Source of the DNA: Xylanibacter rarus
Lineage (GTDB): Bacteria > Bacteroidota > Bacteroidia > Bacteroidales > Bacteroidaceae
Length of the DNA: 64,000 nucleotides
Reading direction: 5' to 3'
NCBI RefSeq assembly: GCF_001275135.1
Contig: NZ_LFQU01000007.1
Span: 58,299 to 122,298, forward strand
Of this stretch, positions 1 to 64,000 are shown piece by piece (the stretch's first letter is position 1; each line of letters begins with the position of its first letter). The notes below the pieces were generated by a model. That model was not told where the DNA came from and did no database searches. It saw nothing but the letters and a program-made list of their open reading frames with translations. Position numbers and translations under genes: made by a program.

Positions 1-111
1 TCATATTGACAGCATTATTTATTGGGACTGTTTTTATGCAGATTTGCTTTTTGTATGAATAACGATTTGAATTGGCTAAGAAGATAGATTTATAGGATAT
101 TTTATAAAAAT

Positions 112-155
112 AATTCACCCAAGATTACGTTGTTGAACGTCTTCTTGGGTGAATT
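112..155 (-). terminator. secA terminator hairpin
   Basis: A 13-bp perfect outer stem (AATTCACCCAAGA with TCTTGGGTGAATT) encloses a smaller ACGTT/AACGT stem with a GTTG loop. It starts 37 bases past the secA stop codon. Read on the minus strand it is followed by a T-rich tract. Its stem shares the CACCCAAG core with the hairpin at 41403-41450. Bases 1-111 hold no supportable gene. Confidence 0.75.
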
Positions 156-192
156 GCTTTTATTTGGTTATAATAATCAACCTTATAGATAT

Positions 193-3100
193 TTATACAA
201 GTCCTTTGCCGTGGCAGTTCTTGAATTTTTTACCGCTTCCGCATGGACATGGATCATTTCGTCCCGGCAGCTTATCTTTATGAATAGGCATCTGTCTTCT
301 AGGCTCTGCACTTTCTCTTGTATCTTGTTGTGCTGCTGCCTGTTGTGCCGGATCTGTCATGTCGTCTTTTTGTTCAGTATAGCGTTGACTTCTTTGCTCC
401 GGAGCTGCTTCGTGTACCTCTTCTTGTTGCATTTCTGGTATTTGTCCTCTCATAAGAATTCCGACGATTCGGTTATTCATTTGGTCTACCATATCATCGA
501 ACAGTTTAACACTCTCTAATTTGAAGATAACCAGCGGATCTTTTTGTTCATATGAAGCATTTTGTACGCTATGCTTCAATTCGTCCAATGCGCGTAAGTT
601 CTCTTTCCAGCAATCATCAATAATATGTAACAGGATAGTTTTCTCGAATTGTTTTACGACACTCTTGCATTCAGTATCGTATGCTTCCTTTAAGTTACAT
701 GGAATATTGAAAATTCGTTTACCGTCAGTAATAGGAACCATTATACGTTCATATCTGTCACCTTGGTTTTCGTAAACATCCTTAATGACAGGCCATCCTA
801 CGCTTTGAATGCGCTCAGTTTTACGTTTGAAGTCTGCCATTGCCATTTGGAATGCTCTTTCTGCCAAATTGTCATGGCTATCGTTGGTAAATTCCTCCAC
901 AGTAAACGGACATTCCATTGATAGTATTTTGAGGAACTCATCTTTGCAGCCTTCATAATCGTTCTTTTCAATGATGTTTACAACGCGATCCCAGATGATG
1001 TTCGTAATATCCATTCCGATTCTTTCACCCATGAGTGCATGGCGACGCTTCTCATATACGACAGTTCTTTGTTTGTTCATGACATCGTCGTATTCAAGCA
1101 GACGTTTACGAATACCGAAGTTGTTCTCTTCAACTTTCTTTTGTGCTCTTTCGATATTTTTGGTAATCATCGGACTTTCAATACGCTCTCCATCTTTAAA
1201 GCCGAGGCGGTCCATAACTCGTGCGATTCTTTCACTTGCAAATAATCGCATAAGCTTATCCTCAAGGCTTACGTAGAATACTGAGCTACCCGGGTCTCCC
1301 TGACGACCTGCACGTCCACGAAGCTGTCGGTCAACGCGTCGGCTTTCGTGACGTTCTGTACCAATGATAGCCAAACCTCCAGCAGCCTTTACTTCTGGAG
1401 ACAACTTAATATCGGTACCACGTCCAGCCATATTCGTTGCGATAGTAACGGCTCCAAGTAATCTTTCTTCAACATGTTGATTTCCGTCAGAATCTGTAAC
1501 AGTGACCTTTCCTAATGTACTACGTCCTGCTTCTGCTACGATATTAGCTTCTCGTTGATGAAGCTTTGCGTTCAACACATTGTGAGGAATGTGGCGCATC
1601 TGCAACATCTTGCTTAACAGTTCTGATATTTCTACAGATGTTGTACCAACCAAGCATGGGCGACCAGAATTTCGCATTGCTTCAATTTCCTCTATGACGG
1701 CGTTATATTTTTCTCTGGCTGTTTTATAAACTCGGTCGTCCATGTCGTTTCTTATGACTGGCTTGTTTGTTGGAATCTCAACAACATCGAGTTTATAAAT
1801 ATCCCAAAGTTCTCCTGCTTCTGTACTTGCCGTACCCGTCATACCAGAGAGTTTATGATACATACGGAAGTAGTTCTGAAGAGTTATTGTTGCAAATGTT
1901 TGTGTCGCTTCTTTTACTTTTACGTGCTCCTTTGCCTCTATAGCTTGGTGTAGACCATCGCTCCATTGTCTTCCTTCCATGATACGACCAGTTTGCTCAT
2001 CGACGATTTTAACTTCACCGTCCATGACAACATATTCGTCATCTTTATTGAACATGGTGTAGGCCTTCAGAAGTTGCTGTAATGTATGTACGCGCTCACT
2101 TTGAACTGCGTAATGATTCAGAAGTTGGTCTTTCTTATCAAGTTTCTGTTGATCATCAAGTTCTTTTTCATTTTCCAATGCAGAAAGCTGTGCTGTAATA
2201 TCCGGCAACACGAACAACTCTTTGTCATTTACCTGTTTTGCCAGCCATTCTGTTCCTTTGTCTGTCAAATCAACAGAATTTAATTTTTCCTCAACAACAA
2301 AATATAAAGGTTCAACGGCTTCAGGCATGCGACGGTTGTTATTTTCCATGTAATACTCTTCCGTTTTGAGCATACCAGCCTTTATACCTTCTTCTGAAAG
2401 GTATTTGATTAGCGGCTTGTTCTTCGGTAATGCTTTGTGAGAGCGGTATAGGCTCAAGAAACCTTCTTCTTGAAGTTTTTGGTCGTTCTTCTCACGGCCT
2501 TCGCTTATTTTTTGTTTAGCCTCAGCCAAGAATTGTGTGGCCAATTTCCTTTGAACATCAACAAGACGTTCAACCAATGGCTGATATTCTTCAAACATCT
2601 GGTCATCACCATTTGGTACAGGACCTGATATAATAAGAGGTGTACGTGCATCGTCAATTAACACAGAGTCAACCTCATCGACAATTGCATAGTTGTGAGC
2701 TCGTTGAACAAGATCTGAGGGCGATATTGCCATATTGTCACGAAGATAGTCGAAACCAAACTCGTTATTTGTACCAAATGTAATGTCTGCTTGGTATGCT
2801 TTTCTTCTTTCAGGTGTATTGGGTCTGTGTTTGTCAATACAGTCAACAGATAATCCGTTGAACTCATAGAGCGGTCCCATCCACTCAGAGTCACGTTTTG
2901 CAAGGTAATCATTTACCGTAACGACATGTACACCGTTTCCGGTAAGAGCGTTCAAGAATACAGGCAATGTTGCAACGAGTGTTTTTCCTTCACCTGTTGC
3001 CATTTCCGCAATCTTTCCCTGATGCAATACGACACCACCAAAAAGTTGGACGTCATAATGAACCATATCCCATTTCATATCGTTACCGCCGGCCATCCAG

Positions 3101-3570
3101 TGATTACTGTAGATAGCTTTGTCTCCTTCAATCCTAACGAAATCTTTTCTAATAGCAAGTTCTCTATCGAAGTCATTTGCAGTAACAACTACTTCCTCGT
3201 TTTCTGCAAATCTGCGGGCTGTATCTTTTATGATGCTAAAGGCTACGGGCATCACTTCATTGAGGGCTTTTTCATAAATTTCAAGCACCTCTTTTTCAAG
3301 CTTATCGATTTGAGCGAATATATCTTCACGCTCATCAATAGGTGTTTCTTCGATTTTTGCCTTCAGTTCAGCAATCTGTTTCTTTTGATCTTGAGCAGAT
3401 TCTTGAACATACTTTTGAATTTCCTTTGTGCGGGCACGCAAAGAGTCATTATCAAGTGCTTTAATTTCAGGATATGCCGCCTTGACTTTTTCAACTAATG
3501 GCTGTATCAGTTTCATGTCTCTTGACGATTTATCACCGAACAATGACTTTAAAAAATTATTAAAACCCAT
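193..3570 (-). CDS. secA: Preprotein translocase ATPase subunit SecA
   Basis: SecA is the ATP-driven motor that pushes unfolded precursor proteins through the SecYEG channel. The 1,125-residue protein opens with the usual amphipathic start ([15 protein letters not shown]). It has Walker A GEGKT at about residues 193-197, a [20 protein letters not shown] block containing the DEAD-type Walker B, the helicase signature [12 protein letters not shown], and [16 protein letters not shown]. The C-terminal zinc motif [14 protein letters not shown] would contact SecB or ribosomes. E. coli SecA is about 900 residues; the extra length, mainly a charged insert in the first third, is usual in Bacteroidota. 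It appears to be a single-gene transcription unit with its own promoter and terminator. Confidence 0.98.
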
Positions 3571-3616
3571 ATCTATAATATTTTATTTTCTTTTATGAAT
3601 TGTGAGTATTTGTGTA

Positions 3617-3624
3617 CAAAAGTA
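3617..3624 (-). promoter_or_regulatory. Candidate -7 box for secA
   Basis: The minus strand reads TACTTTTG, a match to the Bacteroidota TAnnTTTG box, about 47 bases upstream of the secA start. A second match (TAAATTTG) lies directly beside it at 3625-3632. Neither has a clear TTTG -33 box at the usual distance, so this is a sequence match only. Confidence 0.4.
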
Positions 3625-3663
3625 CAAATTTATTGTAAAAAGTTATATTATTTTTAGCTTTAT

Positions 3664-5097
3664 TTAATATAAAGGCAATGCCGAACATGCATTTGGGGCT
3701 CTAATCCTAATTATTTTTGCTATTGTAGGAGCTATTCTGTCTATTGTTACAGGTGTAATTAACTCCTCATGCTTTATTCCTGTCCCGTAAAAAATTACAG
3801 GAAAAGGTATTGCATTCCCTTTAGAAACATATTGCTGTTTTGTATCTTCATTTAGGAGTTTCCAGCCTGGTGAAACTTCAATTATTAAATCTCCACAATT
3901 GTCAGGGTTGTACCAGTTACGTAGTTTTGAATCATTCTTGTCGCCATATAGCATCAAGTCATTACTGGTAAACACATTCTTTATTCCAGAATTTTGTATC
4001 AAGAAAGATTGAGCACGGCTTAACAGATCACTTATATTTATACGCTTCAGCTCAATTTGCCTTAAATTTAAGAATATCTGATTGTAGAAACAGCTTTCAA
4101 TATATTTGTCCTGTCCGTATATTGCGCCAAGATACATATTAAGTAAGTTGGCTGTTCTGTTTATATAGAAAGTACCACTAGGTATTCTGTATTTTTCGTA
4201 ATTAATTTCTTTTTCATCGCAATATCCTGTACTTGTTACGACGAATAAAAGATTATTAATACCTATTTTGCTTTCGAGTTTTGATATTAACTTTTCAAGT
4301 TCTTTATCAAGTTGTATATATGTGTTTTGTAATTGTTGCTTGTTTATTTTTTTTACTGGAATCTTCACGCTGTATGTTAATGACAGCATATCTGTGATGT
4401 CATCAGTTCCCATTCCACAGGAATTCACGCATTCTAATGCAACATTTGTAATATTTGCATTTACATTGTCTTCAGTGAAATTATTCGCGTAAAGTAAATT
4501 ATAAGATTCTAACCAGCTTGGAGCTTTTTTGAAATAATATTTAGATGAACACCAGCATTTGTTGTCTTTATTGAACCATAATGCTCCATCTGCAGCATGA
4601 CCACCTCCGATAACTGCAGCATCACGCTCTAGAGCTATACTATATACAATGGCGTCACCTTCAGTTGCTATTTTAAGTTCGTCATTTATGGTCGTGGTGA
4701 TGATATTTTTTGGAGATGCTCCTTCTTTTGTGAAGATACCTTCATAACTATTGTCATCAACACAATTTACGGGAATCAAAGTGTTTTTGTTTAACCATCT
4801 GAATCCTGTTATTCCATTGGATGATGGAGATGTGCCAGTGGAAATTGAAGCAATTGATGATGCACGGTCCACTGGAGAAAACATATATTGTGCATTGCTG
4901 TATACAGCACCATTTCTTAGGAGTTTCTTTATTCCTCCTTCGCTATAGTACGGAATAAAAGCTTCAATGTAATCTGTCCTTAATTGGTCTATGGCTATAT
5001 TTACAACCAATTTAGGAACAGGTCTTACATTTTGTGAGCTTATGTTTCCTATTGATGCAACTGCTAAGAATGTTGCTGTAATGTATTTATTTATCAT
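3664..5097 (-). CDS. PafA-like alkaline phosphatase superfamily protein, probably catalytically inactive
   Basis: The protein has 477 residues with an N-terminal signal sequence, so it is probably periplasmic. The fold assignment rests on the opening strand with AIDQLRTDY (D37), the GGGHAADGALWF segment (about 164-175) typical of PafA-type phosphatases, and the C-terminal IDRIAPTIAKIIRI block. The catalytic parts look degenerate. The nucleophile region reads VDRASSIASISTG. The place for the DxxGH metal ligands reads SLTYSVK. The usual T-A-D-H-G is VTSTGYCDE (about 288-295), and the last histidine is missing from GNAIPFPVIFYG. Only D37 of the usual zinc ligands is evident. It may be a pseudoenzyme that binds a partner or glycan. 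The start overlaps the upstream DUF4105 tail by 11 bases, so they are probably co-transcribed. Confidence 0.75.
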   Translation of the reverse strand: MINKYITATFLAVASIGNISSQNVRPVPKLVVNIAIDQLRTDYIEAFIPYYSEGGIKKLLRNGAVYSNAQYMFSPVDRASSIASISTGTSPSSNGITGFRWLNKNTLIPVNCVDDNSYEGIFTKEGASPKNIITTTINDELKIATEGDAIVYSIALERDAAVIGGGHAADGALWFNKDNKCWCSSKYYFKKAPSWLESYNLLYANNFTEDNVNANITNVALECVNSCGMGTDDITDMLSLTYSVKIPVKKINKQQLQNTYIQLDKELEKLISKLESKIGINNLLFVVTSTGYCDEKEINYEKYRIPSGTFYINRTANLLNMYLGAIYGQDKYIESCFYNQIFLNLRQIELKRINISDLLSRAQSFLIQNSGIKNVFTSNDLMLYGDKNDSKLRNWYNPDNCGDLIIEVSPGWKLLNEDTKQQYVSKGNAIPFPVIFYGTGIKHEELITPVTIDRIAPTIAKIIRIRAPNACSALPLY

Positions 5098-5431
5098 TGT
5101 TCTTTTTACGAATAATGTTATATATGCATCTTATCAGCAAAGATAATGCCAAAATGTACGTGCCCTCAGCGTAGTCCTGAAACAGCCCTCCGATAAAGAA
5201 GCATGCGATTGATCCTGAGAGATAGTACCAAAGACGATTTGTCCTATTACGTTTTACAATATTGTATATATAAAATAGCGACAGTGGATTAAATAAAAAT
5301 ATTTGCAGATTTGTACTTGTTGTAGGATGCTTTGAGAAAAACATCATTAATAGTATCAAACCTATACAACCATATATAAAAATTAAAAGTGCGTCAAAAA
5401 GCCAAAAATTCTTTTTAAAAGCATATTTCAA
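5087..5431 (-). CDS. C-terminal membrane part of a frame-interrupted DUF4105 protein
   Basis: This frame encodes 114 residues with about four hydrophobic segments. It opens only with TTG, inside the end of the preceding gene, and that codon has no support as a true start. Its content (an aromatic FW-x-FDA entry, then FFSKHPTT and NPLSLFYIY) is what normally follows, in one polypeptide, the periplasmic domain of Bacteroidota DUF4105 proteins. It is therefore best read as the displaced C-terminus of the gene at 5415-6317. A frame shift of one base at 5415-5431 would join them into a protein of about 400 residues. A separate small membrane protein is possible but less likely. Confidence 0.6.
   Translation of the reverse strand: MKYAFKKNFWLFDALLIFIYGCIGLILLMMFFSKHPTTSTNLQIFLFNPLSLFYIYNIVKRNRTNRLWYYLSGSIACFFIGGLFQDYAEGTYILALSLLIRCIYNIIRKKNNDK
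5415..5431 (-). other. Frameshift site inside the DUF4105 gene
   Basis: On the minus strand the first frame ends TGC TTT TAA. Removing one T from the TTTT run gives TGC TTT AAA AAG AAT TTT TGG and continues directly into the downstream membrane segments. The arrangement UUU-UAA also resembles a +1 slippery stop, as in prfB-type recoding, because tRNA-Phe can re-pair on UUU one base later. A mutation, a base-call error or recoding all fit. Confidence 0.6.
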
Positions 5432-6317
5432 TGATTGTAGTTATTATTATACATCCAAGGAATATCCATGCACAAGTGCTGGGTCGTAGTGGAAATCCTT
5501 TTTCATTATTTATGCTTGTCTGACACTTTACTACATCATGCTGGGATAGAATTAAAGGGCGAGTAATGCCATTTTTGTCTTTTATAGTGGCTTTCTCGAA
5601 GTCATACATTAAATTATATGGTAAGAATTGGTATTCATTTAGATTGGTCTTTCTGTCTGCTTTTGCGCCAAGTAAAATGTCATTGCCAAATCTTGCCCAT
5701 GGGTCATTATCATTAAATGAATGTATTAAATCTCTGAATGACGGATATGACTCCTTTTTATTAGGATAACATACCTCCACGTCAATGTTGTCAAGCAAGA
5801 TGTTGCGGGCGCGTGTGGTACAATTATCATAAAAGTAGTTATATCTGTATACTCTGTTCTCAGGTAAATAATTTTTTTCGATAGCTTTAATTATCTCCTT
5901 TTTTTCTTTAGCTGTGAGATTGAGAACTTGTTGTGTGACACTTCTGTTCTCATATCTGTATTCTTCACAAAAGGCATCAAATGGAATAATACCCATTTCA
6001 TAATCAGTCAATCCGAAGATGAACCTTAGAATAAAAAAGGGGGCTTTGAATGAAAACATGCCATAATTGATGGCAATATCAATTCCCCTCTTTTTGTCGT
6101 TGTATCTGATGGCAGTATGCCCGTAAAGACTATAGACCTCTTGCCCTGGTGCACAGGTCAACAAACTTATCTCTATCGAATCTTCGTCTGTTGTTAGAGA
6201 CTGCACGCTATTACTGGCACTTATTTCGTTTGTATTTAGCGAAATAAGGCATATTATGGTCAGAATTATAAATGTTTTGAAACGTTTCACGATGCAAAAA
6301 TAATTCATATTTCTCAT
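5415..6317 (-). CDS. DUF4105 (Lnb N-terminal-like) periplasmic domain protein, frame-interrupted
   Basis: The 300-residue frame has a signal sequence, then the DUF4105 features: CAPGQEVYSLYGHTAIRYND (about 56-75), NYGMFSFKAPFFILRFIFG, and YNYFYDNCTTRARNILLD with the conserved Asn-Cys pair. The family is widespread in Bacteroidota and is often described as a putative cysteine-peptidase-like periplasmic domain; its function is not established. The frame ends just as a hydrophobic segment begins, and the remaining membrane part lies in the next frame (5087-5431). Starts are possible at 6317 (ATG), 6308 (ATG) or 6290 (GTG). A good -7 box at 6295-6302 favours the GTG, which also gives the neatest signal peptide (KRFKTFIILTIICLIS). 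Confidence 0.8.
   Translation of the reverse strand: MRNMNYFCIVKRFKTFIILTIICLISLNTNEISASNSVQSLTTDEDSIEISLLTCAPGQEVYSLYGHTAIRYNDKKRGIDIAINYGMFSFKAPFFILRFIFGLTDYEMGIIPFDAFCEEYRYENRSVTQQVLNLTAKEKKEIIKAIEKNYLPENRVYRYNYFYDNCTTRARNILLDNIDVEVCYPNKKESYPSFRDLIHSFNDNDPWARFGNDILLGAKADRKTNLNEYQFLPYNLMYDFEKATIKDKNGITRPLILSQHDVVKCQTSINNEKGFPLRPSTCAWIFLGCIIITTIIEICF
6295..6302 (-). promoter_or_regulatory. Candidate -7 box for the DUF4105 operon
   Basis: The minus strand reads TATTTTTGCATC and then a GTG codon. This matches the TAnnTTTGCA pattern seen elsewhere in the window. It lies inside the region coding from the two upstream ATG codons, so if used it implies a GTG start with almost no leader. No convincing -33 box is visible. 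Confidence 0.4.
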
Positions 6318-6346
6318 TTAACATACTATTATTCCAATTTTTTTAA

Positions 6347-6354
6347 TAATTTTG
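6347..6354 (+). promoter_or_regulatory. Candidate -7 box for the coaX operon
   Basis: TAATTTTG followed by CA sits 25 bases before the GTG start of coaX and points away from the DUF4105 operon. No clear -33 TTTG is present at the expected distance. Confidence 0.45.
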
Positions 6355-6378
6355 CACGCTGTAATTTAAAACAGTCAA

Positions 6379-7116
6379 GTGAATCTGATTATAGATATAG
6401 GAAACACGTGTGTGAAATTCGCATGCTTCAATGATGGACATATCATTGAATGTGTTCGTGTTGATAAAAGCGATGCAATATATAGACTGACTGATTTTTG
6501 TAATAAATACCATTTTAATAAAGGTATATATTCTACAGTAGCGAGTCTTGATGACGATTTGGTGTCGGCATTTGAAAATTTGCCGTTTCCTGTAATCAAA
6601 TTAATAAGCGGTGAAACTCCTGTTCCAATTGTTAATCGCTATGCTACTCCTTCAACGTTAGGTGCGGATCGTTTGGCCGCAGTTGTCGGTGCTAATTATT
6701 TGCGACCTGATTGCAATGTCCTCGTCATAGATGTCGGCACGTGTATAACATTTGATTTTGTTACGGCTGAAGGCGTTTATGAGGGCGGTAATATTTCCTT
6801 GGGACCTACAATGCGTTTTTATGCACTTCATGAACATACGGCAAAATTGCCGTTAATTGAGCGAAAAGGTTGCGTGAAGATGCTGGGTGACACTACGGAA
6901 TATGCGATAAGAAGTGGTGTCGTTCAAGGTATTAAATATGAAATAGAAGGTTACGTAAGAGCCTTTTTAGAAAAATATCCGGATCTTTTTGTTTATTTAA
7001 CTGGTGGCGTTCATTTGAATTTGCATTTTTCAGAAAAAATGCCCATCTTTGCAAATGATTTTATTGTCCCCATTGGACTTAACAGAATATTAGAATATAA
7101 CAATGAAATTGTATAG
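6379..7116 (+). CDS. coaX: Type III pantothenate kinase
   Basis: CoaX phosphorylates pantothenate, the first step of coenzyme A synthesis. It is the ASKHA-fold, feedback-insensitive type. The 245-residue protein shows the phosphate-1 motif IIDIGNTCVKFACF at the N-terminus, TLGADRLAAVVGA (the GADR signature) at about residue 93, the DVGTCITFDF motif at about 119, and YLTGGVHLNL near the C-terminus. The start is GTG at 6379, because the DxGNT motif begins immediately after it. The gene overlaps the next one by 14 bases and heads an envelope-biogenesis cluster. Confidence 0.95.
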   Translation: MNLIIDIGNTCVKFACFNDGHIIECVRVDKSDAIYRLTDFCNKYHFNKGIYSTVASLDDDLVSAFENLPFPVIKLISGETPVPIVNRYATPSTLGADRLAAVVGANYLRPDCNVLVIDVGTCITFDFVTAEGVYEGGNISLGPTMRFYALHEHTAKLPLIERKGCVKMLGDTTEYAIRSGVVQGIKYEIEGYVRAFLEKYPDLFVYLTGGVHLNLHFSEKMPIFANDFIVPIGLNRILEYNNEIV

Positions 7117-8404
7117 AACGGCGTTAAGCGCAACATTATTGTCGCTTTGTGTAATTCCGACATTCGCTCAAAGTGGAACTAATTCTCCTTATAGCCAGTA
7201 TGGATTAGGACAGTTAAGTGAGCAGACTAGCGGTTTTAATCGAGGAATGAACGGATTGGGTTTGGGATTTAGAGAGCATAATCAAGTTAATTATATAAAT
7301 CCGGCGTCATATTCTTCAATGGACTCGCTGACATTTATTTTTGATGCAGGCATGTCTGGTCAGATAACAAATTTCAGTGAGAATGGAACTAAAGTCAATG
7401 CTAATAATGCTGATTTTGAGTATGCTGTTGCCGGATTTAGGGCATTTAAGCATGTTGGTGTGAGTTTTGGATTAATACCGTTCACTAATATAGGATATAA
7501 TTATTCTGTTACTGATTATCTTGATGGTGACAGAAGTACCACTTATACAAATACTTATTCAGGCAGTGGCGGTATCCATCAAGTGTATTTTGGAGCTGGT
7601 TGGGAATTCCTAAAAGGATTGTCAATTGGTGCTAATGTCTCATATATTTGGGGTGACTTAAACCGCTCTGTTGTTAACAGCTATAGTGACAGTTGGGTGA
7701 ATACTTTGTCAAAATATTATACGGCAACTGTAAATAGTTATAAGTTGGATTTTGGACTCCAATATTCAGTTAATTTGAATAAGAATAATTCATTGACGTT
7801 GGGTTTGACTTATGGACTTGGCCATAAGTTGAATTCAGATCCGGAATGTCTGATTATTTCAACAAACTCATCGACTTCTGTCGCAGATACTACATCGTTT
7901 AGAGTGGATAATGGTTTGGAAATTCCGATGTCATTCGGTGCCGGTTTTATGTGGAATTATAAGAATAAGTTGAAACTTGGTTCTGATTTCACTCTTCAAA
8001 AGTGGGGTGGAGTAAAGTATCCGGTATACAATGTCGTTAATGATGTTCCGTCTTATGAATTAGTTGACAATTATTATAAAGACAGATATAAAGTTACTGT
8101 AGGAGGAGAATTCTGTAATAATGAAATGAGTCGTGATTTTATTGATAGAGTCCGTTTTAGAGCAGGCGTCTCATATTCAACACCTTATTATAAAGTGAAC
8201 GGTCAGGATGGACCTAAGGAAATAAGCGTAAGTGCAGGATTCGGTATTCCAATTATCAATAGCTATAATAACAGGTCTATTCTTAATGTTTCCGGACAAT
8301 GGGTTCATTCATCAGCAGATGGTCTGTTGACAGAGAATACTTTTCGTATTAATATAGGAATAACGTTTAACGAACGTTGGTTCATGAAGTGGAAAGTTGA
8401 TTAA
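7103..8404 (+). CDS. Outer-membrane beta-barrel protein
   Basis: The 433-residue protein has a signal peptide ending near TFAQS. The conserved opening NSPYSQYGLGQLS is followed by alternating amphipathic strands rich in Gly, Tyr and Asn and an aromatic terminal strand (FNERWFMKWKVD). It resembles a FadL/OmpP1-like barrel in the outer membrane; the substrate is unknown. It overlaps coaX by 14 bases and the next gene by one base, so the three genes are almost certainly translated from one message. The position next to lptC suggests a role in envelope maintenance, but that is inference. Confidence 0.8.
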   Translation: MKLYRTALSATLLSLCVIPTFAQSGTNSPYSQYGLGQLSEQTSGFNRGMNGLGLGFREHNQVNYINPASYSSMDSLTFIFDAGMSGQITNFSENGTKVNANNADFEYAVAGFRAFKHVGVSFGLIPFTNIGYNYSVTDYLDGDRSTTYTNTYSGSGGIHQVYFGAGWEFLKGLSIGANVSYIWGDLNRSVVNSYSDSWVNTLSKYYTATVNSYKLDFGLQYSVNLNKNNSLTLGLTYGLGHKLNSDPECLIISTNSSTSVADTTSFRVDNGLEIPMSFGAGFMWNYKNKLKLGSDFTLQKWGGVKYPVYNVVNDVPSYELVDNYYKDRYKVTVGGEFCNNEMSRDFIDRVRFRAGVSYSTPYYKVNGQDGPKEISVSAGFGIPIINSYNNRSILNVSGQWVHSSADGLLTENTFRINIGITFNERWFMKWKVD

Positions 8405-9069
8405 TGTTTTTATTTAAGCAGATATTGAAATCTTATATATTCATAGTGTTTGTGTTTCTTTTCCTTTCTTGTCAGGAGGGAAAAGAACACATTGCGCCAG
8501 CAATAAATCCTCGTGATTCTGTTGCCGTAATGATTTCCTATGGTGTTAATACATTGGTTTCAGATTCAGGCTTAATTAAATACCGTATTGTTGCTGAACG
8601 TTGGGAGGTAAATCAAGAGAAAAAACCATCTAGATGGATTTTTGATAAAGGTCTTTTCTTGGAGCAGTTTGATGAGAAGTTCCATGTTGAAGCCTATATT
8701 CAAAGCGATACCGCATATTATTATGACCAGTCAAAGATTTGGGAGCTGAGGGGGCGTGTTCGCGTAAGAACAGTTGATGGCATGCGCTTTTCAAGTGAGG
8801 AACTGTTTTGGGATCAGAACAGCCATGAGCTGTATAGTCATAAATTTTCTCATCTTATTACTCCAGACCGAGAGATGCAGGGCACTTATTTCTTGAGTGA
8901 TGAGCATTTAAGACATTATACAATATCTAATACAAAGGGATCTTTCGTCAAAGGTAAATTTGGCGAAAATACAGATAATGATACTATCTTAACAGCGCCG
9001 GATACTGTTAAGGCAAAGAAACGATTGCCTACAACTCCTTCGGCCAAAACAGTGCATAAAGAAATTTAA
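8404..9069 (+). CDS. lptC: LPS export protein LptC
   Basis: LptC bridges the inner-membrane LptBFG transporter and periplasmic LptA in lipopolysaccharide export. The 221-residue protein has a hydrophobic N-terminus ending LFLSC, so it may be a lipoprotein. The Lpt beta-jellyroll pattern follows: YRIVAERWEV, IQSDTAYYYDQSKIWELRGRV and VRTVDGMRFSSEELFWDQ. A charged 30-residue tail rich in Thr and Lys ends the protein. Its ATG overlaps the stop of the preceding gene (TAATG), which indicates translational coupling. A 220-base gap with its own promoter separates it from the foldase gene downstream. Confidence 0.85.
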   Translation: MFLFKQILKSYIFIVFVFLFLSCQEGKEHIAPAINPRDSVAVMISYGVNTLVSDSGLIKYRIVAERWEVNQEKKPSRWIFDKGLFLEQFDEKFHVEAYIQSDTAYYYDQSKIWELRGRVRVRTVDGMRFSSEELFWDQNSHELYSHKFSHLITPDREMQGTYFLSDEHLRHYTISNTKGSFVKGKFGENTDNDTILTAPDTVKAKKRLPTTPSAKTVHKEI

Positions 9070-9200
9070 TGTTAAATAAAACTAATTTTAAGCGTTCCGT
9101 AAATTTGATACGATTGTAGGTTATACCGATTAAATGAGCTAATACCGCATGAATTACAGTATGAAAAGCCTTAACAATGAACTTTTTAAGAGAAAAATAA

Positions 9201-9229
9201 TTGTTTTTATTTTCTTTTTTGTAATTTTG
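9201..9229 (+). promoter_or_regulatory. Promoter of the PpiD-like foldase gene
   Basis: TTG at 9201-9203 and TAATTTTG at 9222-9229 are separated by 18 bp, a good match to the Bacteroidota primary-sigma promoter. The leader to the ATG at 9290 would be about 55 bases. Confidence 0.65.
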
Positions 9230-9289
9230 TGCGCTAAAATGTTCAAAATACTAATTTGAGGGAATAATAAAAAATAAATATTTATAATA

Positions 9290-11431
9290 ATGGCAGCATT
9301 AGGAAAAATCAGAAGCAAAGGCGTTATCCTCATCAGTATATTAGGATTCGCCCTTTTTGCATTTATTGCTGAAGAGTTGTTCCGCTCTTGTGAGTCATCA
9401 CGAAACGAGAGCCGTCAACAAGTAGGCGAAGTTTTAGGTGACAAAGTCAATGTGCAAGATTTTCAGAAGCTAGTTGACGAGTACACTAACGTTATTAAAA
9501 TGACTCAAGGTCGCGACAATCTTACTGATGACGATCTTAATCAAGTAAAGGATGTGGTTTGGAATACTTTTGTTCAAACTGAAATCATCAGCAAGGAAGC
9601 ATCTAAGTTGGGATTGCAGGTTACAGACAAGGAACTGCAGAACATACTTAACGCTGGAACAAACCCGATGCTTCTTCAGACTCCTTTCGTAAACCAGCAA
9701 ACAGGACGTTTTGATGCTAATTTGTTGAAGAAGTTCTTGGCTGAATACAAGCAGGCTCAAACAACAAATCCGCAGATGGCAGAGCAGTATCAGGGTATAT
9801 ATAATTTTTGGACATTTATAGAGAAATCTTTGCGTCAGCAGGTATTGGCTCAGAAATATCAGTCATTGTTGGCCGGATGTTTGATTTCTAATCCTGTATC
9901 TGCTAAAATGGCGTATACAGATGAAAATCAAGAAAGCAATATCCAGTTGGCATCATTCGCCTATTCTTCTATAAATGACAACAAGGTAAAGATTTCTGAT
10001 GCAGACTTGAAGGCTAAGTATGAAGAACTCAAGCCTCGTTTCAAACAATATGAAGAAACACGTTCAATCAAATATGTTGATTATCAGGTTTTGCCTTCTG
10101 CATCAGACCGTGCAGCTTTGAATAAGACTGTTGCCGGATATGTGCAGTCATTGAAGGAAACAGCTGATCCGGTTGAAATAGTAAGAAATAGCGGTTCTTT
10201 GGTTACATATTTAGGTATTCCTCAGACAAAAGCTGCATTCCCGACAGATATAGCAGCACGTCTTGATTCTATGGCTGTAGGTTCAACTTCTGCACCTGTA
10301 GAAAATAAGTTGGATAATACCATAAATGTAGTAAAACTTATATCAAAAGTTCAATTGCCTGATTCTGTTCAGTTCCGTGCAATTCAGGTTGGTGGCGCAA
10401 CACCTGCTGATGCTGCAAAAACTGCAGACAGTATATTTACAGCACTCAAGAGTGGAGCTGAGTTTGAAGCTATTGCAAAGAAATATGGTCAGACAGGCGA
10501 GAAGAATTGGATAACATCTAATCAGTATCAGAATGCAACTTCAATGGACGCTGATACAAAGTCTTATATTGAGTCTTTGAATACATTGCCCGTTAATGAA
10601 ATAAAGAACTTAAAACTTACACAAGGTAATTTGATTCTGCAGATTACAGACCGTAAGGCTATGACAGATAAGTATGTAGCTGCTGTGATTAAGAAACCGA
10701 TTGAGTTCTCAAAGAATACATATTCAGCTGCATTTAATAAGTTTAGCCAGTTCGTCAGTGAGAGTCAGACTTTGGAGGCTATGCAGAAGAATGCTTCTAA
10801 GTATGGTTACAAAGTTCAGGAACGCATGGATATACGCAATTCAGAGCATTACGTAGCTGGTATACATGGAACTCGTGAAGCTCTTAAGTGGATATTCGAG
10901 ACAGACGAGAACAAGGTATCACAGCTTTATGAGTGTGGTGATAATGACCATCTGCTTGTTTTGGTTATGACCAAGATTAACAAGAAGGGATACCGTTCAC
11001 TTGATGATGAAAATGTAAAGAATTATGTAAAGCAGGAAGTATTGCGTGATAAGAAGGCTGAAATGCTTATGGCTAAAGTTAAAGGTGTGAACAGCATCTC
11101 TGCAGCTAAGGCAAAAGGTGCTCAGGTTTCTGCAGTTAATCAGGTAACATTTGCTGCACCTGTCTTTGTTCAGTCTACAGGTATGAGCGAGCCCGCACTT
11201 AGTGGTGCAGTAGCTGCAACAGCGAAGGGTAAGTTCAGTTCTGCTGCAGTTAAGGGTAACGGTGGAGTATATCTGTTCCAGGTTTTGGAAAAGAAAATGC
11301 GTCCTGTTAAGTTTAATGCAAAAGAATATGAGCAGCGTCAGCGTCAGAAGATGATGCAGTATGCGGGTAACTTCATGCAAGAACTTTACATAAATGCAAA
11401 TGTTAAGGATAACCGTTACTTGTTCTTCTAA
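9290..11431 (+). CDS. Membrane-anchored peptidyl-prolyl isomerase, PpiD/SurA-like
   Basis: The 713-residue periplasmic foldase is anchored by one N-terminal transmembrane segment (about residues 13-28, VILISILGFALFAFIAEE). A SurA N-terminal-like helical domain follows, with EVLGDKVNVQDFQKLVDEY and KEASKLGLQVTDKELQNIL. The middle parvulin-type rotamase domain includes DSVQFRAIQVGGATP and SGAEFEAIAKKYGQTGEKNW. A second, weaker parvulin-like unit lies in the last third. The order matches PpiD, which helps outer-membrane proteins as they leave SecYEG. It has its own promoter and a strong downstream terminator, so it can be expressed apart from lptC. Confidence 0.9.
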   Translation: MAALGKIRSKGVILISILGFALFAFIAEELFRSCESSRNESRQQVGEVLGDKVNVQDFQKLVDEYTNVIKMTQGRDNLTDDDLNQVKDVVWNTFVQTEIISKEASKLGLQVTDKELQNILNAGTNPMLLQTPFVNQQTGRFDANLLKKFLAEYKQAQTTNPQMAEQYQGIYNFWTFIEKSLRQQVLAQKYQSLLAGCLISNPVSAKMAYTDENQESNIQLASFAYSSINDNKVKISDADLKAKYEELKPRFKQYEETRSIKYVDYQVLPSASDRAALNKTVAGYVQSLKETADPVEIVRNSGSLVTYLGIPQTKAAFPTDIAARLDSMAVGSTSAPVENKLDNTINVVKLISKVQLPDSVQFRAIQVGGATPADAAKTADSIFTALKSGAEFEAIAKKYGQTGEKNWITSNQYQNATSMDADTKSYIESLNTLPVNEIKNLKLTQGNLILQITDRKAMTDKYVAAVIKKPIEFSKNTYSAAFNKFSQFVSESQTLEAMQKNASKYGYKVQERMDIRNSEHYVAGIHGTREALKWIFETDENKVSQLYECGDNDHLLVLVMTKINKKGYRSLDDENVKNYVKQEVLRDKKAEMLMAKVKGVNSISAAKAKGAQVSAVNQVTFAAPVFVQSTGMSEPALSGAVAATAKGKFSSAAVKGNGGVYLFQVLEKKMRPVKFNAKEYEQRQRQKMMQYAGNFMQELYINANVKDNRYLFF

Positions 11432-11473
11432 TTGGCTTTGAATATAAAGACGGTTTATTAAATAATTTGGCAG

Positions 11474-11514
11474 TCCCGACTGAAGATAATTCAGTCGGGA
11501 TTGTTCTTTTTTAT
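11474..11514 (+). terminator. Rho-independent terminator of the PpiD-like gene
   Basis: A perfect 10-bp stem, TCCCGACTGA with TCAGTCGGGA, closes a 7-base loop. The tract TTGTTCTTTTTT follows. It begins 43 bases after the stop codon. Confidence 0.92.
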
Positions 11515-11956
11515 AATTTGGCTATTTTGCAAGCTTCCAACCTGTTTTATTAAAAAAATGCATATCTAGTGCAATCTATACTTTTTATCCTTAAATGTGT
11601 TTGTTCTAATGAAATTTAAGGTTATAATGCAGCTTGTGTGTTGTATATATCAGGAAGTGAATATAAATCCTGTATTTATTGTTTTATTCTGAAGGTTATA
11701 ATTTTGTCTTATTTTTGATAGTATTTTACGGCTGGTCAATGGATAAATTATGTCAAGTATTATTTTTACTGTTTTTTAGAGATGCTAAACGTTAAAGTCT
11801 AGTTACCTCATAATTGTTGTTCTTAATAGGTCATAAATGGTGCCTTGACATTTTTGATGTATGGTTATTTTATTCTATTGTGTCAGATAAATTTATTTTA
11901 TAATGATGTATGTTTATTGATTTAATTTTTATTAATCAATGTTTATTGGTTGAAAG

Positions 11957-12044
11957 TTATGAAGTAATTGATTTTGATGAACTAATTCAGTTATTTTTAC
12001 CATAAAAATCATTGAGTTTTAGGGTAAAAACAACTGAATTATAT
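11957..12044. repeat. Array A of a 22-bp degenerate repeat
   Basis: Four consecutive 22-bp units start at 11957, 11979, 12001 and 12023. They share the same register and core (TAAAAnTCAnTGnTTTT) as the arrays at 41247 and 52658. The best copy is unit 3, with ATAAAAATCATTGAGTTTT. Units 2 to 4 can also pair as a long hairpin (AATTCAGTT with AACTGAATT, TTTTTACC with GGGTAAAAA). The remaining gene-free DNA at 11515-12238, between converging ppiD-like and carbonic anhydrase genes, is AT-rich. I see no open frame, tRNA or IS end in it. Confidence 0.6.
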
Positions 12045-12238
12045 GACCGTTGTATAACGTATTGATATTCAGTTAGTTGCTTGTTTGTATGCTTTTATGC
12101 TGCAATATGACATATATTGAAACGTAAAAGATGTCCTTTTGTGCTTTGAAAGGATGTATCTTATGCTCTGCTAATAATTCTTTTGATTGATCCGAGTAAA
12201 TAATAGTTGCTCTTAATTATTTTGTCTGAGGTTTCTGT

Positions 12239-12784
12239 TTAGCATATAACCTCAGAAAGTTTGCCTGTATATGAATCTATAATAAATCCGCGTACAATAA
12301 TGTCTTTGGGCATAAGAGGATGTTTGGCAACAATTTCTACAGACTTTCTGACAGCTTCTTCTGAATTGTTAAATCCATTAAGCCATGATCTGAAGTCAAT
12401 TCCGCAATATTTCATCATGTCTATGTGTTCTTGTGAAACACCTCTTTCCAGCATTAGTCTGATCATTTCGTCTGGATCTAGATGCTGTGCTCCGCAGTCA
12501 GTGTGTCCTATAATCATAATTTCTTTGACTCCCAGTTCATATACTCCTACGAGTAAGCTGCGTATGGTGCTGTCGAATGGTGACTGAATGATGCCTCCTG
12601 CATTTTTTATCATCTTTACATCCCCGTTCTTTATTCCTAAGGATGCCATAAGTAATTGTGTAAGTCTTGTATCCATACACGATACAATTGCAACTTTCTT
12701 ATCTGGATATTTGGTGGTTACATATGGTTCATAAGCCTTTTCTGTAACGAACTGTTTGTTATAAGCTAGAAATTCGTCTATCAT
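12239..12784 (-). CDS. Beta-class carbonic anhydrase
   Basis: This zinc enzyme interconverts CO2 and bicarbonate. The 181-residue protein has the first zinc ligand and catalytic Asp in VAIVSCMDTRLTQLL (about residues 32-46), and the His-x2-Cys pair in IIGHTDCGAQHLDP (about 96-109). A glycine-rich KNAGGIIQSPFDSTIRSLL segment lies between them, and it ends with IIVRGFIIDSYTGKLSEV. The length and motifs suit the short prokaryotic beta-CA clade. There is no signal peptide, so it is cytoplasmic. It stands alone, converging on the foldase gene and diverging from the helix-hairpin-helix gene. Confidence 0.93.
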   Translation of the reverse strand: MIDEFLAYNKQFVTEKAYEPYVTTKYPDKKVAIVSCMDTRLTQLLMASLGIKNGDVKMIKNAGGIIQSPFDSTIRSLLVGVYELGVKEIMIIGHTDCGAQHLDPDEMIRLMLERGVSQEHIDMMKYCGIDFRSWLNGFNNSEEAVRKSVEIVAKHPLMPKDIIVRGFIIDSYTGKLSEVIC

Positions 12785-12936
12785 ATTTATTTGTTTATTT
12801 TGAATATAATCTTTTGGTTATTTCTTGTTTTAATTTATGAGCAAATTATGCAGAATCTTTTGCAAAAATTAGTAAAAATAATAATATACGTGGAAACAGT
12901 TTAGATAAATTATTCATATTAAATTAGTATGATTCG

Positions 12937-12966
12937 TTTCGTTTTCGTAAAAAATGTGTAACTTTG
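12937..12966 (+). promoter_or_regulatory. Candidate promoter of the helix-hairpin-helix gene
   Basis: TAACTTTG at 12959-12966 matches TAnnTTTG exactly and lies about 70 bases before the start codon. A partial -33 box (TTTCG at 12937-12941) is 17 bp upstream of it. Confidence 0.5.
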
Positions 12967-13035
12967 TAAATATCATATATTGCTTTTACAGAACACATAG
13001 ATTTAACTTTCAGACTAATTACTTTAAATCTTCTG

Positions 13036-15030
13036 ATGAAAAAACTAATTATATTTATATTTTTGTTTTGCATATCATTGCATATCGACGCAGAGCAGAC
13101 ACATGAATGGGAACAGTTTTTGTACCAGTTAAGTGAACTTGAGGATATAGAGTCTTCATCGTGGGAGTCTTCATTTGAACTTTTGTGTGATCTGGAAGAA
13201 AATCCAATAAATATTAATACAGCATCTAGAGAGGATCTGGAGCAGTTTCCTTTTTTGACTGCAAAGGATGTAGAGAATATCAGTGAGTATATTTATCGTT
13301 ATGGACCAATGAAATCTTTGGGTGAACTCGTAATGATAAAAGATTTGTCATATTATAAGCGTAGGCTTCTTTTTTATTTTACTTATGCTGGAGATACGCA
13401 TAAAAAGGGCTTTCCGTCTTTTAAAAACATCGTAAAATATGGTAAACATGAGGTTGTCGGAACCATAAAAATACCTTTTTATGACAGAAAAGGTGATATA
13501 AATGGATATCAGGGCTATAAATATAAACATAGTGTAAGGTATGACTTCGATTATGGAGATTATCTACGATTAGGCTTCCTTGGATCTCAAGATGCCGGAG
13601 AGCCGTTTTTTGCAGGCCGAAATAGTATGGGATATGATTTTTATTCATTTTATCTTGTCTTGAAGAAAATGGGGCGTATAAAAACTTTGGCGTTAGGCAG
13701 GTACAGGCTGCGTTTCGGAATGGGGCTTGTTATGAATAATAACTTTAGTTTTGGCAAGTTGTCAACGCTATCATCCATGGGAAGAGGTGGAAGCAATATA
13801 AGGGCTCACTCTTCAACTTCTGACGGAAACTATCTTCAAGGGGCTGCAGGTACATTTACTTTAGCCAAAGGGTTAGATTTAAGTTTATTTGTTTCTTATC
13901 GCAAGTTTGATGCTACTTTGAATAAAGGTGACGGTACAATTTCTACAATACTAAATTCTGGTTACCATCGAACCAAGACGGAATTGGATAAGAAAAATAA
14001 TTCTTCACATTTGCTTTTGGGCGGTAATGTAGATTATCGTTTTGGAGGATTTTATGTAGGGGCAACTGCTGCATACACATCTTTAGATAAAGAGCTTGTG
14101 CCTAAAACTACTTCGGTTTATCGCAGATATTATGCTCATGGTAAAGAATTTTATAATGTAGGTGTAAATTATGGTTATACTGGTAGCCGCCTGTCATTCA
14201 GTGGAGAGACTGCAACTGGTGGCTGTAAAGCTGTTGCTACGATTAATTCTTTAAGCTATAGCATAACAGATCGTTTGACCATGTTGGCTCTTCAGCGTTT
14301 TTATTCATACAAATATTATTCGTTGTTTGCTGAAAGTTTTAATGAGGGTGGGGCTGTGCAGAATGAAAGTGGTATATATTTGGGAATGACATGGCGGCCG
14401 TCACAGGCGTTAAACATAATTGCATATATCGATTATGCTTATTTTGCATGGCCTAAGTATCAGGCTTCAAAAAGTTCATGTTCTTTAGATAATACGTTGC
14501 AACTGACATATGTTATGCCTAGATGGATATTTTCAGCACGTTATCGGCTTAAAATACGTGAGAAAGACAATAAAGATAAAACGGATTTAATCAATAAAAT
14601 TGATCATAGAGCACGTTTTTCTGCTGCGTATAGTTTTGGAGCCTGGAAAGCTAAGACGCAGGCTGATCTTGCTTTTTCTTCATACAAAGAAAATAGTTTT
14701 GGATGGATGATAACGCAGAATGCCAATTACATATTAAAAAAACGGTTAAACATAAATGTTTCTTTTTCTTATTTTAATACAGACAGTTATGACAGCCGTG
14801 TGTATTCTTATGAAAAGGGTATGCTCTATTCATACTATTTCCCGTCATTTTATGGGCATGGTATTCGAGGTTCCTTTTTTGCCAGTTATGATATTTTGAA
14901 ACAGGTCACATTGTTTGCTAAAGTAGGAGCGACAAAATATTTTGACAGAGAAATCATTGGCAGCAGTTATCAGCAGATTAATCGTTCTTCTGCCACTGAC
15001 CTAGAATTACAATTAAGAATAAAATTATGA
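13036..15030 (+). CDS. Helix-hairpin-helix domain protein with beta-barrel C-terminus
   Basis: The 664-residue protein has a signal peptide (KKLIIFIFLFCISLHIDA). A pair of ComEA-like helix-hairpin-helix motifs follows at about 55-115: NPININTASREDLEQFPFL, then YGPMKSLGELVMIKDLSYY. The rest, from about 130, is a run of amphipathic beta strands with many Tyr, Ser and Gly, ending in a strand (ATDLELQLRIKL) like an outer-membrane barrel. The combination is common in Bacteroidota and its function is unknown. The HhH part could bind DNA, sugar-phosphate backbone or protein at the outer membrane. A link to DNA uptake is speculative. It stands alone behind its own promoter. Confidence 0.8.
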   Translation: MKKLIIFIFLFCISLHIDAEQTHEWEQFLYQLSELEDIESSSWESSFELLCDLEENPININTASREDLEQFPFLTAKDVENISEYIYRYGPMKSLGELVMIKDLSYYKRRLLFYFTYAGDTHKKGFPSFKNIVKYGKHEVVGTIKIPFYDRKGDINGYQGYKYKHSVRYDFDYGDYLRLGFLGSQDAGEPFFAGRNSMGYDFYSFYLVLKKMGRIKTLALGRYRLRFGMGLVMNNNFSFGKLSTLSSMGRGGSNIRAHSSTSDGNYLQGAAGTFTLAKGLDLSLFVSYRKFDATLNKGDGTISTILNSGYHRTKTELDKKNNSSHLLLGGNVDYRFGGFYVGATAAYTSLDKELVPKTTSVYRRYYAHGKEFYNVGVNYGYTGSRLSFSGETATGGCKAVATINSLSYSITDRLTMLALQRFYSYKYYSLFAESFNEGGAVQNESGIYLGMTWRPSQALNIIAYIDYAYFAWPKYQASKSSCSLDNTLQLTYVMPRWIFSARYRLKIREKDNKDKTDLINKIDHRARFSAAYSFGAWKAKTQADLAFSSYKENSFGWMITQNANYILKKRLNINVSFSYFNTDSYDSRVYSYEKGMLYSYYFPSFYGHGIRGSFFASYDILKQVTLFAKVGATKYFDREIIGSSYQQINRSSATDLELQLRIKL

Positions 15031-15313
15031 ACTAAATGCAGAGCAGATAAGGCAATTTTCGTGTGTTATTAGGTATCAAAATACCTTGTTGATAAAACAT
15101 GAGAACAATGACAGGGCATTTAAATTCTGATTGTATCAGGTACTTATATTTCATTCTATAAGTAGATGGATGCTCTCTGATCCTGATAGTAGATAGGGTG
15201 GTACATCTTTGTTACTCTATATTTTGCCCTATACATATAATCTAAATTTGCTGATTTGGCACGACTGATATTTTTATATATCAGGATATAAATTGAAAAT
15301 TATTTTGTCTGCG

Positions 15314-16090
15314 TTAAATTTTATCATGATTTTCAATCCAATTATCAATAAGTTTTCTTGCAATAGACAATTTTTCCGGTATTGGTGGAAGATTGTCCAT
15401 GGTGAACCAGCCACCTGCACCCAGTTCTGAACGTTGTAATTTTATTTCACCACTTTCGTATTCTGCATAAAAGCCAATCATTAGGCCACAAGGGTATGGC
15501 CATGGCTGAGATCCGAAATATTTAAGGTTTTTGATTTTTAAACTCGTTTCTTCCGTTACTTCTCTTACGACAGCTTGCTCAAGTGTTTCGCCTGTTTCAA
15601 CGAATCCGGCAACTAGACCATAATAATTACCTTTAAAGTTGTTTGCATGAACAAGTAATACCTGATCATTTTTGTGTATTAATACTATTATCGCTGTTGC
15701 AAGTTGTGGCCATATTTCTTTTCCGCATTTCTCACATTTCTTAGAAATATCAGTATTGAGTTTCATGTGTCCGCCACATACGCCACAGAATTTTGTATTT
15801 GAATCCCAATAAAGTATTTCTTCACATTTGCCTGCTTTGAGATATAGTGGTTGGGGCAGTTTATGATATGATGCCCTTAAATTACACATTTCAAACTTAT
15901 CGTTGATAATAGGGCCGTCTATTCGATAAGTTTTTACTTCGTAAGATTCCAGTGGAGTTATATCATGGATGGTTGTATCTTTTCCAATTTCAGTAGGAGG
16001 ATACTCCTGAAAAGGAATCGTATAACTACCGTCTGAATTCTTTTCAAGTAATAAATCTGTGTTATTAAAAACAAACCAATACTTCTTCAT
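15314..16090 (-). CDS. nudC: NAD+ diphosphatase (NADH pyrophosphatase)
   Basis: NudC hydrolyses NAD(H) to NMN(H) and AMP and can remove NAD caps from RNA. The 258-residue protein has a four-cysteine zinc ribbon, CGVCGGHMKL...CEKCG (about 98-119), and the Nudix box GFVETGETLEQAVVREVTEE (about 158-177). The NudC-specific motif SQPWPYPCGLM follows at about 194. The zinc site and the SQPWPxP motif separate it from other Nudix hydrolases. It is last in a run of four closely spaced minus-strand genes, 32 bases after the 5'-nucleotidase gene, a pairing that suggests nucleotide salvage or turnover. Confidence 0.94.
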   Translation of the reverse strand: MKKYWFVFNNTDLLLEKNSDGSYTIPFQEYPPTEIGKDTTIHDITPLESYEVKTYRIDGPIINDKFEMCNLRASYHKLPQPLYLKAGKCEEILYWDSNTKFCGVCGGHMKLNTDISKKCEKCGKEIWPQLATAIIVLIHKNDQVLLVHANNFKGNYYGLVAGFVETGETLEQAVVREVTEETSLKIKNLKYFGSQPWPYPCGLMIGFYAEYESGEIKLQRSELGAGGWFTMDNLPPIPEKLSIARKLIDNWIENHDKI

Positions 16091-16122
16091 AGTTTATAAA
16101 TTATAATATGGCAATTAATTGA

Positions 16123-17871
16123 TTATCTATTGCCAAAAAGCAGGTCTTTATCGCGTCTTATTGCCGGTATTGCTAGTGATGATGGTACGAATTTCCAGTT
16201 GTCGTTTGGTTTAGGATTAACAATTTTAGCATCTTCTATTTCTTTCATGATGTAGTACCTTTGATCATGTTCGCTTTCATATATAATTCTGCCTTTGATG
16301 GAATTTTTTGGTATCCCGGCACCACGTGTTAAAAGTTCACCTCCGCCATTGCCTCTATAGCTGTTCATTGCTACGTTATACCATTTGTCCATTATAAAAG
16401 ATTCGCCATTTGACATCTGCAATATATGTATCTTATTTCCATAAGGTTTTGTTACATCTACTTCATAGTCAATTCCTGCTGCACTGTCAAAATTGAAGGC
16501 AAGATTTTTAAATGTATATTTTTTTATTCCGTTGACGCTATCAATATTCAGCAGCATTATATGGTCATCTTTCGATACCATTGTATTTGTCCATAGGCCA
16601 TAACTCATTTCAAGGTAATTCTTTATTTCCTTGCCAGTCATTTTTATCGTATATATCTGGTTCTCATATTTATAGAGGTTAAATAAATCTCCGACAAATA
16701 CGTCACCAGCTTTTATACAGGCATCAAATGACAATGGAGCATTGAATGATACATCGGCATTTGTTACTTTAAGCTGAACGTTTTGGATAAAATCACAAAA
16801 TGCGCTGCTTCCGAAATATGAGTCACGTGTGTATATTGAATTTTTGAAAGTGCCTATTTTCTTATTGACATAGTTGTTTATGCTGTCTATTTCGTCCTTG
16901 AAATACTCCATGAATGCAGTATCAACAGGCAGATTTCTTACATCTTTCAGACTTCCTTTTATCTGTTTATTTATTATTTGCCCGTTGTTTATTGTTACGT
17001 CTATTTCAGCATCGCATATGAAGTATGCATTAGATGAAGGATCCATGCAAAGAACATCATGTCCGTCTTTATTTTTGATTGTTTCAATGTGTTTCTTATG
17101 ATCATGCCCATATAAAATCAAATCGAAACCAGGTACTTCTTTGGCAATTCTTAAGGAGGCGTCTTCTTCATATTCATCTGTAATTATTCCTCCTTCGGCT
17201 CCAGAATGGAAAAGGCCTATTATTATATCAGGGTTTTCCTGCTTCTTCAAATAGGTAGTCCAATATAAAGCACATTCTTTCATCTCTTGAAAAGACATGC
17301 CTTCCCAAAGTTTTTCGTTAAGCCAGTTGGGAATTGCAGGAGTTATCATGCCAATAATAGCAATCTTTATGCCGTCACGATTTATTATATGGTAAGGCTT
17401 AAGATATGGCTTTTCCGTATCTTTTGATATTATATTTGCAGCAAGCATTGGACACTTTACCTCTTTTATCCATTTGTCATATACATTATGACCGGTTTCA
17501 ATGTCATGATTTCCGATAGTTTGGACATCATAGCCCATATAATTTATGACCGATGCAGCTACATTGGGAAGTTCAGGCTTTACATAATTACAGTAATAGC
17601 ATGTAGGTTGACCTTGTAAAATGTCACCATTGTCCATCAATATAAGATTAGCACCATAAGTTTTTCTGAGGTCCTTTATGTATGTTGAAACACGTGCTAA
17701 AGAACCTTTTGCTGGTTTACGCTCAATGAAGTCATAGGGAAAGAAACATCCATGAACATCACTAGTCTGTATAATTCGGAGTTTTATAGTCTTTTCCTGG
17801 CCCATCAATAGTGTATTAAGGCATATAGTAAAGAAACTTATGGCGACTAATCTTAACATATTATTATTCAT
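16123..17871 (-). CDS. 5'-nucleotidase / 2',3'-cyclic phosphodiesterase family metallophosphatase
   Basis: This exported metallophosphatase of 582 residues probably dephosphorylates nucleotides in the periplasm. A signal peptide is followed by the calcineurin-like motifs in order: QTSDVHGCFFPYDF (about 35-48), LMDNGDILQGQP, TIGNHDIE, LFHSGAEGG and ILYGHDHKKHIE. The C-terminal 5'-nucleotidase domain starts near residue 330 and contains GSSAFCDFIQNV, FNAPLSFDACIKAGDV and NSYRGNGGGELLTRGAG, which form the substrate pocket. The exact substrate (nucleotide monophosphates or cyclic nucleotides) cannot be read from sequence. It overlaps the zinc-ribbon gene by eight bases. Confidence 0.92.
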   Translation of the reverse strand: MNNNMLRLVAISFFTICLNTLLMGQEKTIKLRIIQTSDVHGCFFPYDFIERKPAKGSLARVSTYIKDLRKTYGANLILMDNGDILQGQPTCYYCNYVKPELPNVAASVINYMGYDVQTIGNHDIETGHNVYDKWIKEVKCPMLAANIISKDTEKPYLKPYHIINRDGIKIAIIGMITPAIPNWLNEKLWEGMSFQEMKECALYWTTYLKKQENPDIIIGLFHSGAEGGIITDEYEEDASLRIAKEVPGFDLILYGHDHKKHIETIKNKDGHDVLCMDPSSNAYFICDAEIDVTINNGQIINKQIKGSLKDVRNLPVDTAFMEYFKDEIDSINNYVNKKIGTFKNSIYTRDSYFGSSAFCDFIQNVQLKVTNADVSFNAPLSFDACIKAGDVFVGDLFNLYKYENQIYTIKMTGKEIKNYLEMSYGLWTNTMVSKDDHIMLLNIDSVNGIKKYTFKNLAFNFDSAAGIDYEVDVTKPYGNKIHILQMSNGESFIMDKWYNVAMNSYRGNGGGELLTRGAGIPKNSIKGRIIYESEHDQRYYIMKEIEDAKIVNPKPNDNWKFVPSSLAIPAIRRDKDLLFGNR

Positions 17872-19087
17872 TTATCCTTGTCATAGACATTTCTGTCATT
17901 TTACCGTCAGGATTAATTCTTGCATTAATTTTATACTTATAGTTTGCGCTTGGCTCATCAACTTTCTCAACTTTCTGATTTGCCATGAAATTTACAATAT
18001 ATTCATATTGTTCGTCACCAATCTCTTTCTTTTGTATGTTGTAGTCACCGGAGATACTCCAAACCATATTCTGAACATCTTGTTTATACAATCTGTTCAT
18101 GAAATAAATAATATCCTGTTTTGTAGCATTTTGCTTACCTAAAAAGTTGATGTTATCATTTATGTTTGAAACGAGATTAACTTCATCGCGCTCGTTAATG
18201 CTTACGAAAAAGTTATGGAAGAGATTACTTATTGCTTGTCTTTCTTCCATGCTTACAGTATTTGCTTTAATCTTTTTCAAAGCAATTTGTGCCTCTTCAT
18301 AATGGTTGCCATCAGAATGGTCTGCCATGTACATCTGATATGCCTCAGAGGTATTTAATTTTAGGCATTGTGCCCAATCAATAGAATCAATTTTGTCCAT
18401 TGCTTCTTGTTTGTGTGGACTATCAGGATGTTTGCTTAAGTAATCCATCAGCGCTGATTTACTGCCGCTTACAATGGCATTTGTCCAATCCTGATCTAAT
18501 TGCTCAAGTCTTTGCAAATGTGCTTTAATTGAATCAATATGCTCTTGTGGAGCATCTTTAAAGTTATTTAAATATTCTTGTAAAATTGTTGGATCCTCAC
18601 TGCTTAAGGCAAAATTATATTCTTCCATTTCCTTTTCACTTTGCGCCCTGTTGTAGAAATAGAAGCATACACCTAATGCCAACACTGCTATTATTAACGA
18701 AACAATCAGTGTTGTCCTGTTATTTTTTCTTGCTTTAGGAGTGTTGTCGTTGGGAGTCGTATATTGTTCTTGAGGCGTTGTATTCAAACTATTGCTTGAC
18801 TCGTCTTTTGTAGGAACGATTATACCATTGTCTGACGTCAGATAGCTATTCCTTTCTACATTTGTTGAGTTTTGCTCAACAAGGCTTTGATTGTCATTCT
18901 CAATAGGATTATTGCCATTGGAAGGTGATTTGTGACAATGTGGGCAGACAATCTCACTTATTAAATAAATTTCTCCACAATAAGGACATTTTATTATTTT
19001 TCCTGCGATTTCTACTCCACAATTGGGGCATACAGGAGCCTTGTCACTAGTTTGATGACCACATTCAGGACATTTAATAATTGCCAT
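17864..19087 (-). CDS. Double zinc-ribbon single-pass membrane protein
   Basis: The 407-residue protein starts with two zinc ribbons, CPECGHQTSDKAPVCPNCG (about 6-24) and CPYCG...CPHCH (about 34-52). A Ser/Asn/Gln-rich linker is followed by one transmembrane segment (about 128-147, LIVSLIIAVLALGVCFYFYN). The outer part has helical repeats suggesting TPR-like packing (EEYNFALSSEDPTILQEYL and LMDYLSKHPDSPHKQEAMD). A C-terminal domain of about 110 residues looks NTF2-like. The N-in topology would put the ribbons in the cytoplasm. The function is unknown. It lies 31 bases after the GH25 gene and overlaps the 5'-nucleotidase gene. Confidence 0.8.
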   Translation of the reverse strand: MAIIKCPECGHQTSDKAPVCPNCGVEIAGKIIKCPYCGEIYLISEIVCPHCHKSPSNGNNPIENDNQSLVEQNSTNVERNSYLTSDNGIIVPTKDESSNSLNTTPQEQYTTPNDNTPKARKNNRTTLIVSLIIAVLALGVCFYFYNRAQSEKEMEEYNFALSSEDPTILQEYLNNFKDAPQEHIDSIKAHLQRLEQLDQDWTNAIVSGSKSALMDYLSKHPDSPHKQEAMDKIDSIDWAQCLKLNTSEAYQMYMADHSDGNHYEEAQIALKKIKANTVSMEERQAISNLFHNFFVSINERDEVNLVSNINDNINFLGKQNATKQDIIYFMNRLYKQDVQNMVWSISGDYNIQKKEIGDEQYEYIVNFMANQKVEKVDEPSANYKYKINARINPDGKMTEMSMTRINE

Positions 19088-19117
19088 TTTTATATTTTTA
19101 TTTTATATGTTATTTTA

Positions 19118-19822
19118 TTAGAAATGTCTAAACCGTATTTCTCTCATGCTATGACGTCCCATAAATCTGCTCTTGTCAACATATGTGTTGATACCATTTA
19201 TGCGTCCTTTTGCAGTATATTGCCAAAGAGTATAATCTCTTCCGTCTGCAAGTTTTGGTTCCTCATCAGAATATTGGGCAATCATAAGACAATAATTGTC
19301 AATTTTGCCTTGGAGATGTTTGTTGTAGAAATTTGTATATGTATACAATAAAGGCTTTTGGCGATAGGCCTTCTCAACTAAATCGATGAATTTAAATAAT
19401 GAATCACAAAATTCGTCAGTCTTAAGCCCCCCTGTTGTCTCTATGTCTATCATAGGTATCAGGTCCTGGTCTCCAGGACGGCATTGTGATTTAAAATTTT
19501 CGAGTTGCTTAACTAAATCAGTTTTAGGCCGAAAAAAATGGTATGAGCCAACTTTTAAACCATATCTGTGTGCTAATTCGATATTTCTTTCGTATGTTTT
19601 GTCTATATGTGTACCGCCTTCTGTCGCTTTTAAATAAACATAGGCCATTTTACTATTTTCACCAATTGTTTCCCAGAAAACGTCTCCTTGATAATGGCTG
19701 AGATCTATTCCGTGAATATGTCTGCATGTGTCTTCACATTGAACGTAGGTGTTGTAATCTTGTGCAGATATATATTGTGTTAGAGTAAATAGGCTGATAA
19801 TAATAAAAATGTATTGTTTCAT
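19118..19822 (-). CDS. Glycoside hydrolase family 25 lysozyme
   Basis: GH25 enzymes cleave the beta-1,4 bond between MurNAc and GlcNAc in peptidoglycan. The 234-residue protein has a signal peptide (KQYIFIIISLFTLTQYISA) and the GH25 motifs HGIDLSHYQGDVFW, YLKATEGGTHIDKTY, GSYHFFRPK and PMIDIETTGG with the catalytic Asp and Glu. YTLWQYTAKGRINGI comes near the C-terminus. I place the start at 19822, not at an upstream ATG, because a strong promoter at 19844-19874 would otherwise lie inside the coding region. It heads the four-gene operon that runs down to nudC. Confidence 0.93.
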   Translation of the reverse strand: MKQYIFIIISLFTLTQYISAQDYNTYVQCEDTCRHIHGIDLSHYQGDVFWETIGENSKMAYVYLKATEGGTHIDKTYERNIELAHRYGLKVGSYHFFRPKTDLVKQLENFKSQCRPGDQDLIPMIDIETTGGLKTDEFCDSLFKFIDLVEKAYRQKPLLYTYTNFYNKHLQGKIDNYCLMIAQYSDEEPKLADGRDYTLWQYTAKGRINGINTYVDKSRFMGRHSMREIRFRHF

Positions 19823-19843
19823 TGTATGATTCCTTATTTTTGG

Positions 19844-19874
19844 CAAAGATACACTTAATCGTTGGTACAACAAA
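19844..19874 (-). promoter_or_regulatory. Promoter of the GH25-nudC operon
   Basis: On the minus strand TTTG (19874-19871) is followed after 19 bp by TATCTTTG (19851-19844), a near-ideal Bacteroidota promoter. It sets the GH25 start at 19822. Confidence 0.75.
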
Positions 19875-19918
19875 GAAAATTATAAAATTTTAGTTATTCC
19901 TCAATATTTGAAAGACTG

Positions 19919-20722
19919 TTAAAAAATATTAGAGAAAAAGATGCTTGTTGTCTCAAGTGGAAAGAATGAAAAATACTTGAACATACCGGTATTAGGCTTT
20001 GGGATATTACAAATCAAGTTATTAATTTCTTTTTGAGTCTCATTCATCTTGTCCTCCGATTTTGCTTTAAGGTTTAGCGGTAATTTTATTTCTCCCGTTT
20101 TGATTTTATTTTGGTTATTATAGAATGGGATTTCGCTTGTATCGAAGTTGAAGAACTTAATGAGGTATATACCAACTAAGTTCATTATTTTATTCATCTT
20201 TAATGTATTTATCCAATTGTCTATTTTAACGAAATCTATTTTATTACCATATTTTCTTAAATAAATGCCATATTCTACAAGGTCTCTGATGTATGAATTT
20301 GCGGATAAAAGATTTTTAATGTTATCAATACTTCTGTTTAAGAATGTTATAGAGTCTACAGATGTATCGATACTATGAATCTCATTATAAATAATTCGAT
20401 TTAATTTCTTGTTTAAATATGAATTAGAGAATTTATTTATTGTTTTTGTCGACTGTCTGTATTGGTCGTCTTTTGGTGTGATTCTTGTTGTATTGGAATA
20501 AATAGTTTCGTTTATAGAGTTCGTGATCTTTGTTGGTATAATATTATTTGATGAGTTATCTGAATAAATTATTCCAGATATGATAAAATCTTCAACATCA
20601 TTTATTTTAGCAATGTATAATAGTTGATTCCATTTATATTCAGACATTTCTTCAAGTGTACAATATGACTGAAATGCCCCAGTAGATAATAATTTAATGA
20701 AATTTCTTATTACAACTTGCAT
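19919..20722 (-). CDS. Hypothetical protein
   Basis: The 267-residue protein is rich in Asn, Ile and Lys and has no signal peptide or membrane segment. The first 50 residues (a helical RNFIKLLSTGAF segment, then MSEYKWNQLLYIAKINDVEDF) resemble the N-terminal helix seen in some Bacteroidota nucleotidyltransferase-related proteins. No GS-x-DxD catalytic motif is present, so I do not assign that activity. The middle has helices with regular hydrophobic spacing, and the last 15 residues are aromatic (MFKYFSFFPLETTSIFF). It stands alone between the lysozyme operon and the uronate genes and is more AT-rich than both. It may be a lineage-restricted gene. Confidence 0.6.
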   Translation of the reverse strand: MQVVIRNFIKLLSTGAFQSYCTLEEMSEYKWNQLLYIAKINDVEDFIISGIIYSDNSSNNIIPTKITNSINETIYSNTTRITPKDDQYRQSTKTINKFSNSYLNKKLNRIIYNEIHSIDTSVDSITFLNRSIDNIKNLLSANSYIRDLVEYGIYLRKYGNKIDFVKIDNWINTLKMNKIMNLVGIYLIKFFNFDTSEIPFYNNQNKIKTGEIKLPLNLKAKSEDKMNETQKEINNLICNIPKPNTGMFKYFSFFPLETTSIFFSNIF

Positions 20723-20760
20723 ATCTTTTGTGGTTATAACTGCTTTTGCAGCGTTTTTAT

Positions 20761-20794
20761 TTTTCAGGATGATGCGTTTACATCATCCTGAAAA
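20761..20794 (-). terminator. Hairpin after uxaA
   Basis: A perfect 14-bp stem, TTTTCAGGATGATG with CATCATCCTGAAAA, has a 6-base loop and begins five bases after the uxaA stop codon. No long T-run follows on the minus strand, so termination is likely but not certain. Confidence 0.65.
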
Positions 20795-20799
20795 TATGT

Positions 20800-22296
20800 T
20801 TAAAGTGTTACACCATTTTTGAAGATGGATATTTCTCTGTACCCGTTTTTCTCATTGCATGTTTTTTCACCATTGGCAACAGATATTATCTTTTTGATGA
20901 ACTTGTCCAATAGGGATTTCATATCTGTTCCTTCAACCAATTCTCCTGCATTGAAGTCAATCCAATTTGGTTTGTTGTTAAATAGTGCACTATTGGTTGA
21001 TATTTTCATAGTCGGAATAAATGTACCAAATGGCGTGCCGCGTCCTGTCGTAAATAAAACAATCTGACAGCCTGCAGCAGCTAATGCTGTTGAAGCAACA
21101 AGGTCGTTTCCTGGTGCAGACAACAGATTAAGACCGGTAGTTTTTAGTCTGTCGCCATAGCCTAATACACCACTAACAGGGGCTCTTCCACATTTTTGAG
21201 TACATCCAAGTGCTTTGTCCTCTAATGTAGATATTCCACCGGCTTTGTTTCCAGGTGAAGGATTCTCACCAACAGGTTCGCCATGGCTCAAGAAATACTC
21301 TTTAAAGTCATTAACGAGTTTTACAGTCTGATTAAAGAGGTCTTCATTTTGACATCTGTTCATGAGAATTGTTTCTGCACCAAACATTTCTGGCACTTCT
21401 GTAAGTATAGATGTTCCGCCTTGTGCAACAATAAAGTCAGAAAATTCTCCAACAAGCGGATTGGCTGTTATACCACTTAATCCATCGCTTCCGCCACATT
21501 TTAATCCTATACGCAACTTGCTTAACGGACACTCTGTCCTTACATCTTTACTTGCTATGTCGTATAATGAGTGCAGAATTTTCATTCCTTCCTCAACTTC
21601 ATCTCCTTGAACCTTTTGTACTACAAGGAATTTTATACGACTTTTATCGTAATCGCCTAAAAGTTTTTCAAAATGGTCAGGCTGGTTGTTCTCACATCCC
21701 AAGCTTAATATCAGAACAGCTCCGGCATTAGGATGAAGGACAATGTCGCGTAACACTTTTCTGGTGTTTTCATGGTCCTCACTTAATTGTGAACATCCAT
21801 AATTGTGGTGCCAGGCATGAACGGCGTCAATACCGGCTAATTTTGTTTCTTCAGCCAGCTTTGTCGCTAATTTTTCTGCTATTCCATTTACACATCCTAC
21901 AGTTGGTACAATCCATACTTCATTTCTTATTCCAACCTCACCATTGGCTCTGACATATCCATTGAATGTTAGATTTTGGTTTTCGATGGGAAGAATTTCA
22001 TTTACAGGATTATATTCATAAGCAAGTTTACCTGATAAATTCGTTTTTAGATTGTTCTCATTAATCCATTCACCGGCCTTTAAATCTTTTTGGGCATGTC
22101 CTATAGGATAGCCGTATTTGATGATGTTCTCACCAGCCTTTGTGTCTTGTAAAAGGATTTTATGGCCGACAGGAGTGTCCTGCAAAACGGTTATAATTTT
22201 GCCATTGATGCTTATTTCTTCTCCCTGCTTATAGTCCCTTAGACAAACTACAACAGAATCGGCCGGATTAATTTTAATGAATGAAACTTTTTCCAT
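20800..22296 (-). CDS. uxaA: Altronate dehydratase
   Basis: UxaA dehydrates D-altronate to 2-keto-3-deoxygluconate in galacturonate breakdown. The 498-residue protein has an N-terminal SAF-like domain (about 1-90) and then the D-galactarate/altronate dehydratase body: NEVWIVPTVGCVNGIAEKLA, HNYGCSQLSEDHENTRKVL, LILSLGCENNQPDHF, LKCGGSDGLSGITANPLVG and TTGRGTPFGTFIPTMKIST. The cysteines probably hold the catalytic iron. It lies 34 bases after the lacI-type gene on the same strand. Its product is the substrate of the divergent kdgK, so this cluster covers three consecutive steps. I see no uxaB or uxaC in the window. Confidence 0.93.
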   Translation of the reverse strand: MEKVSFIKINPADSVVVCLRDYKQGEEISINGKIITVLQDTPVGHKILLQDTKAGENIIKYGYPIGHAQKDLKAGEWINENNLKTNLSGKLAYEYNPVNEILPIENQNLTFNGYVRANGEVGIRNEVWIVPTVGCVNGIAEKLATKLAEETKLAGIDAVHAWHHNYGCSQLSEDHENTRKVLRDIVLHPNAGAVLILSLGCENNQPDHFEKLLGDYDKSRIKFLVVQKVQGDEVEEGMKILHSLYDIASKDVRTECPLSKLRIGLKCGGSDGLSGITANPLVGEFSDFIVAQGGTSILTEVPEMFGAETILMNRCQNEDLFNQTVKLVNDFKEYFLSHGEPVGENPSPGNKAGGISTLEDKALGCTQKCGRAPVSGVLGYGDRLKTTGLNLLSAPGNDLVASTALAAAGCQIVLFTTGRGTPFGTFIPTMKISTNSALFNNKPNWIDFNAGELVEGTDMKSLLDKFIKKIISVANGEKTCNEKNGYREISIFKNGVTL

Positions 22297-22330
22297 AAAA
22301 TGATTTGTTTTATAGTTGTGTAAATTAAGT

Positions 22331-23395
22331 TTATAATTGTGTGCGTCTATAGAAATCCACGTTCTCTTTAGACAATAATTCTATTGGCATATAGTTTACC
22401 GGATCAACCTTCTTTTTTAACACTATTGCCTTAAATAATGTATCGACACAATTGTAGCCCTGCATGAAGGCATGTTGGGCGATGAGGAATGATATTGTTC
22501 CTAATCGTAAGCATTTCGCATTTTTTTCAACCATATCATATCCCATTATTTGAACGTCACGTCTATTGGTCTTTAATAAAAATTCACCGACAATATGACC
22601 TTTTGAGCATAGAGTGATGCAATGATGTATATGCGGGTTTGATGTAAAGAAATTTTCTAAGATAGAGTCATAATTGTTTTCATCTTCATCCAACGGTAAA
22701 TCTAGCTCAATAATCTTCGTTTGTGGAAAATGATCCTGCATATAATGCCTGAAACCAACTTCTCTGTTATCTTGTTGCTTACTTTCGACTTTTCCGTTCT
22801 TAGTCTGTTTCATAAGCATTATTTCTTTTTCGCCTGATGCTATTAACATGAGCATTTTTGCAGCAAAATATCCACTACAAAAAGAATCCTGCCCATAGAA
22901 TGAAAGTGGCTTTAAATCTGGCATATATGAGTCTAATAATATAAAAGGTATGCCGCGTTCGTGCAATTTTTCCGTAAAACCTTTCGTCGTTTCTAAATCG
23001 CTAGGCACAACAATTACCCCATTTGGATTTGCATTTAGACATTTGGTGTATTCCCTAATAAAAGTAGACGGGTCAAACCTTTTATAGTACATCATTTTCA
23101 CATCAATGTGAAAATCACGTCTTGCTTCACATGCTTTTGCTGCTCCCTCTTCAATTTCTTCCCAATAAGCTTCTGATTTATGTTGAGGAATTATACAATA
23201 AAAAGTGTATGACTTGTTGTATGCAAGAGCACTTGCATACATATTCGGTTGGTAATTTATGTTTTTTAAAACAGCTTCAACCTTTTCCCTTGCTGATTTG
23301 GATACATTCGGACGGTTATGTAAAACTCTGTCAACGGTTCCAACTGATACACCTGATTTCTCGGCAATGTCTTTAATTCTTATCTTTTCGCTCAT
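22331..23395 (-). CDS. LacI-family transcriptional regulator
   Basis: The 354-residue protein has an N-terminal HTH, IRIKDIAEKSGVSVGTVDRV (about 4-23) with the hinge segment VEAVLKNINYQPN. A periplasmic-binding-protein-like ligand domain follows (YTFYCIIPQHKSEAYWEEIE, NGVIVVPSDLETTKGF, VQIMGYDMVEKNAKCLRLG). The likely ligand is a uronate pathway intermediate such as 2-keto-3-deoxygluconate, inferred from position between uxaA and kdgK. I use the ATG at 23395. The longer frame begins with a TTG that falls inside the promoter -7 box. It probably controls both divergent transcripts and itself. Confidence 0.9.
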   Translation of the reverse strand: MSEKIRIKDIAEKSGVSVGTVDRVLHNRPNVSKSAREKVEAVLKNINYQPNMYASALAYNKSYTFYCIIPQHKSEAYWEEIEEGAAKACEARRDFHIDVKMMYYKRFDPSTFIREYTKCLNANPNGVIVVPSDLETTKGFTEKLHERGIPFILLDSYMPDLKPLSFYGQDSFCSGYFAAKMLMLIASGEKEIMLMKQTKNGKVESKQQDNREVGFRHYMQDHFPQTKIIELDLPLDEDENNYDSILENFFTSNPHIHHCITLCSKGHIVGEFLLKTNRRDVQIMGYDMVEKNAKCLRLGTISFLIAQHAFMQGYNCVDTLFKAIVLKKKVDPVNYMPIELLSKENVDFYRRTQL

Positions 23396-23410
23396 ATATA
23401 AATCCACTTT

Positions 23411-23439
23411 CAAAGATAAAGTGAAATATTTTCTGCAAA
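23411..23439 (-). promoter_or_regulatory. Promoter of the lacI-uxaA operon
   Basis: On the minus strand TTTG (23439-23436) precedes TATCTTTG (23418-23411) by 17 bp. The leader to the ATG at 23395 is about 10-15 bases. Confidence 0.65.
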
Positions 23440-23469
23440 AATAGCAATAAAAACTGAATCGTGCGAAAA

Positions 23470-23488
23470 CACAAAGGCGATTTTTGTG
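23470..23488. promoter_or_regulatory. Candidate operator between lacI and kdgK
   Basis: CACAAA, seven bases, TTTGTG form an inverted repeat between the two divergent promoters. It is a plausible LacI-family site from position and symmetry, but the half-sites are AT-rich and could arise by chance. Confidence 0.35.
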
Positions 23489-23513
23489 AAAAACACATTT
23501 TTTTGTTGTTTTA

Positions 23514-23545
23514 TTTGTTTGGTTTTAATTTAAATATTAATTTTG
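23514..23545 (+). promoter_or_regulatory. Promoter of kdgK
   Basis: TTTG at 23514-23517 and TAATTTTG at 23538-23545 are separated by 20 bp. The kdgK ATG lies 50 bases downstream. Confidence 0.65.
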
Positions 23546-23595
23546 TGAACTGAAAAAACAAATTATAAATCTATAAACATTCAAAAATTAAAGAA

Positions 23596-24621
23596 ATGGC
23601 TAAAGTTGTAACCTTGGGCGAGATAATGCTTCGCCTTTCATCTCCCGGTCAGAAGAGATTTGTTCAATGTGATAATTTTGATGTTGTGTATGGTGGTGGC
23701 GAGGCAAACGTTGCTGTTAGTGCTGCGAATTATGGTCATGAGGCTTATTTTGTAACGAAATTACCTAAACATGAAATAGGACAGTGTGCCTTAAATGCAT
23801 TACGCAGATACGGAGTTAATACACAGTTCATTGCGCGTGGTGGTGATCGTTTAGGTATATATTTCCTTGAAACAGGTGCAAGTATGCGTCCTTCAAAGGT
23901 TGTATATGACCGTGCTCACAGTTCTATCGCTGAAGCTGATCCTGAAGATTTCGACTTTGATAAGATAATGGAAGGAGCTCAGTGGTTCCATTGGAGTGGA
24001 ATTACTCCGGCCATTAGTGACAAGGCTGCAGAACTTACACGTCTTGCTTGTGAGGCTGCAAAACGTCATGGCGTAACTGTTAGTGTGGACCTTAATTTCC
24101 GTAAAAAACTTTGGACATCAGAGAAGGCTCAGAGTATAATGAAACCTTTGATGAAGTATGTTGATGTATGTATAGGTAACGAGGAAGATGCACAGTTATG
24201 TTTAGGCTTTAAGCCGGATGCAGATGTTGAAGGTGGAAAAACAGATGCTGAAGGATATTATGGCATATTCAAGGGCATGATGGAAGAGTTTGGCTTTAAG
24301 TATGTCGTTTCAACTCTTCGTGAGTCTTTATCTGCTACCCATAATGGCTGGAAGGCATTGATTTATAACGGAAAAGAATTTTACCAGAGTAAGCATTATG
24401 ATATAATGCCTATTATTGATCGTGTTGGTGGTGGTGATTCTTTTGCCGGTGGTCTTATACATGGATTGCTGACATATCCGGAAGATCAGGGTAAGGCATT
24501 AGAGTTCGCCGTTGCAGCATCTGCCTTGAAACATACAATTCCGGGCGACTTTAATTTGATGTCAGCAGAGGAGGTTGAAAACCTTGCTGGTGGTGACGCT
24601 TCTGGTCGTGTTCAGCGTTGA
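23596..24621 (+). CDS. kdgK: 2-keto-3-deoxygluconate kinase (PfkB family)
   Basis: The enzyme phosphorylates 2-keto-3-deoxygluconate to KDPG, the product of the pathway fed by uxaA. The 341-residue PfkB-fold kinase shows the N-terminal substrate motif YGGGEANVAVSAANYGHEAY (about 32-51), VSVDLNFRKKLW (about 168) and the catalytic anion-hole motif DRVGGGDSFAGGLIHGL (about 276). The kinase family is clear; the substrate is taken from its neighbours, an altronate dehydratase and a KDPG aldolase. A 136-base gap separates it from the aldolase gene, and I see no second promoter there. Confidence 0.9.
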   Translation: MAKVVTLGEIMLRLSSPGQKRFVQCDNFDVVYGGGEANVAVSAANYGHEAYFVTKLPKHEIGQCALNALRRYGVNTQFIARGGDRLGIYFLETGASMRPSKVVYDRAHSSIAEADPEDFDFDKIMEGAQWFHWSGITPAISDKAAELTRLACEAAKRHGVTVSVDLNFRKKLWTSEKAQSIMKPLMKYVDVCIGNEEDAQLCLGFKPDADVEGGKTDAEGYYGIFKGMMEEFGFKYVVSTLRESLSATHNGWKALIYNGKEFYQSKHYDIMPIIDRVGGGDSFAGGLIHGLLTYPEDQGKALEFAVAASALKHTIPGDFNLMSAEEVENLAGGDASGRVQR

Positions 24622-24757
24622 TGCTGGCATGAGTAATGTTTTGACATCTGAAATTTATAAACTAAGAAATGCTTTGACAATTTGCGTGTTTAAAGAATAA
24701 AACTTTCAAAAGTCCGTATATTGTTTAAGTGTTATTATAAATAAAAAATAGAATATA

Positions 24758-25426
24758 ATGGCTAAATTTGATAAAATTGCGGTATTGAACAAGATAAGTT
24801 CAACTGGAATGGTACCAGTCTTTTATCATAAGGATGTAGAAATAGCAAAAAAAGTTATAAAAGCATGTTATGATGGAGGCGTTCGTGCTTTCGAATTCAC
24901 CAATCGTGGTGATTTTGCTCACGAGGTGTTTGGTGAAGTAGTTAAGTTTGCTGCCGTTGAATGTCCTGAACTTGCTTTAGGTGTCGGTTCTGTTGTTGAT
25001 CCCGCAACAGCCGCATTGTATATCCAACTTGGTGCTAATTTTGTAGTTGGCCCGTTGTTTAATCCGGAAATTGCTAAGGTTTGTAACCGTCGCTTGGTTC
25101 CTTATACTCCTGGATGCGGAAGTGTTTCAGAAGTAGGCTTTGCTCAGGAATTAGGCTGTGATTTATGTAAAGTATTCCCAGGTGACGTTTTAGGACCAAA
25201 ATTGGTTAAGGGAATGTTGGCTCCTATGCCTTGGTCTAAATTGATGGTAACCGGTGGCGTTTCTCCTGATGAGGAAAATCTTAATTCATGGATTAAAGCA
25301 GGCGTGTTCTGTGTGGGAATGGGTTCTAAGTTATTCCCGAAAGATGTTATTGCTGCAGGTAATTGGCAAGCTATTACGGATAAGTGTAAAGAAGCTTTAG
25401 GGTATATTGCTAAGGCTCGCGGATAA
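24758..25426 (+). CDS. eda: KDPG / 4-hydroxy-2-oxoglutarate aldolase
   Basis: This class I aldolase splits 2-keto-3-deoxy-6-phosphogluconate into pyruvate and glyceraldehyde-3-phosphate. The 222-residue protein shows the glutamate motif [15 protein letters not shown] (about 40), [20 protein letters not shown], and the Schiff-base lysine in [19 protein letters not shown] (about 137). The phosphate loop is [15 protein letters not shown]. It closes the uronate pathway of this cluster. The stop codon lies 11 bases before the preferred start of the large sensor gene, so read-through transcription into the sensor is possible. Confidence 0.92.
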
Positions 25427-25436
25427 TAGATACGTA

Positions 25437-28400
25437 TTGAAAGGCTCGATTGTGCTTCTGGGCATATTGAGCCTTTTATTTTTTTCAGCTTGTTCTTTTG
25501 AAAACGAAAAATCAGAAGTTGACAGGTTGAATGATATATCTTATGTATATCATTACAAGGACTTGGATTCAACTTATTATTATGCCAATAAGGCATTAAG
25601 TTTGTCGAAAGGAAATTCTTCTGCATGTGCAGAGGCATATAATAATTTGGCTTTTTTTCATATTTCAAAAATGAATTATGAAAAAGCATATGATTTTCTT
25701 GATAGCGTTACTTATGTTACAGATAATCAAGTAGAACTTTTAATTGCTGATATTCAGCGTATGAGATTGTGTCAGCGAGAATCAGAAAATAAAAAGTTTT
25801 ACGATTTTCGTGAACGTGCTCAAGCCAGATTAAAGCGAATAAACGAAGAAAAAAAGTCTTTACCAGAACGCTTGTCAAGGCGTCTTAATTATGCCGAATC
25901 AGAGTTTCTGATAGTTAGTTCTACTTATTACTATTATTTGGGACTTGTTGATAAGGCTAAGCATGCCATATTGCAAATAGACTCTATAACTGAAATATAT
26001 AAGGATACAGCCCAATATATAAATTATTTATATCAATTAGGGAGCGGCGGATTGATTGAAGGAAAAACACAGTATGATGTTTCTCAAAAAGAATTCGAGT
26101 ATTTGTTTAAATGTTATTTGTATGCTAAGAAAGGAAAATACAAGTACTGGGAAGCAAACTCTTTGCAAGCGTTAAGTGAACATCTTATAGATAAAGACAA
26201 TCGAACGTGGTTGTCTTTAAATAATAAATTGGCAATAAACTATCTTAATATTGATAATATGCCTGATAGCTTGTTGGCCGGAAATTTAGCACAAAGAGCA
26301 TTATCATTATTTGTTAGTTATGGAGATGTATATCAAATTGCAGGAGCATACCGTACTTTGGCTTTTTGTTATTGGACTGTGTGTGATTATACATCTTCTT
26401 TGATCTGTTTGGAAAATGCATTGGCAGAGCCTTTGATAAACCAAGCACCTGATTTAGTCGCTAGTATCTGTGAACAATTGAGTTTGGCTTATTCTGCGAT
26501 TGATGATAAGAATAATAGTGACATTTATCGTAATAAATATCTTGATTTACGAGAAGAAACGCGACAAGATAGGCAATTAGAAGCTCGTGCTGAACAATTG
26601 GAAAAAACATCAATGCAACTTAATGTCCTTATAGTATTCATAATCTGTTTAATATGTATTGTTATTGCATTGTTTTTTATTCTTAATCGTTTAAGAAAAA
26701 AGCGAGATAAAAAATTTTATATTGACGATTTGTTAAAACCTTTACAGGAATGGAATAAGTTGAATTGTAAGTATTTAAATAATCTTGATGAAAGTTATGA
26801 AGAGGTTGAAGAACAATTGAATTTATGTCGTTTGAGTATAGAAAAAGCTAAAAGAAGAAACGTGGACAATCGTTCTAAGGTTTTTCTTGTTAATAATGTA
26901 TTGCCTTATATTGATCGAATAATAAATGAGGTAAAGCGGATAGAGATGTCTGTAGAATCAGATGAAATAAGGCGAGAAAGGTATTGTTATGTTAAAGAAT
27001 TGATTGATAGAATCAATGAATATAATGATGTACTTACTCATTGGATTCAACTTCAACAAGGTCAGCTTTCTTTGCATATTGAAAGCTTTAAGTTACAGGA
27101 TGTTTTTAATGTCTTGCTAAAATCAACAGCTTCTTTTCAACTAAAAGGTATAAAACTAGAAGTTCGGTCTTCTTCAGCTGTAGTTAAGGCTGATAAAATA
27201 ATGACTTTGTTCATGCTTAATACACTTTCAGATAATTCTCGTAAATTTACAAAAGCAGGTGGAACTGTAGTGATTAGTGCAGAAGAAAAAACTGATTACG
27301 TTGAAATATCTGTTTCTGATACAGGTGAGGGTATTGATAAGCAAAAGTTGGAAAACTTGTTTGGACACAAAATAAAGAATGGACATGGTTTTGGTCTTAT
27401 GAATTGTAAAGGTATTATTGACAAGTATCGTAAGACTAGTCAGATTTTTAATGTATGTGGTATTTTTGCAGAGAGCGAAATAGGAAAGGGTAGTAGATTT
27501 TATTTTCGCTTGCCGTATGGTATTCTACGTGGCTTTTTATTTCTTATAAGCTTTAGTCTGACGATAAATCTTAACGCAGAGGATGTAAAAGAAATAAAAG
27601 CAAATACTGTTTTAAAAGTAAAATCAGAATATTTAATAAAAGCAAGTAATTTTGCTGATTCTGCATATTATAGTAATATTAATGGAACATATCAAAAAAC
27701 GTTGAACTATGCAGATTCTGCAATTTCCTATTTGAATTTATTCTATAAGCAGGCATATCACCAAGGAAAAGACTTGATATCGCTAAAAGGCGCAGAGACG
27801 GATTTGCCTGCTGATATTATATGGTTTCGTAAGGAGATTAAAACTGATTATGATGTAATTCTAGATATTCGTAACGAATGTGCAGTCGCTTCTTTGGCAT
27901 TACATAAATGGGATTTGTATGTATATAATAATAAAATTTATACTCAACTATTTAAAGAAATGTCTGCAGATAGAGGTTTGGCTGAATATTGTCTTACAAT
28001 GCAGCGTTCGAAAACAAATAAAGTAATAGCAGTCATATTTCTTATTATATTATTAATTTCTGCTGCGGGATTATATTATTTGTTATATTATCGCCATGTC
28101 TTATATTATCGTTTTTGTGTAGACAAAATTAATGATATTAATAAACTTCTTTTTTCTGATAAATCTATTTCGCAAAAGATTTCAACTATCTCAGAAGTTG
28201 ATGTTTCAAGATATCCTCATTCGTTACAAAAAGTGATAGGGCAGATAAAAAGTGTTTTGGATAACTCGATTGACTTGAATGAACGTAAGAAGGCTGATAT
28301 AGAATATCTTTCAGACGAACTTAATCGGGCTAGATATGAGGATGAAAAACTGTATGTATGTAATAATGTTACAGATAATTGTTTGAGTGCGTTGAAGCAT

Positions 28401-28946
28401 GAAACAATGTATTATCCTTCTCGAATCAGACAGCTTGTTGATGAAGCGGATAAAAATATTCAACCTTTAATTGAAGTTACTGTATATTATAAAGAATTGT
28501 ATACTCTGTTATGTGAGCAGATACAGCGACAGGTTGATTTAGTATCTTATGAATGCAAACCTGTCTCTTTAAAAGAAATAATCGGTATAGATGAATACGT
28601 GTTAGGGGATAGCGTATTGATAAAGTATCTATTTGATATTTTGAAAACTCAATGCGGATGTGTAAATGGTGATGTGATAATTTCCTCTAAAAATAATCAA
28701 TATATAGTTTTTGATGTTATCTGCCGTAGTTTATCGTCTGATTTGATGAAAACTAATATTGATTTGTTTGTTCCATCAGTAAAAAATATTCCATATTTGA
28801 TATGTAGACAAATTATACGTGAAAATAGTGAACTGACTAATCTTCATGGATGTGGTATTGTTACAATTTTCGAGGAAAGGGAGAACAAGATGATTTTGCG
28901 TATAACTTTGGCTAGGTATATTTGTTCAAATATAAAAACATCTTAA
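25437..28946 (+). CDS. Tandem TPR sensor kinase (DUF5112/DUF5113-type hybrid)
   Basis: A very large membrane sensor of about 1,169 residues. A lipoprotein-like signal ending LLFFSACS leads into a TPR-like periplasmic region of about 370 residues. Then come a transmembrane helix (VLIVFIICLICIVIALFFIL), a helical linker and a HATPase domain with N-box LNTLSDNSRKFTKAG, G1 DTGEGID and G2 GHGFGLMNCKG. After the ATPase a new signal-like helix, a second short helical region, another transmembrane segment (VIAVIFLIILLISAAGLYYL) and a degenerate kinase-like tail follow. I see no H-box histidine before the ATPase. No ATG is available near the start. TTG at 25437 gives a clean signal peptide; TTG at 25407 would overlap the aldolase gene. 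Confidence 0.8.
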   Translation: MKGSIVLLGILSLLFFSACSFENEKSEVDRLNDISYVYHYKDLDSTYYYANKALSLSKGNSSACAEAYNNLAFFHISKMNYEKAYDFLDSVTYVTDNQVELLIADIQRMRLCQRESENKKFYDFRERAQARLKRINEEKKSLPERLSRRLNYAESEFLIVSSTYYYYLGLVDKAKHAILQIDSITEIYKDTAQYINYLYQLGSGGLIEGKTQYDVSQKEFEYLFKCYLYAKKGKYKYWEANSLQALSEHLIDKDNRTWLSLNNKLAINYLNIDNMPDSLLAGNLAQRALSLFVSYGDVYQIAGAYRTLAFCYWTVCDYTSSLICLENALAEPLINQAPDLVASICEQLSLAYSAIDDKNNSDIYRNKYLDLREETRQDRQLEARAEQLEKTSMQLNVLIVFIICLICIVIALFFILNRLRKKRDKKFYIDDLLKPLQEWNKLNCKYLNNLDESYEEVEEQLNLCRLSIEKAKRRNVDNRSKVFLVNNVLPYIDRIINEVKRIEMSVESDEIRRERYCYVKELIDRINEYNDVLTHWIQLQQGQLSLHIESFKLQDVFNVLLKSTASFQLKGIKLEVRSSSAVVKADKIMTLFMLNTLSDNSRKFTKAGGTVVISAEEKTDYVEISVSDTGEGIDKQKLENLFGHKIKNGHGFGLMNCKGIIDKYRKTSQIFNVCGIFAESEIGKGSRFYFRLPYGILRGFLFLISFSLTINLNAEDVKEIKANTVLKVKSEYLIKASNFADSAYYSNINGTYQKTLNYADSAISYLNLFYKQAYHQGKDLISLKGAETDLPADIIWFRKEIKTDYDVILDIRNECAVASLALHKWDLYVYNNKIYTQLFKEMSADRGLAEYCLTMQRSKTNKVIAVIFLIILLISAAGLYYLLYYRHVLYYRFCVDKINDINKLLFSDKSISQKISTISEVDVSRYPHSLQKVIGQIKSVLDNSIDLNERKKADIEYLSDELNRARYEDEKLYVCNNVTDNCLSALKHETMYYPSRIRQLVDEADKNIQPLIEVTVYYKELYTLLCEQIQRQVDLVSYECKPVSLKEIIGIDEYVLGDSVLIKYLFDILKTQCGCVNGDVIISSKNNQYIVFDVICRSLSSDLMKTNIDLFVPSVKNIPYLICRQIIRENSELTNLHGCGIVTIFEERENKMILRITLARYICSNIKTS

Positions 28947-28959
28947 ATTAAGAGTTAAA

Positions 28960-29685
28960 ATGAATAGTTTTAAAGTTATTATAGTTGAAGACGTTCCTCT
29001 AGAATTAAAAGGAACGGAAGGTATATTAAGAAATGATATACCTGAGGCAGAGATAATAGGTACTGCAGATAGTGAAATTGCGTATTGGCATTTGATTAAG
29101 CAGCAATTGCCAAATTTGGTATTGCTTGATTTAGGACTTGGCGGCTCAACAACGGTTGGAGTTGAGATTTGTAGACAAACTAAAGAGTTGTATCCTGATG
29201 TTAAAGTCTTGATATTCACTGGCGAAATTCTTAACGAGAAATTATGGGTTGACGCACTTGATGCTGGCTGTGACGGAATTATACTAAAAAGTGGTGAACT
29301 TCTTACGCGGGGCGATATTTCTAGTGTAATGAAAGGGCGTAAGTATGTTTTCAATCAGCCAATACTTGAAAAGATTGTTAAACGCTTTAAAGATAGCGTA
29401 AGTAAACAAATAATGCGCCAAGAAGCGTTGGTAAATTATGAGATTGATGAATATGATGAGCGTTTTTTGAGACATCTTGCATTAGGATACACGAAAGAAC
29501 AGATAACGGGATTGCGTGGTATGCCTTTTGGTGTTAAGAGTTTGGAAAAAAGACAGAACGAACTTATTCGCAGACTATTCCCTGATGGTAATGGAGGTGT
29601 TGGAATAAATGCAACAAGATTGGTAACCAGAGCGATTGAACTTCATATTCTTGACGTGGATAATATTATACCAGATGATTTATAA
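28960..29685 (+). CDS. Response regulator with DUF5932-type output domain
   Basis: The 241-residue protein has an intact receiver domain: acidic pair in VIIVEDVPLELKG, phospho-acceptor Asp in LVLLDLGLGG (about 57), Thr in LIFTGE and Lys in GIILKSGE. The C-terminal part (about 160-241) has a helix-turn-helix-like stretch, YDERFLRHLALGYTKEQITG, then KSLEKRQNELIRRLF. This resembles the DUF5932 output that accompanies DUF5112 sensors in Bacteroidota. It starts 13 bases after the sensor gene, which makes the two a cognate pair. Target genes are unknown; the uronate genes upstream or the membrane protein downstream are candidates by position. Confidence 0.85.
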   Translation: MNSFKVIIVEDVPLELKGTEGILRNDIPEAEIIGTADSEIAYWHLIKQQLPNLVLLDLGLGGSTTVGVEICRQTKELYPDVKVLIFTGEILNEKLWVDALDAGCDGIILKSGELLTRGDISSVMKGRKYVFNQPILEKIVKRFKDSVSKQIMRQEALVNYEIDEYDERFLRHLALGYTKEQITGLRGMPFGVKSLEKRQNELIRRLFPDGNGGVGINATRLVTRAIELHILDVDNIIPDDL

Positions 29686-29701
29686 TTAATGAATTATTTA
29701 A

Positions 29702-30316
29702 ATGATGCATCGTAAACAAGTATTGGCTTTATCCGCATTGACATTGTTGTTAATGTTTATTTGTGTGATAGTATTTTCGTGGATTGTCAGTTCTGTTAAT
29801 CCATCATTACCAATAAGGTCAATGATAAGTGAAGAAGGGGTGCGTCAGTTTATGGGTGGTTTTGCTTATTGTTTGGCATCTCCACTATTAGTATGGTTAG
29901 TCTTGTGCTCAATTGCATGGGGCACATTTAGGTATAGTGGTTTTTGTGATGCTATTTTATGTGTTTATAGGGGGAGTCCCATCACATATAGAGAGAAACA
30001 TGCATTAATTATTTCTGCTATATTTTTTATCGTATTTTGTATTGTCATAATTTCTCTGACATTTGTTCCACATGCGGTTCTATTAGGAGTTACAGGCGAA
30101 TTGTGTCCTAGCGCTTTTACGGCCGGCGCAGTTCCTTTATTTGCATTTATTGTTATAGTTCTTTCTTTGTCATATGGAATTTCATGTGGTAAACTTGGTG
30201 ATTTGTATCAAGTTTATAAAAGTCTTTATGTCGGAATAAAAATGTCAGCCTCATTATGGCCGATTTATATTTTTGTTATGCAACTTTATTTTGCGGTTGT
30301 GTTTGTCTTCTTTTGA
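29702..30316 (+). CDS. AbgT-like polytopic membrane protein, half length
   Basis: The 204-residue protein has about five hydrophobic segments. The part ISEEGVRQFMGGFAYCLASP followed by LLVWLVLCSIAWGTFRYSGF resembles the LLSPEGLRW...GxxLVAMLGIGVAExSGL stretch of AbgT p-aminobenzoyl-glutamate transporters. At 204 residues it is less than half the usual length of about 500, and no second half follows. The resemblance is by eye only. It starts 16 bases after the response regulator, so it is probably part of that operon. It could be a small regulated permease component or a reduced homologue. Confidence 0.6.
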   Translation: MMHRKQVLALSALTLLLMFICVIVFSWIVSSVNPSLPIRSMISEEGVRQFMGGFAYCLASPLLVWLVLCSIAWGTFRYSGFCDAILCVYRGSPITYREKHALIISAIFFIVFCIVIISLTFVPHAVLLGVTGELCPSAFTAGAVPLFAFIVIVLSLSYGISCGKLGDLYQVYKSLYVGIKMSASLWPIYIFVMQLYFAVVFVFF

Positions 30317-30391
30317 AAATGAAATCGTATTTGGGGCTTTAGAAAAGATTATAGAAAAATTACAATGCATATCATAGATTTTAATTTGTTA

Positions 30392-31519
30392 CTATTTGTT
30401 GGATTTAAATATGTCATTCCAAGAGTAACTGCCAGGTTTTAATATTATTTCGGTTTTATCATAAAGCATACTCACTATACCTGGAGAGTATTCCGTCTTA
30501 AATTCCAAGTTGTACCACTTCAAATTTTGAATTATTGAATATGCTGTAGCTCCTCCTTCTATGATTAGTATGTCCGGTTGATGTATTTTAACGAGAGTTC
30601 TTGTGGCTTCAGCCATGATATGTTTAAGTCTGACTGCATATTCTTTTCCTCGATTTTCTCTTTTTCCAACATTGAGAATCATTGTTTCATGTTTATCATA
30701 TAACTTTTTTAGCTTAATAATCCATTTATTTATTCCATGTCCGTTAAATACATCATCAGGCATTACAGCTTCATATCCGTTGTGCTCTGTTATATAAGGT
30801 TCATTGACAAGAGAATTACTTTGTGTACTTCCGCATACAATTATAATGCGATTTGCATTTGGAATCTTTGCAACTTCTTTTCTTAACGGATAAACATTAA
30901 ATTCTTTCTTTATTATGCAGTTAAAGAAATCTGCTCCACCGGAAAGTAATGTGTGTTTATGCGCTTTGGATAATTGTATAATGATGTCGTTTTCATTTTG
31001 GGCATTTGCAATGTAAATATTATTATCAGATAAAGTAATATCGTCTATATTGAGGATTTTGGCTGAATTATTTAATAATGTATTAACGTTTGATGATAAT
31101 ATTGGATATTCCGGGTCATTCCTGAATTTGGTTTTATCTAATTTATTTTCATAGATGTAATAGATACCGTCTTTAATAATTCTCCCCTTAGACGGATTTT
31201 GAGGTAACAATAATGTGTTCCTATAATAGGAATATGAGATTATCGTTTTAATTTCTGCTACAATATGGCCACGTAGAACTGAATCTGTCTTTTTGTATAT
31301 TGTAATGGCTTTATCTTTCAATTTACACATTAAATGTTTGATAGCTTTTACAGAGCCAGACTCAGTATCAGAACGGGTATCAGTAGCAATAATAAGTATA
31401 TCTGAATGCGGCAGAACATTGGTGATATCAGTTGTAATTATTGTATTTAATCCATATCTTAATGCAATACCTCCAAGTTCTGCTGCACCTGTAATATCGT
31501 CTGAAATGACAACAATCAT
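30392..31519 (-). CDS. Four-carbon acid sugar kinase (DUF1537 family)
   Basis: DUF1537 kinases phosphorylate C4 acid sugars such as D-threonate, D-erythronate or 3-oxo-tetronate. The 375-residue protein has the N-terminal motif VISDDITGAAELGGIALRYG (about 4-23), IYKKTDSVLRGHI (about 74) and LLLPQNPSKGRIIKDG in the N-lobe. The C-terminal nucleotide domain has IIVCGSTQSNSLV and LIIEGGATAYSII. It is the last gene of a five-gene operon, 10 bases after pdxA2. That pair is the known route from threonate or erythronate to dihydroxyacetone phosphate; which acid is used here cannot be told from sequence. Confidence 0.9.
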   Translation of the reverse strand: MIVVISDDITGAAELGGIALRYGLNTIITTDITNVLPHSDILIIATDTRSDTESGSVKAIKHLMCKLKDKAITIYKKTDSVLRGHIVAEIKTIISYSYYRNTLLLPQNPSKGRIIKDGIYYIYENKLDKTKFRNDPEYPILSSNVNTLLNNSAKILNIDDITLSDNNIYIANAQNENDIIIQLSKAHKHTLLSGGADFFNCIIKKEFNVYPLRKEVAKIPNANRIIIVCGSTQSNSLVNEPYITEHNGYEAVMPDDVFNGHGINKWIIKLKKLYDKHETMILNVGKRENRGKEYAVRLKHIMAEATRTLVKIHQPDILIIEGGATAYSIIQNLKWYNLEFKTEYSPGIVSMLYDKTEIILKPGSYSWNDIFKSNK

Positions 31520-31529
31520 GTTGAAAAAT

Positions 31530-32579
31530 TTATTTCTGATTATTTATTCTTTCCCTTGCCATGCGTGATGCATAATCTATTGAAAGCATCATCGCATCAG
31601 GACTTGCTATATTTTTCCCAACAACGTCGAACGCTGTTCCATGGTCTACGGAAACACGTATTATTGGCAATCCTAATGTTATGTTAACACCTTTCGCACT
31701 TTCCATTTGGCCTGTTTCTTTATTCCAGTTGAAACCTACGACCTTAAATGGAATATGCCCTTGGTCGTGGTACATGGCCACACATCCGTCGTATTTTCCA
31801 CATTTTGCTTTTGCAAATAATGTATCTGGTGGAATCGGACCTTCTACATCATATCCTTTTAAACGCAGTTCTTCTATAGCAGGTATGATTTCATTCCTTT
31901 CTTCATCACCGAAGAGTCCATTGTCGCTAGCGTGAGGATTAAGACCGGCAATGCCTATTTGGGGATGTGAAATGCCAAATTGTTGACATGCATTATATAT
32001 TAGTTCGGTGACGTCAATTATGCGTTGTTTTTTCACTAAGTCACACGCTTTTCGAAGTGGTACATGTGTTGATACATGAATTACACGCATAAATTCATCA
32101 GCAAGCAGCATGGCATATTTTTTTGTATTCGTAAAATGGGCATATATTTCTGTGTGACCATCAAAATGGTGTCCTGCCATATTTAGGGATTCTTTATTTA
32201 GGGGAGCAGTTACAGTGCCGTCAACGATATTTGCCATAGCAAGTTCAATGGCCTTTTTTACCGCCAAAAATGCCGCATTGCCGCATTGAGCATCTACCTT
32301 GCCCTGTTTGAATGTATCCATATTGATACATTTTAAATCATATACGTCTATTGTCCCATAGGTAAATATTGCGTCTTTTATATCATCAATAGCATTAATA
32401 GATAAAGATATATTGCATTGTTTGACTGCATATTCCATTATTGACGCGTCACCAATAACAACAGGATTACATTTATTATAGGTCTCTTTAAAAGCAAGAG
32501 ATTTTATTATTATTTCAGGACCAATACCAGCAGGATCGCCCATTGTTAATGCTAATATTGGCTTTTTGTTCGTATCCAT
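31530..32579 (-). CDS. 4-phospho-D-threonate/erythronate dehydrogenase, PdxA2-like
   Basis: The 349-residue protein belongs to the PdxA family. The NAD-dependent oxidation of a 4-phospho acid sugar with decarboxylation yields dihydroxyacetone phosphate and CO2. Motifs are LTMGDPAGIGPEI at the N-terminus, and three metal-binding histidines in HFDGHTEIYAH, GLNPHASDNGLFGDEE and MYHDQGHIPFKVVGF. True PdxA of vitamin B6 synthesis has the same motifs. I prefer the PdxA2 role because the gene sits directly upstream of a DUF1537 kinase in a catabolic operon, and no other B6 gene is near. Confidence 0.88.
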   Translation of the reverse strand: MDTNKKPILALTMGDPAGIGPEIIIKSLAFKETYNKCNPVVIGDASIMEYAVKQCNISLSINAIDDIKDAIFTYGTIDVYDLKCINMDTFKQGKVDAQCGNAAFLAVKKAIELAMANIVDGTVTAPLNKESLNMAGHHFDGHTEIYAHFTNTKKYAMLLADEFMRVIHVSTHVPLRKACDLVKKQRIIDVTELIYNACQQFGISHPQIGIAGLNPHASDNGLFGDEERNEIIPAIEELRLKGYDVEGPIPPDTLFAKAKCGKYDGCVAMYHDQGHIPFKVVGFNWNKETGQMESAKGVNITLGLPIIRVSVDHGTAFDVVGKNIASPDAMMLSIDYASRMARERINNQK

Positions 32580-32588
32580 GGTCTTGTT

Positions 32589-33737
32589 TTATTTGTATAG
32601 ATTGTTGTAAATATCACATGCGTCTGTTTCTGTAACTTCACGTGGATTATTCTTTAGTAACCTTTGTACTTTCATTGCTGCTTTTGCCATACGGCTTACT
32701 GCTTCTTGCGGAATGCCAATTTCTGTAAGTGTTGTAGGTATTCCACATTTTATTGAAAGGTTTGTTATATAATCAACTCCATTTAGAGCCGTCTCTTCAT
32801 CTGTTGTTCCACGTTTTGCACCAAATGCAATTGCTATATCTGCATACTTTTTAAGATTTGCGGTGTAATTAAACTTCATGACAGAAGGTAGCAATATTGC
32901 ATTTGACAATCCATGTGATATATGAAACTCTCCTCCAAGTGGATATGATAAGGCATGAACAGCAGCTGTATTAACAGGTCCAAGGCATAAACCACCATAC
33001 ATACTTCCTAATGCCATTGCCTCACGTGCTTCAACGTTATTCCCGTCTGTTACAGCTTTAAATATGTTGCTTGCGATTAATTTAATGCCTTGAAGTGCAT
33101 ACATGTCAACTATAGGATGTGCAAACTTGTTTGTATATGCTTCAATGCAATGAGTTAAGGCATCCATACCTGTTTCTGCTGTTATTTTGGCAGGTACGCT
33201 CCATGTCAGTTTGGGGTCAATGTATGCCGCATCTGCTATTAAATATGGACTTACAACACCTTTTTTCAAAGAGTCTTTTTCATCAAGTAATATTGCGTTG
33301 GGTGATACTTCGCTACCCGTACCGGCTGTAGTCGGCATACACGCAAACCATTTCCCTTTCTGATTAATAAGATCAATGCCGAATAAATCTTCAATTTTTT
33401 GATTGCTGTTAATCAATGTGGCAACAAGCTTAGTTATATCAAGAATGCTTCCACCGCCGATGCCAAGAAAACTGTCTGCACCGAATTTTTTTGCTTCTGC
33501 CATTAGAGCATCAAAGTCTGTTATAGATGGCTCATTGCATATCTTTTCGTAAAACTCAATATGTATGCCATTTTTATTAAGTCTTTCAACCATATTGGAA
33601 ATCAAAGGCCTAATTACTGGCATGGTTATAATGAATAGACGGTTAAGACCAAGTTTTAAATAGTCGTTCACAAATTTGTCTATACAATTTGTTCCAAACA
33701 CAATCTTTTGTGGTTGAAGTAATGTAATTTCTTTCAT
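32589..33737 (-). CDS. Iron-containing alcohol dehydrogenase
   Basis: The 382-residue group III NAD(P)-dependent dehydrogenase has the cofactor motif FLGIGGGSILDITKLVA (about 91-107), TTAGTGSEVSPNAIL (about 138), and the iron ligands in DALTHCIEAY and HALSYPLGGEFHISHG. Family members act on lactaldehyde, glycerol, butanol or 4-hydroxybutyrate. The substrate here is unknown, but the operon suggests a short aldehyde or a C4 sugar acid made by the aldolase gene of the same unit. It lies 10 bases upstream of pdxA2 and 12 bases after the symporter gene. Confidence 0.92.
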   Translation of the reverse strand: MKEITLLQPQKIVFGTNCIDKFVNDYLKLGLNRLFIITMPVIRPLISNMVERLNKNGIHIEFYEKICNEPSITDFDALMAEAKKFGADSFLGIGGGSILDITKLVATLINSNQKIEDLFGIDLINQKGKWFACMPTTAGTGSEVSPNAILLDEKDSLKKGVVSPYLIADAAYIDPKLTWSVPAKITAETGMDALTHCIEAYTNKFAHPIVDMYALQGIKLIASNIFKAVTDGNNVEAREAMALGSMYGGLCLGPVNTAAVHALSYPLGGEFHISHGLSNAILLPSVMKFNYTANLKKYADIAIAFGAKRGTTDEETALNGVDYITNLSIKCGIPTTLTEIGIPQEAVSRMAKAAMKVQRLLKNNPREVTETDACDIYNNLYK

Positions 33738-33749
33738 ATTTGTAATATG

Positions 33750-35315
33750 TTATTTTTTATTTTTCTTTTCTTCAAGGTAACCATATATTGTCAGCTCCTT
33801 ATCAGCAAGAGGTGTCTTGAAAAACAGACTCGCAATATACCCAACGACCAATACAATAAGGTGACTATATACGCCGAGCATATAAGTGTGATGTCTGAAA
33901 TTCCAATCTTCAAGATCTAAAATTATTCCAGCATTAGGATCGTTGCCAAATTTTGTTGTCGTTAATACTGCATATGCTGTGAATAAGATTGCAGCCGCAA
34001 TACCTATGTATAATCCTTGCCAATTTGCTCTGCGACTGAACAGACCTAGTAGAAATATGCCGACGATGCCTGCAGACAATATTGCATAAAGCCCGAATAA
34101 TGTACCTAAAACGCCTTCACCTCCCCAGGCTACATATAATAATGCAATTAGGATAGCTCCTATGCCTATTGCAATTACAGATATGCGTCCGACAAGTAAT
34201 TTTTGCTTGTCTGTTGCTTTTGGGCGAAAACGTGTATAGTAATCTTCTACAACTACAGCTGATATGCAATTAACATCTGCATCCAAACTAGATATCGCTC
34301 CTGCAATCAATGCGGAGATTATAAGTCCGGTTATTCCGATTGGCATTTCTGTCGCAATAAAATATGGGAAAATTTCATCACTCTTAATACCTGACGGTAA
34401 ATCGCCTGCATTTATCTGATAATATGCAAATAAACATGTGCCAACGAACATAAATAAAGCCCATGTCGGTACACTTAGCATAATTCCCAGATATGACGCT
34501 TTTTTTGCGCTTTTATCAGTTCTTGCGGTAAGATATCGCTGTACAATACTTTGGTCTGTACCATATTTCTGTATGGCATAGAAGATGCCATTAAACACCA
34601 TTACAATAAATGTCAATTGTGTGAAATCCCAAGCGTATGGACCGAAATCAATTTTGTTATGTTCTGCAGCTATATTTAATATCGCGGAAGCCCCTCCCTC
34701 TGTTAGATGGAATAACATGGCAATAGCCATTATTCCGCCAATGATAAGGAGAAATCCTTGGATGACGTCCATCCATATTATAGCTTCCATGCCGCCGAAG
34801 TATGTAAGAATAATAACTGCAATACCAATACTAATGATAAACCAAGTGATATTTATTCCGCCAGAAAAAGCAACCATGGCCATGGCTAGTAGATATAGTA
34901 TGGTTCCCATTTTAGAAAAATGTTCCAACACAAATGCTATAGAACTATAGAATCGTGCAAATGCTCCAAAACGTCTTTCAAAGTATTCGTATGTGCTAAG
35001 TTTTATTACTCTTCTGTATAATGGAACGATAAAGCCTATTACTCCAAGTAAAACCAATGGAACCATCAGACCTTGTACTAATAAAATCCAATTTCCTGAA
35101 TATGCGCTTCCTGGGTATGCTAAAAATGTTACACTACTTATGATTGTCGCAAACATAGACATACCGACAGCCCATGCAGGTATGTTGCCGCTTGCAGCAA
35201 AATAAGCTTCTGTTGAGTTTTGTCTTTTTGCAAAATAAATGCCAACACCTATGGCAAGCAATACGGATGCGATCACGATTGTTGTGTCAATCCAGTGTAG
35301 ACCTTCGTAATTCAT
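33750..35315 (-). CDS. Sodium:solute symporter (SSS family)
   Basis: The 521-residue inner-membrane transporter has about 13-14 hydrophobic segments. The family pattern is visible in AYFAASGNIPAWAVGMSMFA (early), AGAISSLDADVNCISAVVVEDYY (about 340, the SSS signature with Ser-Ser before Asp) and the sugar-transporter-like QGLMVPLVLLGVIGF. It probably brings the acid sugar or its precursor into the cell with sodium. It is the second gene of the operon, 29 bases after the aldolase gene, and the only transporter in it. Confidence 0.92.
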   Translation of the reverse strand: MNYEGLHWIDTTIVIASVLLAIGVGIYFAKRQNSTEAYFAASGNIPAWAVGMSMFATIISSVTFLAYPGSAYSGNWILLVQGLMVPLVLLGVIGFIVPLYRRVIKLSTYEYFERRFGAFARFYSSIAFVLEHFSKMGTILYLLAMAMVAFSGGINITWFIISIGIAVIILTYFGGMEAIIWMDVIQGFLLIIGGIMAIAMLFHLTEGGASAILNIAAEHNKIDFGPYAWDFTQLTFIVMVFNGIFYAIQKYGTDQSIVQRYLTARTDKSAKKASYLGIMLSVPTWALFMFVGTCLFAYYQINAGDLPSGIKSDEIFPYFIATEMPIGITGLIISALIAGAISSLDADVNCISAVVVEDYYTRFRPKATDKQKLLVGRISVIAIGIGAILIALLYVAWGGEGVLGTLFGLYAILSAGIVGIFLLGLFSRRANWQGLYIGIAAAILFTAYAVLTTTKFGNDPNAGIILDLEDWNFRHHTYMLGVYSHLIVLVVGYIASLFFKTPLADKELTIYGYLEEKKNKK

Positions 35316-35344
35316 GGTATGTTTTTTAAGGTTAGTATTACATG

Positions 35345-36256
35345 TTATTTATATTTATTAATGATATCCCTGACTTTATTTTGAATGTTAATTACAGTTT
35401 CTTCTTCAAGCTCTGTAAGGGGAGGTAGCATATATGTCTCACAAAGTCCATACATCTTCATTATAACTTTTAAACCTGCAAGGGATTCGCCAAGTGTAAG
35501 ATTGTCGGTATTTATTTTTCCAATTTCAATTGTTTTAGCTTGTAGATCATTTGCAATTTCTGTGTTTCCGCTTATTCCGGCTTCAAACAAGTCATTATAT
35601 ATCTTAGGCAAATAATTACCTACGCTTGGCACAATGCCGTCTGCTCCTAGTGACAGAGCTTTTGCAGAATTAGCTGCGCATCCACAGAAGTATGCAAAAT
35701 CTTCGCGGTCAGAGAATAGTGTTAACGCTTCTTCCATGCGTTGAATGTTGTTTTCAGAGTCTTTTAATCCAACAATGTTGGGATGATGGCTTAGTTTTTC
35801 AATAACGTCAAGTGGTATGCTCATGTGGGTAGTTATAGTTATGTTGTATAGCATTAAAGGAGCAGTAAGCGTGTCTGCAAGATTCTTGTAGTATTCATAC
35901 ATTTGTTTCGGTGTTAATGAATAGTAGCATGGCAGTGTGGCTGCAATGACATCTGCACCTGCTTCAATAAACTTTACAGCCGCATCATATTGTTCTGAAA
36001 TACAATTCCCGGCAAGTCCGGCGTATATTGTTATTCTTCCTGCGGCTGCCTCCGATGCAGCTTTTATCATTTTAACGCCACTTTCAACTGAAACAGAATT
36101 ACCTTCTCCTGTTGTTCCCATTATCAATGCAGATACATTATATTGAGCAAAATTATTTATAATTCGTTTTACGGCATCAATATCAATTTCGTTATTCTTT
36201 GTAATAGGTGTGACCATTGGCACTACAACTCCATGGTATTTGTTTAATGTTTTCAT
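35345..36256 (-). CDS. Dihydrodipicolinate synthase / N-acetylneuraminate lyase family aldolase
   Basis: The 303-residue class I aldolase has the carboxylate-binding motif LIMGTTGEGNSVSVE (about 40), the catalytic Tyr in APLMLYNI (about 137) and the Schiff-base Lys in PNIVGLKDSENN (about 163). Family members condense or release pyruvate. In this operon a catabolic retro-aldol role is more likely than lysine synthesis. I use the ATG at 36256 because family homology begins at KYHGVVVPMVTP right after it; the 24 residues upstream look non-coding. It is the first gene of the five-gene operon. No clear TAnnTTTG box is visible upstream. Confidence 0.88.
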   Translation of the reverse strand: MKTLNKYHGVVVPMVTPITKNNEIDIDAVKRIINNFAQYNVSALIMGTTGEGNSVSVESGVKMIKAASEAAAGRITIYAGLAGNCISEQYDAAVKFIEAGADVIAATLPCYYSLTPKQMYEYYKNLADTLTAPLMLYNITITTHMSIPLDVIEKLSHHPNIVGLKDSENNIQRMEEALTLFSDREDFAYFCGCAANSAKALSLGADGIVPSVGNYLPKIYNDLFEAGISGNTEIANDLQAKTIEIGKINTDNLTLGESLAGLKVIMKMYGLCETYMLPPLTELEEETVINIQNKVRDIINKYK

Positions 36257-36390
36257 TGGATTTGATTTTAAATTAGTTAATCGTTTGTTATAAATGTGTT
36301 TTAAATTTAAGACGGGAAAAAGTAACAATGTAACTTATTTTTGTCATATTATTTTCAGATAATATTATTTTTTCCATGTCAATGTGTCTG

Positions 36391-36421
36391 TTTTGCAAAA
36401 TATTTATTTATTTTTGCAAAA
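36391..36421 (+). promoter_or_regulatory. rsmA promoter region with two TTTTGCAAAA palindromes
   Basis: The perfect 10-bp palindrome TTTTGCAAAA occurs at 36391-36400 and again at 36412-36421, exactly 21 bp apart. The second copy overlaps a TAnnTTTG box (TATTTTTG at 36409-36416) that lies 20 bases before the rsmA start. It could be a double operator or chance in AT-rich DNA. Confidence 0.4.
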
Positions 36422-36435
36422 ACAAAAAATAAGAT

Positions 36436-37239
36436 ATGAGAACAGTACGGCCAAAGAAAAATTTAGGACAGCATTTTCTGACGGATCTTAATATTGCCAA
36501 TGCAATAGCCGATACCGTAGATGCATGCCCTGATATTCCAATTTTGGAGGTAGGTCCCGGTATGGGTGTATTGACTCAGTATCTTGTTCAAAAAAACAGA
36601 GATGTAAAGGTTGTTGAAATAGATTCTGAATCTGTTAATTATCTTAATGAAAAATATCCGGATTTAAGAGAAAACATTATTGAGGATGATTTCCTTAAAA
36701 TGGATCTGAATACAGTATTCAACGGACGGAAGTTTGTTCTTACGGGAAACTATCCTTATGACATATCTTCACAAATCTTTTTTAAGATGTTGGATAATAA
36801 AGATTTGATACCATGTTGTACCGGAATGATTCAACGTGAAGTGGCTCAGCGTATGGCTTCCGAACCTGGAACAAAAGCGTATGGAATACTAAGTGTGCTT
36901 ATTCAGGCCTGGTACGATGTTGAGTATTTGTTCACAGTTGATGAAAACGTATTCAATCCACCGCCAAAAGTTAAAAGTGCAGTTATTCGTATAACTCGTA
37001 ACAATGTTAATGATTTGGGGTGTGATTGGCATATGTTCAGGCGTGTTGTAAAGGCTGTTTTTAACCAACGGAGGAAGATGCTTCGTGTATCATTAAAACA
37101 ATTGTTTGACAGAATGCCTGATGACAGCTTTTTTGAACAGGATATAATGACAAAGAGACCTGAGCAACTTTCAATACAGCAGTTTGTTGACCTCACAAAT
37201 ATGGTTCATGAGCAGATGAATAGAAATATCAATAAATAG
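36436..37239 (+). CDS. rsmA: 16S rRNA (adenine1518/1519-N6)-dimethyltransferase
   Basis: RsmA (KsgA) dimethylates two adjacent adenosines near the 3' end of 16S rRNA late in small-subunit assembly. The 267-residue protein has the N-terminal KKNLGQHFLTDLNIANAI, the SAM-binding ILEVGPGMGVLTQYLV (about 36-51) and the catalytic motif NYPYDISSQIFFKML (about 113), where the usual NLPY is NYPY as in other Bacteroidota. The C-terminal VFNPPPKVKSAVIRI and FNQRRKMLR motifs are present. It starts a plus-strand group of ribosome-related genes: rsmA, frr, rsgA. Confidence 0.97.
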   Translation: MRTVRPKKNLGQHFLTDLNIANAIADTVDACPDIPILEVGPGMGVLTQYLVQKNRDVKVVEIDSESVNYLNEKYPDLRENIIEDDFLKMDLNTVFNGRKFVLTGNYPYDISSQIFFKMLDNKDLIPCCTGMIQREVAQRMASEPGTKAYGILSVLIQAWYDVEYLFTVDENVFNPPPKVKSAVIRITRNNVNDLGCDWHMFRRVVKAVFNQRRKMLRVSLKQLFDRMPDDSFFEQDIMTKRPEQLSIQQFVDLTNMVHEQMNRNINK

Positions 37240-37315
37240 CAAAAAAGACAATATCTGTAGTGATGTGTTTTGGAGCTTGATTTGAAAATATTTATGTAAC
37301 AAAATATAATTATAT

Positions 37316-37876
37316 ATGTTAGACGTAAAGACAACTTTAAGCGAAAGCGAAGAGAGAATGGAAATGGCTGCTATGTTTTTAGATGAGCAGCTCTCTCGTG
37401 TACGTGCCGGACGTGCAAATGTTGCCATTCTTGATGGTATAAGAGTAGATTCATACGGATCAATGGTTCCTTTGAATCAAGTTGCTAATGTGTCAACACC
37501 TGATGCGCGGACAATAGCCATACGCCCATGGGATAAAAAAATGATTAGGGATATTGAGAAAGCCATTATGGACTCAGATGTTGGCATAACTCCTGAAAAC
37601 AATGGTGAGATAATAAGACTTGGCATACCACAGCCCACAGAGGAGCGTCGTAAGGAACTCGCTAAACAATGCAACAAGATTGGAGAGAAGGCTAAGGTTG
37701 AGGTACGTAATGTGCGTGCTGATGTAAAAGACAAACTTAAAAAAGCTATAAAAGACGGCCTTTCAGAGGATAATGAAAAAGATGCAGAGGCTGAATTGCA
37801 GAAACTTCATGATAAGTATATCAAGAAAATCGATGATTTGCTTGCTGCAAAGAATAAGGAAATAATGACAGTATAA
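37316..37876 (+). CDS. frr: Ribosome recycling factor
   Basis: RRF works with EF-G to split post-termination ribosomes. The 186-residue protein has the expected length and the conserved [20 protein letters not shown] (about 32-51), [20 protein letters not shown] and [25 protein letters not shown] short C-terminal helix ends AKNKEIMTV. It lies 76 bases after rsmA and six bases before rsgA. Confidence 0.98.
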
Positions 37877-37881
37877 CAGCA

Positions 37882-38814
37882 GTGAGAGGACTTGTAATAA
37901 AAAATACAGGTAGTTGGTATTCGGTTAAAACCGACGAAGGACACACTGTAGAATGTAAAATTAAAGGCAATTTTAGACTAAAGGGCATCCGCAGCACCAA
38001 TCCGGTTGCTGTGGGTGACCGTGTTGAGATAATCTGCAATCAGGAAGGTACGGCTTTTATAAAAGATATTGAGGAAAGAAAAAACTATATTATAAGAAAG
38101 TCTCCAAATCTCTCTAAGCAGAGCCATATTATTGCAGCAAATATAGATCAGGCATTTCTGATTGTTACAGTAAATTATCCGGAGACATCCACAACATTTA
38201 TTGACAGGTTTTTGGCATCAGCAGAAGCTTACAGAATACCTGTTTCTTTAATATTCAATAAAACCGACATACTTTCGGAAGCTGAACTAAACTATCAGAA
38301 TTTAATGATAAACCTTTATGAGACAATAGGTTATACATGTTTTGCTGTTTCAGCTCTTGATGCAAAATCGCTTGATTGCCTTGTCCCTGAGCTAAAAGAC
38401 CGTATAACGCTTTTTAGTGGAAATAGCGGTGTAGGTAAAAGTACCCTGTTAAATCATCTGATACCAGGATTAAACTTACGGACAGCTGAAATTAGTGAAG
38501 CTCATAACACAGGAATGCATACTACAACATTCAGTGAAATGCTTCCACTACCTTACGGGGGATGGGTTATTGATACTCCCGGAATAAAGGGATTTGGTAC
38601 ATTTGATATGGAGCCAGAAGAAATCTGTGGATATTTTAAAGAGATATTTAAGTTTTCAAAAGATTGTCGCTTCAATAATTGTACGCATACTCATGAACCG
38701 GGATGTGCCGTAAGAAAAGCTGTTGAGGAACATTATATTTCAGAAAGCAGATACAATTCATATCTCAGCATGCTGAAAGATAAAGAAGAAGGAAAATATC
38801 GCGAGGCGTGGTGA
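37882..38814 (+). CDS. rsgA: Small ribosomal subunit biogenesis GTPase RsgA
   Basis: RsgA is a circularly permuted GTPase that checks late 30S assembly. The 310-residue protein has an N-terminal OB fold ([19 protein letters not shown]). The G motifs come in permuted order: G4 FNKTD (about 131), G1 [14 protein letters not shown] (about 178) and G3 DTPG (about 232). The C-terminal zinc site is [14 protein letters not shown] (about 262). The start codon is GTG, five bases after the frr stop codon, and no ATG is available near it. A role next to rsmA and frr in ribosome maturation fits. Confidence 0.96.
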
Positions 38815-38879
38815 TTTTTCTGCGCCTTTTTCGATTTTATATTTTAAATACAACTTATCTGTTTTTATTTTAGTATACT

Positions 38880-41045
38880 ATGATGAATGCTGCTTCCGAG
38901 CAGGCAATGGCTTGGGATATAATAGAAAATACCGGGGCAAATCTTTTTTTGACCGGTAAGGCTGGAACAGGTAAAACAACGTTTCTCAAGGAAATAAAGA
39001 ACAAATCAACTAAACGGCTTGTCGTGCTCGCTCCTACAGGTATTGCTGCAATAAATGCAGGAGGAGTAACCATTCATTCCTTCTTTCAACTTCCTCTGTC
39101 TCCTTATGTGCCTGGAGCTACCTTTGGAGGTGAAGATCAAAAGTATTATCGTTTCAGTAAGGTTAAGCGTAACATAATACGAACCATGGACTTGCTTGTT
39201 ATTGATGAAATAAGTATGGTACGTGCAGATTTGCTTGATGCAATAGATTCCGTAATGAGACGATACCGTGACCATGGAAAACCTTTTGGCGGTGTACAAC
39301 TGCTGATGATTGGCGATCTGCAACAGCTTGCTCCCGTTATAAAAGATGAAGAATGGGCAATGTTGAGCAAGTATTATCCGACACCTTACTTTTTTTCAAG
39401 CAAGGCTCTTAATGCTGCAGAGTATCATACTGTTGAGCTTAATACCGTATACAGACAGCAAGATGAAACGTTTATCTCTCTCTTGAATCAGATACGGGAG
39501 AATCGTGCTACAAATGAAACATTGTCAGCTTTAAACAGACGTTATATTCCTGATTTTATTCCAGAGAAAGACAGCGATTATATTCGTTTGACGACACATA
39601 ACAATCCGGCACATATGATAAATGACAGGGAACTGTCATTGTTGCCTTCGCGTGAATATGAATTTAAGGCTGAGATTGAGGGGGATTTTCCTGAAACTTC
39701 ATATCCAGCCGATGTTAATTTGGTTCTAAAACAGGGAGCGCAGGTTATGTTTATTAAAAATGACCCAGAGAAACGTTTCTTTAACGGTATGATTGGCGAA
39801 GTGGTGTCATTGGATGAAAGTGCTATTATTGTCAGAGATAAGAATGGAGGAGAAAGCTTCAATCTTGAAAAATCAGAGTGGGCAAATGCCAAGTATACTA
39901 TAGATGAAACTACAAAAGAAATAACAGAAACTGTAGAAGGTGTTTTCAGACAGTATCCTTTACGCCTTGCATGGGCTATAACAATACATAAAAGCCAGGG
40001 ACTGACTTTTGATCATGCTATAATAGATGTTTCACATTCGTTTGCACACGGACAGGCATATGTTGCATTAAGTCGCTGCAGAACTCTTGACGGAATGGTG
40101 TTGAGTGCCCCTTTACAACGTGATGCCATAATCAGTGACAGTACTTTGGATGCATATATTAACACTATCGACAAGCGTGTTCCGTCTGCAGAAACATTAT
40201 CAGCTTTGCATAATTCTTATGTTATACAGTTGTTGGACGAATTGTTCGATTTTTCGTCATTGAAGTCTTCGTTTGATATGTTGTTGAGAACGCTTGATGA
40301 GCATTTGTATAAAAAATATCCGAAACTCTTGGCTGAATATAAACGTATAGGGCTGTCGTTTGAGCGCATTATTGATGTGTCATATCGCTTTAAAATACAA
40401 TATACAAGAATGTTGCATGCAAATCCTGATATAAGCAGCCCTGATATTCAGACGAGGATACATAAAGCTGCAGCGTATTTCTCTGAAGAGATGAAGGTTT
40501 TCACCTTGTTGTGCAACAAAACAAAAGTTGAGATTGAGAATAAGGCTGTTAAAAAACAGTTTGATGACAGATATAGTGTCTTCTTCAGGGATATAGAACT
40601 AAAAAAACAGCTTTTCATACATGCGGAAGACAATAATGTTGAATTTTCAATACCGAATTATCTCCGGATAAAATCGAAGATATTATTGAGTATTGATGAT
40701 GGTGGAAAGAAAATAGTAAAGGCAAGAAAACCAAAGACAGTGAAAGAGCCGAAGATACCAACTTATAAAATTAGCTATGACATGTTTTCTTCTGGTATGA
40801 CAATAGAGCAGATTGCTAAAGAAAGAGGACTTGTTTATGGCACTGTATTTGGACATATTGCCCGTTATGTTGAGGCTGGTGAACTTGAGATGGATCGTCT
40901 TGTACCTGAGGAGCATATAAAAGCTATAAAGACTTTTATTATTAATAATCCAAATAATAGGTCCGTAAGTGATATATATTCAGGTGTCGGACCGGATGTT
41001 ACGTATAACGAAATACATCTATATCTTAAAATGTTTGGTGAATAA
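38880..41045 (+). CDS. PIF1/RecD-like DNA helicase with C-terminal helix-turn-helix
   Basis: The 721-residue superfamily 1 helicase has Walker A LTGKAGTGKTTFLKEI (about 19-34), LAPTGIAAINAGG, Walker B LLVIDEISMVRADLLDAID (about 103), LMIGDLQQLAPVI and a UvrD-like C-terminal motif LAWAITIHKSQGLTFDHAII followed by YVALSRC. The last 110 residues hold an HTH_40-like module (FSSGMTIEQIAKERGLVYGT) of the type fused to Bacteroidota helicases. Its likely job is unwinding DNA during repair or fork restart; the specific substrate is unknown. It is the last gene of the rsmA strand run and faces htpG across a shared terminator. Confidence 0.9.
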   Translation: MMNAASEQAMAWDIIENTGANLFLTGKAGTGKTTFLKEIKNKSTKRLVVLAPTGIAAINAGGVTIHSFFQLPLSPYVPGATFGGEDQKYYRFSKVKRNIIRTMDLLVIDEISMVRADLLDAIDSVMRRYRDHGKPFGGVQLLMIGDLQQLAPVIKDEEWAMLSKYYPTPYFFSSKALNAAEYHTVELNTVYRQQDETFISLLNQIRENRATNETLSALNRRYIPDFIPEKDSDYIRLTTHNNPAHMINDRELSLLPSREYEFKAEIEGDFPETSYPADVNLVLKQGAQVMFIKNDPEKRFFNGMIGEVVSLDESAIIVRDKNGGESFNLEKSEWANAKYTIDETTKEITETVEGVFRQYPLRLAWAITIHKSQGLTFDHAIIDVSHSFAHGQAYVALSRCRTLDGMVLSAPLQRDAIISDSTLDAYINTIDKRVPSAETLSALHNSYVIQLLDELFDFSSLKSSFDMLLRTLDEHLYKKYPKLLAEYKRIGLSFERIIDVSYRFKIQYTRMLHANPDISSPDIQTRIHKAAAYFSEEMKVFTLLCNKTKVEIENKAVKKQFDDRYSVFFRDIELKKQLFIHAEDNNVEFSIPNYLRIKSKILLSIDDGGKKIVKARKPKTVKEPKIPTYKISYDMFSSGMTIEQIAKERGLVYGTVFGHIARYVEAGELEMDRLVPEEHIKAIKTFIINNPNNRSVSDIYSGVGPDVTYNEIHLYLKMFGE

Positions 41046-41246
41046 CTGGTATTGTTTCGGATATTGCAAGTGTTAGATTTTTATGTGATGGTTGATAGCG
41101 TCTTATCTGAATATTTTATGTAATAATTTATTTTGTAATATACATGGAACGTAATTGATAGTTTTTATCTGCGTTTCATGATAAATTATGTCGTGTGCGG
41201 TGCTGGATGTTTGATTTTGGATAAATAACGCTGTATCTTTATTCGA

Positions 41247-41334
41247 TTTGAAACTAATAGACTTTTAAGGTAAAAGTCAATGATTTTTGATGTAAAACTC
41301 AGTGGTTTATTATGTGAAAAACAGTCAAATTAAT
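41247..41334. repeat. Array B of a 22-bp degenerate repeat
   Basis: Four adjacent 22-bp units start at 41247, 41269, 41291 and 41313. Units 2 and 3 are the clearest: GTAAAAGTCAATGATTTTT and GTAAAACTCAGTGGTTTA. The common core TAAAAnTCAnTGnTTTT sits at the same place in each unit and in arrays A and C. The rest of the gene-free stretch 41046-41503, between the converging helicase and htpG genes, holds only AT-rich DNA and the terminator at 41403. Confidence 0.65.
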
Positions 41335-41402
41335 TAGCTTAAACACAAGATTAGGAAAAATGATTGCTGAAGATGAAGATCTATTCTTGATAAAACAAAA
41401 AT

Positions 41403-41450
41403 AAAATACACCCAAGCTTGAGTTAAAACTTAAATGCTTGGGTGTATTTT
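41403..41450. terminator. Bidirectional terminator between the helicase gene and htpG
   Basis: A perfect 15-bp stem, AAAATACACCCAAGC with GCTTGGGTGTATTTT, closes an 18-base loop. A T-run follows on both strands, as expected between converging genes. Confidence 0.9.
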
Positions 41451-41503
41451 TTTATAAGTTGAGTTAATTGATTTTATGTTGCAAAGTGTTACAACGCTGT
41501 TTC

Positions 41504-43558
41504 TTATTTTATTAAAGAAACAGAACGTTTAATAAATGCATCGAGGGATGATCCTTTCAGCATGCCGTTCTGAAGCAGAGCCAAGTCTATTAGCTGATGC
41601 ACAATTTTGTTATCTTTAGCGTATTCTGAGATGATTTGGTTCTTTTTCTCACGTTGTTCGTTTAATGCTTTTTCTGTATTTGCAAGATCATCCTTTTCTT
41701 CTTGAGTAATTTCTTCCGGCTTTTTCTTGCTTTGATTCTGATGTAGAGCTGCAAGGCGTGCTTGTTGACCCTTTATTTCGCTGATTACAGGGTTAAGAGC
41801 ATCACTGCATTTGCTGGTTTCATCATCAAGAATATTTTTTATGAGCTTATGATCGCTGTTCAGAACAAGACTATAGCTGTCTGGCATCTGAGCATAGAAA
41901 CTCATTCCGCTTTGGAAACGGCTTATGTCTTTCATTCTGCGCATATACTCACTTTGAGTGATCATTACAGGCATGCCATTCTCTCCCAGGGCTTGAACTT
42001 CAATATTGAATTCAACTTTGTTAATTTTAGGCATCTGTGAACGGAATGCTGCTGACAAATTGTCGGCTTGATCGCTGTCAAGTTCTGTCTTCTTGACATC
42101 ATCTTTGACAATAAGACGGTCTATAATATCGCTGTCTACGCGCATGAATCTGCTCTTCTCAAATTTCTGCTCAAGCATTGAAACAACAGGAACATCGAGC
42201 TGTCCGTCAAGCAACAATACACTATATCCCTTATCTTTTGCAGCTTCAATATAAGAATATTCTTCTTCTTTATTGTTTGCATAAAGATAAATAAGCTGTC
42301 CGTCTTTGTCTGTCTGATTGTCTTTTATTAATTGTTTGTATTCGTCAAATGTGAAATATTTGCCTTCAACATCTTTCAACAGTGCAAAGTCCTTAGCCCT
42401 ATCATAGAAATCCTCTTGAGACAGCATACCGTAATTTATGAAAAGCTTCAGGTCATCCCATTTGCTTTCATAATCTTTGCGGTTTTCTTTGAATATGCTG
42501 TTGAGTCTGTCTGCAACTTTTTTAGTAATGTATGTAGAGATCTTCTTTACGTCTCTGTCACTTTGCAGATAGCTTCGACTTACGTTTAGAGGTATATCCG
42601 GAGAATCAATTACTCCGTGTAATAGTGTAAGGAATTCAGGAACTATGCCTTCAACTTGATCTGTTACGAATACCTGATTGCAGTATAGCTGTATTTTATT
42701 ACGCTGAAGTTCAATATTAGACTTGATGCGTGGGAAATATAATATACCTGTTAGGTTGAATGGATAGTCTACATTAAGATGTATCCAGAACAGAGGTTCA
42801 TCCTGCATAGGATAGAGTTCGTTGTAGAACTTTTTGTAATCCTCGTCCTTAAGCGTACTTGGAGTTTTTGTCCATAACGGCTCTACACTGTTTATTATAT
42901 TGTCTTCTTCTGTTTCAACTTGTTTTCCGTCTTTCCATTCTGTCTTTTTGCCAAAAGCTACAGGAACGGGCATAAATTTGCAATATTTGTTTAGCAGAGA
43001 CTGTATGCGTGCCTTTTCCAAAAATTCTTTACAGTCATCGTCAATATGAAGTATTATATCTGAACCTCTATCTGCTTTTTCTGCATCGTCTATTTCGTAT
43101 GCCGGACTGCCGTCACAGCTCCATTTAACCGCTTTTGCTCCGTCTTTGTAGCTCTTTGTTATGATTTCCACCTTGTTGCTGACCATAAACGAACTATAGA
43201 AACCAAGTCCAAAATGTCCGATTATCGCATTGGCATTGTCTTTATATTTATTAAGGAAATCATTAACACCTGAAAATGCAATTTGGTTAATATATTTGTC
43301 AATCTCCTCTTCTGTCATACCGATGCCTCGGTCGCTGATTGTAAGTGTGTTGTTTTTCTCGTCGAGAGTAACACGTACCGTCAAATCGCCAAGTTCACCT
43401 TTGAATATTCCTTTATCAGCAAGTGTTTTTATTTTCTGTGTTGCATCTACAGCATTGCTTACCATTTCACGAAGGAATATTTCATGGTCTGAATACAAGA
43501 ATTTTTTGATGACGGGGAAAATGTTTTCTGTTGTAACCCCAATATTTCCTTTTTGCAT
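41504..43558 (-). CDS. htpG: Molecular chaperone HtpG (Hsp90)
   Basis: HtpG is the bacterial Hsp90, an ATP-dependent homodimeric chaperone. The 684-residue protein shows the GHKL ATPase motifs SDHEIFLREMVSNAVDATQK (about 18-37, with the catalytic Glu), LTISDRGIGMTEEEI and NAIIGHFGLGFYSSFMVS. The middle domain has FWIHLNVDYPFNLTGILYFP and the catalytic-loop Arg in LNVSRSYLQSD. A highly charged stretch before the dimerisation domain (SKKKPEEITQEEKDDLANTE) is typical of Bacteroidota. I use the ATG at 43558, since homology begins at MQKGNIGVTTENIF; the 23 residues before it look untranslated. Confidence 0.96.
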   Translation of the reverse strand: MQKGNIGVTTENIFPVIKKFLYSDHEIFLREMVSNAVDATQKIKTLADKGIFKGELGDLTVRVTLDEKNNTLTISDRGIGMTEEEIDKYINQIAFSGVNDFLNKYKDNANAIIGHFGLGFYSSFMVSNKVEIITKSYKDGAKAVKWSCDGSPAYEIDDAEKADRGSDIILHIDDDCKEFLEKARIQSLLNKYCKFMPVPVAFGKKTEWKDGKQVETEEDNIINSVEPLWTKTPSTLKDEDYKKFYNELYPMQDEPLFWIHLNVDYPFNLTGILYFPRIKSNIELQRNKIQLYCNQVFVTDQVEGIVPEFLTLLHGVIDSPDIPLNVSRSYLQSDRDVKKISTYITKKVADRLNSIFKENRKDYESKWDDLKLFINYGMLSQEDFYDRAKDFALLKDVEGKYFTFDEYKQLIKDNQTDKDGQLIYLYANNKEEEYSYIEAAKDKGYSVLLLDGQLDVPVVSMLEQKFEKSRFMRVDSDIIDRLIVKDDVKKTELDSDQADNLSAAFRSQMPKINKVEFNIEVQALGENGMPVMITQSEYMRRMKDISRFQSGMSFYAQMPDSYSLVLNSDHKLIKNILDDETSKCSDALNPVISEIKGQQARLAALHQNQSKKKPEEITQEEKDDLANTEKALNEQREKKNQIISEYAKDNKIVHQLIDLALLQNGMLKGSSLDAFIKRSVSLIK

Positions 43559-43905
43559 AGCTATATGTATTTTAAATGTATTTTTGTAATAAGTAATCGT
43601 CAAATCAACTTGCAAATACTGTGCCATAATTGTCGCTTACTTTTATTGTTATTAATTAAGTGCGGGAGATCATTATTGCTTTTGTTATTCGTAATAATAT
43701 CTGCCTGACATTTTGAAATTAGATATAAGTAATGATTACGGCTATTGCTTTAATAAAATATTATTGATAATTAATTGATTGTCAGATGGCTGTGTTTTAT
43801 TGCTAGAGATTCTGCTTTTTGTAAATGCTGTTGGCTATAACTTTTTTAGATGTTTCAAAACAATTTGAATTTGTATACGGCAGGAATAAATAGATTGATT
43901 CATTT

Positions 43906-43934
43906 TTTGTGTCGTAGGAAATGAAGTATCTTTG
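43906..43934 (+). promoter_or_regulatory. Promoter of the ECF sigma factor gene
   Basis: TTTG at 43906-43909 and TATCTTTG at 43927-43934 (followed by CA) are 17 bp apart, and the ATG lies 24 bases downstream. It matches the housekeeping consensus, so the gene need not be autoregulated. The 400 bases between htpG and this gene hold no other feature I can support. Confidence 0.65.
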
Positions 43935-43958
43935 CATATATAAAGCTAATTTACAGCT

Positions 43959-44474
43959 ATGGAAAAACTCGAAACTAAATTTACTACAATTGGCAAGTAT
44001 TATGCAGAGCATTTTAATGATTTGCGTGCATTCGTTGTAAGCAGAATTAAAGAAACAGAATACGCCGATGATATTGTTCAAAATGTATTTATTAAGTTAT
44101 TGTCAATAGATAAAATTTTGACGGAAGAGAGTCTTTCAAATTTGGTCTATACTATAACGCGCAATCTTATATACGATTATTATAGGCATAAAAAATCAGT
44201 GGATGATTATTCTTGTTATGTTGTGTCTAAGACTAAAAAGGACTCTTGTGATGACTTTCCCAATTATTCATTTGAGGAAATTATCGAAATACTTGATTGC
44301 GGAATTCAGAAACTAAATGAAAATCAACGAAAGATTTACAAGATGAATATATACGACGATTTGGCTGTTTCTGAGATATCTAAAACATTAAATATGAATT
44401 ATAAGAGTGTCGAAAATAAGTTAGGTAGTGCTCGTAAGGTTATTAGAAAGTATATGAGCAAAATGTTAGCATGA
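43959..44474 (+). CDS. ECF-type RNA polymerase sigma factor
   Basis: The 171-residue sigma-70 family protein of the extracytoplasmic group has region 2 (FNDLRAFVVSRIKETEYADD then IVQNVFIKLL, about 19-48) including the core-binding and -10 recognition helices. YTITRNLIYDYYRHKKS follows. Region 4 has a helix-turn-helix in DLAVSEISKTLNMNYKSVEN (about 137). No anti-sigma factor, SusC/D pair or other partner is next to it; it is flanked by htpG and an intergenic region. The regulon is therefore unknown. The protein is rich in Tyr, Asp and Lys and may be lineage specific. Confidence 0.88.
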   Translation: MEKLETKFTTIGKYYAEHFNDLRAFVVSRIKETEYADDIVQNVFIKLLSIDKILTEESLSNLVYTITRNLIYDYYRHKKSVDDYSCYVVSKTKKDSCDDFPNYSFEEIIEILDCGIQKLNENQRKIYKMNIYDDLAVSEISKTLNMNYKSVENKLGSARKVIRKYMSKMLA

Positions 44475-44517
44475 TAATGGTTAATTAATACATTCGATAG
44501 GTTGTTTTAAGGTTGTT

Positions 44518-44555
44518 GCCCTTACATTCGTAGTGATATGAATGTAGGGCTTTTT
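44518..44555 (+). terminator. Terminator of the ECF sigma factor gene
   Basis: A stem of GCCCT(T)ACATTC with GAATGTAGGGC (one bulged T) and a 10-base loop precedes TTTTT. It starts 44 bases after the stop codon. Confidence 0.88.
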
Positions 44556-44894
44556 ATTTGGATAAAAATAGCTTATTATTCTATATGTCAATTATGATTA
44601 ATAATCAAGGCAAAAGTCGTGAACATCTTTCTTGTTTTATTATAAATTTCTAGGATGATTTTATAAATTTCAAAATGAAATAAATCCATATGGTTTAATT
44701 TATAAATAATAGTAGTGTATTTACAGTCACAAATAAGGGGGCATTTATGATGCGAAACAGGTCTGTTCATTACAGGTGAACGATAGGTTAATAATTTAGA
44801 AATTTTATATGTCTTTTTGCTTGTGATTTTAAGTAAAGCACGTTTTTTACTTAGTTGTCCCTTAAAACCATCATTATCTGTTGGTATTAAGTAA

Positions 44895-45026
44895 TCAGAT
44901 TACCGATTAGGCCGTAACTTTTATAAGGGTGTGGTGGGAGATATTGTAAACGTGCTTATGGCGGCTGCAGCCTATAACTTCAAAAGAGCCATGAAAGCTC
45001 TTTGTTGCATGCTTCAAAAAATATAA
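44895..45026 (+). pseudogene. C-terminal remnant of an IS5-type transposase
   Basis: This frame without a start codon encodes 43 residues and then a stop: SDYRLGRNFYKGVVGDIVNV continuing LMAAAAYNFKRAMKALCC and ending MLQKI. It is very like the extreme C-terminus of IS5/IS1182-group DDE transposases, where HLKSDYRLGRN and AAAAYNFKRAM are family hallmarks. A stop codon (44892) precedes it in frame, with possible decayed homology back to about 44868. The rest of the transposase and both inverted repeats are absent or unrecognisable. The surrounding gene-free DNA (44475-45220) otherwise holds only the two terminators listed and AT-rich sequence. Confidence 0.78.
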
Positions 45027-45116
45027 GAGATGCTGTCCAGGATGATGTCTCGTAAGAATTTTTAGGGATGATTAAATGGATTATTTGATGTGGAACTTGG
45101 ACAAAGTATAATAAAT

Positions 45117-45162
45117 AATCTCCTTAACTATTGACAAAAAAATGTCATTAGTTAAGGAGATT
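45117..45162 (-). terminator. Terminator hairpin of the glycogen operon
   Basis: A 14-bp perfect stem, AATCTCCTTAACTA with TAGTTAAGGAGATT, is extended after one T-T mismatch by TGAC/GTCA around an 8-base A-rich loop. It lies 58 bases beyond the phosphorylase stop codon, with T-rich DNA following on the minus strand. Confidence 0.8.
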
Positions 45163-45220
45163 TATCTTTAGTTATATATGTAATAAAAATTACATAATGT
45201 CGCTTATAGGCAAATGATTA

Positions 45221-47779
45221 TTAATCAAGCCATTTTACATAACAGAAGTCTTGACGGTGAGGCAGGGCAGAATTCTTTGGATACATTCTGACGGCAGTCT
45301 TGTATGTGCCTGCTTCTGATGCCTCTACTGTAGCTTCAAATGTGTAAAGGTTGCCTTCATGTCCGATTAACTTGAATGGGAATACATTTGAAATACGGTC
45401 TTCGCCATTATTGTCAACAGTTAATGAAACAAATTCAAGTCCTATTGCGTCATTTAAGCCCTGTTCGTCAATTACGTATCTAATTTTGTATGTAACTCCT
45501 GTTTCTAAACCAGTGTTGGGGAACATAGATTCTTTTGATACAACATGTATTGAGTCCCAACGTTCAGCTACGCTTTCTTTCCATTGTGCAATGTCTTTTG
45601 CTAAACGATTATCATTTGCTGCAAGTTTCTCGAAACGGATAGCTTCTTTTGTATAGAACTTTTCGTAATAATCATCCAATTGTCTCTTCATGGTATAATG
45701 AGGAGCAATTTTTGCGATAGAGTTCTTTATCACTTTAATCCAACCTTCACTATATCCGTTTTCATTCTTGTTATAGTATAAAGGTATGATTTCATTTTCC
45801 AATAATCCGTAGATCGTTGCAGCATCAAGTTGGTCTTGGTAGCCTTGATTCTTGTATGTACGTTTCTCTGTAAGTGCCCAGCCGGCTCCTTCACGATATC
45901 CTTCGAGCCACCAGCCGTCCAAAACAGACAAATTGACAACACCGTTCATTTCAGCTTTTTCACCAGATGTACCAGATGCTTCAAGAGGACGTGTCGGTGT
46001 GTTCATCCATATATCAACACCTGAAACCAGGCGGCGTGCAAGCTGCATGTCATAATCCTCGAGGAAGATAATTTTTCCTAAGAATTCAGGACGTTGGCTA
46101 ATTTCGAAAATCTTCTTTATAAGACCTTGGCCTGCGCCATCTGCAGGATGGGCTTTTCCTGAGAACAGGAATTGAACAGGACGCTCTGGATTGTTGACAA
46201 TTTTTGCCAGACGGTCGAGGTCAGTAAACAGAAGGTGTGCACGCTTATATGTAGCAAATCTTCTGCAGAAACCAATCATCAAGGCATTTGGATTGATCTT
46301 TTCAAGCAAAGAAACAACTCTTGAAGGATCTCCTTGATTCTTTAGCCATGTTTCACGGAATTTATCGCGAATATAATCTGTAAGTTTCTTCTTTAATACC
46401 ATGCGTGTGTCCCAAATGACATTATCTGGAACTTTGTATATTGCATGCCATATGCTTTCATTGCTTTGGTCAGACATGAAAGCTGAGTCAAAATATTTGG
46501 CATATAGCTTACGCCATTCTGTTGCTGCCCATGTGGGGAAGTGAACACCATTGGTAACGTAACCAACGTGGTTTTCCTCCGGATAATAACCTTTCCATAT
46601 TCCTGAGAACATCTTCTGGCTGACCCATCCATGGAGCTTACTTACACCATTCACTTCCTGACAAGTGTTGCAGGCGAATGTTGACATACAGAATTTTTCG
46701 TTGTGGTCATCAGGATTAGTGCGTCCCATGCCAATAAATTCATCCCATGTGATGCCAAGTATTGAGGGGTAACCGCCCATATATTTGCCAAACAGACCTT
46801 CGTCAAAATAGTCATGACCGGCAGGAACTGGAGTATGAACAGTGTAAAGTGATGAGGCTCTAACCAACTCTATTGCCTGATTGAAAGAGAGTCCGCTTTG
46901 TACATAGTCACAAAGACGCTGAAGGTTGCATAATGCTGCATGTCCTTCGTTGCAGTGGTATATTTGTTTCTTTATACCTAGTTTTTTAAGAGTTAAAATA
47001 CCTCCTATACCTAACAGAATCTCTTGTTTCAGACGGTTCTCCCAGTCACCACCGTAAAGAGAGTGGGTTATTGGTTTGTCAAAATCAGAGTTCATTTCGT
47101 TATCTGTATCAAGTAGGTAAAGCGGAATTCTACCAACATTAACTCTCCATACATAAGCATGAACTTGATAGTTCATATATGGAACATCTACAACCAAGGG
47201 ATTGCCTTCGGCATCAAGTTGGCGAACAATAGGAAGTGAGTTGAAGTTTTGAGCTTCGTAGTTTGCAATCTGCTGTCCGTCCATGCTGAGGGACTGCTTG
47301 AAATATCCATAGCGATAAAGGAATCCTACGGCACACATATCAACATTGCTGTCAGATGCTTCTTTCAGATAATCACCGGCTAACATTCCTAGACCGCCTG
47401 AATATATCTTAAGAACTTGGTTAAGACCATACTCCATGCTGAAATATGCAACAGAAGGACGTTTTGTATTTGGTTTAACGTCCATATATTTACGGAACAG
47501 TGAATATACGTCCTTAACTTTTTTCATTATTGTCTTATCCTTGACAATTTCTTCTTTTCTGTCATAGCTAAGACGTTCGAGCAATAAAACAGGATTATGA
47601 CCAACTTCTTCGTACAATTTTTCATCTAAGCTGCGCCATAAATCTCTTGCTTCGTAGTTCCATGCCCACCACATGTTATGAGCAAGTTCATCTAAACACT
47701 TTAATTGTTCAGGTAATCTTGATTTTACAGTCAGTTCTCTCCATTGTGGAGCGTTGACATAGTCTGCTTTAATTTTCAT
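45221..47779 (-). CDS. glgP: Alpha-glucan phosphorylase
   Basis: This phosphorylase releases glucose-1-phosphate from glycogen or maltodextrin. The 852-residue protein has the N-terminal domain of the alpha-glucan family ([20 protein letters not shown]) and [20 protein letters not shown] with [25 protein letters not shown] is followed by the pyridoxal-phosphate region [20 protein letters not shown] and [17 protein letters not shown]. The C-terminal 100 residues have a beta-rich extension ([19 protein letters not shown]) found in Bacteroidota versions. It lies 33 bases after the glycogen synthase gene, so synthesis and breakdown are encoded together. Confidence 0.93.
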
Positions 47780-47812
47780 TGTTTATTTAATTTATGTAAT
47801 TTACAAATTGAT

Positions 47813-49468
47813 TTAATGCTTTCTTGCTTCTGCTCGTCTGAGCGCAAAGTCATATGCTTGGTAATAGTATTTTATAAAATTGCTCCATAATGCTTTTTTA
47901 GACAGCTTTTCTGCATTGTTTCTGGCTTTCTTAATCTCGCTGTCGGACATATTGGAGAATTCTACAATTGTATCTTTTATCTTATCAGCAACTTCAGAAT
48001 AATTGTAATCTGTACGGTGAATAACTTTTACGCCGTCAGTAATTTCTCCATATCTTCCAAATTCGGCATTTGCCCAAAGTCCAAAACCTGCTAAATCAGA
48101 TGTTATGCATGGAACCTTAAATGCAATTGCCTCCAATGGAGTATATCCCCAGGGTTCGTAGTATGAAGGATAAACGCAAAGGTCATTTCCTAATACGAGG
48201 TCGTAATATTTCATGTTGAAAATACCATCATTGCCATTAAGATAGCAAGGCAGAAATATTAATTTTACTTTATCTTCATACCTGTTTTGCATGTCTAAGA
48301 ATTTCAACATTCCTAAGACATTGTCCTGACTCATATTTTGAAGCCAGTGTGTTATCATTGGTACTGGTAATGGCTCGTTGTATTTCTTTTGTGACTTAAT
48401 ACGTTCTTTTAAGTCTTCGCGAGGTTCACCAACCCATCCGGGAACTTCGATGAATGCAAGTATTTTTTTATTCAGACGATTATCTCTAAGCAACCTGTTC
48501 ATTGCTTCTATGTATACATCAACTCCTTTGTTCCTGAACTCATATCGTCCACTAGTTGATACAATGAGTGTGTCGTCGTCTAAGTCTGTTCCGAGTAATG
48601 CATTCGCAATGTTTAGAACATGTTTGCGGGCAATATTCCTTTTTCTGGTAAACTCTGCGCCTTTGGGTACAAAATCATTTTCAAAGCCATTGGGCAAGAT
48701 AACGTCTACAGGCTTATCCAGAAGTTCTTTACATTCATTTGCAGTAATTTCACTTACAGTGGTAAAGCAGTCAGTGTATTTAGCAGTTTGTTTCTCAATT
48801 GAATGTTTGCTTTGCATGTTAAGCTCGTTAGCCATTTGATCACCATTATAGGCAAACAAATAATCATATAACGGCTTATTGTTTCCTGCAATACTTCTTC
48901 CTATACTCGTGGCATGAGTGGTGAATATTGTTGCAATTTGTGGTATCTTGTAGCTTAAGTACAGAAGTCCTAACCCGGTCATCCATTCATTTGCATGATA
49001 TATGACCCTTTGAGAATCGTCAAGATAAAAATTATAGAAACTTTCAACTACCTTGGCAGCTGCATATGAGAACATAGACGCTTCGTCATAATCACCATAG
49101 GCATGTAGACTGTCTACCTGAAAATGTTCCCATGTCCATGTATAAATATTGTTTTTATCTTTATAATATTGATTGAAGTTTACCAATATTGCAATAGGTA
49201 GTCCTGGTATATTCCATCTTCCAATTTTAATAACAAGACCTTCTTTGTTGGCTTGTTCATGCCATTCAGAAAACAGTTTGTTGTCTTCTATGAAATAAGG
49301 ATTATCGTTAATAAAAACATCAGGACCGATAAAAATAATTTTGTCTTTCAGAAGATTCTGTAGGGTTTTTGCTCTTGTTGAAAGAACTGTATATATACCT
49401 CCGACCTTATTGCAAACTTCCCAACTAGATTCAAAAATATAATCAGGTGTTAATAATTTTGTTGCCAT
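47813..49468 (-). CDS. Glycogen synthase, GT3 type
   Basis: The 551-residue glycosyltransferase resembles the eukaryote-like GT3 glycogen synthases found in Bacteroidota rather than bacterial GlgA (GT5). Motifs are IFESSWEVCNKVGGIYTVLS with the donor-binding KVGG (about 11-30), VIYHANEWMTGLGLLYL, TIFTTHATSIGRSIAG, VILPNGFENDFV and the C-terminal acceptor block YPSYYEPWGYTPLEAIAFKV with a conserved Glu pair. I use the ATG at 49468. A strong promoter at 49490-49520 lies within the longer frame, so the longer start cannot be used. It precedes the phosphorylase gene in one operon. Confidence 0.93.
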   Translation of the reverse strand: MATKLLTPDYIFESSWEVCNKVGGIYTVLSTRAKTLQNLLKDKIIFIGPDVFINDNPYFIEDNKLFSEWHEQANKEGLVIKIGRWNIPGLPIAILVNFNQYYKDKNNIYTWTWEHFQVDSLHAYGDYDEASMFSYAAAKVVESFYNFYLDDSQRVIYHANEWMTGLGLLYLSYKIPQIATIFTTHATSIGRSIAGNNKPLYDYLFAYNGDQMANELNMQSKHSIEKQTAKYTDCFTTVSEITANECKELLDKPVDVILPNGFENDFVPKGAEFTRKRNIARKHVLNIANALLGTDLDDDTLIVSTSGRYEFRNKGVDVYIEAMNRLLRDNRLNKKILAFIEVPGWVGEPREDLKERIKSQKKYNEPLPVPMITHWLQNMSQDNVLGMLKFLDMQNRYEDKVKLIFLPCYLNGNDGIFNMKYYDLVLGNDLCVYPSYYEPWGYTPLEAIAFKVPCITSDLAGFGLWANAEFGRYGEITDGVKVIHRTDYNYSEVADKIKDTIVEFSNMSDSEIKKARNNAEKLSKKALWSNFIKYYYQAYDFALRRAEARKH

Positions 49469-49489
49469 AATTCTTTTGTAATATGGGCG

Positions 49490-49520
49490 CAAAGTTAATA
49501 AAAAATCATACAAAAACAAA
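49490..49520 (-). promoter_or_regulatory. Promoter of the glycogen operon
   Basis: On the minus strand TTTG (49520-49517) and TAACTTTG (49497-49490) are 19 bp apart, an excellent match. The leader is about 15-20 bases and sets the synthase start at 49468. Confidence 0.75.
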
Positions 49521-49578
49521 TTTTGTATTATGTATTTTTAAGAAATGAGAGATTTTATTGATTTATGATTATTTTATT

Positions 49579-49612
49579 AATAACTATTTAAAATGATTGC
49601 AAAATAGTTATT
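49579..49612. other. Hairpin between the divergent glycogen operon and clpC
   Basis: AATAACTATT pairs with AATAGTTATT over a 14-base loop, upstream of the promoters on both sides. It could be a regulator site or an AT-rich coincidence. No known motif is recognised. Confidence 0.35.
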
Positions 49613-49697
49613 GTTAAATATTAAAGAGGATATATGTTTTTTATTTTGAATGCTAAAATCTGCGCGCTTATAATTAAAAATGAAATATGGCATAATA

Positions 49698-49725
49698 TTT
49701 GTTTGTGATAAAATGTTTATCTTTG
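49698..49725 (+). promoter_or_regulatory. Promoter of clpC
   Basis: TATCTTTG at 49718-49725, followed by CA, lies 36 bases before the preferred start. TTTG at 49698-49701 is 16 bp upstream, slightly short for the consensus. Confidence 0.6.
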
Positions 49726-49761
49726 CATCGTAAAATTATTGTAAATAAGAATATATATAAA

Positions 49762-52317
49762 ATGACCAGTCAATTTTCACCAAAAGTGTCTCAAATTCTA
49801 GCGTTTAGCAGAGAAGAGGCTGCCAGGTTAGCCAGCAGGTCTGTTGGTCCGGAGCATTTGCTGCTTGGTATACTTCGTGACAAGACGGGCCCTGTGCATG
49901 AATTATTTTTGAAATTAGATATAAACTATCAGTCAATAAAAACCGAGTTGGAACAGAAGGTGCGTGAAGATGATTTTATGCAACCTTTAAATACTCATGA
50001 GCTTGTGTTGAATGAAAAGGCCAGTAATATTTTAAAACTTGCTGTTTTGGAGGCCCGTATTCAGTCTATGCAAATGGTTGATGAACAGCATTTATTGTTG
50101 GCGATTTTACATGATCATGCAAATAATGGAGCAAAAGAGGTGTTAGAGTTTAATAATATGAGTTATGAAGATGCGTTAACCTATTTTCAGAATAAATCAG
50201 GTTATATGACAAATGATGGGATTGACATGCCTGATAAGGATGAAGATGAGGACGGCATGCTTAGTATTAATGGCGGTAATTCACAGAAATCAAATCCGCA
50301 GAGTACTGCAACTGGTGTACATAGAAGCCAAGGAAAAACGCCAGTGCTAGATAACTTTGGAACCGATTTGACTAAATGCGCCTCGGAAGGAAAATTGGAT
50401 CCTGTTGTAGGCCGTGAGCGTGAGATTCAGCGCGTTGTAGAAATCTTGTGTCGTAGAAAGAAGAACAATCCAATCTTGATTGGAGAACCTGGTGTAGGTA
50501 AAAGCGCAATAGTTGAAGGTCTGGCTCAGCTTATTAACAAGCATCATACATCACCAGTCCTATTCAATAAGCGTATAATTAGTCTTGATATGACTGCTAT
50601 TGTTGCAGGCACAAAGTATCGTGGACAATTTGAGGAACGTATACGCGCACTGATTAAGGAAATAGAGCAGAATCCTGACGTCGTTATTTTTATAGATGAG
50701 ATACATACGCTTATAGGAGCCGGTTCTACTCCGGGTTCAATGGATGCCGCCAATATATTGAAACCGGCATTAGCACGTGGCACTATTCAGTGCATTGGAG
50801 CAACGACATTAAGTGAATATCGTAATTCTATCGAGAAGGACGGAGCTTTGGAACGAAGGTTTCAGAAGGTTATTGTGGAACCGACAACGTCTGATGAAAC
50901 AATAACCATCTTGAATAATATAAAAGAGCGTTACGAGAATCACCATCATGTTTCTTATACTAACGATGCCATATTGGCGTGTGTCAAATTGACAGAAAGG
51001 TATGTAACAGACAGGTTCTTTCCTGATAAGGCTATTGATGTTCTTGATGAGGTGGGTGCACGTGTGCATCTGCGGCACACACAAATGCCTCCTGAGATAA
51101 GTGAAAAGGAAAAAGAAATTAATTTTATCAAAGGGAAGAAGCAGGCTGCGGTAAGAAATCAGAACTTTGAGCTGGCTGCAAGTTACAGGGATAAGCAGAC
51201 AGAATTGGAAGCTGAACTTTCTGAACTTCAGGAAAAATGGGCAAATAATGAGATTGGCACTCGAGATGAAATAACAGAGAATGATGTTACAGAGGTAGTG
51301 TCAATGATAACAGGTGTGCCTGTACAACGGATGGCTGAGGCCGAAAGTGCAAGGCTCAAAAATATGGCTAATGATTTGAAAGCTGTTGTAGTTGCTCAAG
51401 ATAAGGCTATCGAAAAGATGGTTAAGGCTATACAGCGTAACAGGGTTGGTCTGAAAGAGAAAAATCATCCGATAGGAGCGTTTATGTTTTTGGGACCAAC
51501 GGGTGTCGGTAAGACATATTTGGCGAAGAAACTGGCTGAGCATATGTTTGGCAGTTCTGATGCGTTGATCCGTGTTGACATGAGCGAATACAGCGAGAGC
51601 TTTAATACGTCTCGATTAGTTGGCGCTCCTCCGGGATATGTAGGATATGAAGAAGGCGGACAACTTACAGAGAAAGTAAGACGTCATCCATATTCAATTG
51701 TATTGCTTGATGAGATTGAGAAGGCACACGGCAATGTGTTCAATATGTTATTGCAGGTTCTTGATGAAGGACGTCTGACAGACGGTAATGGCCGCTTGAT
51801 AGATTTCCGTAATACGGTGATAATCATGACAAGTAATGCTGGAACTCGTCAATTAAAAGAATTTGGACGCGGTATAGGTTTCAATGCAGGTGGCTTTAGC
51901 AGTGAAAACATCAATGAAACCGACAAAGAATATGCTAGAAGCATAATACAAAAAAGTTTGAGTAAGCAGTTTAGTCCTGAATTCTTGAATCGTCTTGATG
52001 AGATTATAACATTTGACCAATTGGATCTTGAGGCTATAAAAAGAATTATAGACATAGAGTTAAAGGGGCTTGTCGGCAGAATCAAGGAACTTGGTTGTAA
52101 CATAAAGATTTCAAATGCTGCAAAAGAGTTTGTTGCCTCAAAAGGCTATGATGTGCAATTTGGCGCAAGACCTTTGAAACGAGCAATACAGAACTATATT
52201 GAGGATGGGCTTTGTGAATTGATATTGGATGGAAAATTAAAAGATAATGACGTTATCTTAATAGATAAGAATCCAGATAAAGATAGCCTGTCGTTTAAGA
52301 TAGAAGGAACAGATTGA
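49762..52317 (+). CDS. clpC: Clp protease ATP-binding subunit ClpC
   Basis: ClpC is the AAA+ unfoldase that feeds ClpP. The 851-residue protein has the N-terminal double Clp repeat ([20 protein letters not shown], then [18 protein letters not shown]). AAA-1 has Walker [11 protein letters not shown] and Walker [20 protein letters not shown]-like coiled coil (about 425-470) separates it from AAA-2 with [16 protein letters not shown] and [11 protein letters not shown]. The acidic linker [10 protein letters not shown] lies between the N-domain and AAA-1. The start is taken at the ATG 49762, since Clp homology begins at [13 protein letters not shown] and the promoter lies just upstream. The coiled coil between the AAA domains makes it ClpC rather than ClpA. 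Confidence 0.95.
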
Positions 52318-52342
52318 TTTCTTTGTAATTTAAATATTATTT

Positions 52343-52383
52343 AATATAGGGGCAAGTCATTTTCATGATGTTGCCCCTATATT
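52343..52383 (+). terminator. Terminator of clpC
   Basis: A perfect 13-bp stem, AATATAGGGGCAA with TTGCCCCTATATT, has a 15-base loop and begins 25 bases after the stop codon. Confidence 0.85.
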
Positions 52384-52657
52384 ATTTATGTATAGAGAGT
52401 ACTTCTTTATTATCAATGGTTTGCTTGGGCTTGGTTATGTAATGGAGCTTTTCATTAATGCATTATCGTCTTTATTTTGAATGTGTGTCGTGCATATAAT
52501 TTGATTTATAAATTTAGATGTATACTTAATCTTTATTTGTCTAATACTTTTTTAGTTGTAAAAAATTATAACAAATAAAGCTGATTTTGTATTAAAAAGG
52601 ATTGTTTCGGTTTGTATATATCCGTTTTATTAATATAAATACGCGTATGCCTTTCAG

Positions 52658-52745
52658 ATTATTAGTGATTGAGTTTTTGCCCATAAATCAGTTGTTTTTA
52701 ATCCAAAAGTCATTTGTTTAATGGATGTATTTCATTGGTTTCTTT
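52658..52745. repeat. Array C of a 22-bp degenerate repeat
   Basis: Four adjacent 22-bp units start at 52658, 52680, 52702 and 52724. The clearest cores are ATAAATCAGTTGTTTTT and CAAAAGTCATTTGTTTA. Register and core agree with arrays A and B. The rest of the 731-base gap (52318-53048) between clpC and the beta-helix gene holds the clpC terminator and AT-rich DNA. I find no gene, tRNA or IS in it. Confidence 0.6.
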
Positions 52746-53048
52746 CGAAGAAAAGGCAGAAATGTTTTTTATTAGAAGATGTATAGTGAAGCATAAATGA
52801 TAATATACAGATTTGCGCTTGTCATAAATAATGAATTACATACAGAAAAACATAAGTCTGTTACTGCTGTATTTGTCATTTCAAGTCGTATGTATTTATT
52901 CGGTGCCCCCTTTAATAGGGACATTGATAATGTTGAATAAGCAAGAACAAGGATTTATTGTTATTTTGTGAAATAATGTTCTATAAGGAATGAAATAATT
53001 TCTTTCAAATTAAGTGCAATATAATATTTCAAACATCGTTATATAATC

Positions 53049-54518
53049 ATGAAGATAAAAAATATTATTTCACTAATAAGTTTTCTTTGTCTGTTTGTGT
53101 CGTGTACAGACGATGATTCTTTTTCATTGTCAAAATCTGACATATTGACATTTTCAACTGATACGATAAGTATGGATACCATTTTTTCAACGGTTCCAAC
53201 TTCTACACGTACATTTTGGGTTTATAATAAGGCTGGCGACGGGATACGATGTACAAAGGTTAGATTAGCTCGTGGAAACCAGACTGGATTTAGAATAAAT
53301 GTTGACGGAGAATACCTTAGCCCGACGTCAGGGTATCAAATTTCTGACGTAGAGATCCGTAAAAATGACAGTATAAGGGTATTTGTTGAATTAACATCTC
53401 CGGAAAACGGAAAGCAGGAGCCTCAACTGCTCGAGGATGAGCTTGTTTTCCTTTTGGAAAGTGGGGTAGAGCAGAAGGTTGCTTTAAACGCTTATACGTG
53501 GGATGCCAATTTACTGAAGAATGTGTATGTGCAAAATGACACTACTATCGGAACAGACTCTAAACCGACTGTAATTTATGGTGGACTGACGGTTGACAGC
53601 TGTGCTACATTGAATATAGCAGCCGGAACAACTTTGTATTTTCATGGTGATGCCGGAATTAATATATATGGCCGTATGATATCTGAAGGTACGGCAGATA
53701 GAAATATTGTGCTTCGTGGTGACAGACTGGATAACATGTTTGACTATCTTCCTTACGATAATGTCAGTGGTCAGTGGCAGGGAATCCGTTTCTATGGTTC
53801 TTCTTACGATAATAAAATCTGCTATACAGACATTCATAGCACATTTAATGGTATTGTTTGTGACTCTTCTGATGTATCGAAGGTTAAACTTCAATTACTT
53901 AATAGTACAGTTCATAATTGTCAGGGATATGGCGTTAAATCTGAAAATTGTTCAATAGAGATACGTAACAGCCAAATAACCAATACCTTAAATGATTGTG
54001 TGGCAATATTTGGCGGCAGTGCAATAATACAACAATGTACATTGGCACAGTTTTATCCATTTGACTCTAATCGCGGAGCTGCTCTGTATTATTCTAATTT
54101 TCAGGGTGAACGTTATATGCCGTTGTTAAAGATGGATTGTCTGAATAGTATTGTTACTGGCTATGCAAACGATGTAATAACTGGTGCGAAGATGGATGAT
54201 GAAACGAAAGAGTTTAATTATAGATTTGTGAACTCATTATTGCGTACACCAGAAGTTACGGACGATGAGAATATAATTAATGTGGCTTTCGAGAATGTTG
54301 AGGACACTTCAGCTGTATCAGGAGAAGAAAACTTTGTTTTAGTTGATATAGACAAACAGAGGTATGACTTTCATCTGAACGAAAAATCTCCGGCTATAAA
54401 CACTGCTGCGATAGAATATTCCTTGCCTGAAGACCGTGACGGAAGACAAAGAGATGAACTCCCGGATGTTGGTTGCTATGAATATTTTAAAGATCCGACA
54501 AACAACGAAAATGAATAA
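53049..54518 (+). CDS. Surface or periplasmic beta-helix lipoprotein
   Basis: The 489-residue protein has a lipoprotein signal (FLCLFVSCTDDD; Cys about 18). The first 170 residues form a beta-sandwich-like region (DTISMDTIFSTVPTSTRTFW). A right-handed parallel beta-helix follows, with short repeated turns ending in Asn, Asp or Cys: DSCATLNIAAGTTLYFHGDA, GQWQGIRFYGSSYDNKICYT, then HNCQGYGVKSENCSIEIRNS. The C-terminal motif SPAINTAAIEYSLPEDRDGR is typical of Bacteroidota beta-helix surface proteins. Such proteins often bind or cut polysaccharide, but no catalytic residues are evident. It is 14 bases upstream of cdd, so the two may share a message by chance of position. Confidence 0.8.
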   Translation: MKIKNIISLISFLCLFVSCTDDDSFSLSKSDILTFSTDTISMDTIFSTVPTSTRTFWVYNKAGDGIRCTKVRLARGNQTGFRINVDGEYLSPTSGYQISDVEIRKNDSIRVFVELTSPENGKQEPQLLEDELVFLLESGVEQKVALNAYTWDANLLKNVYVQNDTTIGTDSKPTVIYGGLTVDSCATLNIAAGTTLYFHGDAGINIYGRMISEGTADRNIVLRGDRLDNMFDYLPYDNVSGQWQGIRFYGSSYDNKICYTDIHSTFNGIVCDSSDVSKVKLQLLNSTVHNCQGYGVKSENCSIEIRNSQITNTLNDCVAIFGGSAIIQQCTLAQFYPFDSNRGAALYYSNFQGERYMPLLKMDCLNSIVTGYANDVITGAKMDDETKEFNYRFVNSLLRTPEVTDDENIINVAFENVEDTSAVSGEENFVLVDIDKQRYDFHLNEKSPAINTAAIEYSLPEDRDGRQRDELPDVGCYEYFKDPTNNENE

Positions 54519-54532
54519 ATATAAACGTAGAC

Positions 54533-55012
54533 ATGGAAAAAATCATTATAAAATCAGAATTAAGTCTGTTAAAATTTGAAGAACTTGATGATATGTCAAA
54601 AGCATTGGTAAAACATGCTATTGAAGCTACAGACAAATCATATTCACCTTATTCCCACTTTAAGGTGGGGGCTGCGTTGAGGCTTGAGGATGGTACTATC
54701 GTGATTGGGGCCAATCAGGAAAATGCTGCATTTCCCGTTACTATGTGTGCTGAACGTGCTGCGATATTTAATGCTCAGTCTAATCATCCAGAGTTGGCGA
54801 TAACAGCCATTGCAATCGCTGCAAAAAATATAGAAGGACTGGTTAAAACTCCTGTTTCGCCTTGTGGTTCTTGCCGGCAAGTAATATTAGAAATGGAGCA
54901 AAGATACCAACGTAACATAAAGATATTACTTTGTGGAACAGATGGCATTTATGTTATTGACAGCATAAAAGATTTGTTGCCATTGTCATTTGTTGATGAA
55001 TCTATGCACTAA
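54533..55012 (+). CDS. cdd: Cytidine deaminase
   Basis: The enzyme deaminates cytidine and deoxycytidine to uridine forms in pyrimidine salvage. The 159-residue protein has SYSPYSHFKVGAALRLEDG with the substrate-binding region (about 36-54), the zinc and proton-relay motif CAERAAIFNAQ (about 72), and the second zinc motif PCGSCRQVILEME (about 106). The length and three-cysteine zinc site fit the tetrameric class. Confidence 0.96.
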   Translation: MEKIIIKSELSLLKFEELDDMSKALVKHAIEATDKSYSPYSHFKVGAALRLEDGTIVIGANQENAAFPVTMCAERAAIFNAQSNHPELAITAIAIAAKNIEGLVKTPVSPCGSCRQVILEMEQRYQRNIKILLCGTDGIYVIDSIKDLLPLSFVDESMH

Positions 55013-55034
55013 GTTTATTGATATAGTAACTCAA

Positions 55035-55080
55035 AAATATCCCAGATGACAGTTTAACGTATATGTCGTCTGGGATATTT
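55035..55080. terminator. Terminator between cdd and the addB-like gene
   Basis: The stem AAATATCCCAGATGACA pairs with TGTCGTCTGGGATATTT (one T-G pair) over a 12-base loop. It lies between converging genes and probably serves both. Confidence 0.85.
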
Positions 55081-55120
55081 GTAATAGTATTCGTTTTTTG
55101 AAGTATCTTCATGTAGAATT

Positions 55121-57979
55121 TTAGCAGTTGCACAAGCGTGCATACGGACAGTTTTCACATGTTTTTCTTTCTGTTGTAGGCTTAAATGGAGTAGCAATGT
55201 CAAATATTTCAGACAATATAGACTTGACATTCTCCAAAAAATCCGGCAGATATTCAGATATATCGTTAATCTTATTCTTGTTTATTGATATTATCGGATT
55301 ATATCCTTCTTCTGAAGAGTGCTGTATAAAAAGCAGTGCAGGACTTACAGGCAAACTGCTGCTGTTATATTTCTTATTGCCTCTAACTATTAACGAATAT
55401 AGCATTATTTGCAGATAATAGTCTGCGTGTATTTCTGTATTTAGCGGACGTATGAATATGTCGTCCAATGATTTCGCATCTTTTAGATTACTGCTTCCTG
55501 TCTTATAGTCAACAATTCTTATTTTTTCTGTATTATTTTCTTTATCAACAATTTTGTCCATTCTGTCTATGCGTCCGCCTATGCATATCTTACGTTCGTC
55601 ACCATTTGCAACAAATTTAATATCCTCATAGACGTCATTTTCAATCCCAATGATAGTAAATGGTGCCAATGCTGAGTCAATTTCAATTAATCTTTTCAGA
55701 TACCTTATTATTACTTCTCGATTAATCAGCTGCAGACCATTATAAAACGATTTGTTATTGTTGTCATTATATTCTTGCTTAAAGTATATATCAGTAAAGG
55801 CCTCATCAACAATCCTTCCAATTAACGATTTGTCTTCCAATGCTTTATTAATGGTTTCTTTTGTAATGATGTGGTTTTCTGCGTTAAGATATTTCCGGTA
55901 TAATATTTCTGCAGCTCCATGGAATATATTACCAAACATCCTGTTGTCCATTTCGTCACTTTCATCAAGTTCTTTAATCTGGGCAATATTGTAAAAGTAA
56001 AATTGCAGCGGACAACGCATATATCTGTTTATTGATGTCGGTGAAATAAATTTCATCGAGTTTAATATATTGACAATGGTTTCATCCTTGGCAATTATAT
56101 TAGGCTTTGAATATACCAGCTGTTGATCTGTTTTTAGGGATATGCGCTTGATGTCAAAGTTACCGTCTGTCATAAGTTGAAGCATAAATCGGCTCATTTC
56201 ACCTGTGTGTCCGTCTTCTGTTGAGTTGTTGTATACAATTGTAACGTCAGAGGCTCTCTGTATCAAATTGTAGAAATAATATGCATAAATGGCTACTTTG
56301 TTATCTACCGTTGTCAGTTCGTATGCCTTTCTTATCGAATAAGGTATAAAGGACGAGTCCGTTATGCCTTTTGGCATATTTCCCTCATTACATGAGAGAA
56401 TCAGTACATGCTCAAAATCCAGATTCCTGGTTTCAAGTATACCCATAACTTGGATGCCTTCTGCTGGCTCACCATGAAATGGAATAGAGGTTGAGTTGAT
56501 CAGTTGCACGATAAGCTTTTGCAATGTTATTACGTCCACATCAAGGTCGCCTGACTTGACCAGTTCATTTAATCTATTGCATAATGTGTACATTCTGAAT
56601 ATCGACTCTTGAAACAATGGGTCTTTGTCTGTATTGCCCATATTTATGGCAACTCGTTTCAAGATGTCCATAAGCCATTGCATCAAATCGTTATTGTTAT
56701 TCTGTAGCTCAAACAGATGTTTTGTAAATTCATCTTTGTCAAGAATCTGAAATGTTGGATAATAAATGTTCTTTTCTTTTAGTTCATTCAATAGGTCCGA
56801 GCATTTTTCTGATATATATTGTGCATAAGGATGCGACAAAATCTGAGCTACATAATGAAGCTGGTATCTGTTCTTGTTGTGTGAATAGCCTTTTAATTTA
56901 AGATCGAGTAGCTGTAGAACAAACGATGAAACTGGTGTCTGAAAAAGTGGATAGCCAGAAGTAATGTTTACGCATTCAACTTCTTTGGGTATGCAGTGTA
57001 TGATTGTTGGTAAAAGAGACTCGTCACATAAAACTATTGCAGTATTTTTACCATCTTTATATCTTTCTTCTTCTTTCAACCAGTCACTTACGTATCTTGC
57101 CTGAATGTTTTCAGTGGATGCGTTAGCATATATAATTCTTTTGCCTGCAGACAAGTTATTATAGATACTTTTGTCAGACGAGTTAAGCTCATTAGGAAAG
57201 TCTTTAAGGTATTTTTCAATATAGTGACCGGCTTCGTTTTTATTTGGCGGCATATAAAACGAATCAAAGTCCCAATAAAAACCAGCTCTATTTTTTTTCT
57301 GTAAATTTGAGAATATTTTTTGCTCAACCTTTTGAACCATATTAAATCCGACAAACAGATATTTGTCATATTTATAATCAATATCCAGTTGGGCAACTTC
57401 TCTATACAGCATTCCTTCGTATGCAATATTTTGTTCACGGAGTCTTGCTTTGTAGTTGTTATATATATCCTCGAAATGTCCCCATAATTTTAAGAAGCGT
57501 TTTTTCAGTTCAGATTCATTGTCTGTCGTGAAATTACTGAAAAATTTATGCAGAATCCCTTTTTGTTCATCTGTAAGATATGAAATGTCGTCTAATTCAT
57601 GGATGTCTTTAATGTTCTTGAACACATTTGAGGCATCAGCCATATTCTTGTCTATGTCGTCAAAATCAGCCAATAGCAATTGTCCCCATCCATAAAAATG
57701 ATCTAGCGATTCGTCTATTTGGGTACATTCAGTAAAACTTTTATGTATCTCGCATATAAGTTTTATTGGATCTCCAATTAACAGCGATGAATGCTGACGA
57801 AAAAAGTCGCTGATAGTAATATATGCTGGTGACCATAAAGGACGGCCGGCTTTTATGGCAAGCTGTTCGTTCAAGAATATTGATGCACGTTTATTAGGAA
57901 ACACAACTGCTATATTTGACAAATTAGTGCCATATTTATTTACGATGTCTTCTGCTACGTATTCTAAAAATTTCTTCAT
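55121..57979 (-). CDS. AddB-like PD-(D/E)XK nuclease with iron-sulfur motif
   Basis: The 952-residue partner of an AddA-type helicase would form the RecBCD-equivalent nuclease for double-strand-break repair. The N-terminal part is an inactivated helicase (VVFPNKRASIFLNEQLA, then RPLWSPAYITISDFF). The C-terminal part is a PD-(D/E)XK nuclease: GRIDRMDKI, then RIVDYKTGSSN with the Asp and Lys of the active site, then DYYLQIMLYSLIV. Four cysteines, one in YMRCPLQFYF and three in CENCPYARLC, match the AddB 4Fe-4S site. It follows the addA-like gene by 50 bases. If addA is truly broken, this protein lacks its partner. Confidence 0.85.
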   Translation of the reverse strand: MKKFLEYVAEDIVNKYGTNLSNIAVVFPNKRASIFLNEQLAIKAGRPLWSPAYITISDFFRQHSSLLIGDPIKLICEIHKSFTECTQIDESLDHFYGWGQLLLADFDDIDKNMADASNVFKNIKDIHELDDISYLTDEQKGILHKFFSNFTTDNESELKKRFLKLWGHFEDIYNNYKARLREQNIAYEGMLYREVAQLDIDYKYDKYLFVGFNMVQKVEQKIFSNLQKKNRAGFYWDFDSFYMPPNKNEAGHYIEKYLKDFPNELNSSDKSIYNNLSAGKRIIYANASTENIQARYVSDWLKEEERYKDGKNTAIVLCDESLLPTIIHCIPKEVECVNITSGYPLFQTPVSSFVLQLLDLKLKGYSHNKNRYQLHYVAQILSHPYAQYISEKCSDLLNELKEKNIYYPTFQILDKDEFTKHLFELQNNNNDLMQWLMDILKRVAINMGNTDKDPLFQESIFRMYTLCNRLNELVKSGDLDVDVITLQKLIVQLINSTSIPFHGEPAEGIQVMGILETRNLDFEHVLILSCNEGNMPKGITDSSFIPYSIRKAYELTTVDNKVAIYAYYFYNLIQRASDVTIVYNNSTEDGHTGEMSRFMLQLMTDGNFDIKRISLKTDQQLVYSKPNIIAKDETIVNILNSMKFISPTSINRYMRCPLQFYFYNIAQIKELDESDEMDNRMFGNIFHGAAEILYRKYLNAENHIITKETINKALEDKSLIGRIVDEAFTDIYFKQEYNDNNNKSFYNGLQLINREVIIRYLKRLIEIDSALAPFTIIGIENDVYEDIKFVANGDERKICIGGRIDRMDKIVDKENNTEKIRIVDYKTGSSNLKDAKSLDDIFIRPLNTEIHADYYLQIMLYSLIVRGNKKYNSSSLPVSPALLFIQHSSEEGYNPIISINKNKINDISEYLPDFLENVKSILSEIFDIATPFKPTTERKTCENCPYARLCNC

Positions 57980-58029
57980 GTTACTTCCGTTGTATTAGTT
58001 ACAAATGATGAGAGTGAATGCGAAATGTA

Positions 58030-59292
58030 TTATTCCACCTTGTTGACCTTGTTTGAATAAACAAACCACAGATATCCTTCAACATTTTGATACCCCATTG
58101 ATTTTAGTAGAGACATATATTGTTTTACTTGATTTATATATTCATTACAAGGTTTGCCAAATTTAAAGTCAATAACTTTCATTCTGGTGCCGTCTGTAAT
58201 TACTCTATCTGGCCGCCTTTCAATAACTTTGTTAGTATTTTTGTCGTATTCAAGAATGCTACATTCGTTAAATACTGTCCAACGTGAGTCAAACCAGTCA
58301 GCTACTTGTTTATCAGATAAACGTTTTGCTAGCATACTCCGCATTTTATCTGCCGTTATATCATCATCATAAAGTACACCATCGAATTCGAATTGTTTTA
58401 ACACATTGTCTATATCATCGGTAGTACGAATCATTGAAAACAATTTGTGTAATATACTACCCATTTTTATATAACGTTCGTGTTCGTTCTCTTCGTTTTC
58501 AGATTTTATAAAATCATTACTTTTATTACTTTGTCTGAAATTAGCCACATAGTTTGATGTTTTCATATTTACTTTATATGGCAAAGTTTGTTGTATAAAA
58601 ACATTTTCTGTTTTTACAGACTTTGTCTCTTCATCACAGCAAAGTTCTCCATACTCAAATATAGTTGGCTCATTTTCCTGTTCAATCCCGGAAATAGAAG
58701 CCCCGGGTAATGTCTCTGCCAATCCTTTTATGTTATCGTTTAATATCTCAGATCTGTTCCTTATACTTTTGGATGAATTGTTTTTCTTTCCTATAACAAA
58801 CAGGTTCTTACATGCTCTTGTAAATGCAACATATAGCAAGTTGAGATTATCTACAGTGTTTTGTAAATATTCGTTTTTATAATCATCAACATATATTGTA
58901 TTGAGCAATTTTTTGTTATAGTCTACAGGAACTATCGGCAATTTGTCAAATGGCTGATATTTCGGATTGCACCATAACGTGGTGTTTCTGTTTTCCAAAG
59001 TCCAATCGCAGAATGGAATAATTACATTATCATATTCCAGACCTTTGCTCTTATGAATACTTATAAGTCTTATACCGTTAATTTCATCACATTGAATTGT
59101 TTTTGAATGTATGTTCTCATTCCACTCATTGATGAATTTATCAATATTGCCTGAATTGTTATTTATAAAATCAGAGACCTGATCATAAAAAGCGCATATA
59201 TAAGCACCTTGTTCATGCATCTTTTCAAGCTCAAAAGTGGAATATATAAATTCAATAATGTCAAACAATGGCTTTTTGATGAGCTGTTGCAT
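58030..59292 (-). CDS. AddA-like helicase-nuclease, C-terminal fragment
   Basis: The 420-residue frame lacks the helicase N-lobe but continues it: GIRLISIHKSKGLEYDNVII (motif V region), LLYVAFTRACKNLFVIG (motif VI), then a C-terminal nuclease domain with RRPDRVITDG and MKVIDFKFGKPCNEYINQVK, the PD-(D/E)XK core. The apparent start MQQLIKKPLFDI lies in the middle of a normal AddA domain and has no promoter. It is therefore the second part of the gene at 59364-61292, separated from it by two frameshifts. The joined protein would have about 1,090 residues, the usual size. Confidence 0.8.
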   Translation of the reverse strand: MQQLIKKPLFDIIEFIYSTFELEKMHEQGAYICAFYDQVSDFINNNSGNIDKFINEWNENIHSKTIQCDEINGIRLISIHKSKGLEYDNVIIPFCDWTLENRNTTLWCNPKYQPFDKLPIVPVDYNKKLLNTIYVDDYKNEYLQNTVDNLNLLYVAFTRACKNLFVIGKKNNSSKSIRNRSEILNDNIKGLAETLPGASISGIEQENEPTIFEYGELCCDEETKSVKTENVFIQQTLPYKVNMKTSNYVANFRQSNKSNDFIKSENEENEHERYIKMGSILHKLFSMIRTTDDIDNVLKQFEFDGVLYDDDITADKMRSMLAKRLSDKQVADWFDSRWTVFNECSILEYDKNTNKVIERRPDRVITDGTRMKVIDFKFGKPCNEYINQVKQYMSLLKSMGYQNVEGYLWFVYSNKVNKVE

Positions 59293-59295
59293 ATT

Positions 59296-59388
59296 GTCAA
59301 TATAGCTTGACGGTTAAAAAAGAATCAGCATTGTCTGTTTCAGACACGAAGCTTGTGAGAATTTTACTTACATTCAGATCGTTTTTTC
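59296..59388 (-). other. Two frameshifts in the addA-like gene
   Basis: Going along the minus strand, the first frame stops soon after a run of six A (plus-strand T at 59382-59387). Removing one A opens a second frame, reading LKNDLNVSKILTSFVSETDN and on to DSFLTVKL. That frame meets a stop near ATAT (59300-59305), and removal of one base there leads into the downstream frame at IDNMQQLIKK. The bridged protein reads well throughout, so both slips are single extra bases. Confidence 0.7.
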
Positions 59389-61292
59389 AATATTGTATTT
59401 TGATATATAACAGCCAAATTAGCTTTTGACATTATGTCGTCGGGATGTACGAGTAACTGTAAGGCAAGCATAATTGTATTAACAGCACTTGATGCATCTA
59501 GCCTGAAGGCTTCATCGCTTATAAAAGTCAGGTCGGGTCTTTTTTCCATGAAATAGTCTGCAACAATTGGTATCAACTTATTGTATCTAAATAATATTGC
59601 AGTTTTATTCAACGGCATACCTGATTGTATTATCTCATCTATGCTGCTTTCAATATATTCTAACGTCGTATCATTATAATTTTCATTCGGTAGCAGTGTT
59701 AATCTTACATATCCGGCTTGGGCTTTTCCTTGTCTTGCATTCTGTTTAACATCTCCATACGCAGTTTTGATTTCATTGGCACTGCTGTCAAGTCCGATTT
59801 CTTGGCCACGTGTGTATTCATATTGTGCAGCTAAAGTGAAAAAAGCATTATTGAAATCAATGATGTTTTTTTCAGATCTGTAATTTGTTTGAAGTGAACA
59901 CACGTCCACCTGCTCCTTTGAAGACGGAAATTGCTCCTTGATATTATTAAGTAAGCGCCAGTCTCCTGCACGCCATCTGTATATACTTTGTTTGACATCT
60001 CCGACAATGAGGTTGTTGACGGTGTCATTATCATTTGAGCCATGACTCATACATTCTTTAAGCAGGACTTTAAAATTTTGCCATTGAACAGAACTGGTGT
60101 CTTGAAATTCATCTATCATTATGTGTTCAAGTTGGCATCCGGCTTTTTCAAATATGAACGGAGAATCATTGTCTTTGATGAGTGAATGAAGCAGGTACTG
60201 AGTGTCACTTAGCAGGAATCTGTTGGCATCTTCATTTAATTCTCTTACTTTACTCTCAATTTTATTTAGAAGGCGTAATTTACTAAGGTGTTTCAGAGTA
60301 ACCTCAACTGTTGCATAAAGCTTCCATTGTTTTGAGCGTTCTGTTTCAGCTTCATGTAGCAGTTTCATTAAGCTTTCATTTACTAATGATATAATAGTAT
60401 TCCTGTCTGGACTAGTCTTGGTCGTCCAGCTTTCAGCACTGTCAAGGCATTTTTTCAAGGTGTTGTTAACACATTTATCATCACTGAAATCATCTGTTTT
60501 AAGTTTTTTGAAATAACTGCATATGCCTTTGCCTTTTGATGCAAATGATGTATTAGGGTCTAATCCGGCCTTGGTTGTTTCATTTATAAACCGGTCTGCA
60601 TATGCTGCCATGCTTTTTTTAGCATTACTACGGATTTCTTTTAGCTCCTTAATATATATATCAAAAAAATTATTCTCAGTGATTATCTTATTTAGATTGT
60701 CGCTGATTGACTTGTAGTAATCTTGAAAAATGTTTTTTCCAAATGATTTAATCTGACCAATAACATTCCAACCTTTGTTTTCATCTATGTTGGTAAAAAT
60801 GTAATTTATAAGCCATTGTAATAATTGGCTTGTTGTTGTCAGTGAGTCTATAAGTTGATCTATTGCTTCTTCTTCTACCTGAGAATCATTTAAGCCGATT
60901 TTTAGGTTTGCTGTTAAATCTAATTCGCGTGCAAGATTACGTAATACAGACTGAAAGAAAGAGTCTATCGTCTCAACTCTGAAATAGTTGTAATTATGAA
61001 CGAGGCTATTTAAGGCTATTCCGGCTTGTCGGCTTGCTTGTTCTTCGCTTATATTTAGCTTTTCTGTTATTTCCTTCATATAAAGATGCGAATCAGGAAG
61101 CATTTTCCATATTCCATATAACTGGCTTAATATTCGCATTTTCATTTCTTCTGTAGCCTTATTGGTAAAGGTTACAGCAAGAATGTTCTTAAAACTCATA
61201 GGATTCTTAATCAGGAGTTTTATATATTCAACGGCAAGGGTGAATGTTTTACCGCTTCCGGCGCTAGCTTTATATACTGTTAATTGTTTCAT
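59364..61292 (-). CDS. AddA-like UvrD/Rep helicase, N-terminal fragment
   Basis: The 642-residue frame carries superfamily 1 helicase motifs: Walker A YKASAGSGKTFTLAVEYI (about 8-25), AVTFTNKATEEMKMRIL (motif Ia), the DEXX box IMIDEFQDTSSVQWQNFK, VGDVKQSIYRWRAGDWRLL (motif III) and LQTNYRSEKNIIDFNN (motif IV). It ends just after a helicase C-lobe segment, LFRYNKLIPIVADYFM, at a stop produced by a frameshift. It should continue into 58030-59292. Order on the minus strand is DUF5686 gene, addA, addB, with 16 bases between the first two. Confidence 0.85.
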   Translation of the reverse strand: MKQLTVYKASAGSGKTFTLAVEYIKLLIKNPMSFKNILAVTFTNKATEEMKMRILSQLYGIWKMLPDSHLYMKEITEKLNISEEQASRQAGIALNSLVHNYNYFRVETIDSFFQSVLRNLARELDLTANLKIGLNDSQVEEEAIDQLIDSLTTTSQLLQWLINYIFTNIDENKGWNVIGQIKSFGKNIFQDYYKSISDNLNKIITENNFFDIYIKELKEIRSNAKKSMAAYADRFINETTKAGLDPNTSFASKGKGICSYFKKLKTDDFSDDKCVNNTLKKCLDSAESWTTKTSPDRNTIISLVNESLMKLLHEAETERSKQWKLYATVEVTLKHLSKLRLLNKIESKVRELNEDANRFLLSDTQYLLHSLIKDNDSPFIFEKAGCQLEHIMIDEFQDTSSVQWQNFKVLLKECMSHGSNDNDTVNNLIVGDVKQSIYRWRAGDWRLLNNIKEQFPSSKEQVDVCSLQTNYRSEKNIIDFNNAFFTLAAQYEYTRGQEIGLDSSANEIKTAYGDVKQNARQGKAQAGYVRLTLLPNENYNDTTLEYIESSIDEIIQSGMPLNKTAILFRYNKLIPIVADYFMEKRPDLTFISDEAFRLDASSAVNTIMLALQLLVHPDDIMSKANLAVIYQNTILKKRSECK

Positions 61293-61308
61293 GTTAAAAT
61301 ATTAATTG

Positions 61309-63354
61309 TTACCAGTCTCTAAACAACTCAAATCCGAATCTACATCCGATACCTTCAAAATCAGCATTTCGAGTCGCTAAAAATAAGCCCATAGAAAAAA
61401 ATCTGTTTGTGAACCCATATCCACATTCTATATATGGATGTAGATGTTCAACAAAGAGTGTGTTTACATATATACGTTCTATCTCCATCAGTCGCCCTAC
61501 ATATGGTATTCGGGACAATAACATTAATGGCGATTCGTAAGTTGCATTTGTTCGCACATAATATTCCGAAGCATTATACCAGTTGCTGTTTAATAATTGA
61601 AATTCACCTGTCCAATCGTCATTCCATCCTCCAGGAATATTCTCTTCTCTGAAATTTGTATAGTCTAAGAAATATGATGTTCTACTTTTGGATGTATAAA
61701 ATCCACTGCCAACTCTAAGAGAAATTGCTTTCAGGGAATGGAATTGTTTTTTCCATGAAGCATCGAACTCAAAGCGTTCATATTCCATATCAGAGTTAAA
61801 TACATTTTTTACTCCTCTTTCGTAGTCAGTCGTAAATATAGGTCCGTTCCATCCGTATGGCCGGAATTGTATTTGTAATGATGGAGCAAACGAATAATAT
61901 TCTGTAGGCCTTTTTGCTTGTTCAAAGCCTGTTTTATCAACGGCAGAGCGTTTGTGATATATTATACCAGGTTGTATGCTCCATTTATCCGATAAGTCAT
62001 AATTTGCTTTGAATTTAAAGTAGAAATCTTTAAAATAGTCTAAATTCATGTTGTCCCAATTGATGGAATCAAGTGTCTCATTTTTTATTTGGTCTACTAT
62101 ACTGGAGTTGGTAATTCTATTTCCATTACCAATTTCAAATTCTGTATATCCATTTCTTCTCTTATTGTATGTAAAACGGATAGGCATTCTGAAATATAGC
62201 TGATGCTGTTTAAACGAATATCCTGAATTAAAAGATAAAGAAATATCTTTATTTAAAGAAAAATTATAACTGCCGTTGATTTTTAATTTGTATGTTATAC
62301 CCTTTCGCCCGCTGTAACTTAATTCCAATGGATTTAAAATTGGAGATATTCTAAAAGCGCCCTGGTTGTTGGTTCCAAAGTTACCTTTTGTGCGATTGAT
62401 AATGTGATCACCTAAAACATCCCATAAAACTTGGTCCCAACGTTTGTTTTCTTTGACATTCTGGATTGTATCAGTTGTGTTATTATAGCCATATTTGATA
62501 TAAGCATCTTTAAAGTGGATAGGCAGTGTGTCTGGCCTTATTTCTTCCATTAATTTGATGTCGTGTGAATTTATTATTGAATCGGGTAGGGTGATAGGAT
62601 TATCATAAACCGAATGATAAGATGCATGAATTTTATTTCCTATAAAATGAAATACGGCGTCAATATCGCATTTCTTAGGTAGTAATGAGTATATGCCATA
62701 TTTGCCCATTAATACGTCTATATGAAACTTCACCATATCGTATTCGCCCATAAATTGCATTCGTATAATTCTACCTGTAGTTCTTTCGACAATTGCAGAA
62801 CCACTTATCATTTGTGTATTGTGGAGTTTTGGTCTGAAAACAATTTCAGAACGATTGTCTGTTAAACTTGTAATATCGTATTTGTATAGCTTTGTATTAT
62901 ATGTATTAAATGGAGAAAGAATTTGATTGTCTAATATTGTTACATCATAAATATTCGGCATCAGATATTTCAGCAATGTAGTCATTGCATTTTTATGATG
63001 GGGTATGGTTCCAATATTTAATTGGCGTGTCGCTTCAGAAATGTAATTGTCTTTAATATATATATTGCTGTATGTTTCCCCTACATATTCTCGCCTTCCT
63101 CTTGATATCGCATACATGGAAGGTATAGCCATCAATGTTATGTTTCTTTTATCTGTTTTAAAATAATATCTTAAATAGACATTTGTGTGGATTCCTTTTA
63201 CTTCTTCTGATACACTTTGTTTGTATTTCAGAACTCGTTGAAGTATTAGCGAGTCTGATGTCGTTTCAGCTTTTGTTCTGTACGGTATAAGACAGAAGAC
63301 TAAAAGAGATATTAATATGATTCTTTTAATAATTTCCACTTTGCAAATATACAT
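61309..63354 (-). CDS. DUF5686 family outer-membrane protein
   Basis: The protein of 681 residues has a signal peptide (IIKRIILISLLVFCLIPY), a helical start (LQRVLKYKQSVSEEVKGIHT), a beta-rich periplasmic middle (SGSAIVERTTGRIIRMQFMG) and a C-terminal barrel of amphipathic strands ending FGFELFRDW with a terminal aromatic residue. This is the DUF5686 layout; its function is unknown, but the family is widespread in Bacteroidota and often tied to envelope integrity. I use the ATG at 63354; an upstream TTG start has no support. A GTG at 63339 is also possible, since TATATTTGCA at 63351-63342 looks like a -7 box overlapping the ATG. Confidence 0.8.
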   Translation of the reverse strand: MYICKVEIIKRIILISLLVFCLIPYRTKAETTSDSLILQRVLKYKQSVSEEVKGIHTNVYLRYYFKTDKRNITLMAIPSMYAISRGRREYVGETYSNIYIKDNYISEATRQLNIGTIPHHKNAMTTLLKYLMPNIYDVTILDNQILSPFNTYNTKLYKYDITSLTDNRSEIVFRPKLHNTQMISGSAIVERTTGRIIRMQFMGEYDMVKFHIDVLMGKYGIYSLLPKKCDIDAVFHFIGNKIHASYHSVYDNPITLPDSIINSHDIKLMEEIRPDTLPIHFKDAYIKYGYNNTTDTIQNVKENKRWDQVLWDVLGDHIINRTKGNFGTNNQGAFRISPILNPLELSYSGRKGITYKLKINGSYNFSLNKDISLSFNSGYSFKQHQLYFRMPIRFTYNKRRNGYTEFEIGNGNRITNSSIVDQIKNETLDSINWDNMNLDYFKDFYFKFKANYDLSDKWSIQPGIIYHKRSAVDKTGFEQAKRPTEYYSFAPSLQIQFRPYGWNGPIFTTDYERGVKNVFNSDMEYERFEFDASWKKQFHSLKAISLRVGSGFYTSKSRTSYFLDYTNFREENIPGGWNDDWTGEFQLLNSNWYNASEYYVRTNATYESPLMLLSRIPYVGRLMEIERIYVNTLFVEHLHPYIECGYGFTNRFFSMGLFLATRNADFEGIGCRFGFELFRDW

Positions 63355-63584
63355 GTTTTTTTTCAAATCGAGTTATTTCTATATATTATATACTTTTAAA
63401 TCGGCAATGCCTGTTTCGCCTGTTGTTCAGATTGTTGTCTATTGTAAACATTTGATTTATTTATAGCCTAATAGACGTTGATTGTATGAATTTGATATTA
63501 GATAATAGATGTATCTTTGAAAATTACAATATTTATCTTATCAAGATAGATTTATTGATAACTGTAATTAACTTTGCAGAAAAA

Positions 63585-63611
63585 TTGCACAAATAATTTT
63601 GAAATGTGCAA
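63585..63611. promoter_or_regulatory. First 27-bp palindrome over the acyl-CoA ligase promoter
   Basis: TTGCACAAA, nine bases, AATGTGCAA: seven of nine positions pair in the half-sites. It covers the -33 TTTG box at 63598-63601. Confidence 0.6.
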
Positions 63612-63628
63612 GTAATGATTTATCTTTG
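63598..63628 (+). promoter_or_regulatory. Promoter of the acyl-CoA ligase gene
   Basis: TTTG at 63598-63601 and TATCTTTG at 63621-63628 are exactly 19 bp apart and followed by CA, a textbook Bacteroidota promoter. Both boxes are overlapped by the two palindromes listed here. Confidence 0.75.
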
Positions 63629-63652
63629 CACAAATTTATTATTTTTGTGCAA
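63626..63652. promoter_or_regulatory. Second 27-bp palindrome over the -7 box and start codon
   Basis: TTGCACAAA, nine bases, TTTGTGCAA: a perfect 9-9-9 inverted repeat. It begins inside the -7 box, covers the transcription start and ends at the A of the ATG. Its start is 41 bp from that of the first palindrome, about four helical turns, so both sites face the same side of the DNA. Confidence 0.7.
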
Positions 63653-64000
63653 TGGAAAAATACCAAGTTTTAATTCGTTTATAGAGAAAAGCATTATTGA
63701 TAATTGGGATTTAGATGCTTTAACTGATTATCAAGGTGTAACACTTCAATATAAAGATGTTGCAAGAAAAATTGAAAAGTTGCATATAATGTTTGAAAAC
63801 AGCGGTGTTGTAAAAGGTGACAAAATTGCCATCTGTGGCCGTAATAGTGCAAACTGGGCTGTAGCCTTTATTGCAACACTTACGTATGGAGCTGTTGCTG
63901 TTCCTGTTTTGCATGAATTTACACCGGAGCAAGTTTATAATATAGTAAATCATAGTGAAGCAAAACTGCTGTTTGTCGGAGATGTTGTTGCTACAACTAT
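63652..64000 (+). CDS. Long-chain fatty-acid-CoA ligase (AMP-forming), 5' part
   Basis: The window ends inside this gene. The frame ending at base 64000 reads PSFNSFIEKSIIDNWDLDAL, then YQGVTLQYKDVARKIEKLH, GDKIAICGRNSANWAVAF, LTYGAVAVPVLHEF and NIVNHSEAKLLFVGD, the N-terminal domain of the ANL superfamily fatty-acyl-CoA ligases. The ATG at 63652 opens a frame that stops after ten codons. With one extra C in the CC run at 63663-63664, the ATG would give MEKYPSFNSF and lead straight into the main frame. Without it the first in-frame start is TTG at 63645. The gene is either frameshifted or uses TTG. Confidence 0.8.

Follow-up and report, generated by a model that had tools for sequence, protein, structure and literature searches.

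Array B lies between two convergent genes of the window, as we call the whole 64,000-nucleotide stretch of DNA that was analysed. On its left is a PIF1-like helicase gene with an HTH_40 domain and on its right htpG (HSP90), with a terminator-like inverted repeat and T-run standing between the array and htpG (Table 1). The initial annotation had described a row of four in-register 22-bp units here, and four such units are present, the frame having been set 2 bp too early. In the layout of the unit, the A-tract occupies positions 3-6 and the T-tract positions 14-17; scored against this A4/T4 framework, units 1 to 4 reach 6, 7, 6 and 6 of 8, so the tracts are not strict. The claim that a common core stands at the same offset in every unit was overstated: the 14-nt core TAAAAnTCAnTGnTTTT is found with 0 and 1 mismatches in units 2 and 3, but with 4 and 5 in units 1 and 4.

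Table 1. Positions of the arrays and of the features flanking array B, numbered along the window.
Feature	Position	Strand	Basis
Array A, four units	11956..12043	-	matrix, autocorrelation, fold
PIF1-like helicase gene with HTH_40 domain	38880..41045	+	
Array B, four in-register 22-bp units	41249..41336	+	matrix, autocorrelation, sequence inspection
Array B unit 1	41249-41270	+	
Array B unit 2	41271-41292	+	
Array B unit 3	41293-41314	+	
Array B unit 4	41315-41336	+	
Terminator-like inverted repeat and T-run	41408..41453	n/a	by eye
htpG (HSP90)	41504..43627	-	
Array C, four weaker units	52660..52747	+	matrix, autocorrelation

Phasing of the three arrays

A matching unit and register had also been reported in two other intergenic regions, making twelve units, and four units can be fitted to each of arrays A, B and C, the last being the weakest. 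Phasing was scored by a letter-free autocorrelation over the 15 intergenic regions of at least 100 bp in the window. At a lag of 22, the array B region scores 42 of 66 and ranks first of the 15, other lags from 15 to 30 giving at most 32 there; array A scores 40, and neither value is reached by any of 300 sets of shuffled intergenic DNA. Array C scores 36, a value reached by 23 of the 300 sets. With a 22-column matrix built from 57 units of other species, arrays A, B and C take the first three ranks among the 15 regions and are reached by 0, 0 and 1 of 400 shuffled sets, respectively. Only a period of 22 fits, other periods being far worse, and the absolute score of array B is just 1.0 bit, with a null mean of maxima of -36.5. 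The search pattern that yielded the units of this matrix came from the core of the initial annotation, which makes the letters dependent on that core; the spacing was left free.

A chance register of AT-rich intergenic DNA is scarcely credible as an explanation of arrays A and B. It would agree with the abundance of the single core, for which the window shows no enrichment when up to three mismatches are allowed (47 matches against 39 expected, reached by 16 of 100 shuffles), and with the A4/T4 framework taken alone, where arrays A and B score 25 of 32 and are reached by 8 of 300 shuffled sets, array C being unremarkable. It does not account for the autocorrelation and matrix scores of arrays A and B, however, nor for the whole-genome search, in which a pair of units 22 bp apart, with up to three mismatches allowed, is matched 7 times over 5 places, two of these places being arrays A and B, and the backwards-read control gives none. 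The enrichment is one of the phased 22-bp arrangement and not of the single core. Array C alone could still be a chance register; it forms no hairpin in the fold test and its predicted curvature is small. The 489-aa reading frame that adjoins it (53049-54518) has no Pfam match at E 0.001.

The wider family of arrays

When one genome per species (84,980 genomes) was scanned for two cores with the spacing left free between 15 and 29 bp, 31 stretches were recovered: 17 at 22 bp, 6 at 21 bp and 8 at other spacings. All but one of the 22-bp stretches (16/17) are titled Prevotella, Hoylesella, Prevotellaceae or Bacteroidaceae, the remaining one being Clostridiales, and 3/6 of the 21-bp stretches come from one Tannerella genome bin. 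This bin (Tannerella sp. MAG Im510_bin41; L035, L042 and L043) holds longer arrays, whose period is 21 bp and whose core is AAAAGTCAGTGCTTTTG; in L035 they run to at least 10 consecutive units. Two stretches from rumen Bacteroidales (L018 and L027) carry two-unit CAAAATCAnTGATTTTG palindromes that are 22 bp apart and mutually inverted, and these may be another feature.

A 66-column model was then built from 37 three-unit windows of the core-scan stretches and of G046, none of them from the window's genome (G000); G046 is identical to the record Prevotella sp. BV3P1 where the two were compared (L016 against L008), and the pair was counted once. On the window's genome, with 150 of 1627 candidates scored, the model gives at least 97 matches at E ≤ 10 and at least 21 at E < 0.01, array B being the last among the latter (0.00985). 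Many of the better matches are spelled otherwise, as GCAAAA, a 7-mer, TTTT and 5 nt. The TCAnTG core of the initial annotation is one spelling, and the constant part of the wider family is A4-N7-T4. The family unit is A4-N7-T4-N7, usually present in four copies (88 bp) and sometimes in five, with A- and T-tracts alternating at 11-bp steps in the array core, and the arrays almost always sit between genes. With a gap of 0-14 bp allowed between two A4N7T4 modules, 66 of the 78 matches in the window's genome have a gap of 7, which corresponds to 22 bp; in such counts one array may hold several matches. Most fetched arrays have four units (23/37 by the threshold used). In six sampled species, with lengths of 1-13 bp allowed, the junction is 7 bp long in 211/222 cases and the word in 144/145.

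The 7-bp words vary among species at a nearly fixed spacing, and form a limited set with reverse-complement partners, for example GGTATGC/GCATACC and GGCCGTC/GACGGCC. The description of the units as repeated copies of one site applies to the TCAATG-type arrays of the Hoylesella group, whose units resemble tandem copies and change by whole units, but not to the array-rich species studied, where the words differ and tend to be reverse complements. Orthologous arrays can differ by exactly one 22-bp unit. This family of intergenic arrays supports the earlier suggestion of a non-coding element that is dispersed and phased at exactly 22 bp, and array B is best called an AT-rich, degenerate or variant member of it.

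Of the 150 genomes sampled from the genus, 17 hold at least 20 strict two-unit matches, the highest counts being 481 (G084) and 360 (G017), and 115 hold 0-3, from which it follows that the element is dispensable. The backward control of the two-unit pattern was not used as a null, because the control is itself part of a longer array and is high in the same genomes. Beyond the genus, the matches listed for 217 genomes of the order are mostly AT-rich and equalled by the controls, and the other two members of the window's family have 0 matches. A genome from another family of the order (G175) has 22 strict two-unit 22-bp matches and 0 in the backward control, unlike the AT-rich genomes surrounding it. 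The two-contig genomes G132 and G146 have about 10 matches each, with GC-word arrays (GGGCACC, GACGCCC) mixed among AT-rich chance matches.

Gene context, word pairing and folding

In 480 kb of G084 we found 42 arrays, 39 of them with exactly four units. No array of this set overlaps a long ORF; this and the other gene contexts rest on longest-ORF calls and are approximate. The arrays occupy 17 convergent, 22 tandem and 3 divergent gaps, and the 67 array-free gaps of at least 200 bp comprise 10 convergent, 36 tandem and 21 divergent. Divergent gaps are avoided (3/42 vs 21/67, Fisher p 0.004) and convergent gaps enriched (17/42 vs 10/67, Fisher p 0.006). In the window's genome, where one array overlapping a 205-codon ORF and one at a stretch edge were left out of the gap tests, arrays occupy 9 convergent, 21 tandem and 5 divergent gaps; divergent gaps are avoided here as well (5/35 vs 13/32, p 0.03), but the convergent enrichment is not significant (9/35 vs 5/32, p 0.38). 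A role in partition or at the terminus, raised in the initial annotation, received no support from a light test, the arrays along the 480 kb being oriented 23 one way and 19 the other. A terminator separates gene and element at 22/56 gene ends in G084, and at 16/25 of those with more than 120 bp of room, and lies within 160 bp of 13/46 element-free gene ends. Relative to the gene ending towards the element, the orientation is the same in 31 cases and opposite in 25.

The words within an array are paired beyond expectation in some species. In the window's genome, exact reverse-complement pairs number 11 against 3.5 in free shuffles (0/500 reach this) and 8 against 3.09 when positions are kept (8/1000), and pairs complementary in at least 6/7 positions number 21 against 11.05 in position-preserving shuffles (1/1000). 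The near-complementary excess falls on word pairs 1-2, 3-4 and 1-4, in a test covering 23 arrays of which 8 had their orientation guessed. The first word has an exact partner in 11/12 oriented arrays of G017 (shuffle mean 8.07, fraction 0.038), after 6/18 candidate arrays with weak units were dropped, and in G084 its exact pairing is at shuffle level (18/40 vs 18.33). The alignable parts of G084 and G017 are about 90% identical, and at 4/5 orthologous places compared the arrays remain 88 bp without an indel and the words have changed as blocks; in one such change the first word went from GCGGCTC to CCGTAGG and another word to its reverse complement, CCTACGG. At the fifth, the array is truncated to three units and in opposite orientation. 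Word pairing is real in some species, and could have its origin in selection or in template-switch mutation.

Such pairing would be expected of an RNA element: once transcribed, the array would form one or two stem-loops and thereby protect messages, process them or bring them to an end. The mean RNA fold z against dinucleotide shuffles is strongly negative (-5.9 in the window's genome, n=23; -4.97 in G084, n=14), the excess of near-complementary words and the compensatory whole-word changes between the sister genomes point the same way, and array A contains a long hairpin formed by its units 1 and 3, counted along the minus strand, with a fold z of -8.07 for that strand and -4.09 for the plus strand. 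Arrays B and C, however, do not fold, and in G084 the first-word pairing at shuffle level is accompanied by a word-swap fold z of -0.1. A GC-rich stem with a T-run, our home-made criterion for an intrinsic terminator, is found in just 3 and 2 of the 42 G084 elements on the two strands, and that identity was rejected. No Rfam family was matched either: the window and 14 loci gave nothing at the gathering threshold except a tRNA in L017. Moreover, a hairpin of neighbouring units needs no fixed 7-bp junction, and the elements frequently lie beyond a terminator and in either orientation. We consider an RNA element unlikely.

A candidate DNA site and its known counterparts

The fixed junctions, the avoidance of divergent gaps, the lack of orientation bias and the frequent intervening terminator favour a role as DNA over one as RNA. 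We tentatively propose, with somewhat less than even confidence, that the array is a bent, hairpin-capable DNA site of a putative protein. The element would act as DNA, its phased tracts bending the array and its modules all facing one side of the helix. The putative protein would bind these modules in a dimer-like manner, with A4/T4 outside and the word inside, and complementary words may form a hairpin or cruciform under supercoiling. The array would then mark the chromosome between transcription units, either structurally or for the handling of supercoils, and the species-specific words would reflect a drifting preference of the partner protein. A similar role is ascribed to enterobacterial BIMEs. 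For array B, the protein binding to one helical face that the initial annotation envisaged is possible.

Predicted curvature is consistent with the bent-site proposal: a dinucleotide wedge model gives z of -4.25 (n=23) and -5.05 (n=39). For the family as a whole a 21-bp spacing would bend more than 22 in this model, and an account of the 22-bp spacing must therefore call on contacts with a protein or on the 11-bp repeat of supercoiled DNA; for array B, 22 bp is the best of ten variants tried. Complementary words would be no less expected of an RNA hairpin, or of template-switch mutation.

A serious rival to a protein site is a dispersed repeat of PINSR- or MITE-like kind, selfish or neutral, that has spread in some Prevotella lineages and is decaying, its spacing kept by whole-unit gain and loss and by shared ancestry. 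PINSR is a published intergenic repeat of Prevotella intermedia/nigrescens, 188 bp long and present in two strains of P. intermedia at 177 and 184 copies; it was found by PCR only in one clade, and section 3.4 of the paper does not mention 22-bp modules. The G084 element is likewise intergenic and dense (42 copies in 480 kb). In its first 14 copies the sequence in common extends from about 48 bp ahead of the array to 55 bp past it, giving a length of about 190-215 bp with the short imperfect inverted ends TGTAAAKATWWTTC. It matches two P. nigrescens records, one of them at 15 places and the other at 2 (79% and 72%). These replicon matches and the copy density indicate that the G084 element is very probably PINSR, as set beside the published description and not the consensus letters. 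The 22-bp architecture differs from PINSR in recurring in further species of the genus with other words, and array B, which has no blastn match in the plasmid collection that contains PINSR-like copies, is not filed as PINSR. A plasmid, phage or viral source was rejected: the two P. nigrescens replicons are the only matches of the G084 element in the plasmid collection, the phage collection has none, and the two-unit core occurs in two viral contigs of identical local sequence with no longer array.

A selfish or neutral repeat would explain why match counts range from 0 to 481 across genomes, why the G084 copies have a region and ends in common, and why orthologous arrays differ by a whole unit, and PINSR itself was published without an assigned function. 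It sits less well with words that differ strongly between species at constant spacing, and with copies that persist at orthologous places; the PINSR paper describes about three-quarters of its copies as common to two strains, and its authors report no terminal inverted repeats. A cognate transposase was not identified, PF01797 being the family searched, and of MITE features the G084 copies show the imperfect inverted ends, but the comparison of orthologous places revealed no clean empty site from which to read a target-site duplication. The avoidance of divergent gaps can also be explained by purging of harmful insertions and is not decisive. We regard a repeat of this kind as possible, if somewhat doubtful.

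Several known systems resemble the arrays in part. The REP/BIME repeats of enterobacteria, as generally described (PMC2817692), are likewise numerous, dispersed, palindromic and intergenic, but the modules of the Prevotella-type arrays are fixed at 22 bp. A RAYT-linked REP was rejected, since PF01797 (RAYT-type transposase) is absent from 5/7 of the most array-rich genomes searched (G000, G084, G017, G039, which is 81% complete, and G078) and its presence in 19/40 genomes, array-poor ones included, does not follow array number. BrickBuilt of Porphyromonas gingivalis, in a related family, is described as a MITE in which tandem repeats of similar length lie within a larger dispersed intergenic element (PMC4596501); it differs in its 23-nt repeats and IS-like ends, a comparison of descriptions and not of repeat letters, and the same paper also notes tandem repeats of 22 nt in strain W83. 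Phased A-tracts and the approximately 11-bp genome periodicity, linked to bending and nucleoid compaction in the accounts given (PMC3940949, PMC4132750), have A/T tracts at a like distance, but as a diffuse statistical signal, whereas the 22-bp arrays are discrete elements with exact spacing. The units are contiguous and degenerate, with no near-identical repeats separated by unrelated spacers, and a CRISPR array was rejected. In the literature covered on Prevotella, Porphyromonas and PINSR repeats and on A-tract periodicity, with subscription papers mostly outside, we found no account of 22-bp modules.

A more far-reaching form of the protein-site proposal, which we think rather unlikely, is that the arrays are genus-wide modular nucleoprotein sites, each usually built of four exact 22-bp modules, in which the 7-bp words differ between species like dialects and, at orthologous places, co-change in complementary pairs. 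A co-evolving trans-acting factor would recognise up to hundreds of such sites and so organise or insulate the chromosome between transcription units. If the protein-site proposal holds, PINSR, taken as peculiar to a single Prevotella clade, would be one dialect of a larger family that is recognisable by spacing only and missed by sequence similarity; the dialects would suggest a partner protein, to be traced by comparing array-rich with array-poor genomes, and the arrays would offer countable, mutable sites for asking what phased A-tracts do in bacterial chromosomes.

Array B itself retains a predicted curvature in the dinucleotide wedge model (z -3.53), with no hairpin (fold z -0.72 and -0.67). 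The flank motif CTGATNATCAANNNGTTACA, found at 12/16 or better beside 17/37 arrays of the window's genome, is not beside array B, where 10/16 and 9/16 are at chance level. We infer that array B is a weak site or relic that has kept its phase and predicted bend and lacks the flank motif and hairpin. It could not be traced through relatives, because neither a close helicase nor a helicase-htpG pair is found elsewhere: at E ≤ 1e-60 the helicase matches 0 other genomes among 398, the nearest helicase C-terminus found in another genome is only 41% identical, and an htpG match is absent from all other helicase loci fetched. In another species (G010), at a locus that htpG does not adjoin, a PIF1-like helicase gene is closely followed on its 3' side by a hairpin-bearing 22-bp array of five units (L238:1343-1452).
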